From contig FJUW01000049.1 of the NCBI GenBank assembly GCA_900074885.1, forward strand, positions 55,748-119,747: 64,000 bases of DNA, in the 5' to 3' direction. Shown here piece after piece: positions 1 to 64,000 of this stretch. Numbering within the stretch: position 1 is the first letter of the stretch; each line of letters starts with the position of its first letter. The translations under genes and the position numbers were made by a program. The notes beneath the pieces are model-generated. The model was not told the origin of the DNA and searched no databases. It was given only the letters and a program-made list of their open reading frames with translations. This stretch comes from Rhynchosporium graminicola (Eukaryota; Ascomycota; Leotiomycetes; Helotiales; Ploettnerulaceae).

Positions 1-2134
1 ACTAAACTAGAAACTAATACCTCTAATAGTATAATAGCTAGAGTTATCTTCTAATTATATAAAGATAACTAGTAGTATCTAATTAGATTCTACTCTTATA
101 TTCTTAATAGATATAAACTAAACTAGGAGATCTACGATAAGGAGCTATACGCTATTATTAAGTCTTTCCGGAAATAGAGACTAGAACTTATATCTTTATA
201 ATACTATACCGGCGTATATACGGACTATTAATCCTTAGAATACTTTATAACTATTAAGGTCCTGACTAGTAAGTAAGCTAGATAGATAGAATTCCTTTCC
301 GAATTCAACTTTTAAATTATATATATACTTAGTAAAAATAACGCTAAAGCTAATATACTTAGCTATAGGGAATAAGATCTAAGGATATAAGAATAATAGA
401 AATAGGATAGTAGATCTCGGGTTTTATTATCTCTAGATCGCTTAGACCTTAGGATTAACGCGGAACTAGCTAAGTATTATATCGATTAAATTAGTTATAT
501 ATACTTAATATCGCTAAAGACTAATACGCTATCAGAACTCGTATATAACTCCTTTAATTTAATCGAGAAACTATACTAATTTAATCGAGAATCGTTCTCT
601 AATAAACGGAATATATTAGGAGATAGCTATACTATTAACGATAGTTTACTACTTTATAATAGTCGTTTATACGTATAATACTATACCCCGCTATATACCT
701 GTTTAATTAGCGAAGTCTATAATTAAGTTTCTTCCACTTATCTGAATACTCGTAAGACCGCCGAAATAATTTCTACTTATTACTATTAGAAAGGACTTAT
801 ATTAGATATGAAATAGTATACTTGTAATTACTACTCCTATTAGTACTCTTATCCGAAGTAAACGAAATAGTAAGGATTCCTCTACCTATTACTAGTACTT
901 AGCTACCTTATGTAGTACTTAGCTATAGATTTTAAGAACTTCCTGCCTGATAACTAAGGATTTAATAAGATATTAGTATTTATCGACTACCTAGGGAAGG
1001 ACTCCGTATCGATACTGTATTACTATAATATCGATACCCGCGGGATAGTAATATTATTTATCTAATAGATATATCGTTTCGGATATACCTTTAAGTCAAT
1101 TATATTCGACTAAGGAGCTTAGTTAGTCTTATTCTTCTAGTAAGAGTTTTACTATATAATTAGAATTAAGGTTAAGCTCTCTACTTCCTTCTATTAGTAA
1201 ACTGATAGATAAATAAAGATTATGAATTAATATATTAACTAATACCTTAGACTTTTCGTTAATTATTACTAGAGTAACTAGGGCGAACTACTACTGATAA
1301 TAGACCGCGCCTAAGTAACCCTGCCTTATAACTCTATCGGCATAATACTATATACTCTTAAATATAGTATACTACTATAGAATAGCTAAGACTAGAAGTA
1401 ACTTACCGGATCGATACCGTAAGAGAAGCTTAATTATACTAATACTAAATCCCTAACTAAACGTATTAAATCCGCTATTAAGGTTATAAAAGCTAATATA
1501 CTAGCTACTTAGTATAAGATAAGCGCTATAACTAACCTGAAATAGCGTAGTATCGACTAAGAAGTTAGAGATAAGGTATTTCTCTTTATAAGGAACCTTA
1601 AGAATCACTAGCTAAGTAAGAAGCTATCTAGTCTCTAGGTAAGACTATACTAAGTCCTAGCTAAGATCAGATACTCCTATAAGCTAGATTTACCCCTAGG
1701 ATCTTCTATTTACGATATATTCGCTTCCGAATTACTCTTTAAGGACCCGGACGACTTATTACTAAGCTAGGAGTTACTAAACCTACCCCCGGAAGTTATC
1801 GCTACTTAAGAAGAGTAGGAGTTATAAGATATACTTACTATATAGCTCTTAAGAAGTAATCTGAAGTATTAGGTTAGTTAGCTAGGCTATAACCCGGACC
1901 TAACTTAGTATAACGCTTCCGATCTAATAAGTACTTCGTATAAGCTCAGAGACTTCCACGCTACTAACCTAAGTAAACCTAGACTTCCGCGTAGACTAGA
2001 TTAGTAGATTAAGGCCTAGGAAAACGGAATAGATAACTATAATCACTTAGAGGATAATAAGCTATTATAGTTACTAGTATTAGAATTTATTACTAAAGAT
2101 AATCCTCTGATTATACTTTATAATAACGTTATAT

Positions 2135-2890
2135 CTAAAACTCTATTTCTTTAACTACTTCTACTTCACTAGCTTTCTCCCCTAAGTTCTCCGGAGCTTC
2201 TAGTAAATCTAGAATATCTAGAATCGGAACTACTATATCTAACTCCTTACTTAAATCTACTAATATAGCTCTAGTAGTAGACTAAGTATAATAGCTAATC
2301 CTACGGGCTTTCTTCTTTAGAGAGGGTCCAGGAGTATCTAGATCTAATGCTATCTCTGAACTAGAAGGTAAATTCCTCTTTCTCCTAGTATTAGATATTA
2401 TAGCCTTAAATATAACTTTCTTTGTAAATTCCTATATAATACTATTTAACTCCTTCGTCTGCTTTAACGTTATTTATACTATTAACCTAGACTTCGCTAA
2501 ATCGACCGTTAGAAGATCTAAATCCTATATTATATTAGTATTATACTAGTATCTAAGGGTTTAAGATTATAACTTATTACCTTAATAAACTCTAACTCCT
2601 TAAATACTTTCTCTATAAAACGCCTTAAAGCCTGAGTCTCTACTAATTATATAGTAGTAATCTCTAACGTAGTAATAGGAGTAGCAGATTTCGCGAGATA
2701 ATAGATCTGATCAATAGCCTTATAAGTAGCTACGATACTACCCCGATTTAGCTCCGCGTCCTTAGCTTTACTGCTAAGAAATAAACTAGATAAAATAGTA
2801 TACTCTGTATTAATATAGTTAAGTAACTATAACGCGTTAGTATATATAACTATATTTAGGTTCAAGTAATTTATATACTTATAACTGCTC
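2135..2890 (-). pseudogene. Antisense reading frame in family A, copy A1
   Basis: Opposite to gag-pol, between the integrase/chromodomain end and the 3' LTR, the minus strand reads as a long protein interrupted by RIP-type stops. It ends at a TAG at 2135-2137. The C-terminal part contains a SNTKGKRNL-like, a DTPRPSLNKKARRIRYY-like and a KELDIV-like segment, and it is rich in Leu, Ile, Lys and Glu. The same frame, order and stop occur in copy A2 at 22398-23120. I recognise no domain. Some gypsy elements are known to carry antisense frames in this position, so an element-encoded accessory protein is possible. Confidence 0.45.
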
Positions 2891-3590
2891 TTTAACGCTG
2901 AATAATACTTATAAAGCTTAGAGTTAAGCTTATTAAACGAGTATAAGAGTTCTAAAATAGGAGTATTATTATACTTTATCTTAAGGAAAGCGCGAATATA
3001 TTATAGGTAATATATATAATACGCTGCCGAAAGAGTACCGGCAGGAACTAGTAAAAGCACTATAAGAGTTAGTGTTATAGATCTATGAAACTCCTATATC
3101 GCACTTAAGGACTATCCCTAAAACTAAGATAGGAAACTTACTTATATTAAGAGAAAAGTCGATTAGGTCGATTAATATATAAGATTACAGTAGACTACTA
3201 TAGTAATTAGTAATAATACCTACTCTAGGAGCTATATTATAGTCTAAGGAGAGTAAACTTATAAGTTAAAGTAGTTATCGTAATTGAAAAGGAAAAGCTC
3301 TAATATTAATAAACCCCTTCCTTTATATACCTTATGCCCTACTTAAACTCGACTCCTACTATAAATAGATAAAGTAAATACTACTTACCGCCCGATTTAG
3401 AAGCTATAACTAATATAGTACTATTACAGCGATATAACTAGTTAGAACCTGATAAAGAATTTACTATTACTAAAGAGCGACTAGCGCCTATTACGCGAAT
3501 ATCGACGAAAACAGTTATAATAAAGACTAATTCTAGTATAAACTATAACCTTCCGAGCTTAGGGTCAAGCTCTTCTTAGGGGGGGGGAAA

Positions 3591-3858
3591 TATAATAATA
3601 GCTCACCTGAATATCATATGAGAAGAAGGATAGATAACAGGGCCTAAGTTCATAGGTATCCCGGCAGAACTAGTATCTGACCCGGTATAGTATCGGACTA
3701 GTACTAGCGCATATATATAAGGTGCTTTATACTCTATCTCTCTTCTTCTTCCTTCCTTATCTTTTTGTTTCCTTCGTAGTAGACTATATAAGATCGCTCT
3801 TAGCCTCCCTACTTGTTTATTCTTGCTTATATACCGCCTTGAGTCTTGTATCGTTATA
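3591..3858 (+). repeat. Family A LTR shared by copies A1 and A2
   Basis: A 268-bp LTR starting TATAATAA (a RIP-altered TGTAACGA) and ending TCGTTATA. It matches the 284-bp LTR at 23855-24138 apart from small indels. A polypurine tract lies directly to its left (3' end of A1), while gag-like sequence of A2 begins just to its right. It therefore serves as the 3' LTR of one copy and the 5' LTR of the next. A TATA-like run lies near 3712-3720. Confidence 0.85.
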
Positions 3859-3999
3859 ATATTAATACCTTATTGAGGAAATACTAATTAAGAGAGAAAG
3901 GAAAATAAAAGCGAAACTTACTAGGAGTATAATCGCTAAGTACTTCTACTTCTATAGATAACTCGAATCTGATCTATTTCTTTCTATAATAATTAGCAG

Positions 4000-5660
4000 A
4001 ATAAAAAGAAAAGAATAACTCTCTAGAAGATACTATAGATAAACTAATCTTTATATAAGATAGATTCCTTATAGAGGTCCCTCGCCTATCTTCGAATCTT
4101 CTAATAGAGCTAGTACTATAATATCCGCGTATTCCGGAGTTTAATAAGCTAATAAACTCTATTCCGATATATAGTACTAAGAGAGAGGATACTATTCCTA
4201 ATAAGCTATCGCTCTCTTCTAGCGCCGAATCGATAGAGTTACGCCCTAAGAAGTCTTATCTTACTAAGAAGATCTTACTCTTAGATAATAGATCGGACCT
4301 TATCTTCCTCTAGTAAAGAATATCGATATAAGACTAGCTAGCTATAAACGCTAATTATTACCTTATAGACCTCTCTTAGCGCGTTCTCGTATAGGAACTA
4401 GTTACTAGATTAGCTAAGGAGTATATTACGCCTTAGTACCTTACTAACGAGTTTAAGACTAGTAATAAAATAATCTCCTTATCAGAGGAGAACTTTCTTA
4501 TTAGTTTAGAAGAAGATAACTATTATAACGCTTTTTATTACTTAGAAATATGATAATTTAGTTATACCCGCGAGACTTTCGCCGAGTTTCATAATCGATT
4601 TCAAAGCGCTACTATCTAAAGTATAGTTAAAAGGAAGAAGTAGTTCTTCTATATATAGGATAAGATTATACTATTCTTATATACTTTAACTCTTATTATT
4701 AAACTAATATAGAATAAGGATTACGCTTCTATAGTTAAGTTACTACTTTCTTTTAATACTAAGTATTATTATAACTCGGAACGTACTTATCCCGAGAAAA
4801 CAATTAGCTAGATATAGTACTATAAGCTTATTATTACTACTATAACCTCTTCCGGTTCTACTCCTTACTAGTCCTTAAGCTTAGCCCCTCGATAAACTAC
4901 TCTTATACTATATATACGTACCTCTACCCTAGTATAAGCTAATACTCCCTTCGCGCTAAAACGCCCTACTACCTCGACCGGAGATACCTCTAAGTATTAT
5001 AGTTATAAATAGCTTAGCTATATTAAATTAGACTACCTTAACCTACTTAAGGTATAATTAATCGACGAGTTTCCAGAAGAGGAAAGAGCGACCGAAGAGT
5101 TAGTAGAAGATATACCTCCTAAATCTGAACTAATATAAGAGGGAAACGATAAGGCCTAAGTAAAAACTCTTTCCTAGGTTTATATAAGTATAACCTCTAT
5201 AATCTTAACCTTAACTCTCTAATAAGAAGTAAGTAATTCATATATCTAACTATAGTTAGTATAAATAAGCTAACAGTCTTTATAAATAGCTTAATCGATA
5301 CTAGAGCGAACAGATACTTATTTATTAATTATACTCTTACTAGATAACTATCAGGGGCCCTTAGTATTAAAATCGAGCTATTACCTTATTCTATTCTAAT
5401 ACGTAGTTTCTAATAGTATATCAGAACTTATATTATCTATTTTATATATTTATACCTTTCTATTAATAGTAGGCGTATTTATAACTATCCTTTTATTCTT
5501 CTCGATTAAGGATAGTAAGATCTAATTATTAATATTAAATAGATATAACGATTTCAAGTCAAACTCGATACGCTCTATTATAAGTTACTATAGCCAGAAT
5601 ATTATCTAGCTACCCTCTGATATAATAAGGAGATAATTATAACTCTACCGCCTCATAAAC
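4000..5660 (+). pseudogene. gag and protease relic of copy A2
   Basis: Left half of the A2 coding region. Translation through stops gives a capsid-like stretch, then near 4990-5035 a degraded CCHC zinc knuckle in which the Cys positions read Tyr (TGY to TAY, the RIP direction), then a stretch with an aspartic-protease-like Asp-Thr (about 5298) where Asp-Thr-Gly/Ala is expected. Coding stops abruptly at 5665, where family B is inserted, and resumes at 18858. No function is possible now. Confidence 0.6.
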
Positions 5661-5665
5661 CTAGT

Positions 5666-6047
5666 TATAACGTACGATCGAACGTGGTGTTCGTTCGAGA
5701 GTGCGAAGAGGTAGATTAAGTAGGCAGGGACGCTATTACTAGATCAAGTCTAAGGGTTTCTTATAAGTTACTAAGTATAAGTGAAAATATTGAATTATAT
5801 TTGAGTTAAGTACGAAGCTTCTATCTAGTAAGTAGATAGACTAGTCTATATAGAACTTTCGTTCTATTAAATTAGTTAAATTATCTGAATTATTATAGAG
5901 TCTATAAGCTATAAGCTGATTTATTATATAACCTTTCGTTATATGACCTATAGCTTCTCTATATAATATAGGGCTTACTTTAATCTAAGCTAGTCTATCT
6001 GCCGAGCCTTAGGGCTATATTACCTATTCTAGCTAAGAGTTATAATA
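5666..6047 (-). repeat. 3' LTR of family B
   Basis: A 382-bp LTR, TATAACGTACG at its left end and a RIP-altered GTTATAATA at its right end. It pairs with 18476-18852 over its full length with scattered transition differences. It is adjacent to CTAGT at 5661-5665. Confidence 0.88.
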
Positions 6048-6303
6048 CTCTTCCCCTTCTAGCTTAGTATATCTTATACTTTCTAGTTTAGATATAAGAT
6101 TAAGAAATATTATCCTCTTATAACTATTATCTTCCTTTTCTATTATATTACTCTCTTACTACGAATATACTAAAGAAAATCAATAGAACCTCTTTTCTTA
6201 TATCTTTCGCTATAGCTTTAAAATACTATCTTATTCTTATTATAATAAGGATCCTCGCAGAGTCTATATTATCTCCTCTAATTCTGATTATTACGCCGAA
6301 TAT

Positions 6304-6538
6304 TGTGACGCTTGCTCTAGAAAGGTCTCAAAACTACCTGGGTAATAAGACCTCATATTACTATGAATATGAAGTAGTAAGAATCACTTAATAATCTATA
6401 ACTAAGGAGTAAAGAAGTAGAGAGAGAATGGAAGTATATATATGAAAAGGGGCCCCTAAACTCTACTCGTATAATCTCGCTTAGCAATAAGTGTTTCTAC
6501 TAATAGGGAGAGACCTCCAAACCTGACTAGTTATCACA
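6304..6538 (-). repeat. 3' LTR of family C
   Basis: A 235-bp LTR, left end TGTGACGCTTGC and right end TTATCACA. It pairs with 12618-12852 at equal length. The C8 tract follows at 6542-6549. Confidence 0.9.
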
Positions 6539-6899
6539 CTACCCCCCCCTCCGAAAAAAGCTCGCTCTCGAGCGTTAGTCTATCTCCTTATTATTATTAA
6601 GGTAGTTATAATTATTAATTCTATCGTAGAAAGCTTTCAGCTAATTAAGTAATCTAGCAGGAGGTCTAGCTTGCGTTAGGTTATTAAGGTAGAATTATTA
6701 TAGCTTAGTAGGAGCGTATTTAATATCTATAGCGTCGTACTATATGAGATCGACGTCTTAATTTAACTAGGAAACTCAGTATAAGAGGCTATTACGTTAC
6801 TTACGGCACGTAAGTATATCTTCGATCTCCTATTTATTATTACCAGTAATATTAATAAGTAGTAGTAGTAGTAAGGTTTATCCTAGTAAGGAGTTGTTT

Positions 6900-9800
6900 A
6901 GATACTTCTATAGCTTTATAGCAGGGAATACGTTATATACTTTTATACTAGTAAGGAGCTCTAGGTAATAAGAGCTTCCGACCTTTTCAATTATATAGAA
7001 AGGTCTATTAGTCGGGAAGTCGAGTTTTTTACTAAGTTGAGTACTTGTAAAGTAGCGTATATCTAGCTAGATAAGGTCGTCTATAGTAAAGTCGACTTCA
7101 TAGCGTAAGCGATTATAGGATTAGGATATCTTAGCTTATATACGTTAGAGGCTAGATTAAGCGGTAGTCTAGGTGTCGCGTAAGCGATTAGTATAATCTA
7201 GAGCTTACTAAGTATTTAACTTATTAGTAGGCGTAATAGAGTCAGGTAGGTCTTTCTAATTCTAATTAACGCGGGGTATATATCTATAAACGACTTCAAA
7301 AGGTAAGAGACCTCTAAGGGATTCGTAAGGGAGAGTTATCTAAGTGTAATCTATAATAAGTAAGAATTCCGACTAGTTATCTTAATAGTAAGAGATAAAA
7401 GGTCGTAATCTACGTTAGAGATATTAGTTATAGATCTCTATTTAGCTGTCTATTTATAAGTAGTCTACTATAGAAAGCTATCTTTTGGTACCGAGAATTA
7501 TAATAACTGCAGTCTAAAAATAGGAAACGAATTAAGGCCCTCTATTAGAGGTAATTATTAATAGAGCTCCGAAATAGTAGTATATATAGTATAAGTAAAG
7601 CTTTATAAGGTCGCGTATATTAGAAGTCTTTCGGTATAGAATACTAATTACTTATTTACTAAAACGGTCGATAAATACGAGAACGTTATCGTAGCCGTAT
7701 TTATCGCAGTTAAAGCTATAGTAATCGACTATAATATACTCCTATAGACGTGATAATACGAGCAGAAGTTAGAGAAAGCCCGGTTTCTTATCACGTAGCA
7801 CTTGAATTCGTTAGTAAGTATAATAGTTATAGTAGTACTAGTTAATAGTTAAAGCGATTCCGTACTACTAGTATTATAATACTAGTAGTTATAAGGTCTT
7901 CTTTATACTTAGATAAGTAGTCTCTAATTAGTTATATACTTCGCGTATAAGTAGCGTACGAAAGTATAAGACGTCAGGTACGATTAGTCTTCCTTCATAG
8001 AGTAGAAGATCTTTTTCTATAGTTAGTTTTCTAGGAGTAGTAAAGAGAGCTTATTTCCGTAAAGCTTAAAGTAATAGTATAATACGATTAGTATCAAGTA
8101 CTTGCTATACTATAGAAAAGACTAGCGATAGGTCGGCGACATCTAAGGCGTTAATAAGCTTAAAGTTATCTATAGAGTCGGAGCTGTTCCGGAGGTTACT
8201 TATAAGTAGTACTAGATCGATTTAGTCTTCGCGTAGTAGCTGCTATAAACGCTAAGTTCTTTTAGCGTTATTCTAGTTATCTAATTTATCTATTCTACGA
8301 GAAAGAGCGTTAGTAAGTAGATTATGCTTCCTAAGTTAATAAGTAATTATAAAGTTATAATCTGCGAGTAGCTCGGCTTATCGGGCTTATTATACGTTTA
8401 GCTATTTAGAGGTTATGAAGTACTTAAGAGCTTTATAATTAGTAATAACGCGGATCTAATATAGTACGCTTACGAGCTTAGATCTCTAGTTACTGAAAGA
8501 TTATATAATTATAAGTATTTCCTTATTATAAATAGCGTAATTAAGCTCGGCAGGTAGTATAGTCTTAGAGAAGTAAGCTACTAGGAACTAGTCTTCGTTA
8601 TACTATTACGATAGTATACCTGCTATTACTCTATTACTAGCGTCTATTTCGATTATATAAGGTAGATATTACTGATAGTAGTAGAGGAGTGGTACTGAAG
8701 TGAGAGCGTACTTTAGGTAATTAAAAGTATCTTTGCACTCCCTAGCGAACCGAAATAATATGTTATTTTTAGTAAGTTATATAAGAGGTTTTATAATAAT
8801 TCCGTAGTCCTTAATAAATCGTTAGTAGAAATTATAAAAGCCTAAGAACGATTATACGCCCTTAATCATAGTTAAGTAATTCTAAGATTATATAATATTA
8901 ACCTTCTTAAGGTCTACCTCGATCCCAGAAGTAGAAATAATAAATCTAAGGTATTTAGTATAAGTAATATTAAATTTATACTTCTTAAGGTTAGCTTATA
9001 ATCCAGCGTCTTATAATCGTTATAGCACCTTATATATATATAATTAATACTATAGTAAGTCGTTAGAGTAGATTAGAATATTATCTAGATATACTATATA
9101 GAAGTCGTCTAAGTAGTCGAATAAGAAATTATTTATATATAGCTAGTAAATCGCAGGGCAGTTAGTAAGACCGAAAGGGAGTACCTTACAATTATATATA
9201 CAATAATAGGTCCAGAAGATCGTATACTCTTCAGAGGCTAGATCTATTCGAATTCGGTAGAACGCCTAGCGAATATCTAGTTTAGTAAATATCTTAGCAG
9301 TAGAGATTCTAGCTAGCGTTTCATCGATTAATAGCAGTAGATATTAATCCTTCCTCGTGAGGTTATTAAGAGCGCGAAAGTCGATACAGAATCTTAGACT
9401 TCTATTAGCTTTCTTAATAAAAAGAACAAGTATAGCGTATAGTACTTAAGAAAGTTCGATAAAACCTTTAGCTAAGTTATTAGTAATATATACCTTAATA
9501 ACTTTAAGTTCTTTAGCTGATATCTTATATAAGGGAGAGTATTTAAAGTTCTTCTTAGTCCCTTCCTCAAGCTTAATTCGGTAATCGCATAAGCGATAAG
9601 GAAGGAGAATATCGCTAGCTTCCTTAGAAAAGACGTATATCTACTAGCTATACTCGTGAGGGATCTATAGTTCTAAATCCAATTCGCTTAAGCTAATAGC
9701 AAATTACTAAGCGGTTTTACGACGTTCCGTAAAGTCGATAGTCAAAGATATAATAGTAGTATTACGTTACTGAACTACGATTCGGTCGTTAAGAAGCTTA

Positions 9801-10200
9801 TCTATCTCGTGAAAAGTAATAGAGAAGATCTTATCGTTAAAAGACTTCTAGAGTTTATATAAGAGATAGAAAGCTAAGCTGCTAATCGTATAAATCTCTA
9901 GCGAAAGAGGCTCTAGAAGAGGTCTAAGCACACGAGGTAATCTTTATCGCTTCCGAAATATTATAGTAGCTATTTTTATACTTTAAGTAGCTTCCGTTAA
10001 GTCGCGAGATAGTATTCCGAGTAACTATTAGTCTATAGTATGAATTACACGGGCGTAATCTTATATATAGGTCTTTAATATAGAGACTTCTAATTAGAGT
10101 TAAAGTAGAGATTCACGCGAGATATAGGCGATAACGTTACTAAATCGTACGCACTTTAGCTATATATTAGTAGCTTCTCTAGAGTATAAAGACTTCTCTT
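6900..10200 (-). pseudogene. pol relic of family C
   Basis: Minus-strand translation gives a protease region (about 10100-9700), reverse transcriptase (about 9600-8850), RNase H (about 8700-8200) and integrase (about 7800-7000), in gypsy order. The catalytic Tyr-Leu-Asp-Asp reads Tyr-Leu-Asp-Asn, the usual RIP outcome. Gag would lie at about 12500-10300 and is not confidently readable. No intact protein. Confidence 0.65.
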
Positions 10201-12617
10201 TACTACTCTATTCTTATTCTTCAGGTAATAAACACTTAGGCTTATCGTATCTATAATAAGTAGTATAAACGCTAGAGAAATAGTCCTAACTAATTAGCAG
10301 TAGTAATAAAAGGTTAGTTACCTATAGAACACTCTCTAGGGGAGAGTTTTAGATATTTTTATAGCTATAAGTCTCCCTAGAAATACGCTTCCGAGCTAGC
10401 AATAGTTATTTAATAATAGAAATAGAGTTAATAATAGCTCGAATATTAATAAGAGAGTTAGCTACGCTTCGCTATTCCTTGTACGCTTCCCAGAACTAAT
10501 TAAGGCGTTCGTTTCGTTCGTCAGCGTTATATTAGTAGCGCTAGTAAGTATAATATTTATGTAAATCCTTAATCTCGATCGGAGAGCTATAAATGTTACT
10601 AGGAGGAGTATATAGTGGCCAAATAATCTATCGTTTAGAAGTATCTAAGAGTACTTAATATTCCGAAAGCCAAGTCCTTCCGAGTATAATACTATAGTTT
10701 CCGAGAATAGTAATAAGAAAGGAGGTAAATACCTGAATGCGACGATCTACTATTAAATTAAGTATCGTATAGTGACTAATAGTACTACTATTAACGCTAT
10801 TAAAGCCTTTAATAAGAATTACGTTTAGCAGAAAGTAAATTAAAGGTTTTAAGAAGAAGGAAAGGGATTTAAGAAAAGAATAATTAATAAAATAATATCT
10901 ATTAGCTCTAGAATCGAGAAGTGCAGGTAGCTTATACGAGAGTCTATTCTTAGTAAGAGTAGCACGTGTAATAAACGATTAACTACTAAGAAGCTTCGTA
11001 AGGTTAAGATATCGCATATCTCGTATACTACCTAGGAAGAAGTCTTTCCTTAGGCGTAGTCTTTTGCTAGCGGTTTAATATACTCTTAGGCGTTATCGTA
11101 CGTTTCTTCTAGCTCGCTATTAACGTTATTATTAGTATTAATTACGTTAATTCGATACGGAGTATTAAGTCGAGCTAACGACGAGCGTAAGTATAAGGTA
11201 GGCGTAAAGTGACGAGGAGTATTCGCTAGCGATTATGCACGAGGCGTGTCGTTTCGTGCAGAGTATAATACTTATTTACTAGTCGTACTAGTGTTCTCGG
11301 GCGTAGGAAGACTAATTTGCGGATAAGAAGAGGAGTTAGTACTATAGCGCTAGGAGGAGGTATTTATAGGGCGTTCCCGAGTCGCGCTAGCCTTAGCCGA
11401 AGACTCGGAATAGTAAGTCTTTTTAATAAATTGACCTTAGTCTTCAGCTTATATAGCCTTAACGTATTCTTCTAGTATCCTTAACATTTAGTACTATTAG
11501 AAGAGCTATTTCCGTAGCTATGCAAGTAGCTTCTCCTATAAGTCCATTTTCAGAGTCGATTAATTATTTACTCTAGCTTTACGAGCTAGTATACGAAACT
11601 CGTAGTAGAATATCTAGAAGGTCTACTTATAATCTATCTTTAGCACGGAGTAGCTAGCTCTTGCAGTTTATTAGTTATATAGATTAGATAAGAAGGAGAC
11701 AAGTTAAGTAATCATATCGAGTGAATCGATTATACTACTTTCTTTATTATATTCTAGTTCTAAGAATAAGAGTTCTAGGTAAGTTCTAGCTATTCCTTCT
11801 GTTTAGTTAAGTAACTAATCTTTATAGTAATCTTTATTAATAAAGTAGCTAGAGTAGCGCCGGAGAGCGTTACGTATCTGTACTTCCCAGAGTTTTAGAG
11901 AGTAATCGATTCTATTAGAGAGCTTATTTAGAAAGTTCAGTATCTTCTCTATACGCGTAGTATATAATATTAATAATATTCCTCCGGTAGATTATTCTCG
12001 ACGATAATTATTAAGCGTAAGAGTAGCGTTATCTTCTTTAATTAATAGTAGTAGTATTATACGCGATTAAACGTTATCAAACGATATAGACTTAGCAGAG
12101 CGCTAAGTAGTTAACTAGCGTAGTTCTAAGAACTCGTCTCGTAACTAGCGTAATTCTATAGATAAGTTAGCGTTTAATTATCTCTCCTCCGCAAGCTTCC
12201 TTTCTACCTCTTATAGCTAGTAAGCGCAGTCTTCCTATAAGTTACTTATAGTTACTATTAATATAGGGGTATTATCAGGGAAGTTTAGCGACTTAGTAAG
12301 TTCGTTAATTATAGTAGGAGTTAAGGAGCTTAACTCGGATAAGGCGTTGTCGCGAGTACTCTCTATTATAGAGAGAGGTAGGTTATAGCGAGTATTACGA
12401 GTCGCTGAAGAATAGGAGGTAGAGGGAGTCGGAGAACCGGTAGTCGATTTATCGGACTTAGGTTACTTCGGTTTAGGTACTATTCTTTAAGTTTATACTT
12501 AGTATAAGCCTTCTCTATATAGCGTAGTCTCCTACGTTTAGTAGCTCTAAGCATAGAGGTATAATATAAGTAGATATTTACTATCTTCCTAGACGTAAGT
12601 AAAAGAGTTATAGATAA

Positions 12618-12852
12618 TATAACACTTACTCTAGAAAGGTCTCAAAACTACCTAAGTAATAAGACCTTATATTACTATAAATATAAAGTAATAAGAATCA
12701 CTTAAGAATCTATAACTAAGGAGTAAAGAAGTAGAGAGAGAATAGAAGTATATATATGAAAAGGGGCCCCTAAACTCTACTCGTGTAATCTCGCTTAGCA
12801 GTAAGTGTTTCCACCAATAGGGAGAGACCTCTAAACCTGACCAGTCGTCACA
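12618..12852 (-). repeat. 5' LTR of family C
   Basis: A 235-bp LTR, left end TATAACACTTAC (RIP-altered from TGTGACGCTTGC) and right end CGTCACA. Comparing the two LTRs shows mostly C/T and G/A changes. It is followed by AATAT at 12853-12857. Confidence 0.9.
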
Positions 12853-13639
12853 AATATATTCGCGCTAAGGGAATACGAAATATAATATATAAGGTCCTTT
12901 AAAAAGTAAATAGTATAAGCTAGAGTAGACTAAGGCGGAACTCGCTCTTACGTATAATAAAGCCTAGCGGGATTAATAGAAGTTAATCGAGCGCTTATTT
13001 GCTTAGTAAGCTTAGATTTCTCGAATAAATAAATAAAAGGAATTCTTTTATATAAAAGTAGCTAAAATACTATATTATAGTTTTTATTTATTAGATAAGT
13101 TAGAAGCTATAGAAGAGAAGGAGCGTATAGCGAAAGAGTAAATAGAGGCTATATCTTTACTAAGTATTAATACTAGCTTTCTAGATCTTACTCTTACTAA
13201 GTAGTTAAATAACTTCGATCTTTCTGATCTTATATAGATTACTTTAAGCTTCGGTAATAACTCTTCTTAAGAGTTGCTTAGGTTTTTAACTAGAACTAAT
13301 AAAGTAAATCCGGATAGTTTAAGTTTCGTATAAGTTCCTATGAGTTTTCCTTATTCCCGAACCTTTTCTATTTTACTAGATATTCCTACTAACTTTATAT
13401 TATAATTCAAGTATTTAGTAGTTTCTTAATATTATATTCGTCTAGTTTATTCTCAGGTTAGAGTTCTTTATCTACTAATAAGAGCGTATCTCTATTAGTA
13501 GATTATAGTAGTAATATATAGAATATAAAATATAGTCGAGATCCCTATAGTAGTTATAGTCTGAAATTTATAAGCTCTATTTCTTCTAATATTTAGAATA
13601 GTCCGAGTTTCTTAAAATCTAGTTTTATACTTAGTTATT

Positions 13640-16600
13640 TTATTTTAATATATTATTATAATAAGTATACTTTATCCTCTCTCTTAAGTAGAAGTCTTAT
13701 ATTACGCTTCTAGTTACTATATTTTATAGTTCTCGCGTTCGAGAAGTCGATATCTTTAGATAATTATTATTATAAGTCTCGTATTCTATATACTAGAACT
13801 ATAGACTCTTACGCGCTAATAGAGTCTTTTCTTAGTTATTTATACGCTTCAGGTTTGAAGCTATAGTTAGCGAAGAACGAGGATACTAAAGTAGTCTTAT
13901 TCTTAGCGCTATTATATATGAACTAAGTAAGAGAGAGTATCTCTACTTAATTATTCCATTCCTTATTGATATAGCTATATAAGTACTATTCTATTTATTA
14001 CTTTAGCTATTCTATTTATCTATCTATTTATAAGTAGAATATAATTAATATCTTATAATTAAGCCTAAGTTAATTCATAAGTAATATCTAAAACTTAGAA
14101 GTAAATAACTTATCTCGATCTGAGATAATTTCCTTAGGTAGCTTATATTAGCTTATTACTATTTTAAGAAATATATACTCGAGTTCCTTAGTATTACTTC
14201 TTTCTTTATATAGTAAAAAGTATCTACATTTAGTAAGTCGATCTATTATTACTTAGATAGTATCGAATACTATACTAGTTATTAGTTCTTTAGATAATAA
14301 TAGTTTAGTAACGAAATTAAATACGATCGATTCTTATACTCTAGTAGATATTACTAATAACCTAAGAAGACTATATAGTATATATCTATTTAATATACTT
14401 TTCGTATATATATTATATTCTTTAATAACCTTTTCTATCTGCTTTCTTATTCATAGAAAGTAGTAATCTCTAGCTATTCGCTCGAAGGTTATGTATATTC
14501 TCTAATAGCTATATATAAGTAATAAGTATTACTCTATTATAAAAGTTCATCTTATTTTACTTAGAATATATACTAGTCCCTTAAACTTAAGTAAGCTATC
14601 TTCGTCTATTATAAAGTTATCTATAAGGTTACTAGTAACTCGCTAAGTATATTTATCTATTATATATATAGCTTTATTTTATTTTATAAGATACTTATCT
14701 TCTAATATTACGATTTTTACTAGGAGCTCGTAGTTATATTCTATTCTATTCTCTCCTTCTTTAAGGATAGCTTAAGGCCTCTTTATAGGTTTACTCGAGT
14801 AGTCTTAGTATCTACTAAGAGTATTAGCTCTAGTATTTTCGCTATCTTTTCTATAAGTAATATTAAACTTCAGAGTTAAGAGCTCCTCTAACTACCTGAC
14901 TTATCTTCTATTTAATATCTTTATTAATATAAATAATATTAGATTCTTATAATTAGTCTAAATTTAGATAATATATTCCGCTCCTTTAAGATAGTATTAT
15001 TATTACTTATAAGTAGCTATTATAACTAGTAGTTCCTTATTATATATATTATAGTTAAGCTCTATAGGTAAAAACGTCTAAGAGTAGTATACGATTAGAT
15101 ATAACTACTTAATATACTTTTAGTTTAAGTATACCTCTAAAACGAAATCCGAAGTATCGGTTTCTATAACTATTTCGAGGTAAGGATTATAAGTAGCTAG
15201 GATAAGTACCTTAGTGAAATATTCTTTTACGGTCTAGATTGATCCTTCTATTATATTTATCTAATTAAAGTCTTAGTCTTTCTTAGTTAGATCTATAAGT
15301 ATTTTAGTTACTATAGAGTAATTCTTAATAAACTTTCTATAGAAGTTCACGAATCCGAGGAAAGACAATACTTCCTTTATACTACTTAGTATTAGCTATA
15401 TGAGTACTACATCGACCTTAACTAAGTTTATCCGGACTCTATAATATTTAATAATAAATCCTAAGAAGTGGATTTCTTTCTAGTGAAATTCGTATTTCTC
15501 TATTTTAAGAAGTAACTTAGCTTTCTTAAGTTTCTCGAGTACTTTATATATATATTAAATATACTTAGCTTCTATCTTAGAGTAGATAAGTATATTATCT
15601 AAGTAAGTAACTATAAAGATATTAAGATATTTACATAATTAGTTATTAATTATCTATTAGTAAGATATAAGTGCGTTTATAAGCCTGAATAGTATAACTT
15701 AGTATTTAAATAAACTATAGCGTATTCTGACCGCTATCTTCTATTCTTCGCTAGGTTTTATTCGTATAAGGTTATATACGCTCTTTATATCTAGTGTTAT
15801 AAATATAATAGCCTCTTACGGTCGATCGTATAGCTTATTAATTAGTAGTAATAGTACTAATCCTTAATTATAATATTATTAATATTATAATAATCAATAT
15901 ATAAGCGGAGTTTTCTATCTTTCTTTAGTATAAAGAGTATTAGAATTATAGCTAATAAAGTAGATAGTTATATGAAACCTTTCTCTAGGTTCTTATCGAT
16001 ACATTTCTTTAGGGTTTTTAGCTCTACTATAGATTATTAGTATATTAGTCCGAAGCTAAGTATTTTCCTTAGTTCTAAGAGTATCTTATAGTCCTATAGT
16101 TAGTACTATAGAAGAGCCTTATTCTTAGGACCTTCTTAGAATAGTTACTTATATTCCTTATATACTACTAGTATTCGCTTTAGTATAAAAGCTTAAGCTA
16201 AGTCCTTATTAGTCGAGAGAGTTATATATAACTTATCTCGCTCCGGGTTATTATCTTTCTATTTGAGTATCTTATAGTCGCTTCTATACTAATAATAATT
16301 TATAGTAATATTCTTCTTCTACTAGTCGATTATAGAGTTATAGAATTTTGACTATAATATACTAAGTACTAACTTATGAGTATCTATATTAGTGATATCG
16401 AACTCGATATCTTCGGTATATCCTCGTAATATCTTCATATTTATCTAATTAGTTTAGAAAGTTATTATTCTATTCTAACACCTGATTATATTCTTATTTA
16501 GTGCGAATAGATAATATAGGATTTTCTTCTTAATTAGTTTAAACCTAAGGTTCATCGCTATCATATAATCTATGAAATTACCTATTACTCTAGAGTCTAC

Positions 16601-16700
16601 TATAGCTCTAAGCGTTTATCTTTAAATATAGATAATTAGAAATAGTTAGTATCCTTTCCTTATTATATAAAGTTCTTTATTATATAAGTTCCTAAGCTCT
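13640..16700 (-). pseudogene. pol relic of family B
   Basis: Minus-strand translation through stops shows protease and reverse transcriptase (about 16500-15300), RNase H (about 15250-14850) and integrase (about 14500-13700). Recognisable pieces are the LDIKSVYNLIRIKPSEE-like segment near 15740-15800 and YLDNILIYS near 15583-15620. DNA to the right (about 16800-18450) should hold gag but is too degraded for domain calls. No intact frame. Confidence 0.7.
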
Positions 16701-18475
16701 TTATAAATACTTATCGATAGCTTTATATTAATAAGGTCTTCTAGTTTTTTAATATCTCTATAGCTTCGCTAGCTAAGTAGTAGGTATTATTATTATCTTC
16801 TTCGAGCTAGAATACTAAGAAATATTTTAAGGGCTAAAAGTTATCATTTTCTTTACTAGAATAGTAGATTTAGTATAAGTTTATCTAATAGGATAATTGT
16901 ATTATTATTATATATTATAAGTAATTAATCTTTAATATATCGTTTACTTCTATATATTCTCTAGCTTAGTTTTTTATCTTTTCTCTTATTCTCTTATAGA
17001 CTACTTATTATTTACATATTTTTAGGGTATAATCTAGGTTATCTATAAGAGCGTACTTATATTACTAACTACGTTTAACTGCCTAGTTAGTTTCTTTTAT
17101 TATATTATTATATTCTTATAGAATATAATAGATTCGTATTATTTACTCTAAATATACTATTATTAGTGTTACTCTAGTATAAGATAACCTCGACTCTATA
17201 TACCTTTATACCGAGTCTATTACTAATAGCTTCTACTAAATTATCTTAGTAGAAGTTATTTTCTTCCTTATAAGCTTATTTAAGGCTTTTGCGATTACTT
17301 CTTATAAGGTATCTTATATACTCTTTAGGTAATATTTCTGATCTATTAGAGCTCTCTTCGTTAAAGGTATTAGAATCTGATCCGGACTACTCGAGATCGA
17401 GTTAGTCTATGATCTTACGAAGTTCTTCTTTATTATTAAGCGTTATATCTATATAATTATTAGCTAACTCTAGTCTTTCTTAGATATAAGTCATATATAA
17501 AGATATCTACTCTTAATATTCTCTTTTTCCTTAGATCGTAGTATTAAGTTCTTTATGTAATAAGTAACCTTAGGACTTTCTTCCTTTGCTTTAATTACTC
17601 TTATAGTTCCTTACGAGATATTCTAGTTTTCTATAGTTAAAATAAATTTAGTTCTATATATATTTTATTTATTATTATAGTAATAATTTTTAGTAGTATT
17701 AAGTTCCATAGGATCTCTATATATTTTAGAGTTCTAGTTCCCTCGGAACTTTCTTTCGCTTATCTATTTATAGTTAGGATCGTACTATTCTTTCTTTTCT
17801 ATACTTCACTTATACTAGTTATTATCGATCTTATAAGCGGCTTCGATTAGTTACTCGAGTGTCTCTATAGTACTATTATATTAGAGGAGTTTATTCTTAA
17901 TAAAATCCTTAAGACCTTTTCAGTAAGTATAGCTAAGTGCCTTATTACTTTACTTAGTACAAGTAGAGTATTATTAAAAGTCTCTAGTATAAGCGGTTAT
18001 TAATCCTTTCTAATAGAGAGCTTTAATTACTTATTCTACTTCTTTTCGTTTATCTATAACTCTAAAGTTAGCTTTAATCTCCTTAATAAACTAAAGATTT
18101 TGATAGTAATATCTTCTACTTTATATTTATTTATAATACTATTCTGATTACTTTATATAAGGTAATCTTCGAGGAATCCTTCGATCTAGTTTAAGGCTTT
18201 ACCTTTAAGTAGTATTATTGCTTAAAGTACTTATTTAGTCTCGGATCTAAAGCGATCTCTATTGAATTTAATATATAATCGAAGTTAAAGTAAGAACTAG
18301 AAGGTAGTTCCTCTTACTATTGAAAGCTTCGATAGACTTATACTTAAGGTTTTTATTAATTTTACTAATAAGGGTTATTATACTAGAAGCGGATAATAAC
18401 GCGAGTATTTCTATAACTAATATTATTACTTAATGTAATGTATATACTAGTACCTATTAGTATAGTACTTAAAAG

Positions 18476-18852
18476 TATAATATATAGTCGAACGTGATAT
18501 TCGTTCGAGAGTACGAAGAGGTAAGTTAGATAAGTAGGGATACTATTACTAGATTAAGTCTAGGGGTTTCTTATAAGTTATTAAGTATAAGTTAAGGTAC
18601 TATATTTAAGTTAAGTATAAAGCTTCTATCTAGTAAGTGGATATACTAGTCTATATAAAACTTTCGTTCTATTAAATTAGTTAAATTATCTGAATTATTA
18701 TAGAGTCTATAAGCTATAAGCTAATTCACTATATAACTTTCTATCACGTGAATTATAGCTTCTCTATATAGCATAAGGCTTACTTCAATCTGAGATAGTC
18801 TATCTGCCGAGCCTCAGGGCTATATCACCTGTTCTGGCTAAGGGTCGTAACA
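18476..18852 (-). repeat. 5' LTR of family B
   Basis: A 377-bp LTR matching 5666-6047. Its right end GTCGTAACA is less altered than the partner, so the original terminus was probably TGTTACGAC on the minus strand. It is followed at once by CTAGT (18853-18857), the second copy of the target duplication. Confidence 0.88.
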
Positions 18853-19449
18853 CTAGTATTAATCGATCTTACTAAATCGACGCTAATACGCAGGACTTAG
18901 CTATAAACTAATTAGACTAATACTAATTACTCTAAATAGTAGCAATATAGTATATTAATATATCGTTCTTACTATCTAACTTATTTCTATCTATCGCTAA
19001 GGAACCTGAACCCTTTTCTACTCCGGAAATATCGAGAAAATTACTCGCGCTAAAACCCTATTATAAGTATACCTCTTAATCTTCGAGGATCTAGAAACCG
19101 ATTCTAATTTACTAAATTAGTACTATAGCTTTTCATTTTAATATAAAACGCGATAGCTCTAAATTATTCTTTACTAGTATTTATGAGATAGACTATATTT
19201 TATAAGATTATATAGATAGCGACTCCTCTAAGGATCCTAATACCGAACGACTAATAGCTTAAAAACTATTAGAATAGTATTATACTCTTCAGGAAGCTTT
19301 TTCTAAGTAGGATTCTAATATTCTTCTATTATATCGCTTATATAATTATAAAACTATTCTGAAAGAACTATTACATAATATATATTCGCCTCTATATCAG
19401 TAGTCTATGGAGGAACTATAAGTAACTAAGGAGTACCTTATAGAGAACC

Positions 19450-20700
19450 TGAATAAGGGATTTATTAAATCTAGCTAAAGTCCTTTCGTATTACTTATAT
19501 TATTCGTTAAGAAGGCCGATAAAGGCTTACGATTCTATGTTAACTATCGTAAGCTTAATGAAATCACTCGAAAGGATTTATATCTAATACCTAGGATCGA
19601 CGAGCTTTTAACCCGTATATCTAAAACTATAGTTTTTACTAAACTAGATATCTGAGTAATATTTAATCGTATCTATATAAACCCTAAATTAGAAGAGTAT
19701 ACTACTTTCCGAACCCGCTTCAGATCCTATAAATATAAGATATTACCTTTTAGGCTCTATAATAGACCTAGTATATAGTAATAATATATAAATAATATAC
19801 TACTAGATTATCTAGACGATTTCTATATAGCTTACTTAGATAATATTCTTATATACTCGGAAACGCTCTAAGAGTATAAGAAATATGTTAAATTAGTATT
19901 ATAACGCTTAATAGATATTAGACTTTAGGTAGATATTAAGAAAAGAGAAATCTATATTACTTAGACTAAATACTTTAGATATATCGTTACTACTAATATA
20001 ATTAAGCTAGATCCTGAGAAGGTAATAGTATTAGTAAACTAGAAGTACCCCGAAATAGTAATAGCTATAAAATCCTTCTTAGGATTCTATAGCTTTTACT
20101 ATTAATTTATTCGGAATTTCGGCCTTATTACTAAACCTCTCTTAATATTTACTAGGCTTATAGTACTATAGAATTTCACTAACGATTATAAGAAATCCTT
20201 CGACGAGCTATAGTAATAGCTACTATTAGTGCAGAAACTATACTATTTCGACTTAGAATTATAGACTAAACTAGAAACTAATACCTCTAATAGTATAATA
20301 GCTAGAGTTATCTTCTAATTATATAAAGATAACTAGTAGTATCTAATTAGATTCTACTTCTATATTCTTAATAGATATGAACTAAACTAGAAGATCTATA
20401 ATAAGGAATTATATACTTTTATTAAATCTTTCCGAAAATAGAGATCTGAACTTATATTACTATAATATTATACTAGTGTATATATAGACTATCGATCCTT
20501 AGAATACTTTATAACTACTTAGGTCCTAACTAGTAAGTAAGCTAGATAAATAGAATTTCTATCTGAATTTAACTTTCAGATTATATATACGCTTAGTAAA
20601 GATAACGCTAAAGCTAATATCCTAAGCTATAGGGAATAAGACCTAAAGATATAAGAATAGTAGAAATAAGATAGTAGATCTTAGGTCTTATTACTACTAA
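19450..20700 (+). pseudogene. Reverse transcriptase and RNase H relic of copy A2
   Basis: Plus-strand translation gives a clear gypsy reverse transcriptase: a KKADKGLRFYVNYRKLNEI-like segment near 19510-19565, a TKLDI segment near 19635-19655, and a catalytic YLDNILIYS (from YLDDILIYS) near 19830-19860. RNase H follows from about 20265, with sequence parallel to bases 1-430. In-frame stops are frequent. Only this copy keeps the reverse transcriptase, because A1 begins within RNase H. Confidence 0.8.
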
Positions 20701-22397
20701 ATCGCTTAGATCCTAGGATTAACGCGGAATTAGCTAAATATTTTATCGATTAGATTAGCTATATATACCTAATATCGCTAAGTACTAATATACTATCGGA
20801 ACTTATATATAACTCCTTCGATTTGATCGAGAAATTATACTAATCTAACTGAGAATTATTCTCTAATAAATAGAATATATTAGGAAATAGCTAAACATTT
20901 AATAATAGCTTACTACTTTATAATAGTTATTTATATATATAATGCTATACCTTATTATATAATTATTTAACTAGCGAAGTCTATAATTAAGTTTCCTTTA
21001 CTTATCTAAATACTCGTAAGACTACTGAAATAATTTCTTCTTATTATTCTAGAAAGGACTTATATCAGATATAAAATAGTATACTTATAATTACTACTCT
21101 TACTAGTATTCTTATCTGAAGTAGATAAAATAGTAAGGATTCCTCTACTTATTACTAGTACTTAGCTATCTTATATAGTACTTAGCTATAGATTTTAAGG
21201 ATTTCTCGCTTCATAACTAAGGATTTAACAGGATTTTAGTATTTATCGATTACCTAGGGAAGGACTTCGTATTAGTACTATATTACTATAATATCGATAC
21301 CCGCGGGATAGCTATACTATTTATCTAATAGATATATCGTTTCGGATATACTATTAAGTTAATTATATCTAACTAAGGAGCGTAGTTTATCTTATCCTTC
21401 TAGTAAGAGTTTTACTATATAATTAGAGTTAAGATTAACCTCTCTATCTCTTTCTACTAATAAACTAATAGATAAATAGAGATTATAAACTAGTATATTA
21501 ATTAATACTTTAGATCTTTTATTAATTACTACTAGAGTAACTAGGGCGAACTACTACTAATAATAGACTACGCCTAAGTAACCCTACCTTATGATTCCAT
21601 TAGTATAGTGCTATATATCCTTAAATATAGTATATTATTACAGAATAGCTAGGACTAGAAGTAACTTACTATATCGATACTATAAGAGAAGATTAACTAT
21701 ATTAATACTAAATCCTTAGATAAATATACTAAATCCGCTACTAAGTATATAAAAGCTAATATACTAGCTACTAAGTAAAAGATAAGTATTATAACTAACC
21801 CGAAATGATATAATATCGACTAGGAAATTAGAGATAAGATATTTCTCTTTATAAGAAACCTTAAGAATTATTAGCTAAGTAAAAAGCTATCTAGCTTCTA
21901 AGTAAGAATATACTAAGTCCTAGCTAAGATTAGATACTCTTATAAGCTAGATTTACTTTCTAGATCTTCTATATATAATATATTCGCCTCGGAATTACTC
22001 TTTAAGGACTCGGATAACTTATTACTAAGCTAAGAGCTACTAAATTTACCCCTAGAGATTATTACTAGTTAAGAAGAGTAAGAGTTATAAGATATACTTA
22101 TTATATAACTCTTAAGAGGTAATCTGAAGTATTAAGTTAGCTAGCTAAATTATAATCTAGACTTAATATAGTATAACGCTTCTAACTTAATAAGTACTCT
22201 ATATAAGCTTAGAGACTTCTATATTACTAACTTAAGTAAACTTAGACTTCCGCGTAAACTAGATTAATAGATTAAGGCTTAAGAAGATAGAATAAATAAC
22301 TATAGTTACTTAGAGGATAATAAACTATTATAGATACTAGTATTAAAATTTATTACTAATAATAATTCCCTAATTATACTCTATAATAGCGCTATAT

Positions 22398-23120
22398 CTA
22401 AAACTCTACTTCCTCTATTACTTCTACTTTACTAGCTTTCTCTCTTAAGGTCTCTAGAGCTTCTAGTAAATCTGGAATATCTAGAACTAGAAATACTATA
22501 TCTAACTCCTTATCTAAAGTTAATAATATAGCTCTTATAGTAGATCGAGTGTAATATCTAATCCTACGGGCTTTCTTATTTAGAGAGGGTCTAGGAGTAT
22601 CTAGATCTAACGCTATCTTAGAACTAGAAAGCAGATTCCTCTTTCCTTTAGTATTAGATATTATAGCTTTAAATATAGCTTTCTTTATAAATTCCTATAT
22701 AATAGTAATTAACTCTTTTATCTACTTTAATAATATCTATACTATTACCTTAGATTTCGCCGAATCTATTATTAGAGTATCTAAATCCTATATTATATTA
22801 GTATTATTCTAGTATCTAAAGGTTCCCGGATCCTAACTTATTACCTTGATAAACTCTATCTCCTTAAATACTTTCTCTATAGATTATCTTAAAGCTTAAG
22901 TCTCTGCTAATTATATAGTAATAATCTCTAATATAATAATAGAAGTAATAGATTTCGCGAGATAATAGATCCGATTAATAGCTTTATAAGTAGCTATAAT
23001 ATTACTCTAATTTAGCTCTAGATCCTTAGCTTTATTACCTAGAAGTAGACTAGATAGAATAGTATATTCTATATTAAAATAATTAAGTAACTATAACGCG
23101 TTAGTATATATAACTACGCT
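22398..23120 (-). pseudogene. Antisense reading frame in family A, copy A2
   Basis: Second copy of the antisense frame described at 2135-2890. It ends at the equivalent TAG (22398-22400). The segment from about 22680 down to 22400 is open over some 90 codons and has the same protein sequence as A1 with scattered substitutions; stops lie farther upstream. The start cannot be placed. The conserved position, frame and terminus in both copies argue for a former gene rather than chance, but RIP limits certainty. Confidence 0.45.
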
Positions 23121-23854
23121 TAAGTTCAACTAACTTATATAATTATAACTAATCTTTAATACTAAATAATACTTATAAAGCTCAGAGTTAAGCTTATAAA
23201 ATAAATATAAGAGTTCTAGGATAAGAGTATTATTATACTTTAGCTTAAGGAAAGCGCGAATATATTATAAGTAATATATATAATACGCTACCGAAAGAGT
23301 ACTAGTAGGAACTAGTAAGAGCACTATAGATATTAGCGTTATATATCTAGGAAACCCGTATACCTTATCTTAAGACTATCCCTAACTCTAAGGCAGATAA
23401 CTTACTAGTAAGAAGAGAAATGTTAATTAAGTCGATTAATATATAAGATTATAGTAATACTACTATAGTATTAGTAATAATACCTACTCTAGTAACTATA
23501 TTATAGTCTAGGGAGAGTATACTTATAGTTTAAGTAGTTATCGAGGTTAAAGAAGGAAAGCTCTAATATTAATAAACCTCTTCCTTTATATACCCCATAC
23601 CCTACTTAAACTCGACTCCTGCTATAAACAGATAAAGCAAATATAGCTTACCGCCCAATTTAGAAGCTTTAACTAATATAGTACTATTATAGTAATGTAA
23701 ATAGTTAGTACCGAATAAAGAATTTACTACTATTAAAGGGCGGCTACTACTTATTACGCGAATATCGACGAAAATAGTTATAATAAAGACCGATTTCCAG
23801 TATAAACTATAACCTTCCGAGCTTAGGGATAAGCTCTTCTTAGAGGGGGGGTAA

Positions 23855-24138
23855 TATAACGATAGCTTATAGCTTATCTGAATATTATATAAGAAGAAGG
23901 ACAGATACTGAGGCCTAAGTTCATAGGTATCATAAGTATCCCGGCATAACTATTATCTTACTCGGTATAGTATCGGCCTAGTACCGGCATATATATATAA
24001 GGTGCCTTATACTCCATATCTCTTCTCTTTCTTCCTTATCTTCTTATTTCCATAGTAGTAGACTATATGAGATCGCTCTTAGCCTCCCTACTTGTTTTAT
24101 CCCTGCTTATATACCGCCTTGAGTCTTGTGTCGTTACA
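23855..24138 (+). repeat. 3' LTR of family A copy A2
   Basis: A 284-bp LTR beginning TATAACGA and ending TCGTTACA, so the original terminal repeat was probably TGTAACGA/TCGTTACA. It is preceded by a G7 polypurine tract (23845-23851). Compared with the 268-bp LTR at 3591-3858 it carries small insertions, near 23870 and near 23930. It marks the right edge of the identifiable retrotransposon stack. Confidence 0.87.
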
Positions 24139-25247
24139 TTAGAACAGGTAGATATAGCTTTATACTTAGAGAGAATAACAAGAAAGGAGATATATAGTCT
24201 AAGAGTATCTGGGAGATAATATCTAGGAATTAGCTCTATAGTTATACTTTATAATTATATTACTACTAATTAAAAGCTATATCTAAGCTAGAGGGGTCCC
24301 TCTATAGTCTCTAGTATAGGTAGAGAATATAGCAAATCTTATACCTTATAGCAAATCGATAGAATACTTATATTATAATACTTCTATATCGATTAATTAA
24401 AGCCCTTCTCTCTATGAAACTTATATTTAGTAAATAGATAGAAGGAAAAGTTATTATCTTATTAGAACCTTAGAGCTAAGAAGAGTAAATATTCTCTACT
24501 AGTAGAGCTTAGGATAGGTAGAAGAATAGAGGTTATAGCTAGAGATTCTATACTAAGGGTATAGTAGCAGGAGTAGGGAGTTTGAGGATACTTATAAGTA
24601 GTTGAGAGTTATAGGTTATAGAGTTATAAGATATAGATATAAGGTCCTAATATAAGGGAAAGATATTCTCTATCTTAAAGGGGAGTTATTTAAAGGGAGT
24701 TTTAGGAGTATATAGCTTTCGAGATATATATTTACAAGTGTTCTATAGCGTATTATAGCTTAGGAAGGTGAAGTCTCGGGGGCGAGACTTATATAGTAGT
24801 AGACTTGTGATATCACTGGACCTCCCTTAGCTAGTAGCGCATGTACCTTTACTCCGATAGATTACTCTCAAGGTTTCCAAACCTTCTATAGAATATAATT
24901 ACGCTTCTTGAGCAGTATTACTCCCGCGTCTTTTCTCAGCCTTGATACTGCCACTTGTAGGAAATTCACTGAGACCCCTGCGAGTCGCACTAACAATAGT
25001 TAACCGCTGTAGCTCTGTGGCAGCGAAGTCCTGCGCACTTGGCACTCCAACCAAGCACATGTATGTCCCGAGCTTCTTCACATTTCAACTTGTTGGTGTA
25101 GGCGCCCAGTTAATTTCACCATACGGTAGACAACGGAAGAGACCTTGCGAGAGGTGGGTTTGTTGAGTATCAGTATAAAGATGTGCACATGCTGCGAGTT
25201 TCTTCTTTCATCAAGCCGCACCAGAACTCGGTTTTCAGCTATTCATA
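24139..25247. other. AT-rich relic DNA and transition to base-balanced DNA
   Basis: No gene is supported here. From 24139 to about 24890 the DNA is still TA-rich with no LTR or pol motif I can identify; it may be an older, more decayed transposon. A perfect 8-bp stem with a GGGG loop (AAGTCTCG/CGAGACTT) lies at 24771-24790. From about 24900 the base composition becomes that of the gene region. Short open frames near 24899-25166 have no coding character. Confidence 0.6.
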
Positions 25248-26189
25248 ATGGCTCCCACTTGTACGATCTTAGAGTATCTCTCACGTCCCAACCCAAGGCT
25301 CCAAAATAGGTCCAGCTCGTCTGGTACGCTTACCGTGAATGATAAATGGATTCCGATTGAGGGCGTTCAGCCTTGGGTCGACTTCGCGTATGACATCTTG
25401 TGTGCTAGATACGAATCATCGCTCAGGAAGACTATTACCCGATTCGATCCCTGTTGTCTCATTGCGAACGCGCATCTAGATGAGGTTGCGGGTGAGGATA
25501 CTATTGAAGCGCTTGCCACGGTCAACAATTTCATGCCAGTGAGCAATGCTCTTCACGCTACCAGCAAGGGCTACTATGGGAAAGGGTCGAAGTTTTTCCG
25601 TCAGCAGTCTGACGGATCTTCTGATTGGGGACTGGGGGATGGGGCTAGCAAGAATGATGGACTTACTACATTTCGCAACTTCTGCTCTGGAAACATCAAG
25701 TCATCTTCGAAGTGGAACAGCGATGACCTGTGGGAGGTAGACTGGAGCATCTATCTCGAAAGACGAAAATTCATAAACCAAGCCAGGCCTCTCGAGCAAG
25801 CCCAGCACTACGGAATACAGCTTGGAACGCGATACGCATGGATCTTGACGGACAAAGAGCTGGTCAAAATCCGGATCACGACCTCTGAAGATGACGTTGA
25901 AGACCAACCACCAAGATCATCTCGCGGTGTCCAGCACCGTCGATTGTTATCGGATACATCGAATTTATCTACAGCACTGAGTGCCATGTCTATCGACCAT
26001 TCTGCATGTAGCGGGCAAAGCGGTAGTTCCTCAGGGATGAATCCAGCTCCTCTCGAAATTGCACGGATACCGTGGGCAGCAGGATCAGGGAAGAATAACG
26101 AAATGACCATCAACCTGGGCTTATTCTTCATTGCTCAACTTACCTTTGAGGAACGTTCAATATCATCTTCATATCCCCCGTTGTCATAG
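25248..26189 (+). CDS. Uncharacterised fungal protein, 313 aa, possible N-terminal partner of a kinase-like domain
   Basis: Single-exon frame with a good start context (CATAATGG). No signal peptide or membrane segment is visible. Residues near 180-210 contain GIQLGTRYAWILTDKELVKIRI-like sequence, a strand-helix-strand pattern that I associate with the N-terminal domain of some large fungal proteins ending in a protein-kinase-like domain. The C-terminus (IPWAAGSG ... NLGLFFIA ... YPPLS) fits the end of that domain. About 700 bp downstream lies a kinase-like sequence with an in-frame stop, so the two may once have been one gene. The family link is from memory and is inference. Function unknown. 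This is the first gene after the heterochromatic block. Confidence 0.6.
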   Translation: MAPTCTILEYLSRPNPRLQNRSSSSGTLTVNDKWIPIEGVQPWVDFAYDILCARYESSLRKTITRFDPCCLIANAHLDEVAGEDTIEALATVNNFMPVSNALHATSKGYYGKGSKFFRQQSDGSSDWGLGDGASKNDGLTTFRNFCSGNIKSSSKWNSDDLWEVDWSIYLERRKFINQARPLEQAQHYGIQLGTRYAWILTDKELVKIRITTSEDDVEDQPPRSSRGVQHRRLLSDTSNLSTALSAMSIDHSACSGQSGSSSGMNPAPLEIARIPWAAGSGKNNEMTINLGLFFIAQLTFEERSISSSYPPLS

Positions 26190-26902
26190 CGTACTCTCTC
26201 TGGCCCCGTTTCCATCCAAGAAGCATCGATACGGACCAGCCAAGCCGCAAGTCCACGCACCTACTGGACACCGCCGAAGGGTATCGCATGGGATTTTATA
26301 GTGGCCGACATAACCGTATATAGTTCTTTTTTGTGACGCAACGGTTGCAGAGCATATGCGTAATGGGGAAGCAGGTTACCTCATCAATGCTTGGGACACA
26401 GGATAATCGAAGGATTTCACAGCGATACTTTTAAATCTGAAACAATACACGATTACATGGGAAAACGAAGGCAAGGTGACTTATAGAGAGTCAAAAACTC
26501 ATGAGTATCGACAGTATCATAGGATGACGGTCTAAATATAAGTCGTAGGAATTTGTAATTGTAAAGAACTGGAGAAAGTCGCACGGGGTGATCAAGCTGA
26601 TGTTCATTGGCTCCTTTGTGTTCACATCTGATCTTTTATTTCGTGCTCAAGATTAGTATTACATGTAAGGAAATCACTTGCTTTGTTTTCTTGTGCCGCG
26701 GTGACTGTTGTGATCCCCCACTATCAAACAAGCTACCGACCGCAGGCGATTACCACGCCAAGGAAGTCAGACAAAGGCCCGCCTGCACGCCTGTGCACGG
26801 ACGCTGGGAGGTGTTCATTTTAAAGTACCATACAATCAATCCTCATCTCTCGTAAAGTCTATTGCTCTCATGTTCTTCGATGCATAGCTTGACGGTGCGA
26901 TC
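26190..26902. other. Intergenic, no gene seen
   Basis: 713 bp between the 313-aa protein and the kinase-like sequence. Short frames (for example 26607-26855) lack coding character and recognisable motifs. If the two neighbours are remnants of one gene, the linker would have lain here. Confidence 0.5.
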
Positions 26903-27822
26903 ATGAATCTAACCGGATGCTACCCCCCAGGTCATTCTCGCATCTTCGAGAAGCCGTTACGGCTTCCCAAGACCCCCTTAGCTGTTGGAGGATCGGGTCA
27001 AGTGTACAAGGCAAGCTCCGGAGACGGACAGGCATTCTTGGTCAAATTGGCAATGTACTCCTTCATTTTTCTAACCTTTCCTGATCTCTGACTAATCTTT
27101 TTTTCAGTATAAAACTTACAGCGAAGATGCTCTGTTATGGAATCGAGCATTGTTGTCGATAAAAAAAGTACAACTCTCTAATGCCGATCTCGATCATTGT
27201 TTTAACCCATGGCATCGGGAGAGTCGCGCCTACGAGCGCATCGATGAATGCGTCAAAGGTTCGGCACGATCATTCTTCCCAGAATATTTCGGCACTGCAA
27301 AGCTCCTGTACTCAAGCAGTCCCAGATCATGTCGTCTGGCCAACCCTAACCATGGCGATGTTTGTGCGACAATTCTCGAGCTACTGGATGAACCACAGCC
27401 CTGCCAAGATGAGCATGATCTGCAATTGAGTGATTATTCAATCACATCAGCTAAGTAGCTCTATTCTGGCTCGATGGACCTTGAATACATCCACATTTTC
27501 ATCCACTTCTGCGAAATGGTCGAAACTTTACACGGTGCAAAGATCATTCATGGTGATTTGAAACTTGATAATCTCATCGATTATGCTATCGGAGGAAGGC
27601 CAATACTACATGACTTCAGTAATTCTTGGACATACTCAGATAGTATGCCTTGTCTTGATCCTTTCAAGAAGAAGCCTCGGACGTTCGATGAACGAAGAAT
27701 TGCGGAGCTCGATGCTATCAAATACGATGTCCTCTTGTAAGCTTGCTCCCATCCTATTTCTTGAGATTTTCGGCTGATATAGGGCAGGGAGAGTAAAAGC
27801 TGCGATAAGTGGCAATTCTTAA
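26903..27822 (+). pseudogene. Protein-kinase-like gene with an in-frame stop
   Basis: Predicted exons 26903-27054, 27122-27736 and 27783-27822; both introns have GT/AG ends and keep the frame. Exon 1 holds a glycine-rich loop (VGGSGQVYKA) and a candidate ATP-anchoring Lys (FLVKLA). Exon 2 holds a hinge-like TILELLDEP, the catalytic loop HGDLKLDN and a metal-binding Asp in LHDFSNSW where DFG is usual. A TAG at 27456-27458 interrupts exon 2 between hinge and catalytic loop, in the same frame on both sides, and I find no plausible intron that removes it. The domain is also short. Either it is a recent pseudogene, a base error, or two pieces. It resembles fungal atypical kinase/aminoglycoside-phosphotransferase-fold proteins rather than classic Ser/Thr kinases. 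Confidence 0.6.
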
Positions 27823-29099
27823 GAGCAAAATTTCCAAATGTGTCAGACTGCCATCGTTGTTCGAAATTGATAGGACAGATAACATCTGCGCGATGTTCTG
27901 AACAGGTGTAAATAAGTGTCAGGGCCAATGCCAGGAGTGGCCGTTTTGTTGTCGAACAAATATTTTCCTGCATCGCACGTCACCCATGCACTCGAGAAGT
28001 AACGGGTTATTCTACGCACTACATTATCCTAGCTGCCATAGCCTTTTTGGTTTCTAGGATCAAACGCGTCTGATGTACAGAAGTACTACCTCGTCTTCGG
28101 TCGGATCCAGATGTCATCATGAATAGGGGAATGGGCATGAAAGGACTTGCTGTAGTCTATAGGACTGGGTTCGGTCCCAGAGATCACCATATGCCGTAGC
28201 ACTACAGAGTTGTGGAGTAGGTTACTGAGATCAGATATATAGCGAGCCTCTTTCCTTCTCGTCGAAAGAAAGAGATGATATGTATATCCGATCGCTTCGA
28301 AGGCCAAAATGAGAAAGGACAGGCTCATCGTCGGAGGAATACCTGGTTGATCTTGACGGGCGAGAATGCCAAATCCCAATATGAATAATCTTTCATCCCT
28401 CGACCTGAAGAAGAGAAACTTATGAAATCTGAGCGAAGCATTAAGAAATAGTCAAAGACTTCATTAGTGTAATTTATAAAGACATCCGATTGCTTGAAAG
28501 CTGATCGATTACTATTTCGCTAGACACGCTCTGTGTCAATCCTGGCCACCATTTCTCATTCGGCATTTGTATACCGCAAGCGAGCATTAGGTCTCAACTG
28601 GCGGTAGCTAGAGAAGTAGCTCGATAGTCGTGAGAGTCAAAGGAGTGTGTTATTGATTCTACAGTTTCGAAGTTCTATGGAGTCCCTGAGGAGCGATTTC
28701 CTGACGCGATCACTGTTTCTATTCTGTATTAGCTCGTCCTTCTACGGTCGGGCCGTGCTCTCCCCACTTCGGCACCGGCAGTTGCGCCCCACTCACAGAG
28801 GTTCTCCTACAGAAGCCGACATCCACCGTCCAAACCTTCTTTCATCAACACAACCAACCCCTATCACTGCCCCCGCATCTCGACTTTCCAATCACCGAGC
28901 ACCTGCATTTGCATCAGCGGTCTTTGCGTCGTCTAGATCTGGATCCCTTAAATCGGCAGGCAGGCACGGCTCGGCGTCAATTGTATCCTCGCCGCATATC
29001 GATCACTGGCACTATCTATCCCTCGTCGGCATTCCGTCACTCGCCGTTCGACCGAGCCGTGTATCTATCTACCTATCTATCCATCCATCCATCAGTATT
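27823..29099. other. Intergenic and probable 5' leader of the regulator at 29100
   Basis: About 1.28 kb without a supported gene. A 97-codon minus-strand frame (28086-28379) has a hydrophobic stretch but no homology I recognise. The last 450 bp are open in the frame of the downstream regulator but low in coding character and pyrimidine-rich, as fungal leaders are. A TATC/CATC microsatellite lies just before the start codon. Confidence 0.5.
29059..29091. repeat. TATC/CATC microsatellite in the 5' leader
   Basis: Tandem TATC units grading into CATC units, ending about 9 bp before the start codon of the Zn2Cys6 regulator. Likely length-variable; no known role. Confidence 0.7.
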
Positions 29100-32000
29100 A
29101 TGTCGGGAACTGGTAATGGCAATGGCAGCCAACATCCAATACTGCCCCCTTTTGGCACTTCCGCGAATCCAAATAGCGTCGCCCCGTATAAAACGCCTCT
29201 AGAGGAGAATGGACCGGTATCTCATGGCGCCCGGTCACAATCTGCTCAGAATCGTGACCCGGCTGATCCCATGAGAGCTTACCGAGCTTGTTTACATTGC
29301 CGGAACCGGAAGAGTAAATGTGATTTGGAGCCGAATAATGGCAGACCAGTATGTTGAGAAATCTTTCTTGGAGTTTGGTTCGGATTTTGTTCTATGTTTT
29401 ATGAGTAGGAAGGTACAATTGGAACAGGAACTTCATCATCACTGAAATACGGATTGTTGCAGTATCTTTCTCGATGTGAGAGAAACTGCCTCAGCCTAGA
29501 ACTGTGTCTAAGAGACTACCCAAGACATCGGTTCCTTGAGCTCAGCTGCAGTCATCTGGACCAAACCCCGGACCTGAGTTGTCCCTCCGCATCACGTGAG
29601 ACGTAGTCAGCTTGGAATTATATTTCGAAACAAACAAAGCTGATGATCACATAGCCCTGCAGAAGATGTCAAAGAGAGAACAGAGAGTGTGTACTTGGCG
29701 AGAGCCATCGTGGTGGCCGCCGAGTGAGGAAGAAGCCAAAGCTTGACGAAGAAGCTGATGCTGCCTCTGAAGGCCCCGTTTCTGTAACGGCTTCATCCAG
29801 ACGGGGTTCACCCAAATCACAACCTCAGACAAGTCCACGATTCGGAATGGATGCAAACCAGTCTCAGCAGCCATCTGAACCTTTCCATACCAGATATGAT
29901 AATAGGCAGACGTGGCAACCGACAGCGGCGGCTGGCGATGGACCTTCCAGATACACGGAATACCCTCCGGTATGTGGATTACAGTGCTTTGCTTTAGCCA
30001 TTCCCGTCTTTCAAAAGCCCTCCAAAATCTTGCTCAGTCAAAACTAAAATTCCTCAAGATACTAAGCCCAACAATCAATCAATCATACCGCTCGAGAATG
30101 GAATCGACAGTAAGCATCATTGGGAAACCATCGCACGCAGGTATCGCAACGGCAGACCTACAGAACCCCTCTGATGCACTTGAAATTCTGGCTCAGGTAG
30201 CAGACCGAGCCGATGACTCAAACTCCCCTCGAAGTGATGATCCTGCTGGTCCATCGCCCAAGAGAGTGAAACAACGACCGGAGGTCACTTTCCAGCCTGT
30301 CGAGACTTCATGGCATTATCGACCACTACAGGAACGCTTGATAAACCAGGAACAAATATACTCTTTATTCAACAGGTAAACGATCCAGGCTCGTGCCCCT
30401 GCCAGTGAGCTAACGAAGATCTAGTTTTGAACAGTTCTACCATCCATTTTTCCCTATTGTACCTCGAGATACTTTTAATCCACAACGACTGCAGTGGGTA
30501 TCACGTTATGAACCGCATCTGTTCTCGGCTATCCTGACAGTAGCATCGAAAGATGATGAAGCCTTACATCAAGTGTGCTATGATCACATGCAGCAATTAA
30601 TATCCAACATTGCGTCTGGATCGGATGCAAATGTTGAGGCAGTTGAAGCTCTCCTGCTGCTCTCGCAGTGGGTATCGCACAAGCCACAAGTAGCGGTTAC
30701 TGTTGGTCGGGGTGAAGAGGACCGAGTAGCATGGATGTACATTGGTACCGCTTTACGACTTGCATACTTTCTCGAGATCGATCGAACATCTTTCAGCAGC
30801 GACACGCAGGAAGATCCTGTCAAGTATAATCGGAAGCGGCTAGTGTGGGCAGCGTGTTATATTTGCGATCGTCAAGTTTCAGTTCGTGTTGGTAAAGGAT
30901 TCTGGGCCCGTGGACCAGGTCCTCTTTCAGGTCTGAAAGCCGACAACTTCCCAACTTTGCAGCGAGTCACAGATCATGACGAGGACTTCGCAACTATTTT
31001 CCAGGCAAATTTGGAATTGACACAGATATTCTCGAACGTTCTGGATATACTGTACTCTTCAAAGGGTAATGCCTGGAAAGACATGCTTGAAGGGCGATAT
31101 GCCAAGTACCTTGATGACTTTCGATACAGTATTCGCACTTGGAGGGATAACTGGGGATCATTGAACTGTAATTTCCCCGAGTCTTTCTGTCAATCTAAGC
31201 TAACAAGCCAGGTCATCCGTTCATCAAGGTCAGTCTCATGATCACATATGACTACCTACGCCTATACGTCAACGCTTTCGCTTACCAAGCGACCATATCT
31301 CGCGCACTCACCGATCAACGAGACAGTCAGCACAGCAACGGCTCCATTCCTCTGATCAACTCCAGCGCGCCGGATGCACGTTTTATTTATGAGGCTGTCA
31401 GCGCTGCGCAATCCCTTCTGACGCGATTCAACGATTCTGTATCCCCTGAAACACTTCGCCACATGCCATCCTCATATTATCTGTTCGTGATCTACAGCGC
31501 CGTCTTTCTTTACAAAGTATGTAACTATCTTGCCACTATCACACAGAGTCATTGAGGTGCAATCTAACAAAAATCATCTCCCAGGCTCGCTCAACAACCT
31601 CTCTCCAGAAGGATGAGCGCGAAGAAGTGCATAAAACAATCCGCCAAACAATCGAACGTCTTCAAGCCTCCTCAATAGGCGGAAACCAGATAGGCAACCG
31701 GTACGCAAGACTTCTTGAACTACTATGGCGGAAATCACCGAAGCGGAACGGCAATAAGGCACTCCATCGCATGAGCGTCGACAATCGCATGCTAGCCCAA
31801 CAGCAACAACAGGCTCTGAGCCAAGCACAGGGACAGAACCTTGCTGGAATTTCGAATGGAAACCGGAACCAAAATCTAGGTCCTGGGCAAAATGTCAGCT
31901 CTGATTTGAATCCCAATCAGATTCCGGGTCCGGATACGAACAACCAACAACAGAATTTCGATCCAAATCTCGATCCAAACATCTACTACAAGACGAACTT

Positions 32001-32304
32001 TCCGGATCCTTTTGCTAATAACATGCACCGGAATCAGGGCCAATACCCCGCGCCGGTGCCAGTGCCTCATTTCTCATGGCTTGATCTGTCGGCGACGTCG
32101 CAGTATGCACAACAGAATGGTCCAAGTAGTTCCGGAAGCGGAGAAGCTTATGAGGGGATTGGAGAGCTGGGCAGTCCGTGGGATGCCGGAGGAGGAGGAT
32201 ATGAGGGCAGTGGGAGCATGGATGGTGTCGCGCAGGGCTTCATGGATCCGGGATTCTTGGATGGTGGGGTTGGGGTCGCTGGAGGAGGGGATTTAATTTT
32301 CTGA
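29100..32304 (+). CDS. Zn(II)2Cys6 transcription factor, 889 aa
   Basis: Predicted exons 29100-29348, 29655-29969, 30038-30375, 30425-31167, 31212-31516 and 31585-32304, all phase-consistent. The binuclear cluster is Cys64, 67, 74 from exon 1 and Cys85, 88, 95 from exon 2 (Cx2Cx6Cx10Cx2Cx6C), so the 306-bp first intron splits the DNA-binding domain. A basic stretch (RGGRRVRKK) follows. The middle (about residues 240-690) resembles the fungal-specific regulatory domain, with conserved-looking FEQFYHPFFPIVPRDTF and DYLRLYVNAFAYQA segments. The C-terminus is rich in Gln, Asn and Gly, as activation domains often are. Nuclear regulator. The cluster and following basic stretch remind me of Aro80-like aromatic amino-acid regulators, but that is only a guess. 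The start at 29100 has A at -3; the frame stays open farther upstream in leader-like DNA. Confidence 0.88.
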
Positions 32305-33499
32305 GGGGGTCTTGGGTGATGTATTTTGTATGGGTATTGCGAGATGCTTTTGAACGGCAATTTCTGGGTTTACGGGGAGGGAGGTAGAAATTGTATGAAT
32401 AGACGGACTGAGGTAGGTTATTTGAGAGAGTGCGGTTGCTATTGGTTTTATTGGAAGAGGGGAGATAGATGTTGCTGTTGAGAATATCAAGGAGTGGGCT
32501 ACTTATTCTGACATAATTTGCGGATGGGATATTGGTGGTGGATATCTCACCCTATGGTAGAAAGAGAGAGGGAGAGAGCTAAGCTAAGCTATCTCCGAGG
32601 TGAACATTTGAATCAATAATAACTACATAGACAAATAGACGTCCTCGTCCCTGCCTTCCTTGAAAGGCTTCCTCGACTTTATTGTCGTCTAGATTGTGAA
32701 ATAACAGGCAGGCAGATCGTGGAACAAATAAGTCATGTTGACGAGGCTATTCATCGTCTTAATGGATTCGTTGAGCTGGTTAATATTACTCGCTAAGAGT
32801 GTCCGTTGTACGTTTCATTTAATCGGCGTGATTGTGCTTTGTTTAGACTGCTGCCTGGGTTCTCGTCTTGGGGTTCGGTTCTTGGATTGTGGATTGTTGG
32901 GGGACTTGTGATTGGATCGGAATGGGATGGGATGGGATGGGAGGCTGAGATGGTGAGTGAAAGAGGGAGTGAGTGAGTGAGTGGGCGAGTGGGTTGGAAG
33001 GAAGCGAGGTGGATTTGCGTGGAAGGTAGATGGAAGGCAGGTGCGGAATTGAGACGAGATAACTTGGTAAGTGGAGGTGGTGATTGAAGGTGTGATCGAG
33101 AGAGTTATTCTTGGAGGAAGAGACTTTGGCTGTTTTGTTTCCTTTATTTCTATTTTTATTTTTCGATAAGTTTTTTATGGTTGGAAGAGATGAAGGCATT
33201 TGGAGGTGTAGAGAAGAGTCGTTCACAAACGATTTCACAGCCTGATACCGTATACAGTAACGCAGGAAAGAAAATGGCCAAGAGCTTCTAGGTTACAACA
33301 GTACATTATTTGCTAGAAACGCAAAAGAGGTTCTAGCTAGAAGATGATAGAATGGAAAGTTTATAATTTATCTATCAATATTATCTACAAGTAAATGGGT
33401 TCCGGAATTATGTTTACATATATACATATACATTAAACCACACATAACACCCCGCTCCGATATCTCCATCCTATCCCCAGGTATCTATCGGATATTTCT
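32305..33499. other. Intergenic with purine-rich microsatellites
   Basis: About 1.2 kb between two convergent genes. It contains an ATGGG repeat (about 32921-32941) and GAGT repeats (about 32968-32990). A 131-codon minus-strand frame across them is compositionally biased (Ser, Pro, Asn) and not credible as a gene. No RNA gene or terminator is recognised. Confidence 0.6.
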
Positions 33500-35440
33500 C
33501 TACTGGCCTTTCGTCCAATCATCACCGCTCATGACCTCCACCACGCTCGGCCAGCTATTCTCATCACCAAGCACATCACCCCCATACGTCAAATAGCCTT
33601 CTACCTCCGGCTCATCGACCATCATCACTTCGCTCGCATTACCCATCACCCACACCGTCTGCATGCCCATAATCATATGCTGCAAAATATGACAATGTAC
33701 CATCCAGACCCCCGGCTGCGTGACCTCTATACGCCACGCGCGCCAGCCCATCGCAGTGCCGTTCTGAGTCGTGCTCGCATATCGATACAACATCGTCGTA
33801 TCGCGCTTGATCGGCTGACCGGTCGAGTTCAAGGCCCAGTATTCATTGTTCTGCGTCGCGTTGTACGTCCCGTTGCCGGCGCCCAAGTCCCAGTAATGCG
33901 CGCCGTGAGCGTGGAAAGGGTGGCCGTCCAGCCCGCCTTTGTCGGCGCCGGTGTTCTGGATCACGATCTCGAGCACCTCGCCGATTTGCGCGGGGAAAGT
34001 CCGCGTCTCGGGGTCTGTGCCATAGTTGGCGAGGGCGCGCTCCATGGACGGGAAGTTCGTGGCGTTGTTCTTGTACAGCGAGACGAGGTAGGGTTCTTTG
34101 GGCACGTCTTCGGTCCAGGGATAGGAGTTCTGCACCCAGGTTGTGCGGCCGTCGACTTTTTGATGCACGGTCAGGACGATGGTACGGGTTACTTGGTCGG
34201 CGGTGGGCATGGTTGCCATGTGGGTGTTTGCGTGGTGGGGGGACAGTTCGTAGTCCAGGAAGCCGCGGGTGATGTTGGGGAGGGTGAGGGGGAGAGTAGC
34301 GGAGTTTGGTAGTTGAAAGTCGGTTGGTGGTGAGGGAGTGCCGTAGTTGAGCACTGCGAAGGAGCGTGTAAGGGTGGGCCGTTCCCGGGTTTCGAGCTGC
34401 ATGTAGTAGACTTTCTTCTCTGGGGTAGGACTGGTGTGGAGCAAGACGGAGTAGCGTTGTCCTGAGCCAATTTGGAGGAAACTGGTGTTATGGGGCTCGG
34501 TGTACGAGCTGTTGTTCGTCAGTTTGTTGACTCTCGCTAATCTTAATTTGGTTCAGGTGGGGGATGTTAAACTTACCCATCTGCTTCAATAACAGTCATA
34601 TTATGCCCTTCGATAGCAAGCGAAACTAAGCTGAGAGCCGTCCCCCCAATAAACCTCAACCGATAAGTCTTGCCGGGTTCAACATTAATCCCTGCCAGTG
34701 ACGCATTACAGCTCGTCCCATTCGCGCTTCCCGCTCCCTTCCCATTAACCAAAATCATACTCGTCTCACCGCTCCACTGCAGCGGACTGCTTACCAATCC
34801 TTTCTCTATCGTAGAATCATTCTTCGTGAATACGTCTTGCAGAAACACTATCTTTTCTGCGTTGTATTTATATGGAGGCTCGGTTTCTGTTACGATGAGC
34901 GGCCCAGTGGCAGATACGGCTTGAAATCCCACGTGCGAGTGGTAGAAATACGTGCCTGCCATGCCGGTGGGAGGGAGAATCTCATAGTCGAAGAATTTAG
35001 AGGGCGGGATTGGCCATTGGGATGCGAGGGGTGTGCCGTCGGAAAAGGGGGAGGTGGCCATTGATAGTCCGTGCCAGTGCTATAACAAAATCAGCATTTA
35101 TCTCCCATATTCTCTTCAATGCCTTGAATTCTTTTTGATCGGGGCTGAAATAGAAAAGGGAAGTATGTACCATTGTGAGATTTTTGTCCGACATATCATT
35201 ATACACTCTTATCCAGTATCTTGTTCCTTCTTTAAGTCTTAGTGCTGGACCTGGAGACGTCCCGTTCACCAGCACAGTCGGCTTGGATGGTAAACATGAT
35301 TGAGCGAGCGGTGCCTCTGTGATGCGTAGGATGGCGTCTGGTACAAATGTCTCGTCGTGACAGACGACTTCTGCTGCTGTCAAGCTGAGCGAGGAAGCGA
35401 AAATTAAAGCGGCTGCAAACAAGTTCTTGGGGCAGAACAT
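33500..35440 (-). CDS. Secreted multicopper oxidase (laccase/ascorbate-oxidase type), 593 aa
   Basis: Predicted exons on the minus strand 35440-35171, 35079-34577 and 34508-33500, in frame. Residues 1 to about 23 are a signal peptide (hydrophobic LFAAALIFASSLSLTAA). The four copper motifs are present: HWHG at 91-94, HSH at 137-139, HPFHAHG at 454-460, and HCHILQHMIMGM at 529-540. Together they supply the type 1 Cys530 and the trinuclear-cluster histidines, with Met540 at the axial position. Three cupredoxin domains and many N-glycosylation sites fit a secreted enzyme oxidising phenolic or similar substrates with reduction of O2 to water. The wording around L1 and L2 is closer to fungal ascorbate-oxidase-like enzymes than to classical laccases; the substrate cannot be told from sequence. 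The first exon ends one codon before the first copper motif. Confidence 0.92.
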
Positions 35441-36925
35441 CCTCGCGACTTCTTCTAAGGAGCGTCAAGTCGATCCGACTGTAGCATGTTAGAACTGGTC
35501 GTATATTGAGGAACAACAGCAGGATTGGGTGGTGATTTGGAGGGTGAAGCAAGCCACCCTGGAGGAATGTCCCACTAAGACATATCACATTTCAAAGATA
35601 TCCTTTGTGAGCATCATGAATTCGTGAGAATATCAAGAGAACAGAAGTAATAGCAGCGCAAGGCCAAAGGATACCCCCCGCCCTGTGAGAAACAAGGAAC
35701 CAAAGTATGTCAGTGATCAAAACGCTTACCTCGAAGAAAACAACACAAACAGACAAAAGAACAGTCGGATCCAACACAATACCACGATTAACAGATCCAA
35801 AACTCCGATTGCAGAAGAGAAAAAATGAGCGACTTGGCAACCGTACCGTCGAGAAACAACATTCTACGAACCCGTACTTAAATGGAAATCCAGCCAGTGA
35901 TCCAAGACACAGTCTCCGCGTGCCCAATACATTTCACCGCAACCCTCAGACATGCGGGTATTTTCCCAAACCAAGGCAAGCATTAGACGGCTATCAGGTA
36001 TTGGGCTTACTACAAGGATGTAAGCGAGGCAGGATGTGCAGATCTGCGTCCCTCTCAAGCTAGACGGAAACTTTAATCTGACCTACATGAGACACTTGAC
36101 CAATCAGCCGGTGGATGGTTGAGTAGTTTCGTGGATCCTACCGGACATTTAAGCTAGCGGCCCTTGAGCCTTTCCACGGAATTTGGAGCATAATTGCGCT
36201 TGCGCCTCCAGATTTCGACATGACAGTAAAGGTAAATTAGATGTCGGTAATAGGCCGATTTCCAAAAACATAAGCTTGATGCAGAGATCGGCTTCATGCA
36301 AAGTTAGTGTCTATCTGTCAGCCCTACGAGAAGTAATACAGTATTGCGAAGCAGCACGTGCAGAGCTCTGAACTGGCAACACTTATGCATCAGCCCAGGA
36401 TGATCCTCGCCCATGGATCAGTCGAAGAGAAGTGTTCACCGCAGCTGCTATCATCACGAACGCCAGCACATGCCGTGAATACGAGGTCACACGCAGTCTC
36501 CATAGAAGCAGCAATACGAGTAGTACGAAAAGGGGGCTTATAGCGGGTCCCGTCCTCCCTTGCGGTAGATCGCAAAGGTAATCAATCTTATTTCCAGAGT
36601 CTAATTCGCGAGTTAGCCCTATATAGACATAGTGCTACACGCGGCCCATTCTGTGCTTCGTACCTACAAACAGCCCCCCTTTCGTACTTGAGTCGCGAGT
36701 AGGCCAAAACACTCATATTTTACTCGAAATAGTAGACATAACGAGAGATTAACAATTTCCACAGGTCTGAGCGGCCTTGACTTGATATCGAAATTTCCAC
36801 ATAGGTGGTGCACAGCTTCGTCTGCGTCATGACCCAGTTTCTGGGCTTGAAAGAGATCGGTGAGACTGACTGTGAGGCGAAAACCTCAAATCTAGAATTA
36901 GACTTTCGGGGCACGTGCTGCAATA
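35441..36925. other. Intergenic upstream of the multicopper oxidase
   Basis: About 1.5 kb with no supported gene. Small frames (for example 35592-35927 minus, 35707-36063 plus) overlap each other and lack motifs. A CACGTG lies at about 36355-36360. The promoter of the oxidase should be at the left end of this stretch. Confidence 0.5.
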
Positions 36926-37734
36926 AGGTCCGGGGGTTTGGCTCGGAAGGGATGAAGTTGTCACTTCTACTTCTAGAAGTGACGAAGCACGCTCCACCTA
37001 TATCTTGAATTTGGAAATACAAGTAAGATAGCCTCGTTCTTTTTCGCAAACTAAGGTCTACTGAAATCAAAATATACCTATTCCGTGACCGCGTTTCCTG
37101 CTTTAAGGATAACACTGTACTAAATACTAAAACGCAACGCCCGAGAGTGATTTAATAACGATTTTACTATACTATATACCTAGTCGATAATCATGCCTCC
37201 CTTCGAAGAAAGTAAAAGCGCGCGCTGCTAATATTATATAGATAGTGTAAAGAAGATAATGATTTATTACTCGCCTAGCTATAAGGTACTACCATGGAGG
37301 CTATAAAGACGCTGTTTTTCATGCAAATAAAGAATCTTTTGAGCCTCCTGGGCTCACACTTATAGTTAACGAGCTGAGAATTTACCGATATAGGTAGTCT
37401 CTTCTAAAGAGTATATTTATACGTATATTTACGGTAGCCATAGTTGTAATATAGGTAAGAAGTAGTCCTTGGCAAAATATTGCGGGAGGCCGGTTATATT
37501 ATAGGTAAAAACTCTACGAAGGACGCAGAGTATAGAGTAACGGACTTTATGAAGTTCTACCTTTAGTGTGAACTAGAAGAAATAAAAAAAACCATTCAGA
37601 AATACGGGAAATAATGAAGTGAAGATTCTAGTCCAAACAGTTTCGCCACTTCTAGAAGTCACAGAGTCGAATTTTTGTCGTTTCGTCGTTTTAGTGTTAC
37701 TTCTGCTTCGTTACTTCCGAACCAAACAGGTCCT
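36926..37734. mobile_element. Non-autonomous Tc1/mariner-like inverted-repeat element
   Basis: An 809-bp element with imperfect terminal inverted repeats. The left end is AGGTCCGGGGGTTTGGCTCG; the right end read on the minus strand is AGGACCTGTTTGGTTCGG, and the similarity continues inward (GGAAG ... GAAG). It is flanked by TA on both sides (36924-36925 and 37735-37736), the target duplication of Tc1/mariner/pogo elements. Both ends also carry the palindrome ACTTCTAGAAGT (36969-36980 and 37648-37659). The interior, about 37140-37560, is TA-rich like RIP-mutated DNA. No transposase frame is seen, so it is a deletion derivative or MITE. Confidence 0.7.
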
Positions 37735-37736
37735 TA

Positions 37737-38096
37737 ATATGGCGTGGCCGAGGAAACGAAACAAAACCTACAGCCTTGCCGCTGGTTACGATTCATGTGC
37801 CAGTAGCGACTTGTCAAAATTTGAAAAGCTTCGGGCATGATGAGTTTTTTGACGCACGTAAGTCCGAATCGAACACGGACTCGGAACTTATGAAGAATCC
37901 GACGAAAGAGGTCGCCCGCACAAGCCGCAGTTTTCCCAAAATGTAGTGTAGCATTAAAGTATATGGGTATCTCCAACAAGCCGATCTCCATGCATCAATT
38001 CCACGACTCCAGTTGCATCCAGCTCCATGCGCTCCCAATGCCAAGCCCCAGATCCCCAAATCTCGTCCCCCAGATCTTCGCGAAGCGTGATCTCAT
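37737..38096. other. Intergenic, 3' side of the Ser-rich protein gene
   Basis: 360 bp with no gene or element recognised. It lies between the inverted-repeat transposon and the stop codon of the minus-strand gene. Confidence 0.5.
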
Positions 38097-39551
38097 CTAA
38101 TTTTCCTGTCTATGCTTTTCGTCTGTCGTACTCTTCCCGGTCTCAGTAGCCTCATCATCACTTTGATCAACCTTTACTCCTTCCCCGCCTTCACCCCAAG
38201 CAGAGTTACTCCTACTCAGCTTTCCCATTGTTGTGGCCGAGATCTCTCTTGGACTTGCCAACGGACTGCCGGTAGCTCCAATACCTCCGATACTTCCACT
38301 GATACTGTCAGTTCTTCCATGTCCAAGAAGACCACTCTTAACACTTCCGCCGTCTGCGGTTGTGGATTGCTTTCCAGCGTAGTAACTATTGCGCTCGCTA
38401 GGAAGAGCTGGTGCTACACCAGTCGCGGAATATATACTGGCTCTCTCATTTAATCCTCCGACACTTGCTCTTGTTGGATGTGGTGTAGATGCGATCCCAC
38501 TTGAAGCGTCGATGTTGGCGCTCAGAACACTCAATGGTAGACTTTCTCTACTGCCGCCAAAGAGTGACGAAGGGGCAAGCGCGCGCACTGAGGCATCGGT
38601 ATCCATACTTCGTCTTCTCCGCCTCTTCGACGAAGACGCCAGTGTGAGGATAGAAGCATTATCAGTAAGGAGATTATTGGCCGTAGCTGTGTTGTAGGTT
38701 GACGGGTGTCCACCACTTGCTACGGGAACCAGGTGCGCAGGAATAGCAGTCGGAAGAGGAGAGGTAGGAAACTGGTGGGAGAATTGGACCTGAGCGTGAT
38801 TTCCATTGGTGTTGTTATGCGAATTAGTCGTAGCGTTGGGAGCTGCCGAGTGAATCGTCGTCAATGTGGTTGTTAACGATCGTAGGGAAGGGGCAGGAGA
38901 GGAGAATGTGCTATCTGCTCCTCTACCAGAGCTCACACCACAGCCAACTGTAGCGTTCGTGCCTTGCCCCGATGATGGAGCGTGTGATGGCGCAGCATCT
39001 GAATGCGGTCCTTCTGTAGCAATCGTGGGTGCTATAGACTTGTTGCCAATAGTCGGCGGGTGAAGTCCGTCTGCAGAGGATCGCAAAGAACGTCTGCGGT
39101 CCACTGAGGATGTGCTGACTGAGTCTCCCGTCGGAACTGTCGAGAACGAGCGATGAACATTCGGCGAATCAGAGTTCCCATTCGGAATTCCTGATTGGGG
39201 ATACGGGTGGTTCTTCGGGAGGACCTGCTTCTTGGAATTGGACTTCATTTGATATGTATTTCGTTTCGTACTCGCAGGTTGGCTTGGTTCTGCGTTGGTA
39301 GAGGAGCTTCCCTTGAAGCCAGTGAGCTTTTTCATCCATGTCGAAAATGGTCGACGCCGTCCCGGTCTCTCTGTTTGGTCTGTCATTTTGGTCAGTTGAG
39401 CTGCTGTATGGGTGTTCTTTGCAGCCGAGATGCTCTGTGGCTCCGCAGATTTGCCTGCAGCTTCGACTTGTGAAGAAGACTTGCACAGACACCGCTGCTG
39501 AATCTTTCTTGGGTTCGTACCATGTACTTGTGGTGTTGTCTCGATTGCCAT
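38097..39551 (-). CDS. Conserved Ser/Thr-rich fungal protein of unknown function, 484 aa
   Basis: A single uninterrupted frame, mostly low-complexity Ser, Thr, Ala, Asn and Gly and probably disordered. Two islands look constrained: an N-terminal basic segment around residues 63-80 (GRRRPFSTWMKKL) and a central segment around residues 300-345 (TDNASILTLASSSKRRRRRS, then VRALAPSS, then SRESLPLSVLSAN). I associate the central segment with a family found across filamentous ascomycetes whose role is not established. The five consecutive Arg could act as a nuclear-localisation signal. There is no signal peptide or membrane segment. The start may instead be Met56 (39386), giving 429 aa, because the conserved-looking part begins there. 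The gene is divergent from MLH3, with 563 bp between them. Confidence 0.75.
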   Translation of the reverse strand: MAIETTPQVHGTNPRKIQQRCLCKSSSQVEAAGKSAEPQSISAAKNTHTAAQLTKMTDQTERPGRRRPFSTWMKKLTGFKGSSSTNAEPSQPASTKRNTYQMKSNSKKQVLPKNHPYPQSGIPNGNSDSPNVHRSFSTVPTGDSVSTSSVDRRRSLRSSADGLHPPTIGNKSIAPTIATEGPHSDAAPSHAPSSGQGTNATVGCGVSSGRGADSTFSSPAPSLRSLTTTLTTIHSAAPNATTNSHNNTNGNHAQVQFSHQFPTSPLPTAIPAHLVPVASGGHPSTYNTATANNLLTDNASILTLASSSKRRRRRSMDTDASVRALAPSSLFGGSRESLPLSVLSANIDASSGIASTPHPTRASVGGLNERASIYSATGVAPALPSERNSYYAGKQSTTADGGSVKSGLLGHGRTDSISGSIGGIGATGSPLASPREISATTMGKLSRSNSAWGEGGEGVKVDQSDDEATETGKSTTDEKHRQEN

Positions 39552-40114
39552 AGCTGGTTGGCTTGTGGTGTTGTTATCTTGCGACGAGAGGTGAGGTGGA
39601 TGCGATGGAACGAGGAGAGCTAGTCGAATTGCTTATAGCACTTATAAATCCGACAAAAGCGAAAGTGAAGCTGTTAAGCAGAGTGCGATTGGTCGGTCTC
39701 AAGAAGCGGACAGTGAGCTGAACGGTTGGAGAACAAACACTGCACCAGATCGGAACTTGAAGCTATCGAATTGATGTGCCCGAAGCGCGGTTCAGCCTCG
39801 TTGTCCCGCGCGGGTGGCCAAGCTTTAGTGGCTTACATAAGCAGATATACCTTGCTTACTGCCACGTTGAAATTTGCGTTCATTGGAGTATGTTATCAAC
39901 ACATTCGACCTCGGACATATACATAAGGTAGCTGGCGAAGAACAAACTACTTGTTATATTATATGCGCTTTGTCCAACTGGCGGTAGAAGGAAGTCATGT
40001 TTTCGAGGCCTCAGTTTTGCTATAGGAAGGTGCCACCGAATCTCGGGCCTTCCCTGCTTTCTTGGAAACTTGTGGCATTCTGTTAAACAGTATATTTCTT
40101 TACTTTGGTTAAAG
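39552..40114. other. Divergent promoter region between the Ser-rich gene and MLH3
   Basis: 563 bp holding the upstream regions of both flanking genes. A TATA-like CTTATAAATCC lies near 39642-39652. The MLH3 frame is open back to 40070, but the first ATG is at 40115. No other feature seen. Confidence 0.5.
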
Positions 40115-43102
40115 ATGTCCATACAACCGCTACCACTAGACGTTGTTGCCAAGATCAAGTCATCCATCACAATTACCAGCCTGAATGGAGTGATAGGCGA
40201 GCTTATCAAGAACTCGTTGGATGCCGATGCAACAAAAATTGACATCAGTGTTGACTATGGCCGAGGAAGTTGCTCAGTCGAAGATAATGGTTTAGGAATA
40301 CTGCCTTCAGAATTTGGAGTCAATGGCCATCTTGGGAAACTTCACCGTCAGTTGAATCATGTCTTCAGCGATTTCAAAACTGATGAAGTGGTAGATACGT
40401 CAAAACTAAATGCTCAGACTGAGCTTCATGGTGGACGAGGGATATTTCTTGCCTCTCTCTCCGCAATGGCTTTAGTTTCCATCACTTCTCGCCATAATCT
40501 GCACAGATCGCATAATGCATTGACTTTACATAAATCTGTAGTTGCATCCCGTCAAGCCCCAGCACCACCTCAGCAGCATTTGACGAGCAATCATGGAACT
40601 CGAGTCACTGTTCGAGATCTCTTCGGAAACATGCCGGTTCGTGTGAAGCAAAGAGCTATTGTCGCTGAAAAGGAGAGGGGTAATTCAAAGGACTGGGAAG
40701 TGCTGAAGAGAGATGTCATTGCACTGTTGCTTCCCTGGAACAACATGGTTGCGATCGCTCTTAGAGACTCTCAATCGGCTCAAAAGATGAACATCAGTCC
40801 GCCATCGATGCCATTTCAGTCCGGGAAACTGTCAGTGTCATCCGTGTGCAGTATCCTTCATCAGGCCTCATTCATCGACTATCGAGAGAAGATTTCATGG
40901 ATCTCGGTCAATGCATCCACCCCTAGCTTGGAAGTTAGTGGTGCAATCTCTTTGGTACCAATTGCAACTAAGAACGTTCAATTTATGTCAATTGGTATTC
41001 AGCCTCTTAACCCTACACATCGAAAAAGTATTTTTCAGGATGAGATCAATCGTTTGTTCACTATTTCGGCGTTTGGTATCGAGGAGCAGCCAGAAGAGAT
41101 CGACAATGCTAAGCTGGACCGAAGAGCTAAGGATGGTCGATACAAAGGAGAGGGGTACACTGGCAAAGAGTTGAAAGCCGTGAAGAAAGGAGTTGACCGC
41201 TGGCCTATGTTCTTCATCAAGATTCAGTCGTCCGATCTGGGAAAGGCGAAGCTTGAGGCAGAAGATGCTATGGATGAGAACTCACAAGATCTGCTCAGAA
41301 TCATGGAGGTGTTGCGGGCCATGATCTTGGAGTTCCTTACAAAGAATCACTTCCGTCCGAAAAGCGCCCGTTGCCATGGAAGCAGACCGGAACTCGACGC
41401 TGGACTGCAAAAGAATGCAGGCTCGGGCCCTGCTTCCATGTCTTCCCAGCCCTTCCGATCAACTGACACTTTTCGATCCAAGGGAAATAAATCTACTTTG
41501 AAGAATAAATCTCAGCTGGATCTTCTTGGAACAAACATTAGGCTCCCCTCCTTCCGACAAGGTGTAATAAGTACAGATCGCACATTCGATTCCTGGGCAA
41601 GGGTAAAGAGCGGCACTGTTTCGAGATCTATAACACTAAAGCCGGCCATTGCAGTTAACGAAGATCACGACAACTATAGAGCTTCGACAGCGTCCCATTC
41701 TCTGACTAATCTCTTGAGAGATGGTCACTCAAGCCCGCGGGGTGTACTCTCGGAGCCTCTGCTTTTTAGGGACGGAAATATCGTTCGTGCTCCATTTGGA
41801 GATGTTACTGCTCGTGCGAAGCATCTACATCCTATTGCTACACCACAAAATCCTGCTGTATCAAACTCTCCTGCAGTATCAGACCAAGACATGACCTTGG
41901 AGCATGGTGACGATGTCGTTGCTTGGGTCAACCCGATTACGAAAGTCAGATCCCTGGTCAATCAACGAACAGGTCTCACAGTTAAAGCAACCAATGCTTC
42001 CACACACCCAGGCCCTCGGCCTCGATTAACCACACCATATCCGAGTCAAACAGCTCTGCCGTTTGTGCCTAGTCCGTGGATCAGTGATATGCTCAAAACA
42101 TGGGACAATCCAATCTTTGCTCCAGCCGAGCCATCCATCCCCCAGGTCTCATTCGATGGCCCTGACGCCACAAGCCGGACAATCCTCCACGGACGGCACC
42201 ACCACTGCTCTCAAATCGATATCGATCGTGCATTCGAACAATCAACTTCTGGGATCCATGGCTCAATCTCAAAATCTGCCCTCGGAAATGCGGAAGTGAT
42301 CTCTCAAGTTGACCAGAAATTTATCCTGGTGAAGCTTCAATCAGGTGATGTTTTGGCTGGGAAAAATGACGGAAGTATGCTGGTTCTGATAGACCAACAC
42401 GCAGCAGATGAACGTATACGCGTAGAAGCGCTCATGGAAGAACTTTGCGGACCACATTCCGGAGCTGGAATAGAATCAGGTGTTTTCACCTCTTCGCTTG
42501 CGAAACCGCTTCGTTTCGATCTCTCGGCAATGGAGGTCAACCTCCTTGACATTCACAAAACTCACTTCGCGAACTGGGGAATCCTTTACAATCAGCTTCC
42601 TACGGCTGTAGCTTCAGTCCAGCGCCTCATAGTTCACTCTTTGCCTCCGTCTATCCTCGAACGCTGCCAATCCTCCCCACGACTCCTCATCGACCTCATC
42701 CGCACAGAACTTCACGTCATCCAGGCAAAGCACGGCACACCACTTCCTCCTCTCCCCTCAAACAAGAACCAAAAGTCAGACTGGATCAGACGTATCCATA
42801 CCTGTCCACAAGGTCTCCTGGATATGATCAATTCCCGAGCCTGTCGAAGTGCGATCATGTTCAATGATGTATTGACTAAGGGTCAGTGTGAGGTTTTGGT
42901 GAAGAGGCTTGCGACATGTATATTTCCATTTCAGTGTGCGCATGGTAGACCAAGCTTGATACCGCTTGTAGGGTTAGGATGTTTGAGGGTTGGTGCATGG
43001 TACGGGGATGGGACTGGCGATGGTTTTGGCTGTGGGGGAGAAGAGGAGAGAGGGTTCAGGGGGAGCTTTGCAGCTTGGAAGGAGGGTATGAGGAGAGTGT
43101 AG
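40115..43102 (+). CDS. MLH3: DNA mismatch repair / meiotic crossover protein MLH3, 995 aa
   Basis: MutL-family GHKL ATPase. The N-terminal ATP-binding residues are present: Glu29 and Asn33 in ELIKNSLDADAT, Asp57-Gly61 in DNGLGI, and the GRGIFLASLSAM lid motif. The C-terminal endonuclease motif DQHAADERIRVE is at 760-771, with ACR at 909-911 and CAHGRP at 941-946, which together bind the catalytic metals. An intact endonuclease motif plus the long, poorly conserved linker separates MLH3 from MLH1, and the domain wording is not that of PMS1. MLH3 pairs with MLH1, nicks DNA during meiotic crossover resolution and has a minor role in repairing insertion-deletion loops. It works in the nucleus. 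The reading frame is unbroken with no introns. The last 30 residues after the metal site are Gly-rich and may be less conserved. Confidence 0.93.
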   Translation: MSIQPLPLDVVAKIKSSITITSLNGVIGELIKNSLDADATKIDISVDYGRGSCSVEDNGLGILPSEFGVNGHLGKLHRQLNHVFSDFKTDEVVDTSKLNAQTELHGGRGIFLASLSAMALVSITSRHNLHRSHNALTLHKSVVASRQAPAPPQQHLTSNHGTRVTVRDLFGNMPVRVKQRAIVAEKERGNSKDWEVLKRDVIALLLPWNNMVAIALRDSQSAQKMNISPPSMPFQSGKLSVSSVCSILHQASFIDYREKISWISVNASTPSLEVSGAISLVPIATKNVQFMSIGIQPLNPTHRKSIFQDEINRLFTISAFGIEEQPEEIDNAKLDRRAKDGRYKGEGYTGKELKAVKKGVDRWPMFFIKIQSSDLGKAKLEAEDAMDENSQDLLRIMEVLRAMILEFLTKNHFRPKSARCHGSRPELDAGLQKNAGSGPASMSSQPFRSTDTFRSKGNKSTLKNKSQLDLLGTNIRLPSFRQGVISTDRTFDSWARVKSGTVSRSITLKPAIAVNEDHDNYRASTASHSLTNLLRDGHSSPRGVLSEPLLFRDGNIVRAPFGDVTARAKHLHPIATPQNPAVSNSPAVSDQDMTLEHGDDVVAWVNPITKVRSLVNQRTGLTVKATNASTHPGPRPRLTTPYPSQTALPFVPSPWISDMLKTWDNPIFAPAEPSIPQVSFDGPDATSRTILHGRHHHCSQIDIDRAFEQSTSGIHGSISKSALGNAEVISQVDQKFILVKLQSGDVLAGKNDGSMLVLIDQHAADERIRVEALMEELCGPHSGAGIESGVFTSSLAKPLRFDLSAMEVNLLDIHKTHFANWGILYNQLPTAVASVQRLIVHSLPPSILERCQSSPRLLIDLIRTELHVIQAKHGTPLPPLPSNKNQKSDWIRRIHTCPQGLLDMINSRACRSAIMFNDVLTKGQCEVLVKRLATCIFPFQCAHGRPSLIPLVGLGCLRVGAWYGDGTGDGFGCGGEEERGFRGSFAAWKEGMRRV

Positions 43103-44078
43103 AGATAGAAGACATGAGGGCAGACCATTTGTGTAAGCTTAGCGAGATTAATCGCAAGAATTTAGTTGTAAAACTACGATAATATATTTGTATCGAAAGC
43201 TCAACTCACTTGCCCGGTATCTAACTGCACAGGGCTTCGAAGTTGTATAATTTGCTACCTGACGCCCCCTTCTATGCATTCCCTCTCTCAATATTCCCAG
43301 ATGCAAATCTTTCACAGTTCCAGTCTCCCCCTTCAGCCACTCGCAAAGATACCAAATCAAATCTTCATTAAGCACATTGCTTTCAAGAAAGCTTAAATTC
43401 CCCATGTGTAGAGGCAGGTCTACATGATTATTTTGAGCTTCTCGCCCATATATACAACGGTGGATTGCGAAGTAGCGATATCTTTGTAAGTGTTCCCAAA
43501 TCAAATTCTAGGATAGAGTCTCATGACGGTTTTAAAAGATTGAGTGAGAGAACTCGGTCTTGCTGAATCGAGGACAGACTTCACCATGGATATCGTACAC
43601 TCTATATGATGTAAATGATCTTGATTCAAATTAGAGTCAGAAATTGTAAGATACTATGTGGACTCTCTTTTTCATATATAGCCTCTTCGTCTAAGATTTT
43701 CTACAAGAGAATATAATTTAAACAGCACGTGATTAGATCCCCTTCCTCTCCATCACTTCCTTGTCGAATTGGATACTGTTACATTAAAAACTAGATATTA
43801 AGATAGCTATGTATATCGAGATAGTATCTCAAACCGATAGACACGGATATGGTCACAATTGTGCTGTAGTACTGTATGTCACATGGACTTGAAAAACACT
43901 AGGCTCGCGTAAACTAATCCACTTCGATTTCAAGTATCTTGACACCCAACTTCCATGACCAGGCATCCAAGACAAGTTTTAAAACGAGGCCAACAAGTTC
44001 GCATCGTTTCGAACTTTGGAAAACACTCTAGAGAAACTACCAATCGCAAAAGCATTCCATCACAGCCAAGAATACAGT
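43103..44078. other. Intergenic, MLH3 3' region and upstream of the DUF2196-type gene
   Basis: About 980 bp. A 118-codon minus-strand frame (43148-43504) is not convincing as a gene. A CACGTG occurs near 43724-43729. The frame of the downstream gene is open back to 44016, with an ATG there, but the next in-frame ATG at 44079 is the better start. Confidence 0.5.
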
Positions 44079-44780
44079 ATGAATTCGTCCCGCCACGCAA
44101 ACCGTGCTGGGCGAGGTGAGATGTCCACCAGAGGACGAGGACAAGGACGAGGCAACCGCCAGCGAGGTGGCTTAAATGATCGCCCCAACTTTTCCCCAGG
44201 ACCATCAAACGTACCAACAACCCAACACGTCATTCCCGGCGCATCCGTCTCTATCATCCTAAAAATTGACCAGCCAACCGGTCGTCAGGTTCAAGGCACT
44301 GTCGCTGAACTTCTGACTCGAGGAAATCATCCTAGAGGGATCAAAGTGCGTTTGCAAGATGGGAGAGTGGGGAGAGTGCAGAAGATGGCGAGTGAAGAAG
44401 GGGCCAGAACGGGCTCGGCAGGGATGAGTGGGTTGGGGAGGAATGGGGAGGCTAGTGAGCGAGTTGAGTCGGGAGGGTTACAAATTTCAAACATGGGGGG
44501 CCAAAGTGGAGGGCTCGCTACAGGAAATTATGGCGATTATCGGCTTCATGATCCGGATCAGCCGCCAGCTTCGGAGTTGAGTTTGGAGGATTATGTTGTG
44601 ACAAAAGGGCAGAAGAAGAATCGACGAGTAAAAAGCACGCTTGACTCAGAAGCCATGGAACAGAGTCAGATACCAGCTTCAGAGACGCTCGAGTCGGCTA
44701 CAACTGTATGTCCTGTTTGTGGAGAATTCGAGGGCGATGAAGTCGCTGTTGCTCATCATGTCACTGCACATTTCGATTGA
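44079..44780 (+). CDS. YwbE/DUF2196-type protein with C-terminal zinc finger, 233 aa
   Basis: An Arg/Gly-rich N-terminus (RGRGQGRGNRQRGG), then at about residues 51-100 a segment (PGASVSIILKIDQPTGRQ ... RGNHPRGIKVRLQDGRVGRV) that matches my recollection of the small bacterial YwbE/DUF2196 fold. It ends in CPVCGEFEGDEVAVAHHVTAHF, which has the C2H2 spacing of a UBZ-like finger. The RGG-type leader suggests RNA binding and the finger suggests ubiquitin or nucleic-acid binding; both are inference. No introns. The start chosen is the Met at 44079; an in-frame ATG at 44016 would add 21 residues. Confidence 0.75.
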   Translation: MNSSRHANRAGRGEMSTRGRGQGRGNRQRGGLNDRPNFSPGPSNVPTTQHVIPGASVSIILKIDQPTGRQVQGTVAELLTRGNHPRGIKVRLQDGRVGRVQKMASEEGARTGSAGMSGLGRNGEASERVESGGLQISNMGGQSGGLATGNYGDYRLHDPDQPPASELSLEDYVVTKGQKKNRRVKSTLDSEAMEQSQIPASETLESATTVCPVCGEFEGDEVAVAHHVTAHFD

Positions 44781-45426
44781 ATACCTTCGGGCATTGCATG
44801 GCAAGCTCCCGACGATGAGGGCTAGCTACCGAAGACGTATCGTTGGCTTAGCAGTAGATCAGTTGATCTCATGTCTATGGCTGGGTTCATTTGTTTCGGA
44901 CATATGTCATGAGCCATTTTCGGGGACATGGCGACCGTTCTTCCTGCGAACTGGCCTGCGAGTTCCAGGAGCTCTAAATATTAAGATGACTGATTGCCGA
45001 GATTCCCCCTCGATCTACGAATGATTCTGCAGCTCTCTCTCAAGAGGCTTGGTTGAAGTTTGATCGATCATGAACAGTCTGAACCGTTCTTGACCAGCGC
45101 AGAACCTGAAAGAGAAGACCTTTGAACTCACGTGTTCCGCGATCCACGTGATTTCGAATCCTTTGTGGGGCGGTCTACATCTATGTCCTCAGCCTCAGCC
45201 TCAGCTCAGCTTACAGACAGTGATATATAGGGCATTGCACTACCTCTTTCTGATCACAGGGGTTGGATATCCTTACATAGTCTGTGTTAACAAACGAGTT
45301 ATCGGGATCTCCACGATCAACTTGAAGCCTCGTGTATTGGAAACAACGACCCACAGAGAACGCATGATATCCTAAGGAACTCGAGACAAAGAACGTCACT
45401 TCTCTCGATTAAGCAAGAACGCACAT
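44781..45426. other. Upstream region of the second Zn2Cys6 regulator
   Basis: 646 bp without a supported gene. It contains two CACGTG boxes (45129-45134 and 45145-45150) and a CCTCAG/CTCAGC tandem run near 45186-45210. Confidence 0.5.
45129..45150. promoter_or_regulatory. Paired CACGTG boxes upstream of a regulator gene
   Basis: Two perfect CACGTG palindromes whose starts are 16 bp apart, about 280-300 bp before the start codon of the gene at 45427. CACGTG is the usual core for bHLH factors. The pairing is seen in sequence; any regulatory role is inference. Confidence 0.35.
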
Positions 45427-46999
45427 ATGGATGTATATTGGAATACGCCTTCAGGCGATTCTTCGGAAACATTGAAATCAGACAGTCAATCCTCGATGGT
45501 CCCGGCGAAGAGAGATGAATCAAGTGCGACGAAGAGAGGAAGAAAGGGCCACGCGAAATCAAGAACGGGATGTAAAATTTGTAAGCGAGCTCGTATAAAG
45601 GTACGCTTATCATGGGATTTCCACCATTTCCATGAAGTGAGAACTCATCTATCACAGTGCAAAGAAAACCGTCCATCCTGTGATTATTGTGCAAACCGAG
45701 ACCTGACATGCGAGTGGCCTGAACATCTAGCCGCTCAAAATTTAGCTTTAATACTTAGACCAAGCCATCCAAGTCACATTTCTACGAACCCACAGTCACC
45801 ACTACCTGTCTTCACGATGCGAGATTTCCGCCTCTTTAACCATTTCATCCAGTCAGCATATCCTTCTCACCCGATTGGAAATGATGCTGTCTGGACACAT
45901 GAGATCCCGAGCATAGCGCCCGATGCAAGTATTGCCGCTCTGACCATATATGTGCCTACTAACCTGTTAGTACGACTTCCTTCTATATGCCATGCTAGCG
46001 CTGGCTGCAGCGGATATCTCCGCTAAAGGTGACGAGCAGCAGCTAAGAGTGACCGCCATGGCATACCGTGTGAAGTCCATCGAATCTCTCAATAGAGCTA
46101 TCGAAAGTGGCATACAAACGTTCATACAGGGCAATGCCATGTTGGCGACGTGCTTCGCTCTTCTATTTCAATCGGTGTTCATCCAAGACGGCTTGGGCGA
46201 ATACATGTCGTTCATTCGCGGTACTCTTGCTATTGGTACAAAGATGGGATACAGCCAGATGAAATTCCTGTTCGTGAAGGCGTTTGGGGATGAGCAGCTG
46301 GAACTTATAGGCCCGGCCTTGAGTTTGACTCCGCTTGTGCATCCCGATATATCAAGGGCTGCTTGTAAGTCTTTGGAGAAATTTGGGTTTATGTGCGAGA
46401 AAGCATCTGAAGCTCTGCTGTATGGAAAGCTACTGTGTATGGCTCGGAACCTGGTCACTTCATCACAAGATGGTACGCGCAAAATCATCCATCCTATCCT
46501 GTCATCTTGCCAGTGCTCTGGAATTGACGTATTTGCAGCATACATGGAGCTACGAAACTACGATGGGCTATTTATGTTCCTGTCTCAGGAAGATTTTGTG
46601 AACTTCATCGACCCTGCAAATATTGTTGGAAGACTTATCCAGGCACATTTTGTATCCGTGCAATTGATTGTTCGTATACTCCATCCAATTCTTCTACATT
46701 AACTGACTAATTTGGCCCAGATGACGCCAATCACGAATAGCGAGCTAATGCCACGTCAGGTGGTTGAATCAGAGAAGGAGCCTAATATTTTAGGAAAGCC
46801 CAGTCCTGTGTCTCCTACTGCTGGATGGTTGAGGTACCTACACTCAGACATCCCATCACATATGGTTGAGTATTTCCAATGGACTCTGTGGGTTGAGCAA
46901 CAGGTTCAGAATAGTAAGCTCTATACCGGGGTGTATAATTGATCCCTAGTCTCAGCTGAGTACATTGCACTGGGTACAAAGCTCGTTCAGTTCATGTAA
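45427..46999 (+). CDS. Zn(II)2Cys6 transcription factor, about 452 aa
   Basis: Predicted exons 45427-45600, 45658-45924, 45971-46651, 46721-46913 and 46956-46999. The cluster is Cys49, 52, 59, 66, 69, 76 (Cx2Cx6Cx6Cx2Cx6C), preceded by a basic KRGRKGHAKSRTG. The first intron (57 bp, no in-frame stop) falls between Lys58 and Cys59, inside the cluster. The second has GC-AG ends (45925-45970) and is the only phase-correct solution I found that joins PSIAPD to YDFLLYAMLALAAADIS, a motif typical of the UPC2/STE12-like fungal regulatory domain family. The last intron (42 bp) is short, and the protein might instead stop at 46942. Nuclear regulator; target unknown. This class includes sterol-uptake-type regulators, but no specific assignment is justified. 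Confidence 0.82.
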
Positions 47000-47568
47000 A
47001 GACAGTCAGACAAATCTCGTGCATTCCGGTGATCTCATTCTGCGACCTACAGACACGCATTTGCATAACTATTTCGCTTCTGCACAGCCTTTCCAGGCGT
47101 ACAGATTCATGGTCCGAAAAACAAGCCGCGCAGAGAGCTTCAATACGAAGATCCCTGCCGGCACCCAAAGAAGCGCATCGGTTCGCTGGCATAAGCAACG
47201 GAAGAGAAATACCCCGCCTCACCTACATATCATCGGGAAGCGCCAAGCATAGATAAGTGCTGATGATTGGAATCCCTCCTCCCGCTCTTTCGCTTTCTGC
47301 GTCACACCAATCCATGTGGTTGAAAGCTCAGCCTCCGCCAAGTATCGCTGCCTTTGACAGCGAGGCGCAGGGATGGGAGGTATCAGAAGAGGTGTAGCAA
47401 GCTGAACAGTGAGAGATATATGAATTATCAACTCCGAGGATAACAGTAGAAATCCATTCACTAGGGAGCAAATCGAGCGATATCCAGATCGATAGAAATT
47501 CCATAGACCTGCTCCAAAAGGCCTTGAATTACATACAACACACACACCGAGCTCAGAACTGGTCGAAT
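47000..47568. other. Intergenic, no gene seen
   Basis: 569 bp between the regulator and the uncharacterised gene at 47569. The frame of the downstream gene is open back to 47524 but without an ATG. Small overlapping frames on both strands look like chance. Confidence 0.5.
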
Positions 47569-48528
47569 ATGCCCAAACCTGCAACAATGTCAACAACAAC
47601 TTCAGAGATTCCACTTTGTAGACTCTCAAACAAAGGCTACACATCTTCCCTCTTGTCCACAAACTCCTCATTTTCAACCTCACACGTTTCCTCGCTTGCG
47701 CCAACAGAACAAAGCCTCACCTCTTCACGCTCAGTGATCTTCAAGCCGGCGACCTCCCTGCAAATACAAGCCGCCGGAAAGTCTGTGAGTTCATTACCCA
47801 TTTCCATGTACGAGCTGTGCATCCCGATATTTACGTACGAAGAGAATGGTATGGCGAAGCGGCCGAAATGGCTTTCTGTTAGACCTAAGCGGAAGAGTGG
47901 AAGTTGTGTTCTGGTTGATGCGGAGGATGAGAGTCAGACTACGATTGCAAGGACGACGTATAGGTTTGGCCCTGGACGACCACCTGTGGTAAGAATTGGG
48001 AGAGACGAAGATCGGTCTGAAGAAGATGATGAGACCGATCTTGCTGATTATCACGACCTCGACAACAAAGCAGCTTCAGCCCAGGTCTTCGATAGCAATA
48101 TTTCAACGAATAAGAGCGGAGTAGAAGAGTTCCCACTAAAAGTCAAACGTATTCTCAGCCGCACAACCCATTTCACATCCCATCGCTACGGAAGATTCGA
48201 ATGGCATTACTGTAGCCGGAAGGAGAAGGCTTCTTTTACATCGAAATCTACGACCGTGTCTTCGCCACCAAGAAATCTCCTCGTACTGGAAAAGATCTTC
48301 AAGAACGGACATGAGAGGGAGATCGGGAGGCTGAGAGTAGCGCAGTTGATTCGTGGTGATGGGACGAGAACACCAGGGACGAAGTATAGTACCGCGGGGA
48401 ATGGGGGACGGTTGGAGATGTGCTTGGAGCGCGATGGGGAAGAGGGGATGGAGGTGTTGATCGATGAGGTTACTGTTTTGAGCACGGTTTTAATTATGTT
48501 GAAGAAGGAGATTGATGACCAAGGCTAA
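47569..48528 (+). CDS. Uncharacterised fungal protein, 319 aa
   Basis: A single exon from the first in-frame ATG. The N-terminus is Ser/Thr-rich. From about residue 55 there are beta-strand-rich segments (SVIFKPATSLQIQAAG, PISMYELCIPIF, then RTTYRFGPGRPPVVRI), then an acidic stretch (about residues 145-160), then FEWHYCSRKEKASF and a C-terminal half ending in a hydrophobic helix (VLSTVLIMLKKEI). The layout suggests a single all-beta domain with a disordered insertion. I do not recognise a named family. No signal peptide; probably cytoplasmic or nuclear. Confidence 0.7.
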   Translation: MPKPATMSTTTSEIPLCRLSNKGYTSSLLSTNSSFSTSHVSSLAPTEQSLTSSRSVIFKPATSLQIQAAGKSVSSLPISMYELCIPIFTYEENGMAKRPKWLSVRPKRKSGSCVLVDAEDESQTTIARTTYRFGPGRPPVVRIGRDEDRSEEDDETDLADYHDLDNKAASAQVFDSNISTNKSGVEEFPLKVKRILSRTTHFTSHRYGRFEWHYCSRKEKASFTSKSTTVSSPPRNLLVLEKIFKNGHEREIGRLRVAQLIRGDGTRTPGTKYSTAGNGGRLEMCLERDGEEGMEVLIDEVTVLSTVLIMLKKEIDDQG

Positions 48529-48898
48529 GTCGATGCAGACTACTATCAGCCGTGATACTAGAGTATACAAATCTTCAGCAAAAAGATTGACACAGTCAAG
48601 TGCATTAGGAGAGCCAGATATCACAAGTTATGAGGCACCAAGGTTTTCTACAACAGGCAACAAATGCCATCAGAATATTTGTCGCAAAGCGATTGAAATT
48701 TAACACATCATGGCACCCTGAGTAGCCTCTCGACCTGATAAGTAAATTGTTCCTCGAAACAAAATGTATGACCATAGTTGCCACGTAAATCTAGCGAGAT
48801 AGCTCTTTCAATATTCTAAAGCAGAGAGAATCTAGTCAACATTCCACGAGAAATCGGAAAACGCTGTCGGCCATCACTATAGACAGGACACACCTGAA
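48529..48898. other. Intergenic between convergent genes
   Basis: 370 bp, no feature recognised. Confidence 0.5.
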
Positions 48899-49898
48899 TC
48901 ATGGGCACTCGACCTTAGGTTCCAGCAATTGCGTTCCAATCTTGTCCGCGAGTCGTGGAGTTCCTGGTTTCGGGACCAGCTTTGTTAATCCGGAGGGAGC
49001 CCGTTGTAACCAGTTGGGCTTCAAAAAGCCACTTTCGACTGGTCTCGTAATTCTCATCGTGTACTCATCGGATATTTTTCCTGCACCTAAAAATTCGACC
49101 GCAATATTCGAATAGTTTTCAAACACCAAGATACCTTGCGAAATGCTGGCTGGGCTCGTCCCAACATTAATAAACTCAGAGCTTCGAGAAGATTGGCTAC
49201 CAGAGGCATATCTCGAAGAGTGATGCGCTGCACCCCCCGTTGACATCTGGATCAAAGACCCGCTTCTTGCGGGCTGCATGTCCAGAAGTTGAGCCTTATA
49301 CACGGTAACCGTTTCGGCGGAAGTAGAAGCAGGAGTGGTAACGAGCTTCAGGTCTCGGGTCGCGGCGTATTCCTGGGGCTTCAGACACATTCTCAGCATC
49401 AAGGTTATGTATGAAGCTTTATCGAGACGAAAATTGTATGCTTTGGAGCCTTTCCTTTTCTTCGAATCCTGTTCATAGGGGCTGAATCTACTCAACGGCA
49501 AGGCAAAAACATGTTCCATTTTGACATGAGATGGTTTCGCCATCCATTTACTGCCCTCCAGCCAGTACCGGGATCTGATCAGGATTTCGTCCTGTTTGTG
49601 ACCGACAGGTGTACGAGTTTCAAAGTGCTTAGCCGAGCTAGTCATCTGACCAATGTTAGCAAAACGTTTGATCGATGAGACCATTTGATGTGTCGTGACA
49701 TACCAGGAGGAAATGGACCAACTTGTCTCTTGAGTTATTCCTAGAAGGCGTACCAATGACCACTACGGGATGACCGTAAGCCTCTTGTTCAAGAAGGCAG
49801 TCTTGATGCTTCTTGCAACGTAGGTGTTCGGTGGAGGTCAGCGGTTTAAGATATAGAATGCAGCCTACTCCCACTTCAACTTCTCTAATGGCGGCCAT
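48899..49898 (-). CDS. Uncharacterised fungal protein, 313 aa
   Basis: Predicted exons on the minus strand 49898-49704 and 49645-48899; the intron starts GTATGT, has CTAAC near its 3' end and ends CAG, and the frame is kept. The N-terminus (about residues 1-65) contains EQEAYGHPVVVIGTPSRN and DKLVHFLL, the type of strand-rich start seen in a group of fungal proteins of unknown role; a lysine-rich segment (KKRKGSKAYNF) lies near residue 140. The C-terminal half is Ser-rich and weakly structured. No signal peptide or membrane span. Function unknown. Confidence 0.68.
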
Positions 49899-52334
49899 GT
49901 CAAATTTGAGGCGATCCCGAAGCTTGAGTGTTGTTAGATGTTTGGCGCTCCACCTCGTAACTCGAATATCTAGATAATTTGTCCTGGAGCGAGGATATTG
50001 GACGGAAGATTGATTGCTAATGACGATTATTGAGCGACCGGCGGTTGTTTTGACCCAAGTACGTGATGCTGTAAAGAGAAATTGAAGTGATTGACTTCTT
50101 ATTTGATGAGGAAGTCAACGGAGTTATATACAAAATCTTGACATGCAGTACCCAGACTCTGTTCAACCCGCACACTCTCTGAAATGAGTGTGGCTGATTC
50201 CAAGGTTTCCACTGGACCATTCTGATTCATGTCTCAACCCTAGTACTGAAGCCGGACTCACCGAGACTCGAAAATTGAAGATTAAACATGACCCAACATA
50301 GGCCCTGAAGCATGAGATATTTGTTTTTTCTTTTTTTTGAAAGCTTCGGAGTCATTCTTGGCACGACGTCTTACCTTGTTTGTCTCACAGAATAGTTAAG
50401 AGTACAAGCTCAGACGAAAAACTTGCCTTTGCCTTGTTGCTAGATCTTAACTAAGGCTTGTGGGCAAGAGCACGGGGCAGAATTTTCCAATTCCCGTGAA
50501 CTGGCATAAAGAGATGCGCCTGAGAGTCCGTCGGGATCTAAGAACGAGAACAAGGAATCCGTCTCATGTATTACCTATCCGACGGTTGTCAAGCTATCTG
50601 CTTCGCCACAGCTATGAATAGACAGAATAGTTTTGAAGAAGCAATTTCGAACACACGAGATGTAGAACTACAACTTGTTTGATGCTGCTCTACGAGACTA
50701 TTGCAAACACCCGAAAGGAAGATCTTTGGGCGCACTTATCTTGATAAAATATATCAAGTGGCAGAAGACCGAATTGTCACACTTCCCTGATATGCGGAAA
50801 AAACTGCTACACTTATTTCTACTCCATCACTGAAGAAGATTTAGAACAGTAGTCAGGAGAGAAGATGTCCAAGAATGAGTTTTCGAGGGAAGGGCAGCCT
50901 AAAGGTAAAGAATCTTACTCTTCTGGTTTAACTCAATGGCAAATAGGAGTATTATCGCTGCATATTTGATAAATTATAACGGAATCCATACTATCTGAAT
51001 ATAATTAACTTTAATTTTCGAGCTAGTTGATTTTGCTTTGCTACACCCTCCTACGACATCGTGCTCGTAAGTGATTTTGGATTTCAAGACTGATTAGGAT
51101 TCATTATCATCTCACGAGTAGGCTAGTGCTACGGTTAGAGACATGAGTATATCCTATTCTCATTATGTAGATACACATAGCTTCTTCAGATTTTTGACTA
51201 GCGTCTACATTCAAGTATTTATAAGGCTTAAAAGGAAAGTGTGGCGCTTTTATCTTTACCGTATAATAGAGACAACGTTTCTTGGGAAGTCCAAAGCCCA
51301 TGGAGCAGATTGAGGAGGTCTTGAAGGTGGAATCTTCCGCAAACTGTACGCGTCTCCGGAATATGGAATATTCGGCACTTCAAACTTTCCAAGCTTCTCT
51401 TAAGGACGACGAGTTTAGATGCCGATGAGATACACTAAAATTGTTCTGAGTACGACCTCACTCGCTACGTTACGAAGGTAGAGGGTATCTGATATTCAAT
51501 TTAAGATAAGCCTCTGGGATACCGCTGACAAAAATATGTCCCGACGAGGAATTGTTGTGTTGTAAGTCAGGGTGTGATTCATAACTACTTTTTGACCATT
51601 GAATGCGTACTTGGAAATCTGGAACTGCAGATTCGCGCTTATTGAAGGATCATATCTGCTCCCTGACCGCGAATTGCACCATTATTTCTCTTCGGACCAG
51701 TAATCAAGCATCCAAGACATTCAAGCGTTCTTGATTGCCTTGATATCAGGCCGCGCAAGATTGGACGCTTCCACTTCTATAGCCCGCATTGTTCGCTTCT
51801 AAGTAGCGCCTCGATGTACTGATGTGAAGTCACGAGGTTACAAAAGAGTTGGCCATGTTTAAGCCAAATCCTTATCTTCTAACACAATCACGCGGCTTTC
51901 TTATTTCTTTCATAAACAGACGCCGAACATGGGCAGGCTTCGGAGGCGAGATAGAGGACACGATATGTGAGTTGATGAGCAGCTCAATCTCCTACCAGAT
52001 TATCTAGAATATAAGTTGCGAAAGTAACGTTCCATCAGCGAAAGCGGGTATCTCGAAAAGCAGGCCCATCCATGCCTGTAGGGGACCCATTCTTGAAGCA
52101 TCCATTCACGAGCCATCGATTCTAATCAGCATCCAATCTAGTAAACCTTATTTATTTATCCTCATCTGGAGTTTGATCCACTTCCCCAGTCGTTCTGCTT
52201 CAGGAAACCAGTCCGACGACATGCGGAGTATAACAATAGCCATGTCGCCCCATGTCGCCCATATTAATCATTTCACTCCTTCATCATTTCACCATCTCTC
52301 TTCGTGAAAGGAATCGAGCGCTCACTGCGTCATT
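49899..52334. other. Long gene-poor interval
   Basis: About 2.4 kb. I see no frame above about 67 codons with coding character, no intron-split domain and no transposon ends. A short direct repeat (CCATGTCGCC twice) lies near 52241-52260, just upstream of the transporter. The right end should hold the transporter promoter. Decayed genes or long leaders cannot be excluded. Confidence 0.5.
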
Positions 52335-54061
52335 ATGGGAGCTCCAAGTGAAATAGACGTCGAAAGTACGGTACGAGATGTCGCTGATGAAAAATCGACG
52401 GACCTCACCTCGGTCCAGGCCAGGCAGGCTACAGAGGTCGAGCATCAGATGGGCTTTTTTGAAGCAACAAAATTATACCCTGGTGCTGTCGGATGGTCTA
52501 TATTCTTCTCCTTGGGAATAATTATGACAGCGTTTGATCCACAATTACTGGGCGGAATGTACGCCACGCCTTCATTTCAGAAGGATTTTGGGTATTTGTT
52601 CGAGGGAGAATACATCATTAGCGCACCATGGCAGACTGGTCTCGGAATGGGCAATCCCATCGGCCAGTGCGTAGGCGCTTTGGGAGCTGCATATCCGATG
52701 GAATGGTTGGGAAGGAAGAAGGTAAGCTTCCATTATTGTGTTGGTTTTACGAGATTCTGATAGAAAGCAGACCTTTGGCGCTTGTGTCATTCTGACCGCG
52801 GGATGTGTTTTCATCCAATTTTTCGCCAGGTCTCTGAAGGTCCTGCTCATAGGAGAACTTCTCGGCGGTCTCATCCTCGGAACCTATGCTACGATTGCTC
52901 CTGCATATGCCTCCGAAGTCTGTCCTATCGCTCTCCGTGGTGTTCTCACAGCCTTCATTAATCTTTGCTTTGTGATCGGTCAACTACTCGCCAACGGCGT
53001 GATTGCCGGGACTTCTCAACTCGATACCCACTGGGCGTATTCTGCCCCATTTGCTACACAGTGGCTCTGGCCGATTATTATCTTGATCGCTTTGCCCTTT
53101 GCTCCAGAGTCTCCTTGGTGGCTCGTCCGAAAAGGCCGACTTGAGGATGCTGAGAAGTCTTTACGAAAACTCGCTTCCAAGGGACTGGACATGAAGCCGA
53201 CTCTGGCCATGATCGTCGAGACTGACAGATTTGAGATGGAGATGCAGACTGGAACGACGTATGCAGATTGTTTCAAGCAGATCAATTGGAGACGGACGGA
53301 AATATCGATTGGTGTCTACACAATTCAAGTTTTCAGCGGAATTTACTTAGTTGGCTATGCCACGTATTTCTTCCAGCGTAAGTCTTCTCCTGCACACTTC
53401 ATGATGTTGTAGTGTCATCAAATTAACAATTCTCAGTCGCTGGTCTTCCGGGCAGTAAAGCCTTCGAAATGAGTGTTGGATTCCTGGCTGTCGGTTTCTG
53501 TGGCACAGTTGGGTCCTGGTTCCTTATGAACAAGGTTGGTCGTCGACGCATCTATTGCTGTGGTTTAGCCACGCTCACTGGCTTGATGTTCCTCATTGGC
53601 ATTCTTGACTGTGCGCCAAATTACGAAAACCGTCTTGGTGTCATCTGGGCGCAGTCCACTATCATGGTAATCTGGAATGGCATTTATGGTCTGACGATCG
53701 GCCCGGTCTGTTTCGTTATCATCTGCGAAGTTTCAGCGACGAAAGTGAGAGCGAGAACAATTGCTATTGCGACCGCTGTCCAAGCTGTTTGCGGGATCGT
53801 AATGACTGTTGCCATTCCTTACATGATCAATCCTGATCAAGCGAACATTCGTGGAAAGCTTGGCTTTTTTTTCGGTAGGCAGATCTATTTACCAAAACTG
53901 CCATTTTTTACTAACAAATCTCAACAGGTGGTCTTTCGATTGTATCGTTTGCCTGGGCTTGGTTCCGTGTCCCCGAAACAATGGGCCGTACTTATGAGGA
54001 GCTGGATGTGATGTTTGAGAAGAAGCTCAAAACCAGAGGGTTCAAGAACTATAAGGTGTGA
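52335..54061 (+). CDS. MFS sugar transporter (hexose/alpha-glucoside type), 521 aa
   Basis: Predicted exons 52335-52721, 52771-53377, 53437-53874 and 53928-54061, with classical GT-AG introns of 49, 59 and 53 bp. It is a plasma-membrane sugar:H+ symporter of the major facilitator superfamily with about twelve membrane segments. Visible family motifs are the long cytoplasmic N-terminus, EWLGRKK after helix 2-3, PESPWWLVRKGR at the end of the sixth helix (usual PESPRWL), NKVGRRR in the second half, and VPETMGRTYEELD at the C-terminus (usual PETKGRTYEELD). The wording FDPQLLGGMYATPSFQKDFG near residues 67-85 is typical of the maltose/alpha-glucoside branch. The specific sugar cannot be told from sequence. 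Confidence 0.92.
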
Positions 54062-54291
54062 AGATTATTTTTCCCAAGAAGAACCAGCGGTGTCACATAA
54101 TTATAGCTTCAAGACGAGTGTATATGACCAAAAATACTAAAGTAATTAATATGTAGAAGGCTTCAGTCTGACGAAAGTATTCTACAAATGGCTGTTGATT
54201 TTACACTTATCATCCGGAACGAGCCAGGGGCTGCGGCTTCTGTCCCGAACCTCAGCTGGCAGAAAAATGGATGCGATCGGAAATCAAATTG

Positions 54292-55263
54292 TCATTGTGA
54301 TGGGTTGAAGTTCCGCCAAAAAGTCCACCAGCTACCTTTCCCGTACTTCGGTTTGCATCCCCTGTTGGACCAGCTGTTCATTTCACATGCAATGACTGTG
54401 CCAGTGTAATCCTGATCGCGGCGACTCTCATCCCCACTGTTGCAACTGCTATTCATTACACCGTCCAGCTCGAGAACCGGATCGAGTTCGATCTGTTGTT
54501 CCAACCCACCCTTGTTGTCTTTATGTCCATACAGTGCGTACAATGCGTTCGGATATTTGGTGCGCTGATAACCGCTCGCGAACCCCTCCGCGATGCAACC
54601 CTGCCACAGAGCTAGGCACATATCTTCAACACCAAAATCCAGAGTTAGAGCATCGCATCGATCGCAATTGCACAGTTTGAGCCCTGCAGTCCCATACCTC
54701 CGTAGTATACAGAAGCAGGTACCCTGCGTCGCAATTTTTGATGCCCATTTTGTGCGTTGGATTTGGAAAAGGCGCCTCAAGCTGATCGTACTATCGAAAC
54801 CCTTGCCCGCCTGAGCACAAAGTTTCGTCACGTCCGAATACTTCGGTATTGCTCCTTCGCGGAAACACCATTTCTTGTGATTTCCGTCCGAGGTGGGCAG
54901 TATTTGAGACCGGTAAGGCAATTCCCTATTATTGCAAGCATATCGGGCTTTCTGCATTGCATCGTTGTTTTTAGGAGAAGATCTGGCGCCAAGAGAATGG
55001 ATGATTTCGTCGGAGGAAGTGGAATTCGTTTGAAAATCAGATACAGGACATGATTCGTTGAGGGCTGGCTGATTACTGATATCGCTCGGGGCTTCGAAGC
55101 GTTCGATACAGCTGATGGCTTGGAGACCAGTGCTATTACTTTCCCATTTGACCTCGTCGCAAAAACTGACCGGGAAGACATCTTCATTTTCTTCTTGGTG
55201 GACGAGCAAGCCAGAAACCGATCTGAGAAGCATGAGGCTTACGCCAAAAATTAGGAAACGCAT
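54292..55263 (-). CDS. Secreted cysteine-rich protein, 323 aa, paralogue of the gene at 56726
   Basis: A single exon. Residues 1 to about 18 form a signal peptide (FLIFGVSLMLLRSVSG). It has sixteen cysteines: 35, 52, 72, 110, 133, 149, 183, 185, 198, 200, 203, 216, 223, 274, 293 and 303. The densest part is CFC ... CNCDRCDAL ... DMCLAL (183-219). Other fixed pieces are ELPYRSQI (114-121), KKWCFREG (130-137), IELDPVLE (258-265) and SGDESRRDQDYTG (276-288). The mature protein is soluble with no GPI-like tail. The divergent neighbour at 56726-57895 has the same cysteines in the same order, so both descend from one gene. I do not recognise a named domain. A secreted effector or structural role is inference. 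Confidence 0.8.
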   Translation of the reverse strand: MRFLIFGVSLMLLRSVSGLLVHQEENEDVFPVSFCDEVKWESNSTGLQAISCIERFEAPSDISNQPALNESCPVSDFQTNSTSSDEIIHSLGARSSPKNNDAMQKARYACNNRELPYRSQILPTSDGNHKKWCFREGAIPKYSDVTKLCAQAGKGFDSTISLRRLFQIQRTKWASKIATQGTCFCILRRYGTAGLKLCNCDRCDALTLDFGVEDMCLALWQGCIAEGFASGYQRTKYPNALYALYGHKDNKGGLEQQIELDPVLELDGVMNSSCNSGDESRRDQDYTGTVIACEMNSWSNRGCKPKYGKGSWWTFWRNFNPSQ

Positions 55264-56725
55264 ATCTGTGCCTTCGGGAAAAAGGAGGTGGAATTGGTGA
55301 TGCTCAAGGCTTCTGGTTGGATGTATGCTTGCAAGGCGTCCCTGCAGAGGTCAAAAGGGTCAGTGAGGAGAAATGAAATATCTGTCTGAAAAAAAATTCG
55401 AATTGATCGAAGTGAATTGGCAACTACTCGGTTGTGAACTGACACCTAGACTAAATTAAGCGAGTCCGTTGATTTTAATATTTGGGGCCTGAGATCACTT
55501 GCGCTTGAGTGGCTTTACCGAGGTTATACCTGCTGCCGGTTCATCTTCAGAGGGGTCTAGAATTTGGGACTAATCTTACGACTATGGTCACACTAGACGA
55601 AGGCTCGAAAGATAGGTGCTAAAACCACACAGCCCTTCGGAGTGAAGGTCGTATTGTGGCACAGCTATGCACTAGATTCCGATATTTCTTTTGCCCTATA
55701 GTTCTAGGAGACGAAAATGATTTCAGCAATCATAGTGAACATGATTTGACTTCTTTATAGCTATCTTTGATGCACAGAAGGTTGACTTATCCTCATCCTA
55801 AGCTTTGCTGATGGCAGAACACATGTAATATTTTATGACCTGTGTCCCGCATCCCGGAATCTCAAATGTCTTTGAGCGGTTGCTATATCAGCTGCCAGTA
55901 ATGCCTTGCTAGTGTCGAACCAACAGGAGTGATAAAGACTCGGTACTGTCAGATGGCGATCATAGCCTTGTGTTTGTGGTTACCTTGTCGACGGATGGTA
56001 CAAAGCTAGGAATAACCGAAGAAGACGAACCATCGAGAAATAAAATGAAACCGTTGGTCAAGTATTAGAGAATGATCGAGGGAACGGATGGTGCCGGGTA
56101 AAGACTCGATTTAATTTTAAGCCAAAGATGAACCTATCGGCGACGAGGTAATCGCTACCTGTATGGAGCTTGGTAATGCCGGTGGACATGAATATGATTC
56201 GAAGGATGGTTACAGGTGTTTATGATTTGGTCTTGTATTGAGATCAAAATTATCGTTGAGTATCGTCTGAGCCGAAAATTGACGCATTCGAGGTCAATCG
56301 ACAAAAGTCATATTGCAAAAATTCCAACAGGATGATAATACCGCATAGGCTGATGCTAAATTCTGCGGTCCTAGACTTCGACCCAGGTAAGAAAAGAATT
56401 ATTGTCCGTCGGATTAGGCGAGACACTACTCCGAGTCCATATTCTCCACTTAGTCTGGCACCTCACTAAATATTCCAATATTTCAATATTCCCTTAGATC
56501 AAGCCCTCAGCCTCAGGGCTATAAGTACCACTCTGATTCTCATTGTCTCACCCACAATCCATCGCTAATCATATTCTTAAAATCGAAAAATCCTCACTGT
56601 CCTCACACCACCCAAATCCCCGAAGCATTCTTAAGCTACACTCAATATCACAGCTCAATAGCACATCACCACTCAGTCAATATCCAAGACGCCTAGGAAA
56701 TAAGTAGCCTACTTCCACGATCAAG
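55264..56725. other. Bidirectional upstream region of the secreted paralogue pair
   Basis: About 1.46 kb between two divergent genes, with no supported frame. The right end (about 56480-56720) is pyrimidine- and CA-rich like a fungal promoter-leader, and includes a run resembling ATATTCCAATATTTC near 56468-56490. No transposon ends seen. Confidence 0.5.
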
Positions 56726-57895
56726 ATGCAGATCTCAATTCAAGCTCTCAGCAAGCTGCTGGTGTTCCTTCTAACACAGCCCGCCTTTGGAGCGCTCATT
56801 CCAAAACCGGTCACTCATCCAGCATGCACCGACCTCACTTGGGATGAGAATGATAGCGGTTTCCAAGCGAGAATCTGTACCATGCCTCGCCCGTCCAGCT
56901 TCAGAGGAGCAACTCAATCGTCCCTTGCCAAGCGTACCAACGAGGAGCTCGACAACAAGTTCGCATCCATCCTCTCTGCTCTTACACCGAATGCAACGGA
57001 GTCAAGTTTGGACATTTGTCTACCAGCATCAAATACCCCCATCGCCTCTGAGAATAACGAAGATGGTGCGCAACAAGTTGACGAAGAATCCGAACACAAC
57101 GACTCCGACACCAACATTGAACGCCGCAACACTTGTGCTGGCGGTGCCACGCCTTCGAGGCTCCCCTACCGTACACCGCTCATCGAAATCGAGGCAACGG
57201 CCTCCAAGAGCTGGTGTTTTCGTCCCGGTCCCTCACCAAACAAAGACCATATCGACAGCCTCTGTCGCAGTATCTCACAGCTCCACTATCCAGGTGGAAG
57301 AACCAGACCCAACATACCTTTCCAAGACGACTTCATAGTTCAGCGCGCTCGCGGCCCTGCTATATCCGGAAACACCACCGTCGAGAATGGAGGTAGTTGT
57401 GTCTGCGTCGCTGGACGGGAACGTACTGCTGGTTTCAAGGTCTGCAATTGTGATCGTTGCGATTCGCTGGTCATCAACCATGGACTGGGAGACATGTGCA
57501 AATCGCTTCAAAACCAGTGTACCGGAAAAGGATTCAGCAGTGGATATATCAAGTCTGCCTTCAAAGGTGCGATGAGCAACAGTATCATTTCGCTGTTCAC
57601 GTTTCCCGACACCAAAGGTGGTAAGAATCAGCATGTGGAATTGGATCCCGTCCTAGCTGAGCCAGGGGCGGTAGTCAGCAGTTGCAGAAGTGGGGATGAG
57701 GGGCGCAAACGTCAAGATTATTCCGGTCCTGTGATAGACTGTAGAAGAGCCTTCATTCCAAAGTTTGCAATGGGAAGATACTGTAGGGACATGGCAGCTG
57801 GAGGTGCGAAAGTCTGGGTCAAAGACAAGGAGGATCCTTTTAAGGTCTTGAGGGGCAAGCCAAAGGGTGGCTTTAGTCAGTTCGGCGAGAAGTAG
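56726..57895 (+). CDS. Secreted cysteine-rich protein, 389 aa, paralogue of the gene at 54292
   Basis: A single exon with a signal peptide (about residues 1-22, LLVFLLTQPAFG). Its cysteines are at 34, 51, 98, 137, 164, 180, 225, 227, 240, 242, 245, 258, 265, 320, 339 and 353: sixteen, all alignable with those of the divergent neighbour. Spacings are identical between Cys1-2, Cys5-6, Cys7 through Cys13, and Cys14-15. Shared pieces are RLPYRTPL (145-152), KSWCFRPG (161-168), CNCDRCDSL (240-248), VELDPVL (304-310) and SGDEGRKRQDYSG (322-334). It has an extra acidic region (about 108-130), possible Kex2-type sites after LAKR (67-70) and ERR (132-134), and a basic C-terminal tail (about 360-389) lacking in the paralogue. 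Function unknown; secretion is well supported by sequence. Confidence 0.82.
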   Translation: MQISIQALSKLLVFLLTQPAFGALIPKPVTHPACTDLTWDENDSGFQARICTMPRPSSFRGATQSSLAKRTNEELDNKFASILSALTPNATESSLDICLPASNTPIASENNEDGAQQVDEESEHNDSDTNIERRNTCAGGATPSRLPYRTPLIEIEATASKSWCFRPGPSPNKDHIDSLCRSISQLHYPGGRTRPNIPFQDDFIVQRARGPAISGNTTVENGGSCVCVAGRERTAGFKVCNCDRCDSLVINHGLGDMCKSLQNQCTGKGFSSGYIKSAFKGAMSNSIISLFTFPDTKGGKNQHVELDPVLAEPGAVVSSCRSGDEGRKRQDYSGPVIDCRRAFIPKFAMGRYCRDMAAGGAKVWVKDKEDPFKVLRGKPKGGFSQFGEK

Positions 57896-58123
57896 ATGGT
57901 ACTTAGGTACTGGAGCGAACTTTTCTCTATTCTTTCTTGTTTTATCCTAGGTATTCAAATTGTTATCTCTAAGGGAGAATCTTTTTTTGGAGTGTAGTTT
58001 GCTTTTTTCTTGTTGTTTTATACTAGATAGTCAAATTGTAATCTCAAAGTTTTCCGGACTCAACTGCTACAAGAAGGTGGCACCTGTGCATAATTTGTTC
58101 AATGGTGGATTTCCGAGCTTCGA

Positions 58124-60492
58124 TTATTGCGTGTTTGAACCACCTCCAGCCCAAGCATACCAAGGTAAATCCTGTAAATCTCCCATCATCGCCATCTCAT
58201 CATAGGTGCCTGGCCCTCGATCTCCTTCAACTCCACCGAATTCAAACATCATTTCATCACTAAATTCAATTGACGATACAGCCGCCCCACCAGCATCACC
58301 TGGCATGCTACTTCCACCTAAATCGTAGGTCTTGGCCAAAAGCTCACTGCCATTTGCCAATCCCTGGCTCGTTTCATCCATCATGTTCATTCTCAATTGT
58401 TCAAGAATCTTCCACATCTTTGTCGTTGCTACGGGCGAGTCCTTGAAGCGCTTGAAAACAGCCTCGACTTGCCGCTGAGCACGATCCTTGTCACTTTGTC
58501 TTGTCGCATGCCGACTATCAATGAGTGCTATGGCTGACGCGAGCCAAGGGACAGAGGTGCTAAAGATGAACTCCCAATTCATGACGGAGAAGATAGTTAT
58601 GTGATACATTATCGCTTCGAGCAGTTGGATGGCTGATAAGAAGACTCTGGTAGGTTGTTAGTGTAGTCAAACTTTATACTAGAGCAATAGGGAACATACT
58701 GTTGTCTATATGGATCTGAGGGATTTGCTTTCAATTTTTCTATCTGGCGATGCCGAAGTGATAGCCTGAGTGTCGATATCCTCACTTCTACAAATGCTGT
58801 AATCACTGTTTGAGATGGATTTGTTCTGTCTATTCCGGCCAAATATTTTTGACTGATTACTGTCTCGCACTCGTTGATAATTCTTTGCCTCTCGTCGAAG
58901 TTGTTTCCGTCGATTGCAGCTAGACGACGAATAGTGTCCGATATCTCACGATGGACAAGAGCGAAACTTGTATCTTTGAAACCCAGTAGGTTGGCAGGAA
59001 CAGATGACGGGTTGGCGAATCGACTTGCATGCCACCTGCATAATTTTGATTAGCAAAAATATATTCAAGTATGTTTCGGGAATGTGAAAGATGCCCCGAC
59101 TGAGTCACGAGACATGGAAAGCGCAGGTCAATGATATAGGTTTTTTTCATCTATACTCACTCGCGGTCATCTGCATTCTTTGGTGGTAGAGCATCTGATG
59201 TTGGTGGCAAGCAAGACTCAGCACCGAAGACGCTTGTGGCCTGTGCATCGAGATTACAGATGTGATTCCATATCCTGGCACGAATCTCGGTCACCCAGGG
59301 CGAATAAGGAAAATGCCTCGAATCCCGATGGATACCCATATTTTGGGCGATACGAACAGCTACCGCTAAAAGTGGGATTCCGTCCTTGTAAAGGTTTTGC
59401 TGGAATACGAAGGTCTCAAAAGCTGTCAGCTGATCATTCATAGCCCAGGGGGATGGTCATACTACAGTACCAGATAATGAAGTAACGCTCCAAGACCATG
59501 TACTTTCTCGGTTTTGTAAAAGTTGATTCTTGTGAGAGCAACTTGAGTTGACAGCTGCAGTCGAGAAAGTGTCTCGTCTTTGGATGTTGAGAAGATTCCT
59601 TGCACTATCTCTGGTCGCAAACTGTTTACTGTTAGAGTGTAGATGGCGAAAAGCAGGGCTTCAAATTCGCGTGGCAGATGAAATGTACCTCGCCGATACA
59701 TACTCAACTCTCTGGCAAAGAGCGACGAATGGATAGCTCGGATAAATGGATTCACACTTTCGAAGAAATACTTGCAAAGCATCTTGCTCTCGTGAAGTGT
59801 CGGGTGTGCCAAGCCGAACTCTGTAGCTGAGAACTGATACGGCATTCCCAGTACAGACATGGAAGTCCACCGAGAGCTATCATTGTTTACATTGCCACAA
59901 GCCGGATCGTCGAAAAGGCTTCTCAAATCCTCAACCTAATTATATATCAGTCAATTTGGTTATGCATATAAGGAGAAGACGTGAATACTTCTGTGAGAAA
60001 AGCAGGCCAGAATTCTGCATTGAAATACGCACTGTAGCCGTCTTGGAATACAATTTGGCCAACCGGAGCATTAGCCAAGGCACGATTGTCGAATGCGCTA
60101 CTCGTAGGCAAATGGGAGGATGTACTGGTCTGATGTGGTTGATTTGAAGGAGTCGCAGTTGGCGCGGTGGAGCTATTCTCTAGCGACGCGCTGGTAATTT
60201 CCGAGCTACCGGGTTCAAATGTCGATTTTCCAACCATCATCGACTCCATCAATCTCTCCAACCTCACCAGCCTCCCCCTCAGCTCCGTATCGGTCGAGTT
60301 TGCTACATTGCTTACCTCTCGAGATGTGCCGATGCTATTGTCAGTGATCTCGTAGGTGCACAGTTGCTTGGTGCGCAAACAACGCGAGCATGGACGGATC
60401 TTGTCACAGCGAACCTTTTTTAAGCGGCAGCTGTGACAAGGCCGGCCGTGCGAAGCTGCGATTTCCTCGCCGCCTCCTTCTTGAGATTCCAT
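58124..60492 (-). CDS. Zn(II)2Cys6 transcription factor with fungal-specific regulatory domain, 698 aa
   Basis: Predicted minus-strand exons 60492-59989, 59935-59471, 59429-59161, 59035-58700 and 58646-58124, all in frame. The cluster is Cys19, 22, 29, 35, 38, 45 (Cx2Cx6Cx5Cx2Cx6C), followed by a leucine-rich linker (LRGRLVRLERLMESMM) that could be a dimerising coiled coil. The middle region (about 170-460) contains HPTLHESKMLCKYFFESVNPFIRAIH, AVRIAQNMGIHRDS and RARIWNHICNLDA-like pieces, the usual fungal_trans domain. The C-terminus is acidic and Gly/Met-rich. The third exon begins after a 41-bp intron (59430-59470), the shortest here and the least certain junction. The gene lies between the secreted pair and the reductase pair and could regulate either; that is inference. 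Confidence 0.88.
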
Positions 60493-61046
60493 GAGTTCAA
60501 TGAGCTGTCTGATTTCTTGTATCTCCCACTGTGTCGTCCCGTTCGCGATTTGTGTGTTGAATACCAGGAAACACAGCTGTGATGTATGCTTATGATGCGT
60601 CCCGCGCCATGCCCTTGCATCCGTCTAACGGAATCGCCTCTGAATTTTCAGCCAACATAGTCTTCAAAGTACGTTTGATGTCAGTCAGCTCCAAAAAATA
60701 TACGGCGTAGATAGTATCGAGATATTTCCGGGGGCGCAGATCGTTTTTACAAGTCATGGGATTATTTTGCTATGTACATTGTTTGACCAAGAATTTCAGA
60801 CTCGTTTATAGTACCAGCATGGATTCTAGAAGGCGCTGATAAGCAGAAATCCTGTCTAGTGATAGCTTCAGCTAGATTTACCATTCTCATCGTTATTCCA
60901 GAGAATTCGGGTATATCATATGATTTGCGGCTGCTAGCACGAACATCACCACAGACACATATCCGATGGCATGATTCATGAATTATTCCATCTTGCTACG
61001 GCAAAATCAAACACTTTTCTTGAGTCCATCAATCTTGCCGCAGCAT
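60493..61046. other. Intergenic, no gene seen
   Basis: 554 bp between the start of the regulator and the stop of the Rossmann-fold gene. No feature recognised. Confidence 0.5.
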
Positions 61047-62284
61047 TTACTTGTTGAAAGTAGTCTTCAATGATTGAGTTCCGAGCGTCTTGAACTCTGC
61101 CGCTATCATTGCAGACAAGCTGTCTTGGAAGTTCGGGCCATTTGCCTTCCAACCAAGTTTCTCAATCCTGTCAGAACGACTTCTACAATTGCCTCCCCAG
61201 ATCAAAGGTGCCCAAGGATGCAAAGCCGAAGCATCAGCCACTGAAAGCTTATCCACTTGGGCAGTTGGGATTAAACCCTGACTGAATGCAATCTTTGCAA
61301 CAGCTTCCGACACATCACTCCATTTCTGTTCTATGGTTAGCCAAAAGAGGAAATTGTTCACACGTTGTAGTCTTACGAATTGGGCTCCGGCGACGAAGTA
61401 GTATCCGTTTTGGCCCCAATCAGCTTTTCCACCATTGGGCTTCACAGCTTCCTCGACCAAAAGAATGAAAGCAGATGCAATATCATCGATGTTGGTTTCT
61501 GGAAAATTGTCAGCGACATCAAAAAGGGGTTGAAATAGGTGACTGACGGTCCCAGATGTTTTGGCCCTCAAGAATTTGGAAACCCTTCCCACGCTTCAGA
61601 GTCGACTCAATGAGAAATGGAATTTGGATGCTTCTGGTCTTCAATGGACCTCTCCCAACACCGTGAATCATTGGTGGTGAGACGATGGCAGTAGGGACGG
61701 AGAACTTCTTCTGAGCTTTCAGAATCGCCATGTCAACATCTCTATGAACGTGGTTCTCAAGCGGGAAAGATGTGATTTCCTTCAGGTCTGTGATATCGGA
61801 ATACACTTTGGTGGATGGTTGACCTGTCTGGATTAGTTGAAAGTTCAACTACGATGGGGCAGGACTCACCGAATCCATTAGGGACTTCGTTGAGCATCCC
61901 TGTGCCAGCGACATGGATGAAGTATCCAGGAGTTGGTTGTCTCTGGCTCAGACCCTTGATGAGAGCCTGGACACCTGGGATGTGATCTGCAGAAGCGGTT
62001 TCTAATCTGGCATCAGCACCAATCAAGACAATGATTGTGGGCTAGTGCGTACGGAGGACAACATCTGCCTTAGAACCCTCCAAGATCATCAATTTCTTGT
62101 TACCCAAGTCTCCAATGACAGTCTCGATCATTGGCCAACGAGCGCGAATAATTGCGTTCTGCTCTTCATTTCGTACGAGAGCAACGAAATTCCATTCTGG
62201 ATGTTTCTCGATCAAACGCACGACAGTGTGGCCACCAACGTACCCAGACACACCGGTCACGAAGATTCTTGGCGAGGAAGTCAT
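61047..62284 (-). CDS. NAD(P)-binding Rossmann-fold protein (epimerase/NmrA-like), 346 aa
   Basis: Predicted minus-strand exons 62284-62053, 62001-61870, 61823-61548, 61498-61377 and 61325-61047. Every intron is short (46-51 bp) with GT-AG ends. The N-terminus MTSSPRIFVTGVSGYVGG holds the dinucleotide-binding GxxGxxG (Gly11, 14, 17), followed by a strand ending VALVRNEEQ. The rest matches the extended/atypical short-chain dehydrogenase layout (ADVVLQTASADH, GYFIHVAGTGM, then IASAFILLVEEA). It probably acts as a cytosolic NAD(P)-dependent reductase, epimerase or redox sensor; the classical YxxxK is not evident, so catalysis is uncertain. An in-frame upstream ATG at 62356 would add 24 residues; I prefer 62284 because the fold starts there. 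It is divergent from the old yellow enzyme gene. Confidence 0.82.
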
Positions 62285-63058
62285 GACTGGAGATTGTTGC
62301 TTGTGGGAGACGGAAACCTTTATTGCTGTCTTTATTGATTGAGTGATAGATGGCATGAATGGGACGAGATTGTAAATGGATTGATATTATGAATCTATTG
62401 ATACTTTGAATGAATTGATATTTTGAATGGATTGATATTGTAAAGTTGTGTTTGAGCTGATACCTCATTTCAGTGCGCTCATCCTCATGTATATCCTCAA
62501 TTCGGAAGCCGTCATTGCTGAAGACATCTGAGTCGTTAGTCACCACGCATCCTGCAAAGCGCCTCGTACTGTATTTCTCAGCAGCAGCGATCGACATGAT
62601 ATTCTTTGGTCTCCCGTCGATATGAAGTTATTCCCAACGCCAAGAGTTATAAGTCCTCAAAGCGGTATGGCCTATCGGCACCTCGCCGCTGACAGCGAGT
62701 TCTCGCCGAAGCTAGCGAGCGCATGGCTGAGTCAGTTTGTGACATTGCTCGCTTCGCGATCAACAACACATCATTTCTGTACGCATGAAAATGCTGATGG
62801 ATTATTCAGCGCATATGTACAATCTTTTAAACCTAGTCAGGATACGCTGCATGATGGTGGCGATATTGGATCAAATTATATATACTGATATCTGGGACTC
62901 GGATAATGCCTCCACCTAGCAGTCCCGAGACATCCCTCAGTAAATTCAGTCACTGTCAAATTCGAAAAGTCTTCACAATCGCGAACCATCAGCTTCCTTT
63001 CACAAAAGCTGAGAAATCACCACCACCAATTTGATTTGCAATTCCAATTGCTCTCAAG
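62285..63058. other. Shared upstream region of the Rossmann protein and the old yellow enzyme
   Basis: 774 bp between two divergent oxidoreductase genes. It includes a 17-bp tandem repeat (62380-62447) on the side of the minus-strand gene. No other gene supported; frames across the repeat are compositionally biased. Confidence 0.5.
62380..62447. repeat. 17-bp minisatellite, four units
   Basis: Four tandem units of the form ATTGATATTTTGAATGG with one to a few changes each. It lies about 100-160 bp upstream of the preferred start codon of the minus-strand gene, in its leader or core promoter. Confidence 0.75.

Positions 63059-64000
<942 letters not shown>

Follow-up and report, generated by a model that had tools for sequence, protein, structure and literature searches.

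The described systems closest to the proteins analysed here are the KP4-like proteins and the Kex2-processed effectors. The KP4-like fold group is characterised by an antiparallel sheet, four to six strands wide, against which two helices pack, according to the accessible part of one source (PMC13211469), and Zt-KP4-1 is also termed an Hce2-domain protein in the accessible text of another (PMC11952758). Among the structural relatives considered below, the sources, as far as they are available, describe Zt-KP4, UmKP4 and Gnk2 as antifungal and Y3 and LDL as glycan-binding. The motif classes used for Kex2-processed effectors are KR, RR and LxxR (PMC8528282, available portion). An effector screen in Rhynchosporium commune retained proteins no longer than 200 aa and looked for genes confined to one species, and the available portion of that report gives no candidates in the 201–350 aa fraction (PMC5118889). 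The two proteins described here lie outside the screen, as it is presented there, because they are 323 and 389 aa long and have relatives in other species. A limited literature search on Rhynchosporium, Oculimacula and Ploettnerulaceae effectors found no published description of their 16-cysteine family. The pair appears to add a new branch to an established protein type and not to found a type of its own. The reading that we favour, and to which we give about an even chance, is an old duplicate pair of secreted, Kex2-matured, cationic KP4-like proproteins, likely to be antifungal or antimicrobial, or glycan-binding.

The window, that is, the whole stretch of DNA that was analysed (64,000 nucleotides of Rhynchosporium graminicola), contains two genes for putatively secreted proteins with 16 cysteines each. 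P0001 (323 aa; subfamily B, with relatives P0012–P0014) is encoded at 54292..55263 on the minus strand, and P0002 (389 aa; subfamily A, with relatives P0003–P0011) at 56726..57895 on the plus strand. An earlier note on this DNA had the genes head to head and transcribed in opposite outward directions over 1.46 kb, and the region between the divergent start codons (55264..56725, no strand assigned), common to both genes, does measure 1462 bp. The data are also consistent with its description of the genes as single-exon, since both open reading frames are single-frame and relatives align across most or all of each. A DNA search of the genome, in which very common words were skipped, found the intergenic region at its own place as the sole match, and with that proviso a repeat or transposon was ruled out. 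Scans of the region for bacterial promoters and terminators gave chance numbers, these models being meaningless in a fungus. The genome itself (55.3 Mb, 121 contigs) was searched for further family copies, the queries being P0015, P0001 and 331 aa of P0002, and holds at least three. The third paralogue, P0015, is unlinked to the pair, on a different contig, and has 331 aa and 14 cysteines; it is 98% identical to RSE6_10146 of Rhynchosporium secalis.

Sequence comparison identifies P0001 and P0002 as true paralogues, whose likeness is not due to chance. They are 28% identical by BLASTP (E 4e-46). A global alignment in which cysteines were scored neutral reached 237.5, against a maximum of 10 among 300 shuffles, and brought 11 cysteines into register, against at most 4 in the shuffles. 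Under normal scoring this pairwise method registered 14 of the 16. The family alignment of 19 rows has Cys in both proteins at every one of the 16 cysteine columns, so the claim that every cysteine corresponds is borne out there in full. The details noticed in the letters alone were also found: 16 cysteines in each protein by count, identical values for the nine named spacings (17, 16, 2, 13, 2, 3, 13, 7 and 19), and the words CNCDRCD, ELDPVL and SGDE...QDY.G in both translations.

Protein searches gave 10 matches for P0002 and 4 for P0001, query included. A six-row profile search gave five, namely P0014 and four new proteins, and missed the known members P0001 and P0002, which shows that its recall is limited. 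Within that limit the named relatives come from Leptodontidium, Oculimacula, Rhexocercosporidium, Cadophora and Rhynchosporium, all of them Helotiales. A tree of the 19 proteins resolved three groups: A, of the P0002 type (10 rows, fork support 88/92, not starred; P0011 is a fragment without C11 onward), B, of the P0001 type (4 rows, 100/98), and C, of the P0015 type (5 rows, 100/100). P0014 and P0019 form long branches, and joins between such branches may be false. Because groups A and B each contain Oculimacula, Leptodontidium and Cadophora (Cadophora being represented in B by the long-branch P0014), the A/B duplication is probably older than the sampled genera. The linkage of A and B looks old as well, since their copies have close locus numbers in O. 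yallundae (VTL71DRAFT_11173 and 11175) and in C. gregata (ONS95_003585 and 003578), when locus numbers are read as gene order.

Secretion, which had been claimed for both proteins, is probable on the one ground of an N-terminal hydrophobic stretch: the best 15-residue mean hydrophobicity is 1.89 and 2.05 at the N-termini, against 1.24 and 0.94 past residue 30. The putative signal peptide of P0001 spans residues ~1–18 (55210..55263, minus strand), with the hydropathy maximum at residues 3–17, and that of P0002 residues ~1–22 (56726..56791, plus strand), where the model has a helix at 5–17. The C1–C2 loop follows, at residues 35–52 of P0001 (55108..55161, minus strand) and 34–51 of P0002 (56825..56878, plus strand); it is supported by the spacing of 17 in both paralogues and by the family alignment, in which P0015 also retains C1 and C2.

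From their sequences, the members of this family look like proproteins, those of groups A and C being probably matured by Kex2. A hydrophobic-x-Arg-Arg motif is found at one shared position in every protein of subfamily A (10 of 10) and of subfamily C (5 of 5), with that of P0018 slightly off the common column in the MAFFT alignment. A scripted scan found it in 14 of the 19 proteins; the four group B proteins had none, and the short P0010, with 32 residues ahead of its site, was missed because of a 30-residue cut, although the site shows in another analysis. The main Kex2-type site of P0002 is IERR, with R133-R134 just before C4 (C137), at 57122..57127 on the plus strand, and in P0002 and nine other subfamily A proteins the site falls between C3 and C4. 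Further upstream, P0002 has a first dibasic site, KR at residues 69–70 (56930..56935, plus strand), which is conserved in subfamily A as KR or RR in 9 of 10 proteins, P0010 being without that N-terminal part. No dibasic site of the hydrophobic-x-Arg-Arg pattern precedes the core in the four subfamily B proteins. All four carry a weak [LI]xxR, for which the chance rate per sequence is 0.25–0.64; in P0001 this is LGAR at residues 91–94 (54982..54993, minus strand). In all 19 proteins the segment ahead of the site carries a net negative charge and the part beyond it a net positive one, although the pre-site charge is just −1 in P0008, P0010 and P0014, and the boundary used for group B is an aligned column, not a known cut. 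The segment ahead of the site is disorder-prone in composition, as computed for P0001, P0002 and P0015. The 16-cysteine frame of P0002, as read from its sequence, is thus probably not one mature unit.

Downstream of these sites lie the predicted KP4-like cores, at residues ~124–256 of P0001 (54496..54894, minus strand) and 158–293 of P0002 (57197..57604, plus strand; C5–C13). LPYR, located before C5 and conserved in most A and B rows, fits LxxR, and is not claimed here as a cut site. The C-terminal tails hold C14–C16. That of P0001 (54295..54495, minus strand), recognised by cysteine spacing and the shared words ELDPVL...SGDE...QDYTG, is mostly below pLDDT 50 in the AlphaFold2 model, and that of P0002 (57605..57892, plus strand) is 58–69% identical in four cross-genus comparisons.

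The segments differ in how fast they change. Between genera, the linker before Arg134 is 33–42% identical in group A and the core 70–77% (four pairs). The contrast is smaller in group B (linker 18–47%, core 51–69%, three pairs), and in the one cross-genus pair of group C that was compared, identity is 77% in the core and 60% in the linker, where 22 columns are gaps. Between P0002 and P0001, that is, between A and B, the core is 35% identical. The proposal of a fixed disulfide frame with fast-changing loops therefore holds mainly for the pro-segment and not for the subfamily A core, and the fast loops appear to be mostly a fast pro-segment together with the old paralogue split.

The same proposal had suggested effector or host-facing proteins, and of the alternatives to our reading this one survives best, as a possible if rather doubtful account: plant-directed apoplastic effectors, secreted during leaf colonisation and acting on barley or grass immunity, with host-driven divergence of the paralogues. 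The genome is that of a Rhynchosporium, the proteins are cysteine-rich (4.1–5.0% Cys), subfamily B changes faster, and there are relatives in Oculimacula yallundae and Cadophora gregata, which we take to be plant pathogens. Both Kex2-processed effectors (PMC8528282) and Zt-KP4-like effectors (PMC11952758) are, in the accessible parts of these sources, known or proposed in plant pathogens. Against this account, the family shows no expansion, with three members found in the genome as a lower bound. The conservation of the P0002-type core includes Leptodontidium and Rhexocercosporidium isolates, presumably from roots or not grass leaf pathogens, and both subfamilies predate the sampled genera in the tree. 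Because the duplication predates the genera and the core of one subfamily is so well conserved, simpler explanations are available than a host-specific arms-race effector; such a role is possible, and is not indicated by an old pair of this kind.

By sequence, the claim that the pair has no named domain stands: neither P0001 nor P0002 has a Pfam match at E≤10, or a match in a PDB profile search at the same limit. The Pfam scan covered 10 of the 19 family proteins, with HMMER filters that drop most matches above about 0.1, and among these ten neither Kp4 (PF09044) nor Hce2 (PF14856) matched at E≤10. The Kp4 model matched nothing in the organism's own genome, and nothing in control genomes either. 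The only Hce2 match of the genome is on a different contig and does not align with the family profile. A direct sequence link to Hce2 was rejected, hhalign against this protein having given 8 columns at probability 0.3, which is weak evidence with a single-sequence partner; no KP4 structure was found by sequence for it. Labels in public records fared no better. Cyanovirin-N, the UniRef label on P0012, P0016 and P0017, was rejected, none of the three matching any Pfam family at E≤10, as was 'CxC6', with no Pfam match in P0004. The one line that the Pfam scan did give was a sub-threshold match of P0015 to the pectate-lyase-like PF22442 (E 0.049; 13.3 bits, where the cut-off is 27), which lies mostly in the linker and was taken as chance.

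By fold, the same claim probably does not hold, and the AlphaFold2 models make it probable that the C5–C13 core is KP4-like. Zt-KP4, the Y3 lectin and the LDL lectin lead the structural matches of both models, followed by plant DUF26. The match to Zt-KP4 (8ACX) comprises 97–98 aligned residues at 2.8 Å with 9–16% identity. The Z scores of the structural matches, 7.0–7.9, are modest, as is model confidence. The P0001 model lists two helices and seven strands in the order E129–134, H142–156, E164–167, E183–190, E193–199, E205–208, H212–222, E230–235 and E240–246, an order of elements that, as a listing and not as coordinates, fits the KP4-like group, although the seven listed strands exceed the four to six of its description. 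Block means of pLDDT in P0001 are 62–91 over residues 121–250, except for 40–45 at 161–180. Foldseek alone gave no significant match for the models; the viral structure library gave nothing at E≤0.001, and KP4 was absent among the best 50 matches listed. We consider it unlikely that the fold match is spurious and that the proteins have a new disulfide-rich fold with an open role: one coherent fold group heads the match lists of both models, and the rows below it are unrelated and clearly weaker.

In the favoured reading, that of Kex2-matured cationic KP4-like proproteins, each protein would be exported through its signal peptide, and in the P0002 type a Kex2-type convertase would cut at Arg-Arg. 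The cut would free a basic mature part, made up of the KP4-like alpha/beta sandwich (C5–C13) and the family-specific three-cysteine tail, from an N-terminal segment that is acidic and largely disordered and carries the small C1–C2 loop. The acidic pro-segment may keep the mature part quiet in the secretory pathway, and the mature cationic protein would act on cell surfaces outside the fungus, killer activity, antifungal or antimicrobial, being slightly likelier than pure glycan binding. Paralogy, cysteines, dibasic conservation and charge split come here from the sequence and the fold from prediction, while cleavage, target and activity are inferred. Because the structural relatives are antifungal or glycan-binding, we would rank an antifungal or antimicrobial function first, a plant-directed effector second and self-wall binding third. 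The effector and glycan-binding alternatives could have both fold and Kex2 step in common with the favoured reading, and their probabilities do not sum to one. Self-directed glycan-binding proteins, lectin-like KP4-fold modules on the fungus's own wall or matrix for development or protection, would suit the conservation across genera and the rank of the glycan-binding Y3 and LDL as second and third match in both models, but are distinctly unlikely given the split into acidic pro-segment and basic mature part, which is more typical of cationic antimicrobial proproteins.

The cysteines suggest a further elaboration of the favoured proprotein reading. C3 and C4 are jointly missing in all five subfamily C rows, which count as one event, and C6 and C12 are jointly missing in P0014. 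This co-loss gives suggestions only of C3–C4 and C6–C12 disulfides, and P0013 fits them poorly: it lacks C4, keeps C3 and has an extra Cys two residues further on, and its C12–C13 are lost to a gap of 13 residues, perhaps an error of the gene model. A latent two-chain killer protein in A and B, in which the C3–C4 bond would tether the acidic inhibitor chain after the Kex2 cut until the bond is reduced or the linker lost, with subfamily C (without C3 and C4) as the untethered form and the head-to-head pair supplying two such proteins from one control region, is an improbable extension.

If the proprotein reading is true, the KP4-like fold group extends to a Helotiales family unmatched by any Pfam model here, and the pro-segment, with its conserved cut site, charge split and own cysteines, offers a testable idea of self-protection from the fungus's own KP4-like protein. 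The family shares with KP4 and Zt-KP4-1 (8ACX; Pfam Kp4) a disulfide-rich, probably secreted chain and a predicted alpha/beta sandwich, and adds a Kex2-type pro-segment and the three-Cys C-terminal tail; its mature part would be ~216 aa in P0001 and ~255 aa in P0002, against 107–112 in the 8ACX chains. The lectins Y3 (Coprinus comatus) and LDL (Lyophyllum decastes) are 8–14% identical to the pair, whereas P0001 and P0002 have 12 cysteines in core plus tail, and glycan binding would be ascribed to them only by analogy. From plant DUF26/Gnk2 the family differs in its sequence motif, the defining C-x8-C-x2-C (Cys spacing 9 then 3) being absent from the 15 proteins checked and PF01657 giving no match among the 10 scanned. 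With Kex2-processed pro-domain (K2PP) effectors such as SnTox3, as presented in the available text of PMC8528282, it shares a likely signal peptide, a disorder-prone N-terminus and a Kex2-type site in the first half; the K2PP motif occurs in all 15 proteins of subfamilies A and C, and subfamily B (P0001) has just the expanded LxxR. Unlike that of K2PP effectors, the pro-segment here has its own conserved C1–C2 loop, and in subfamilies A and B also C3, which in proteins of the P0001 and P0002 types may stay bonded to C4 across the putative cut.

The third member of the family, P0015, lies at nucleotides 1063-2058 of locus L003, corresponding to 728510-729502 of contig C75 in the Rhynchosporium graminicola genome (G000), and is unlinked to the divergent pair P0001 and P0002. 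Fourteen of the 16 cysteines are present. A carboxylesterase gene piece (PF00135) adjoins it at L003 on the opposite strand.

Within the window, a sugar transporter in two exon pieces (PF00083; 52738-54011) was found directly downstream of the P0001 gene and is transcribed towards it. Past the P0002 gene lies a minus-strand ORF with a Zn2Cys6 domain (PF00172; 59947-60489). The ORFs at 58124-58606 and 59462-59923, which had no Pfam match, may be parts of the same gene.

The relatives P0012, P0016 and P0017 are named as Cyanovirin-N domain proteins in UniRef. When the three were compared with Pfam, no family was matched at E ≤ 10, and the public label therefore appears to be wrong. For Hce2 (PF14856), the sole match found in the genome was at locus L010 (contig C81, 348509-348826); its score was 26.5 bits, where the cut-off is 25.
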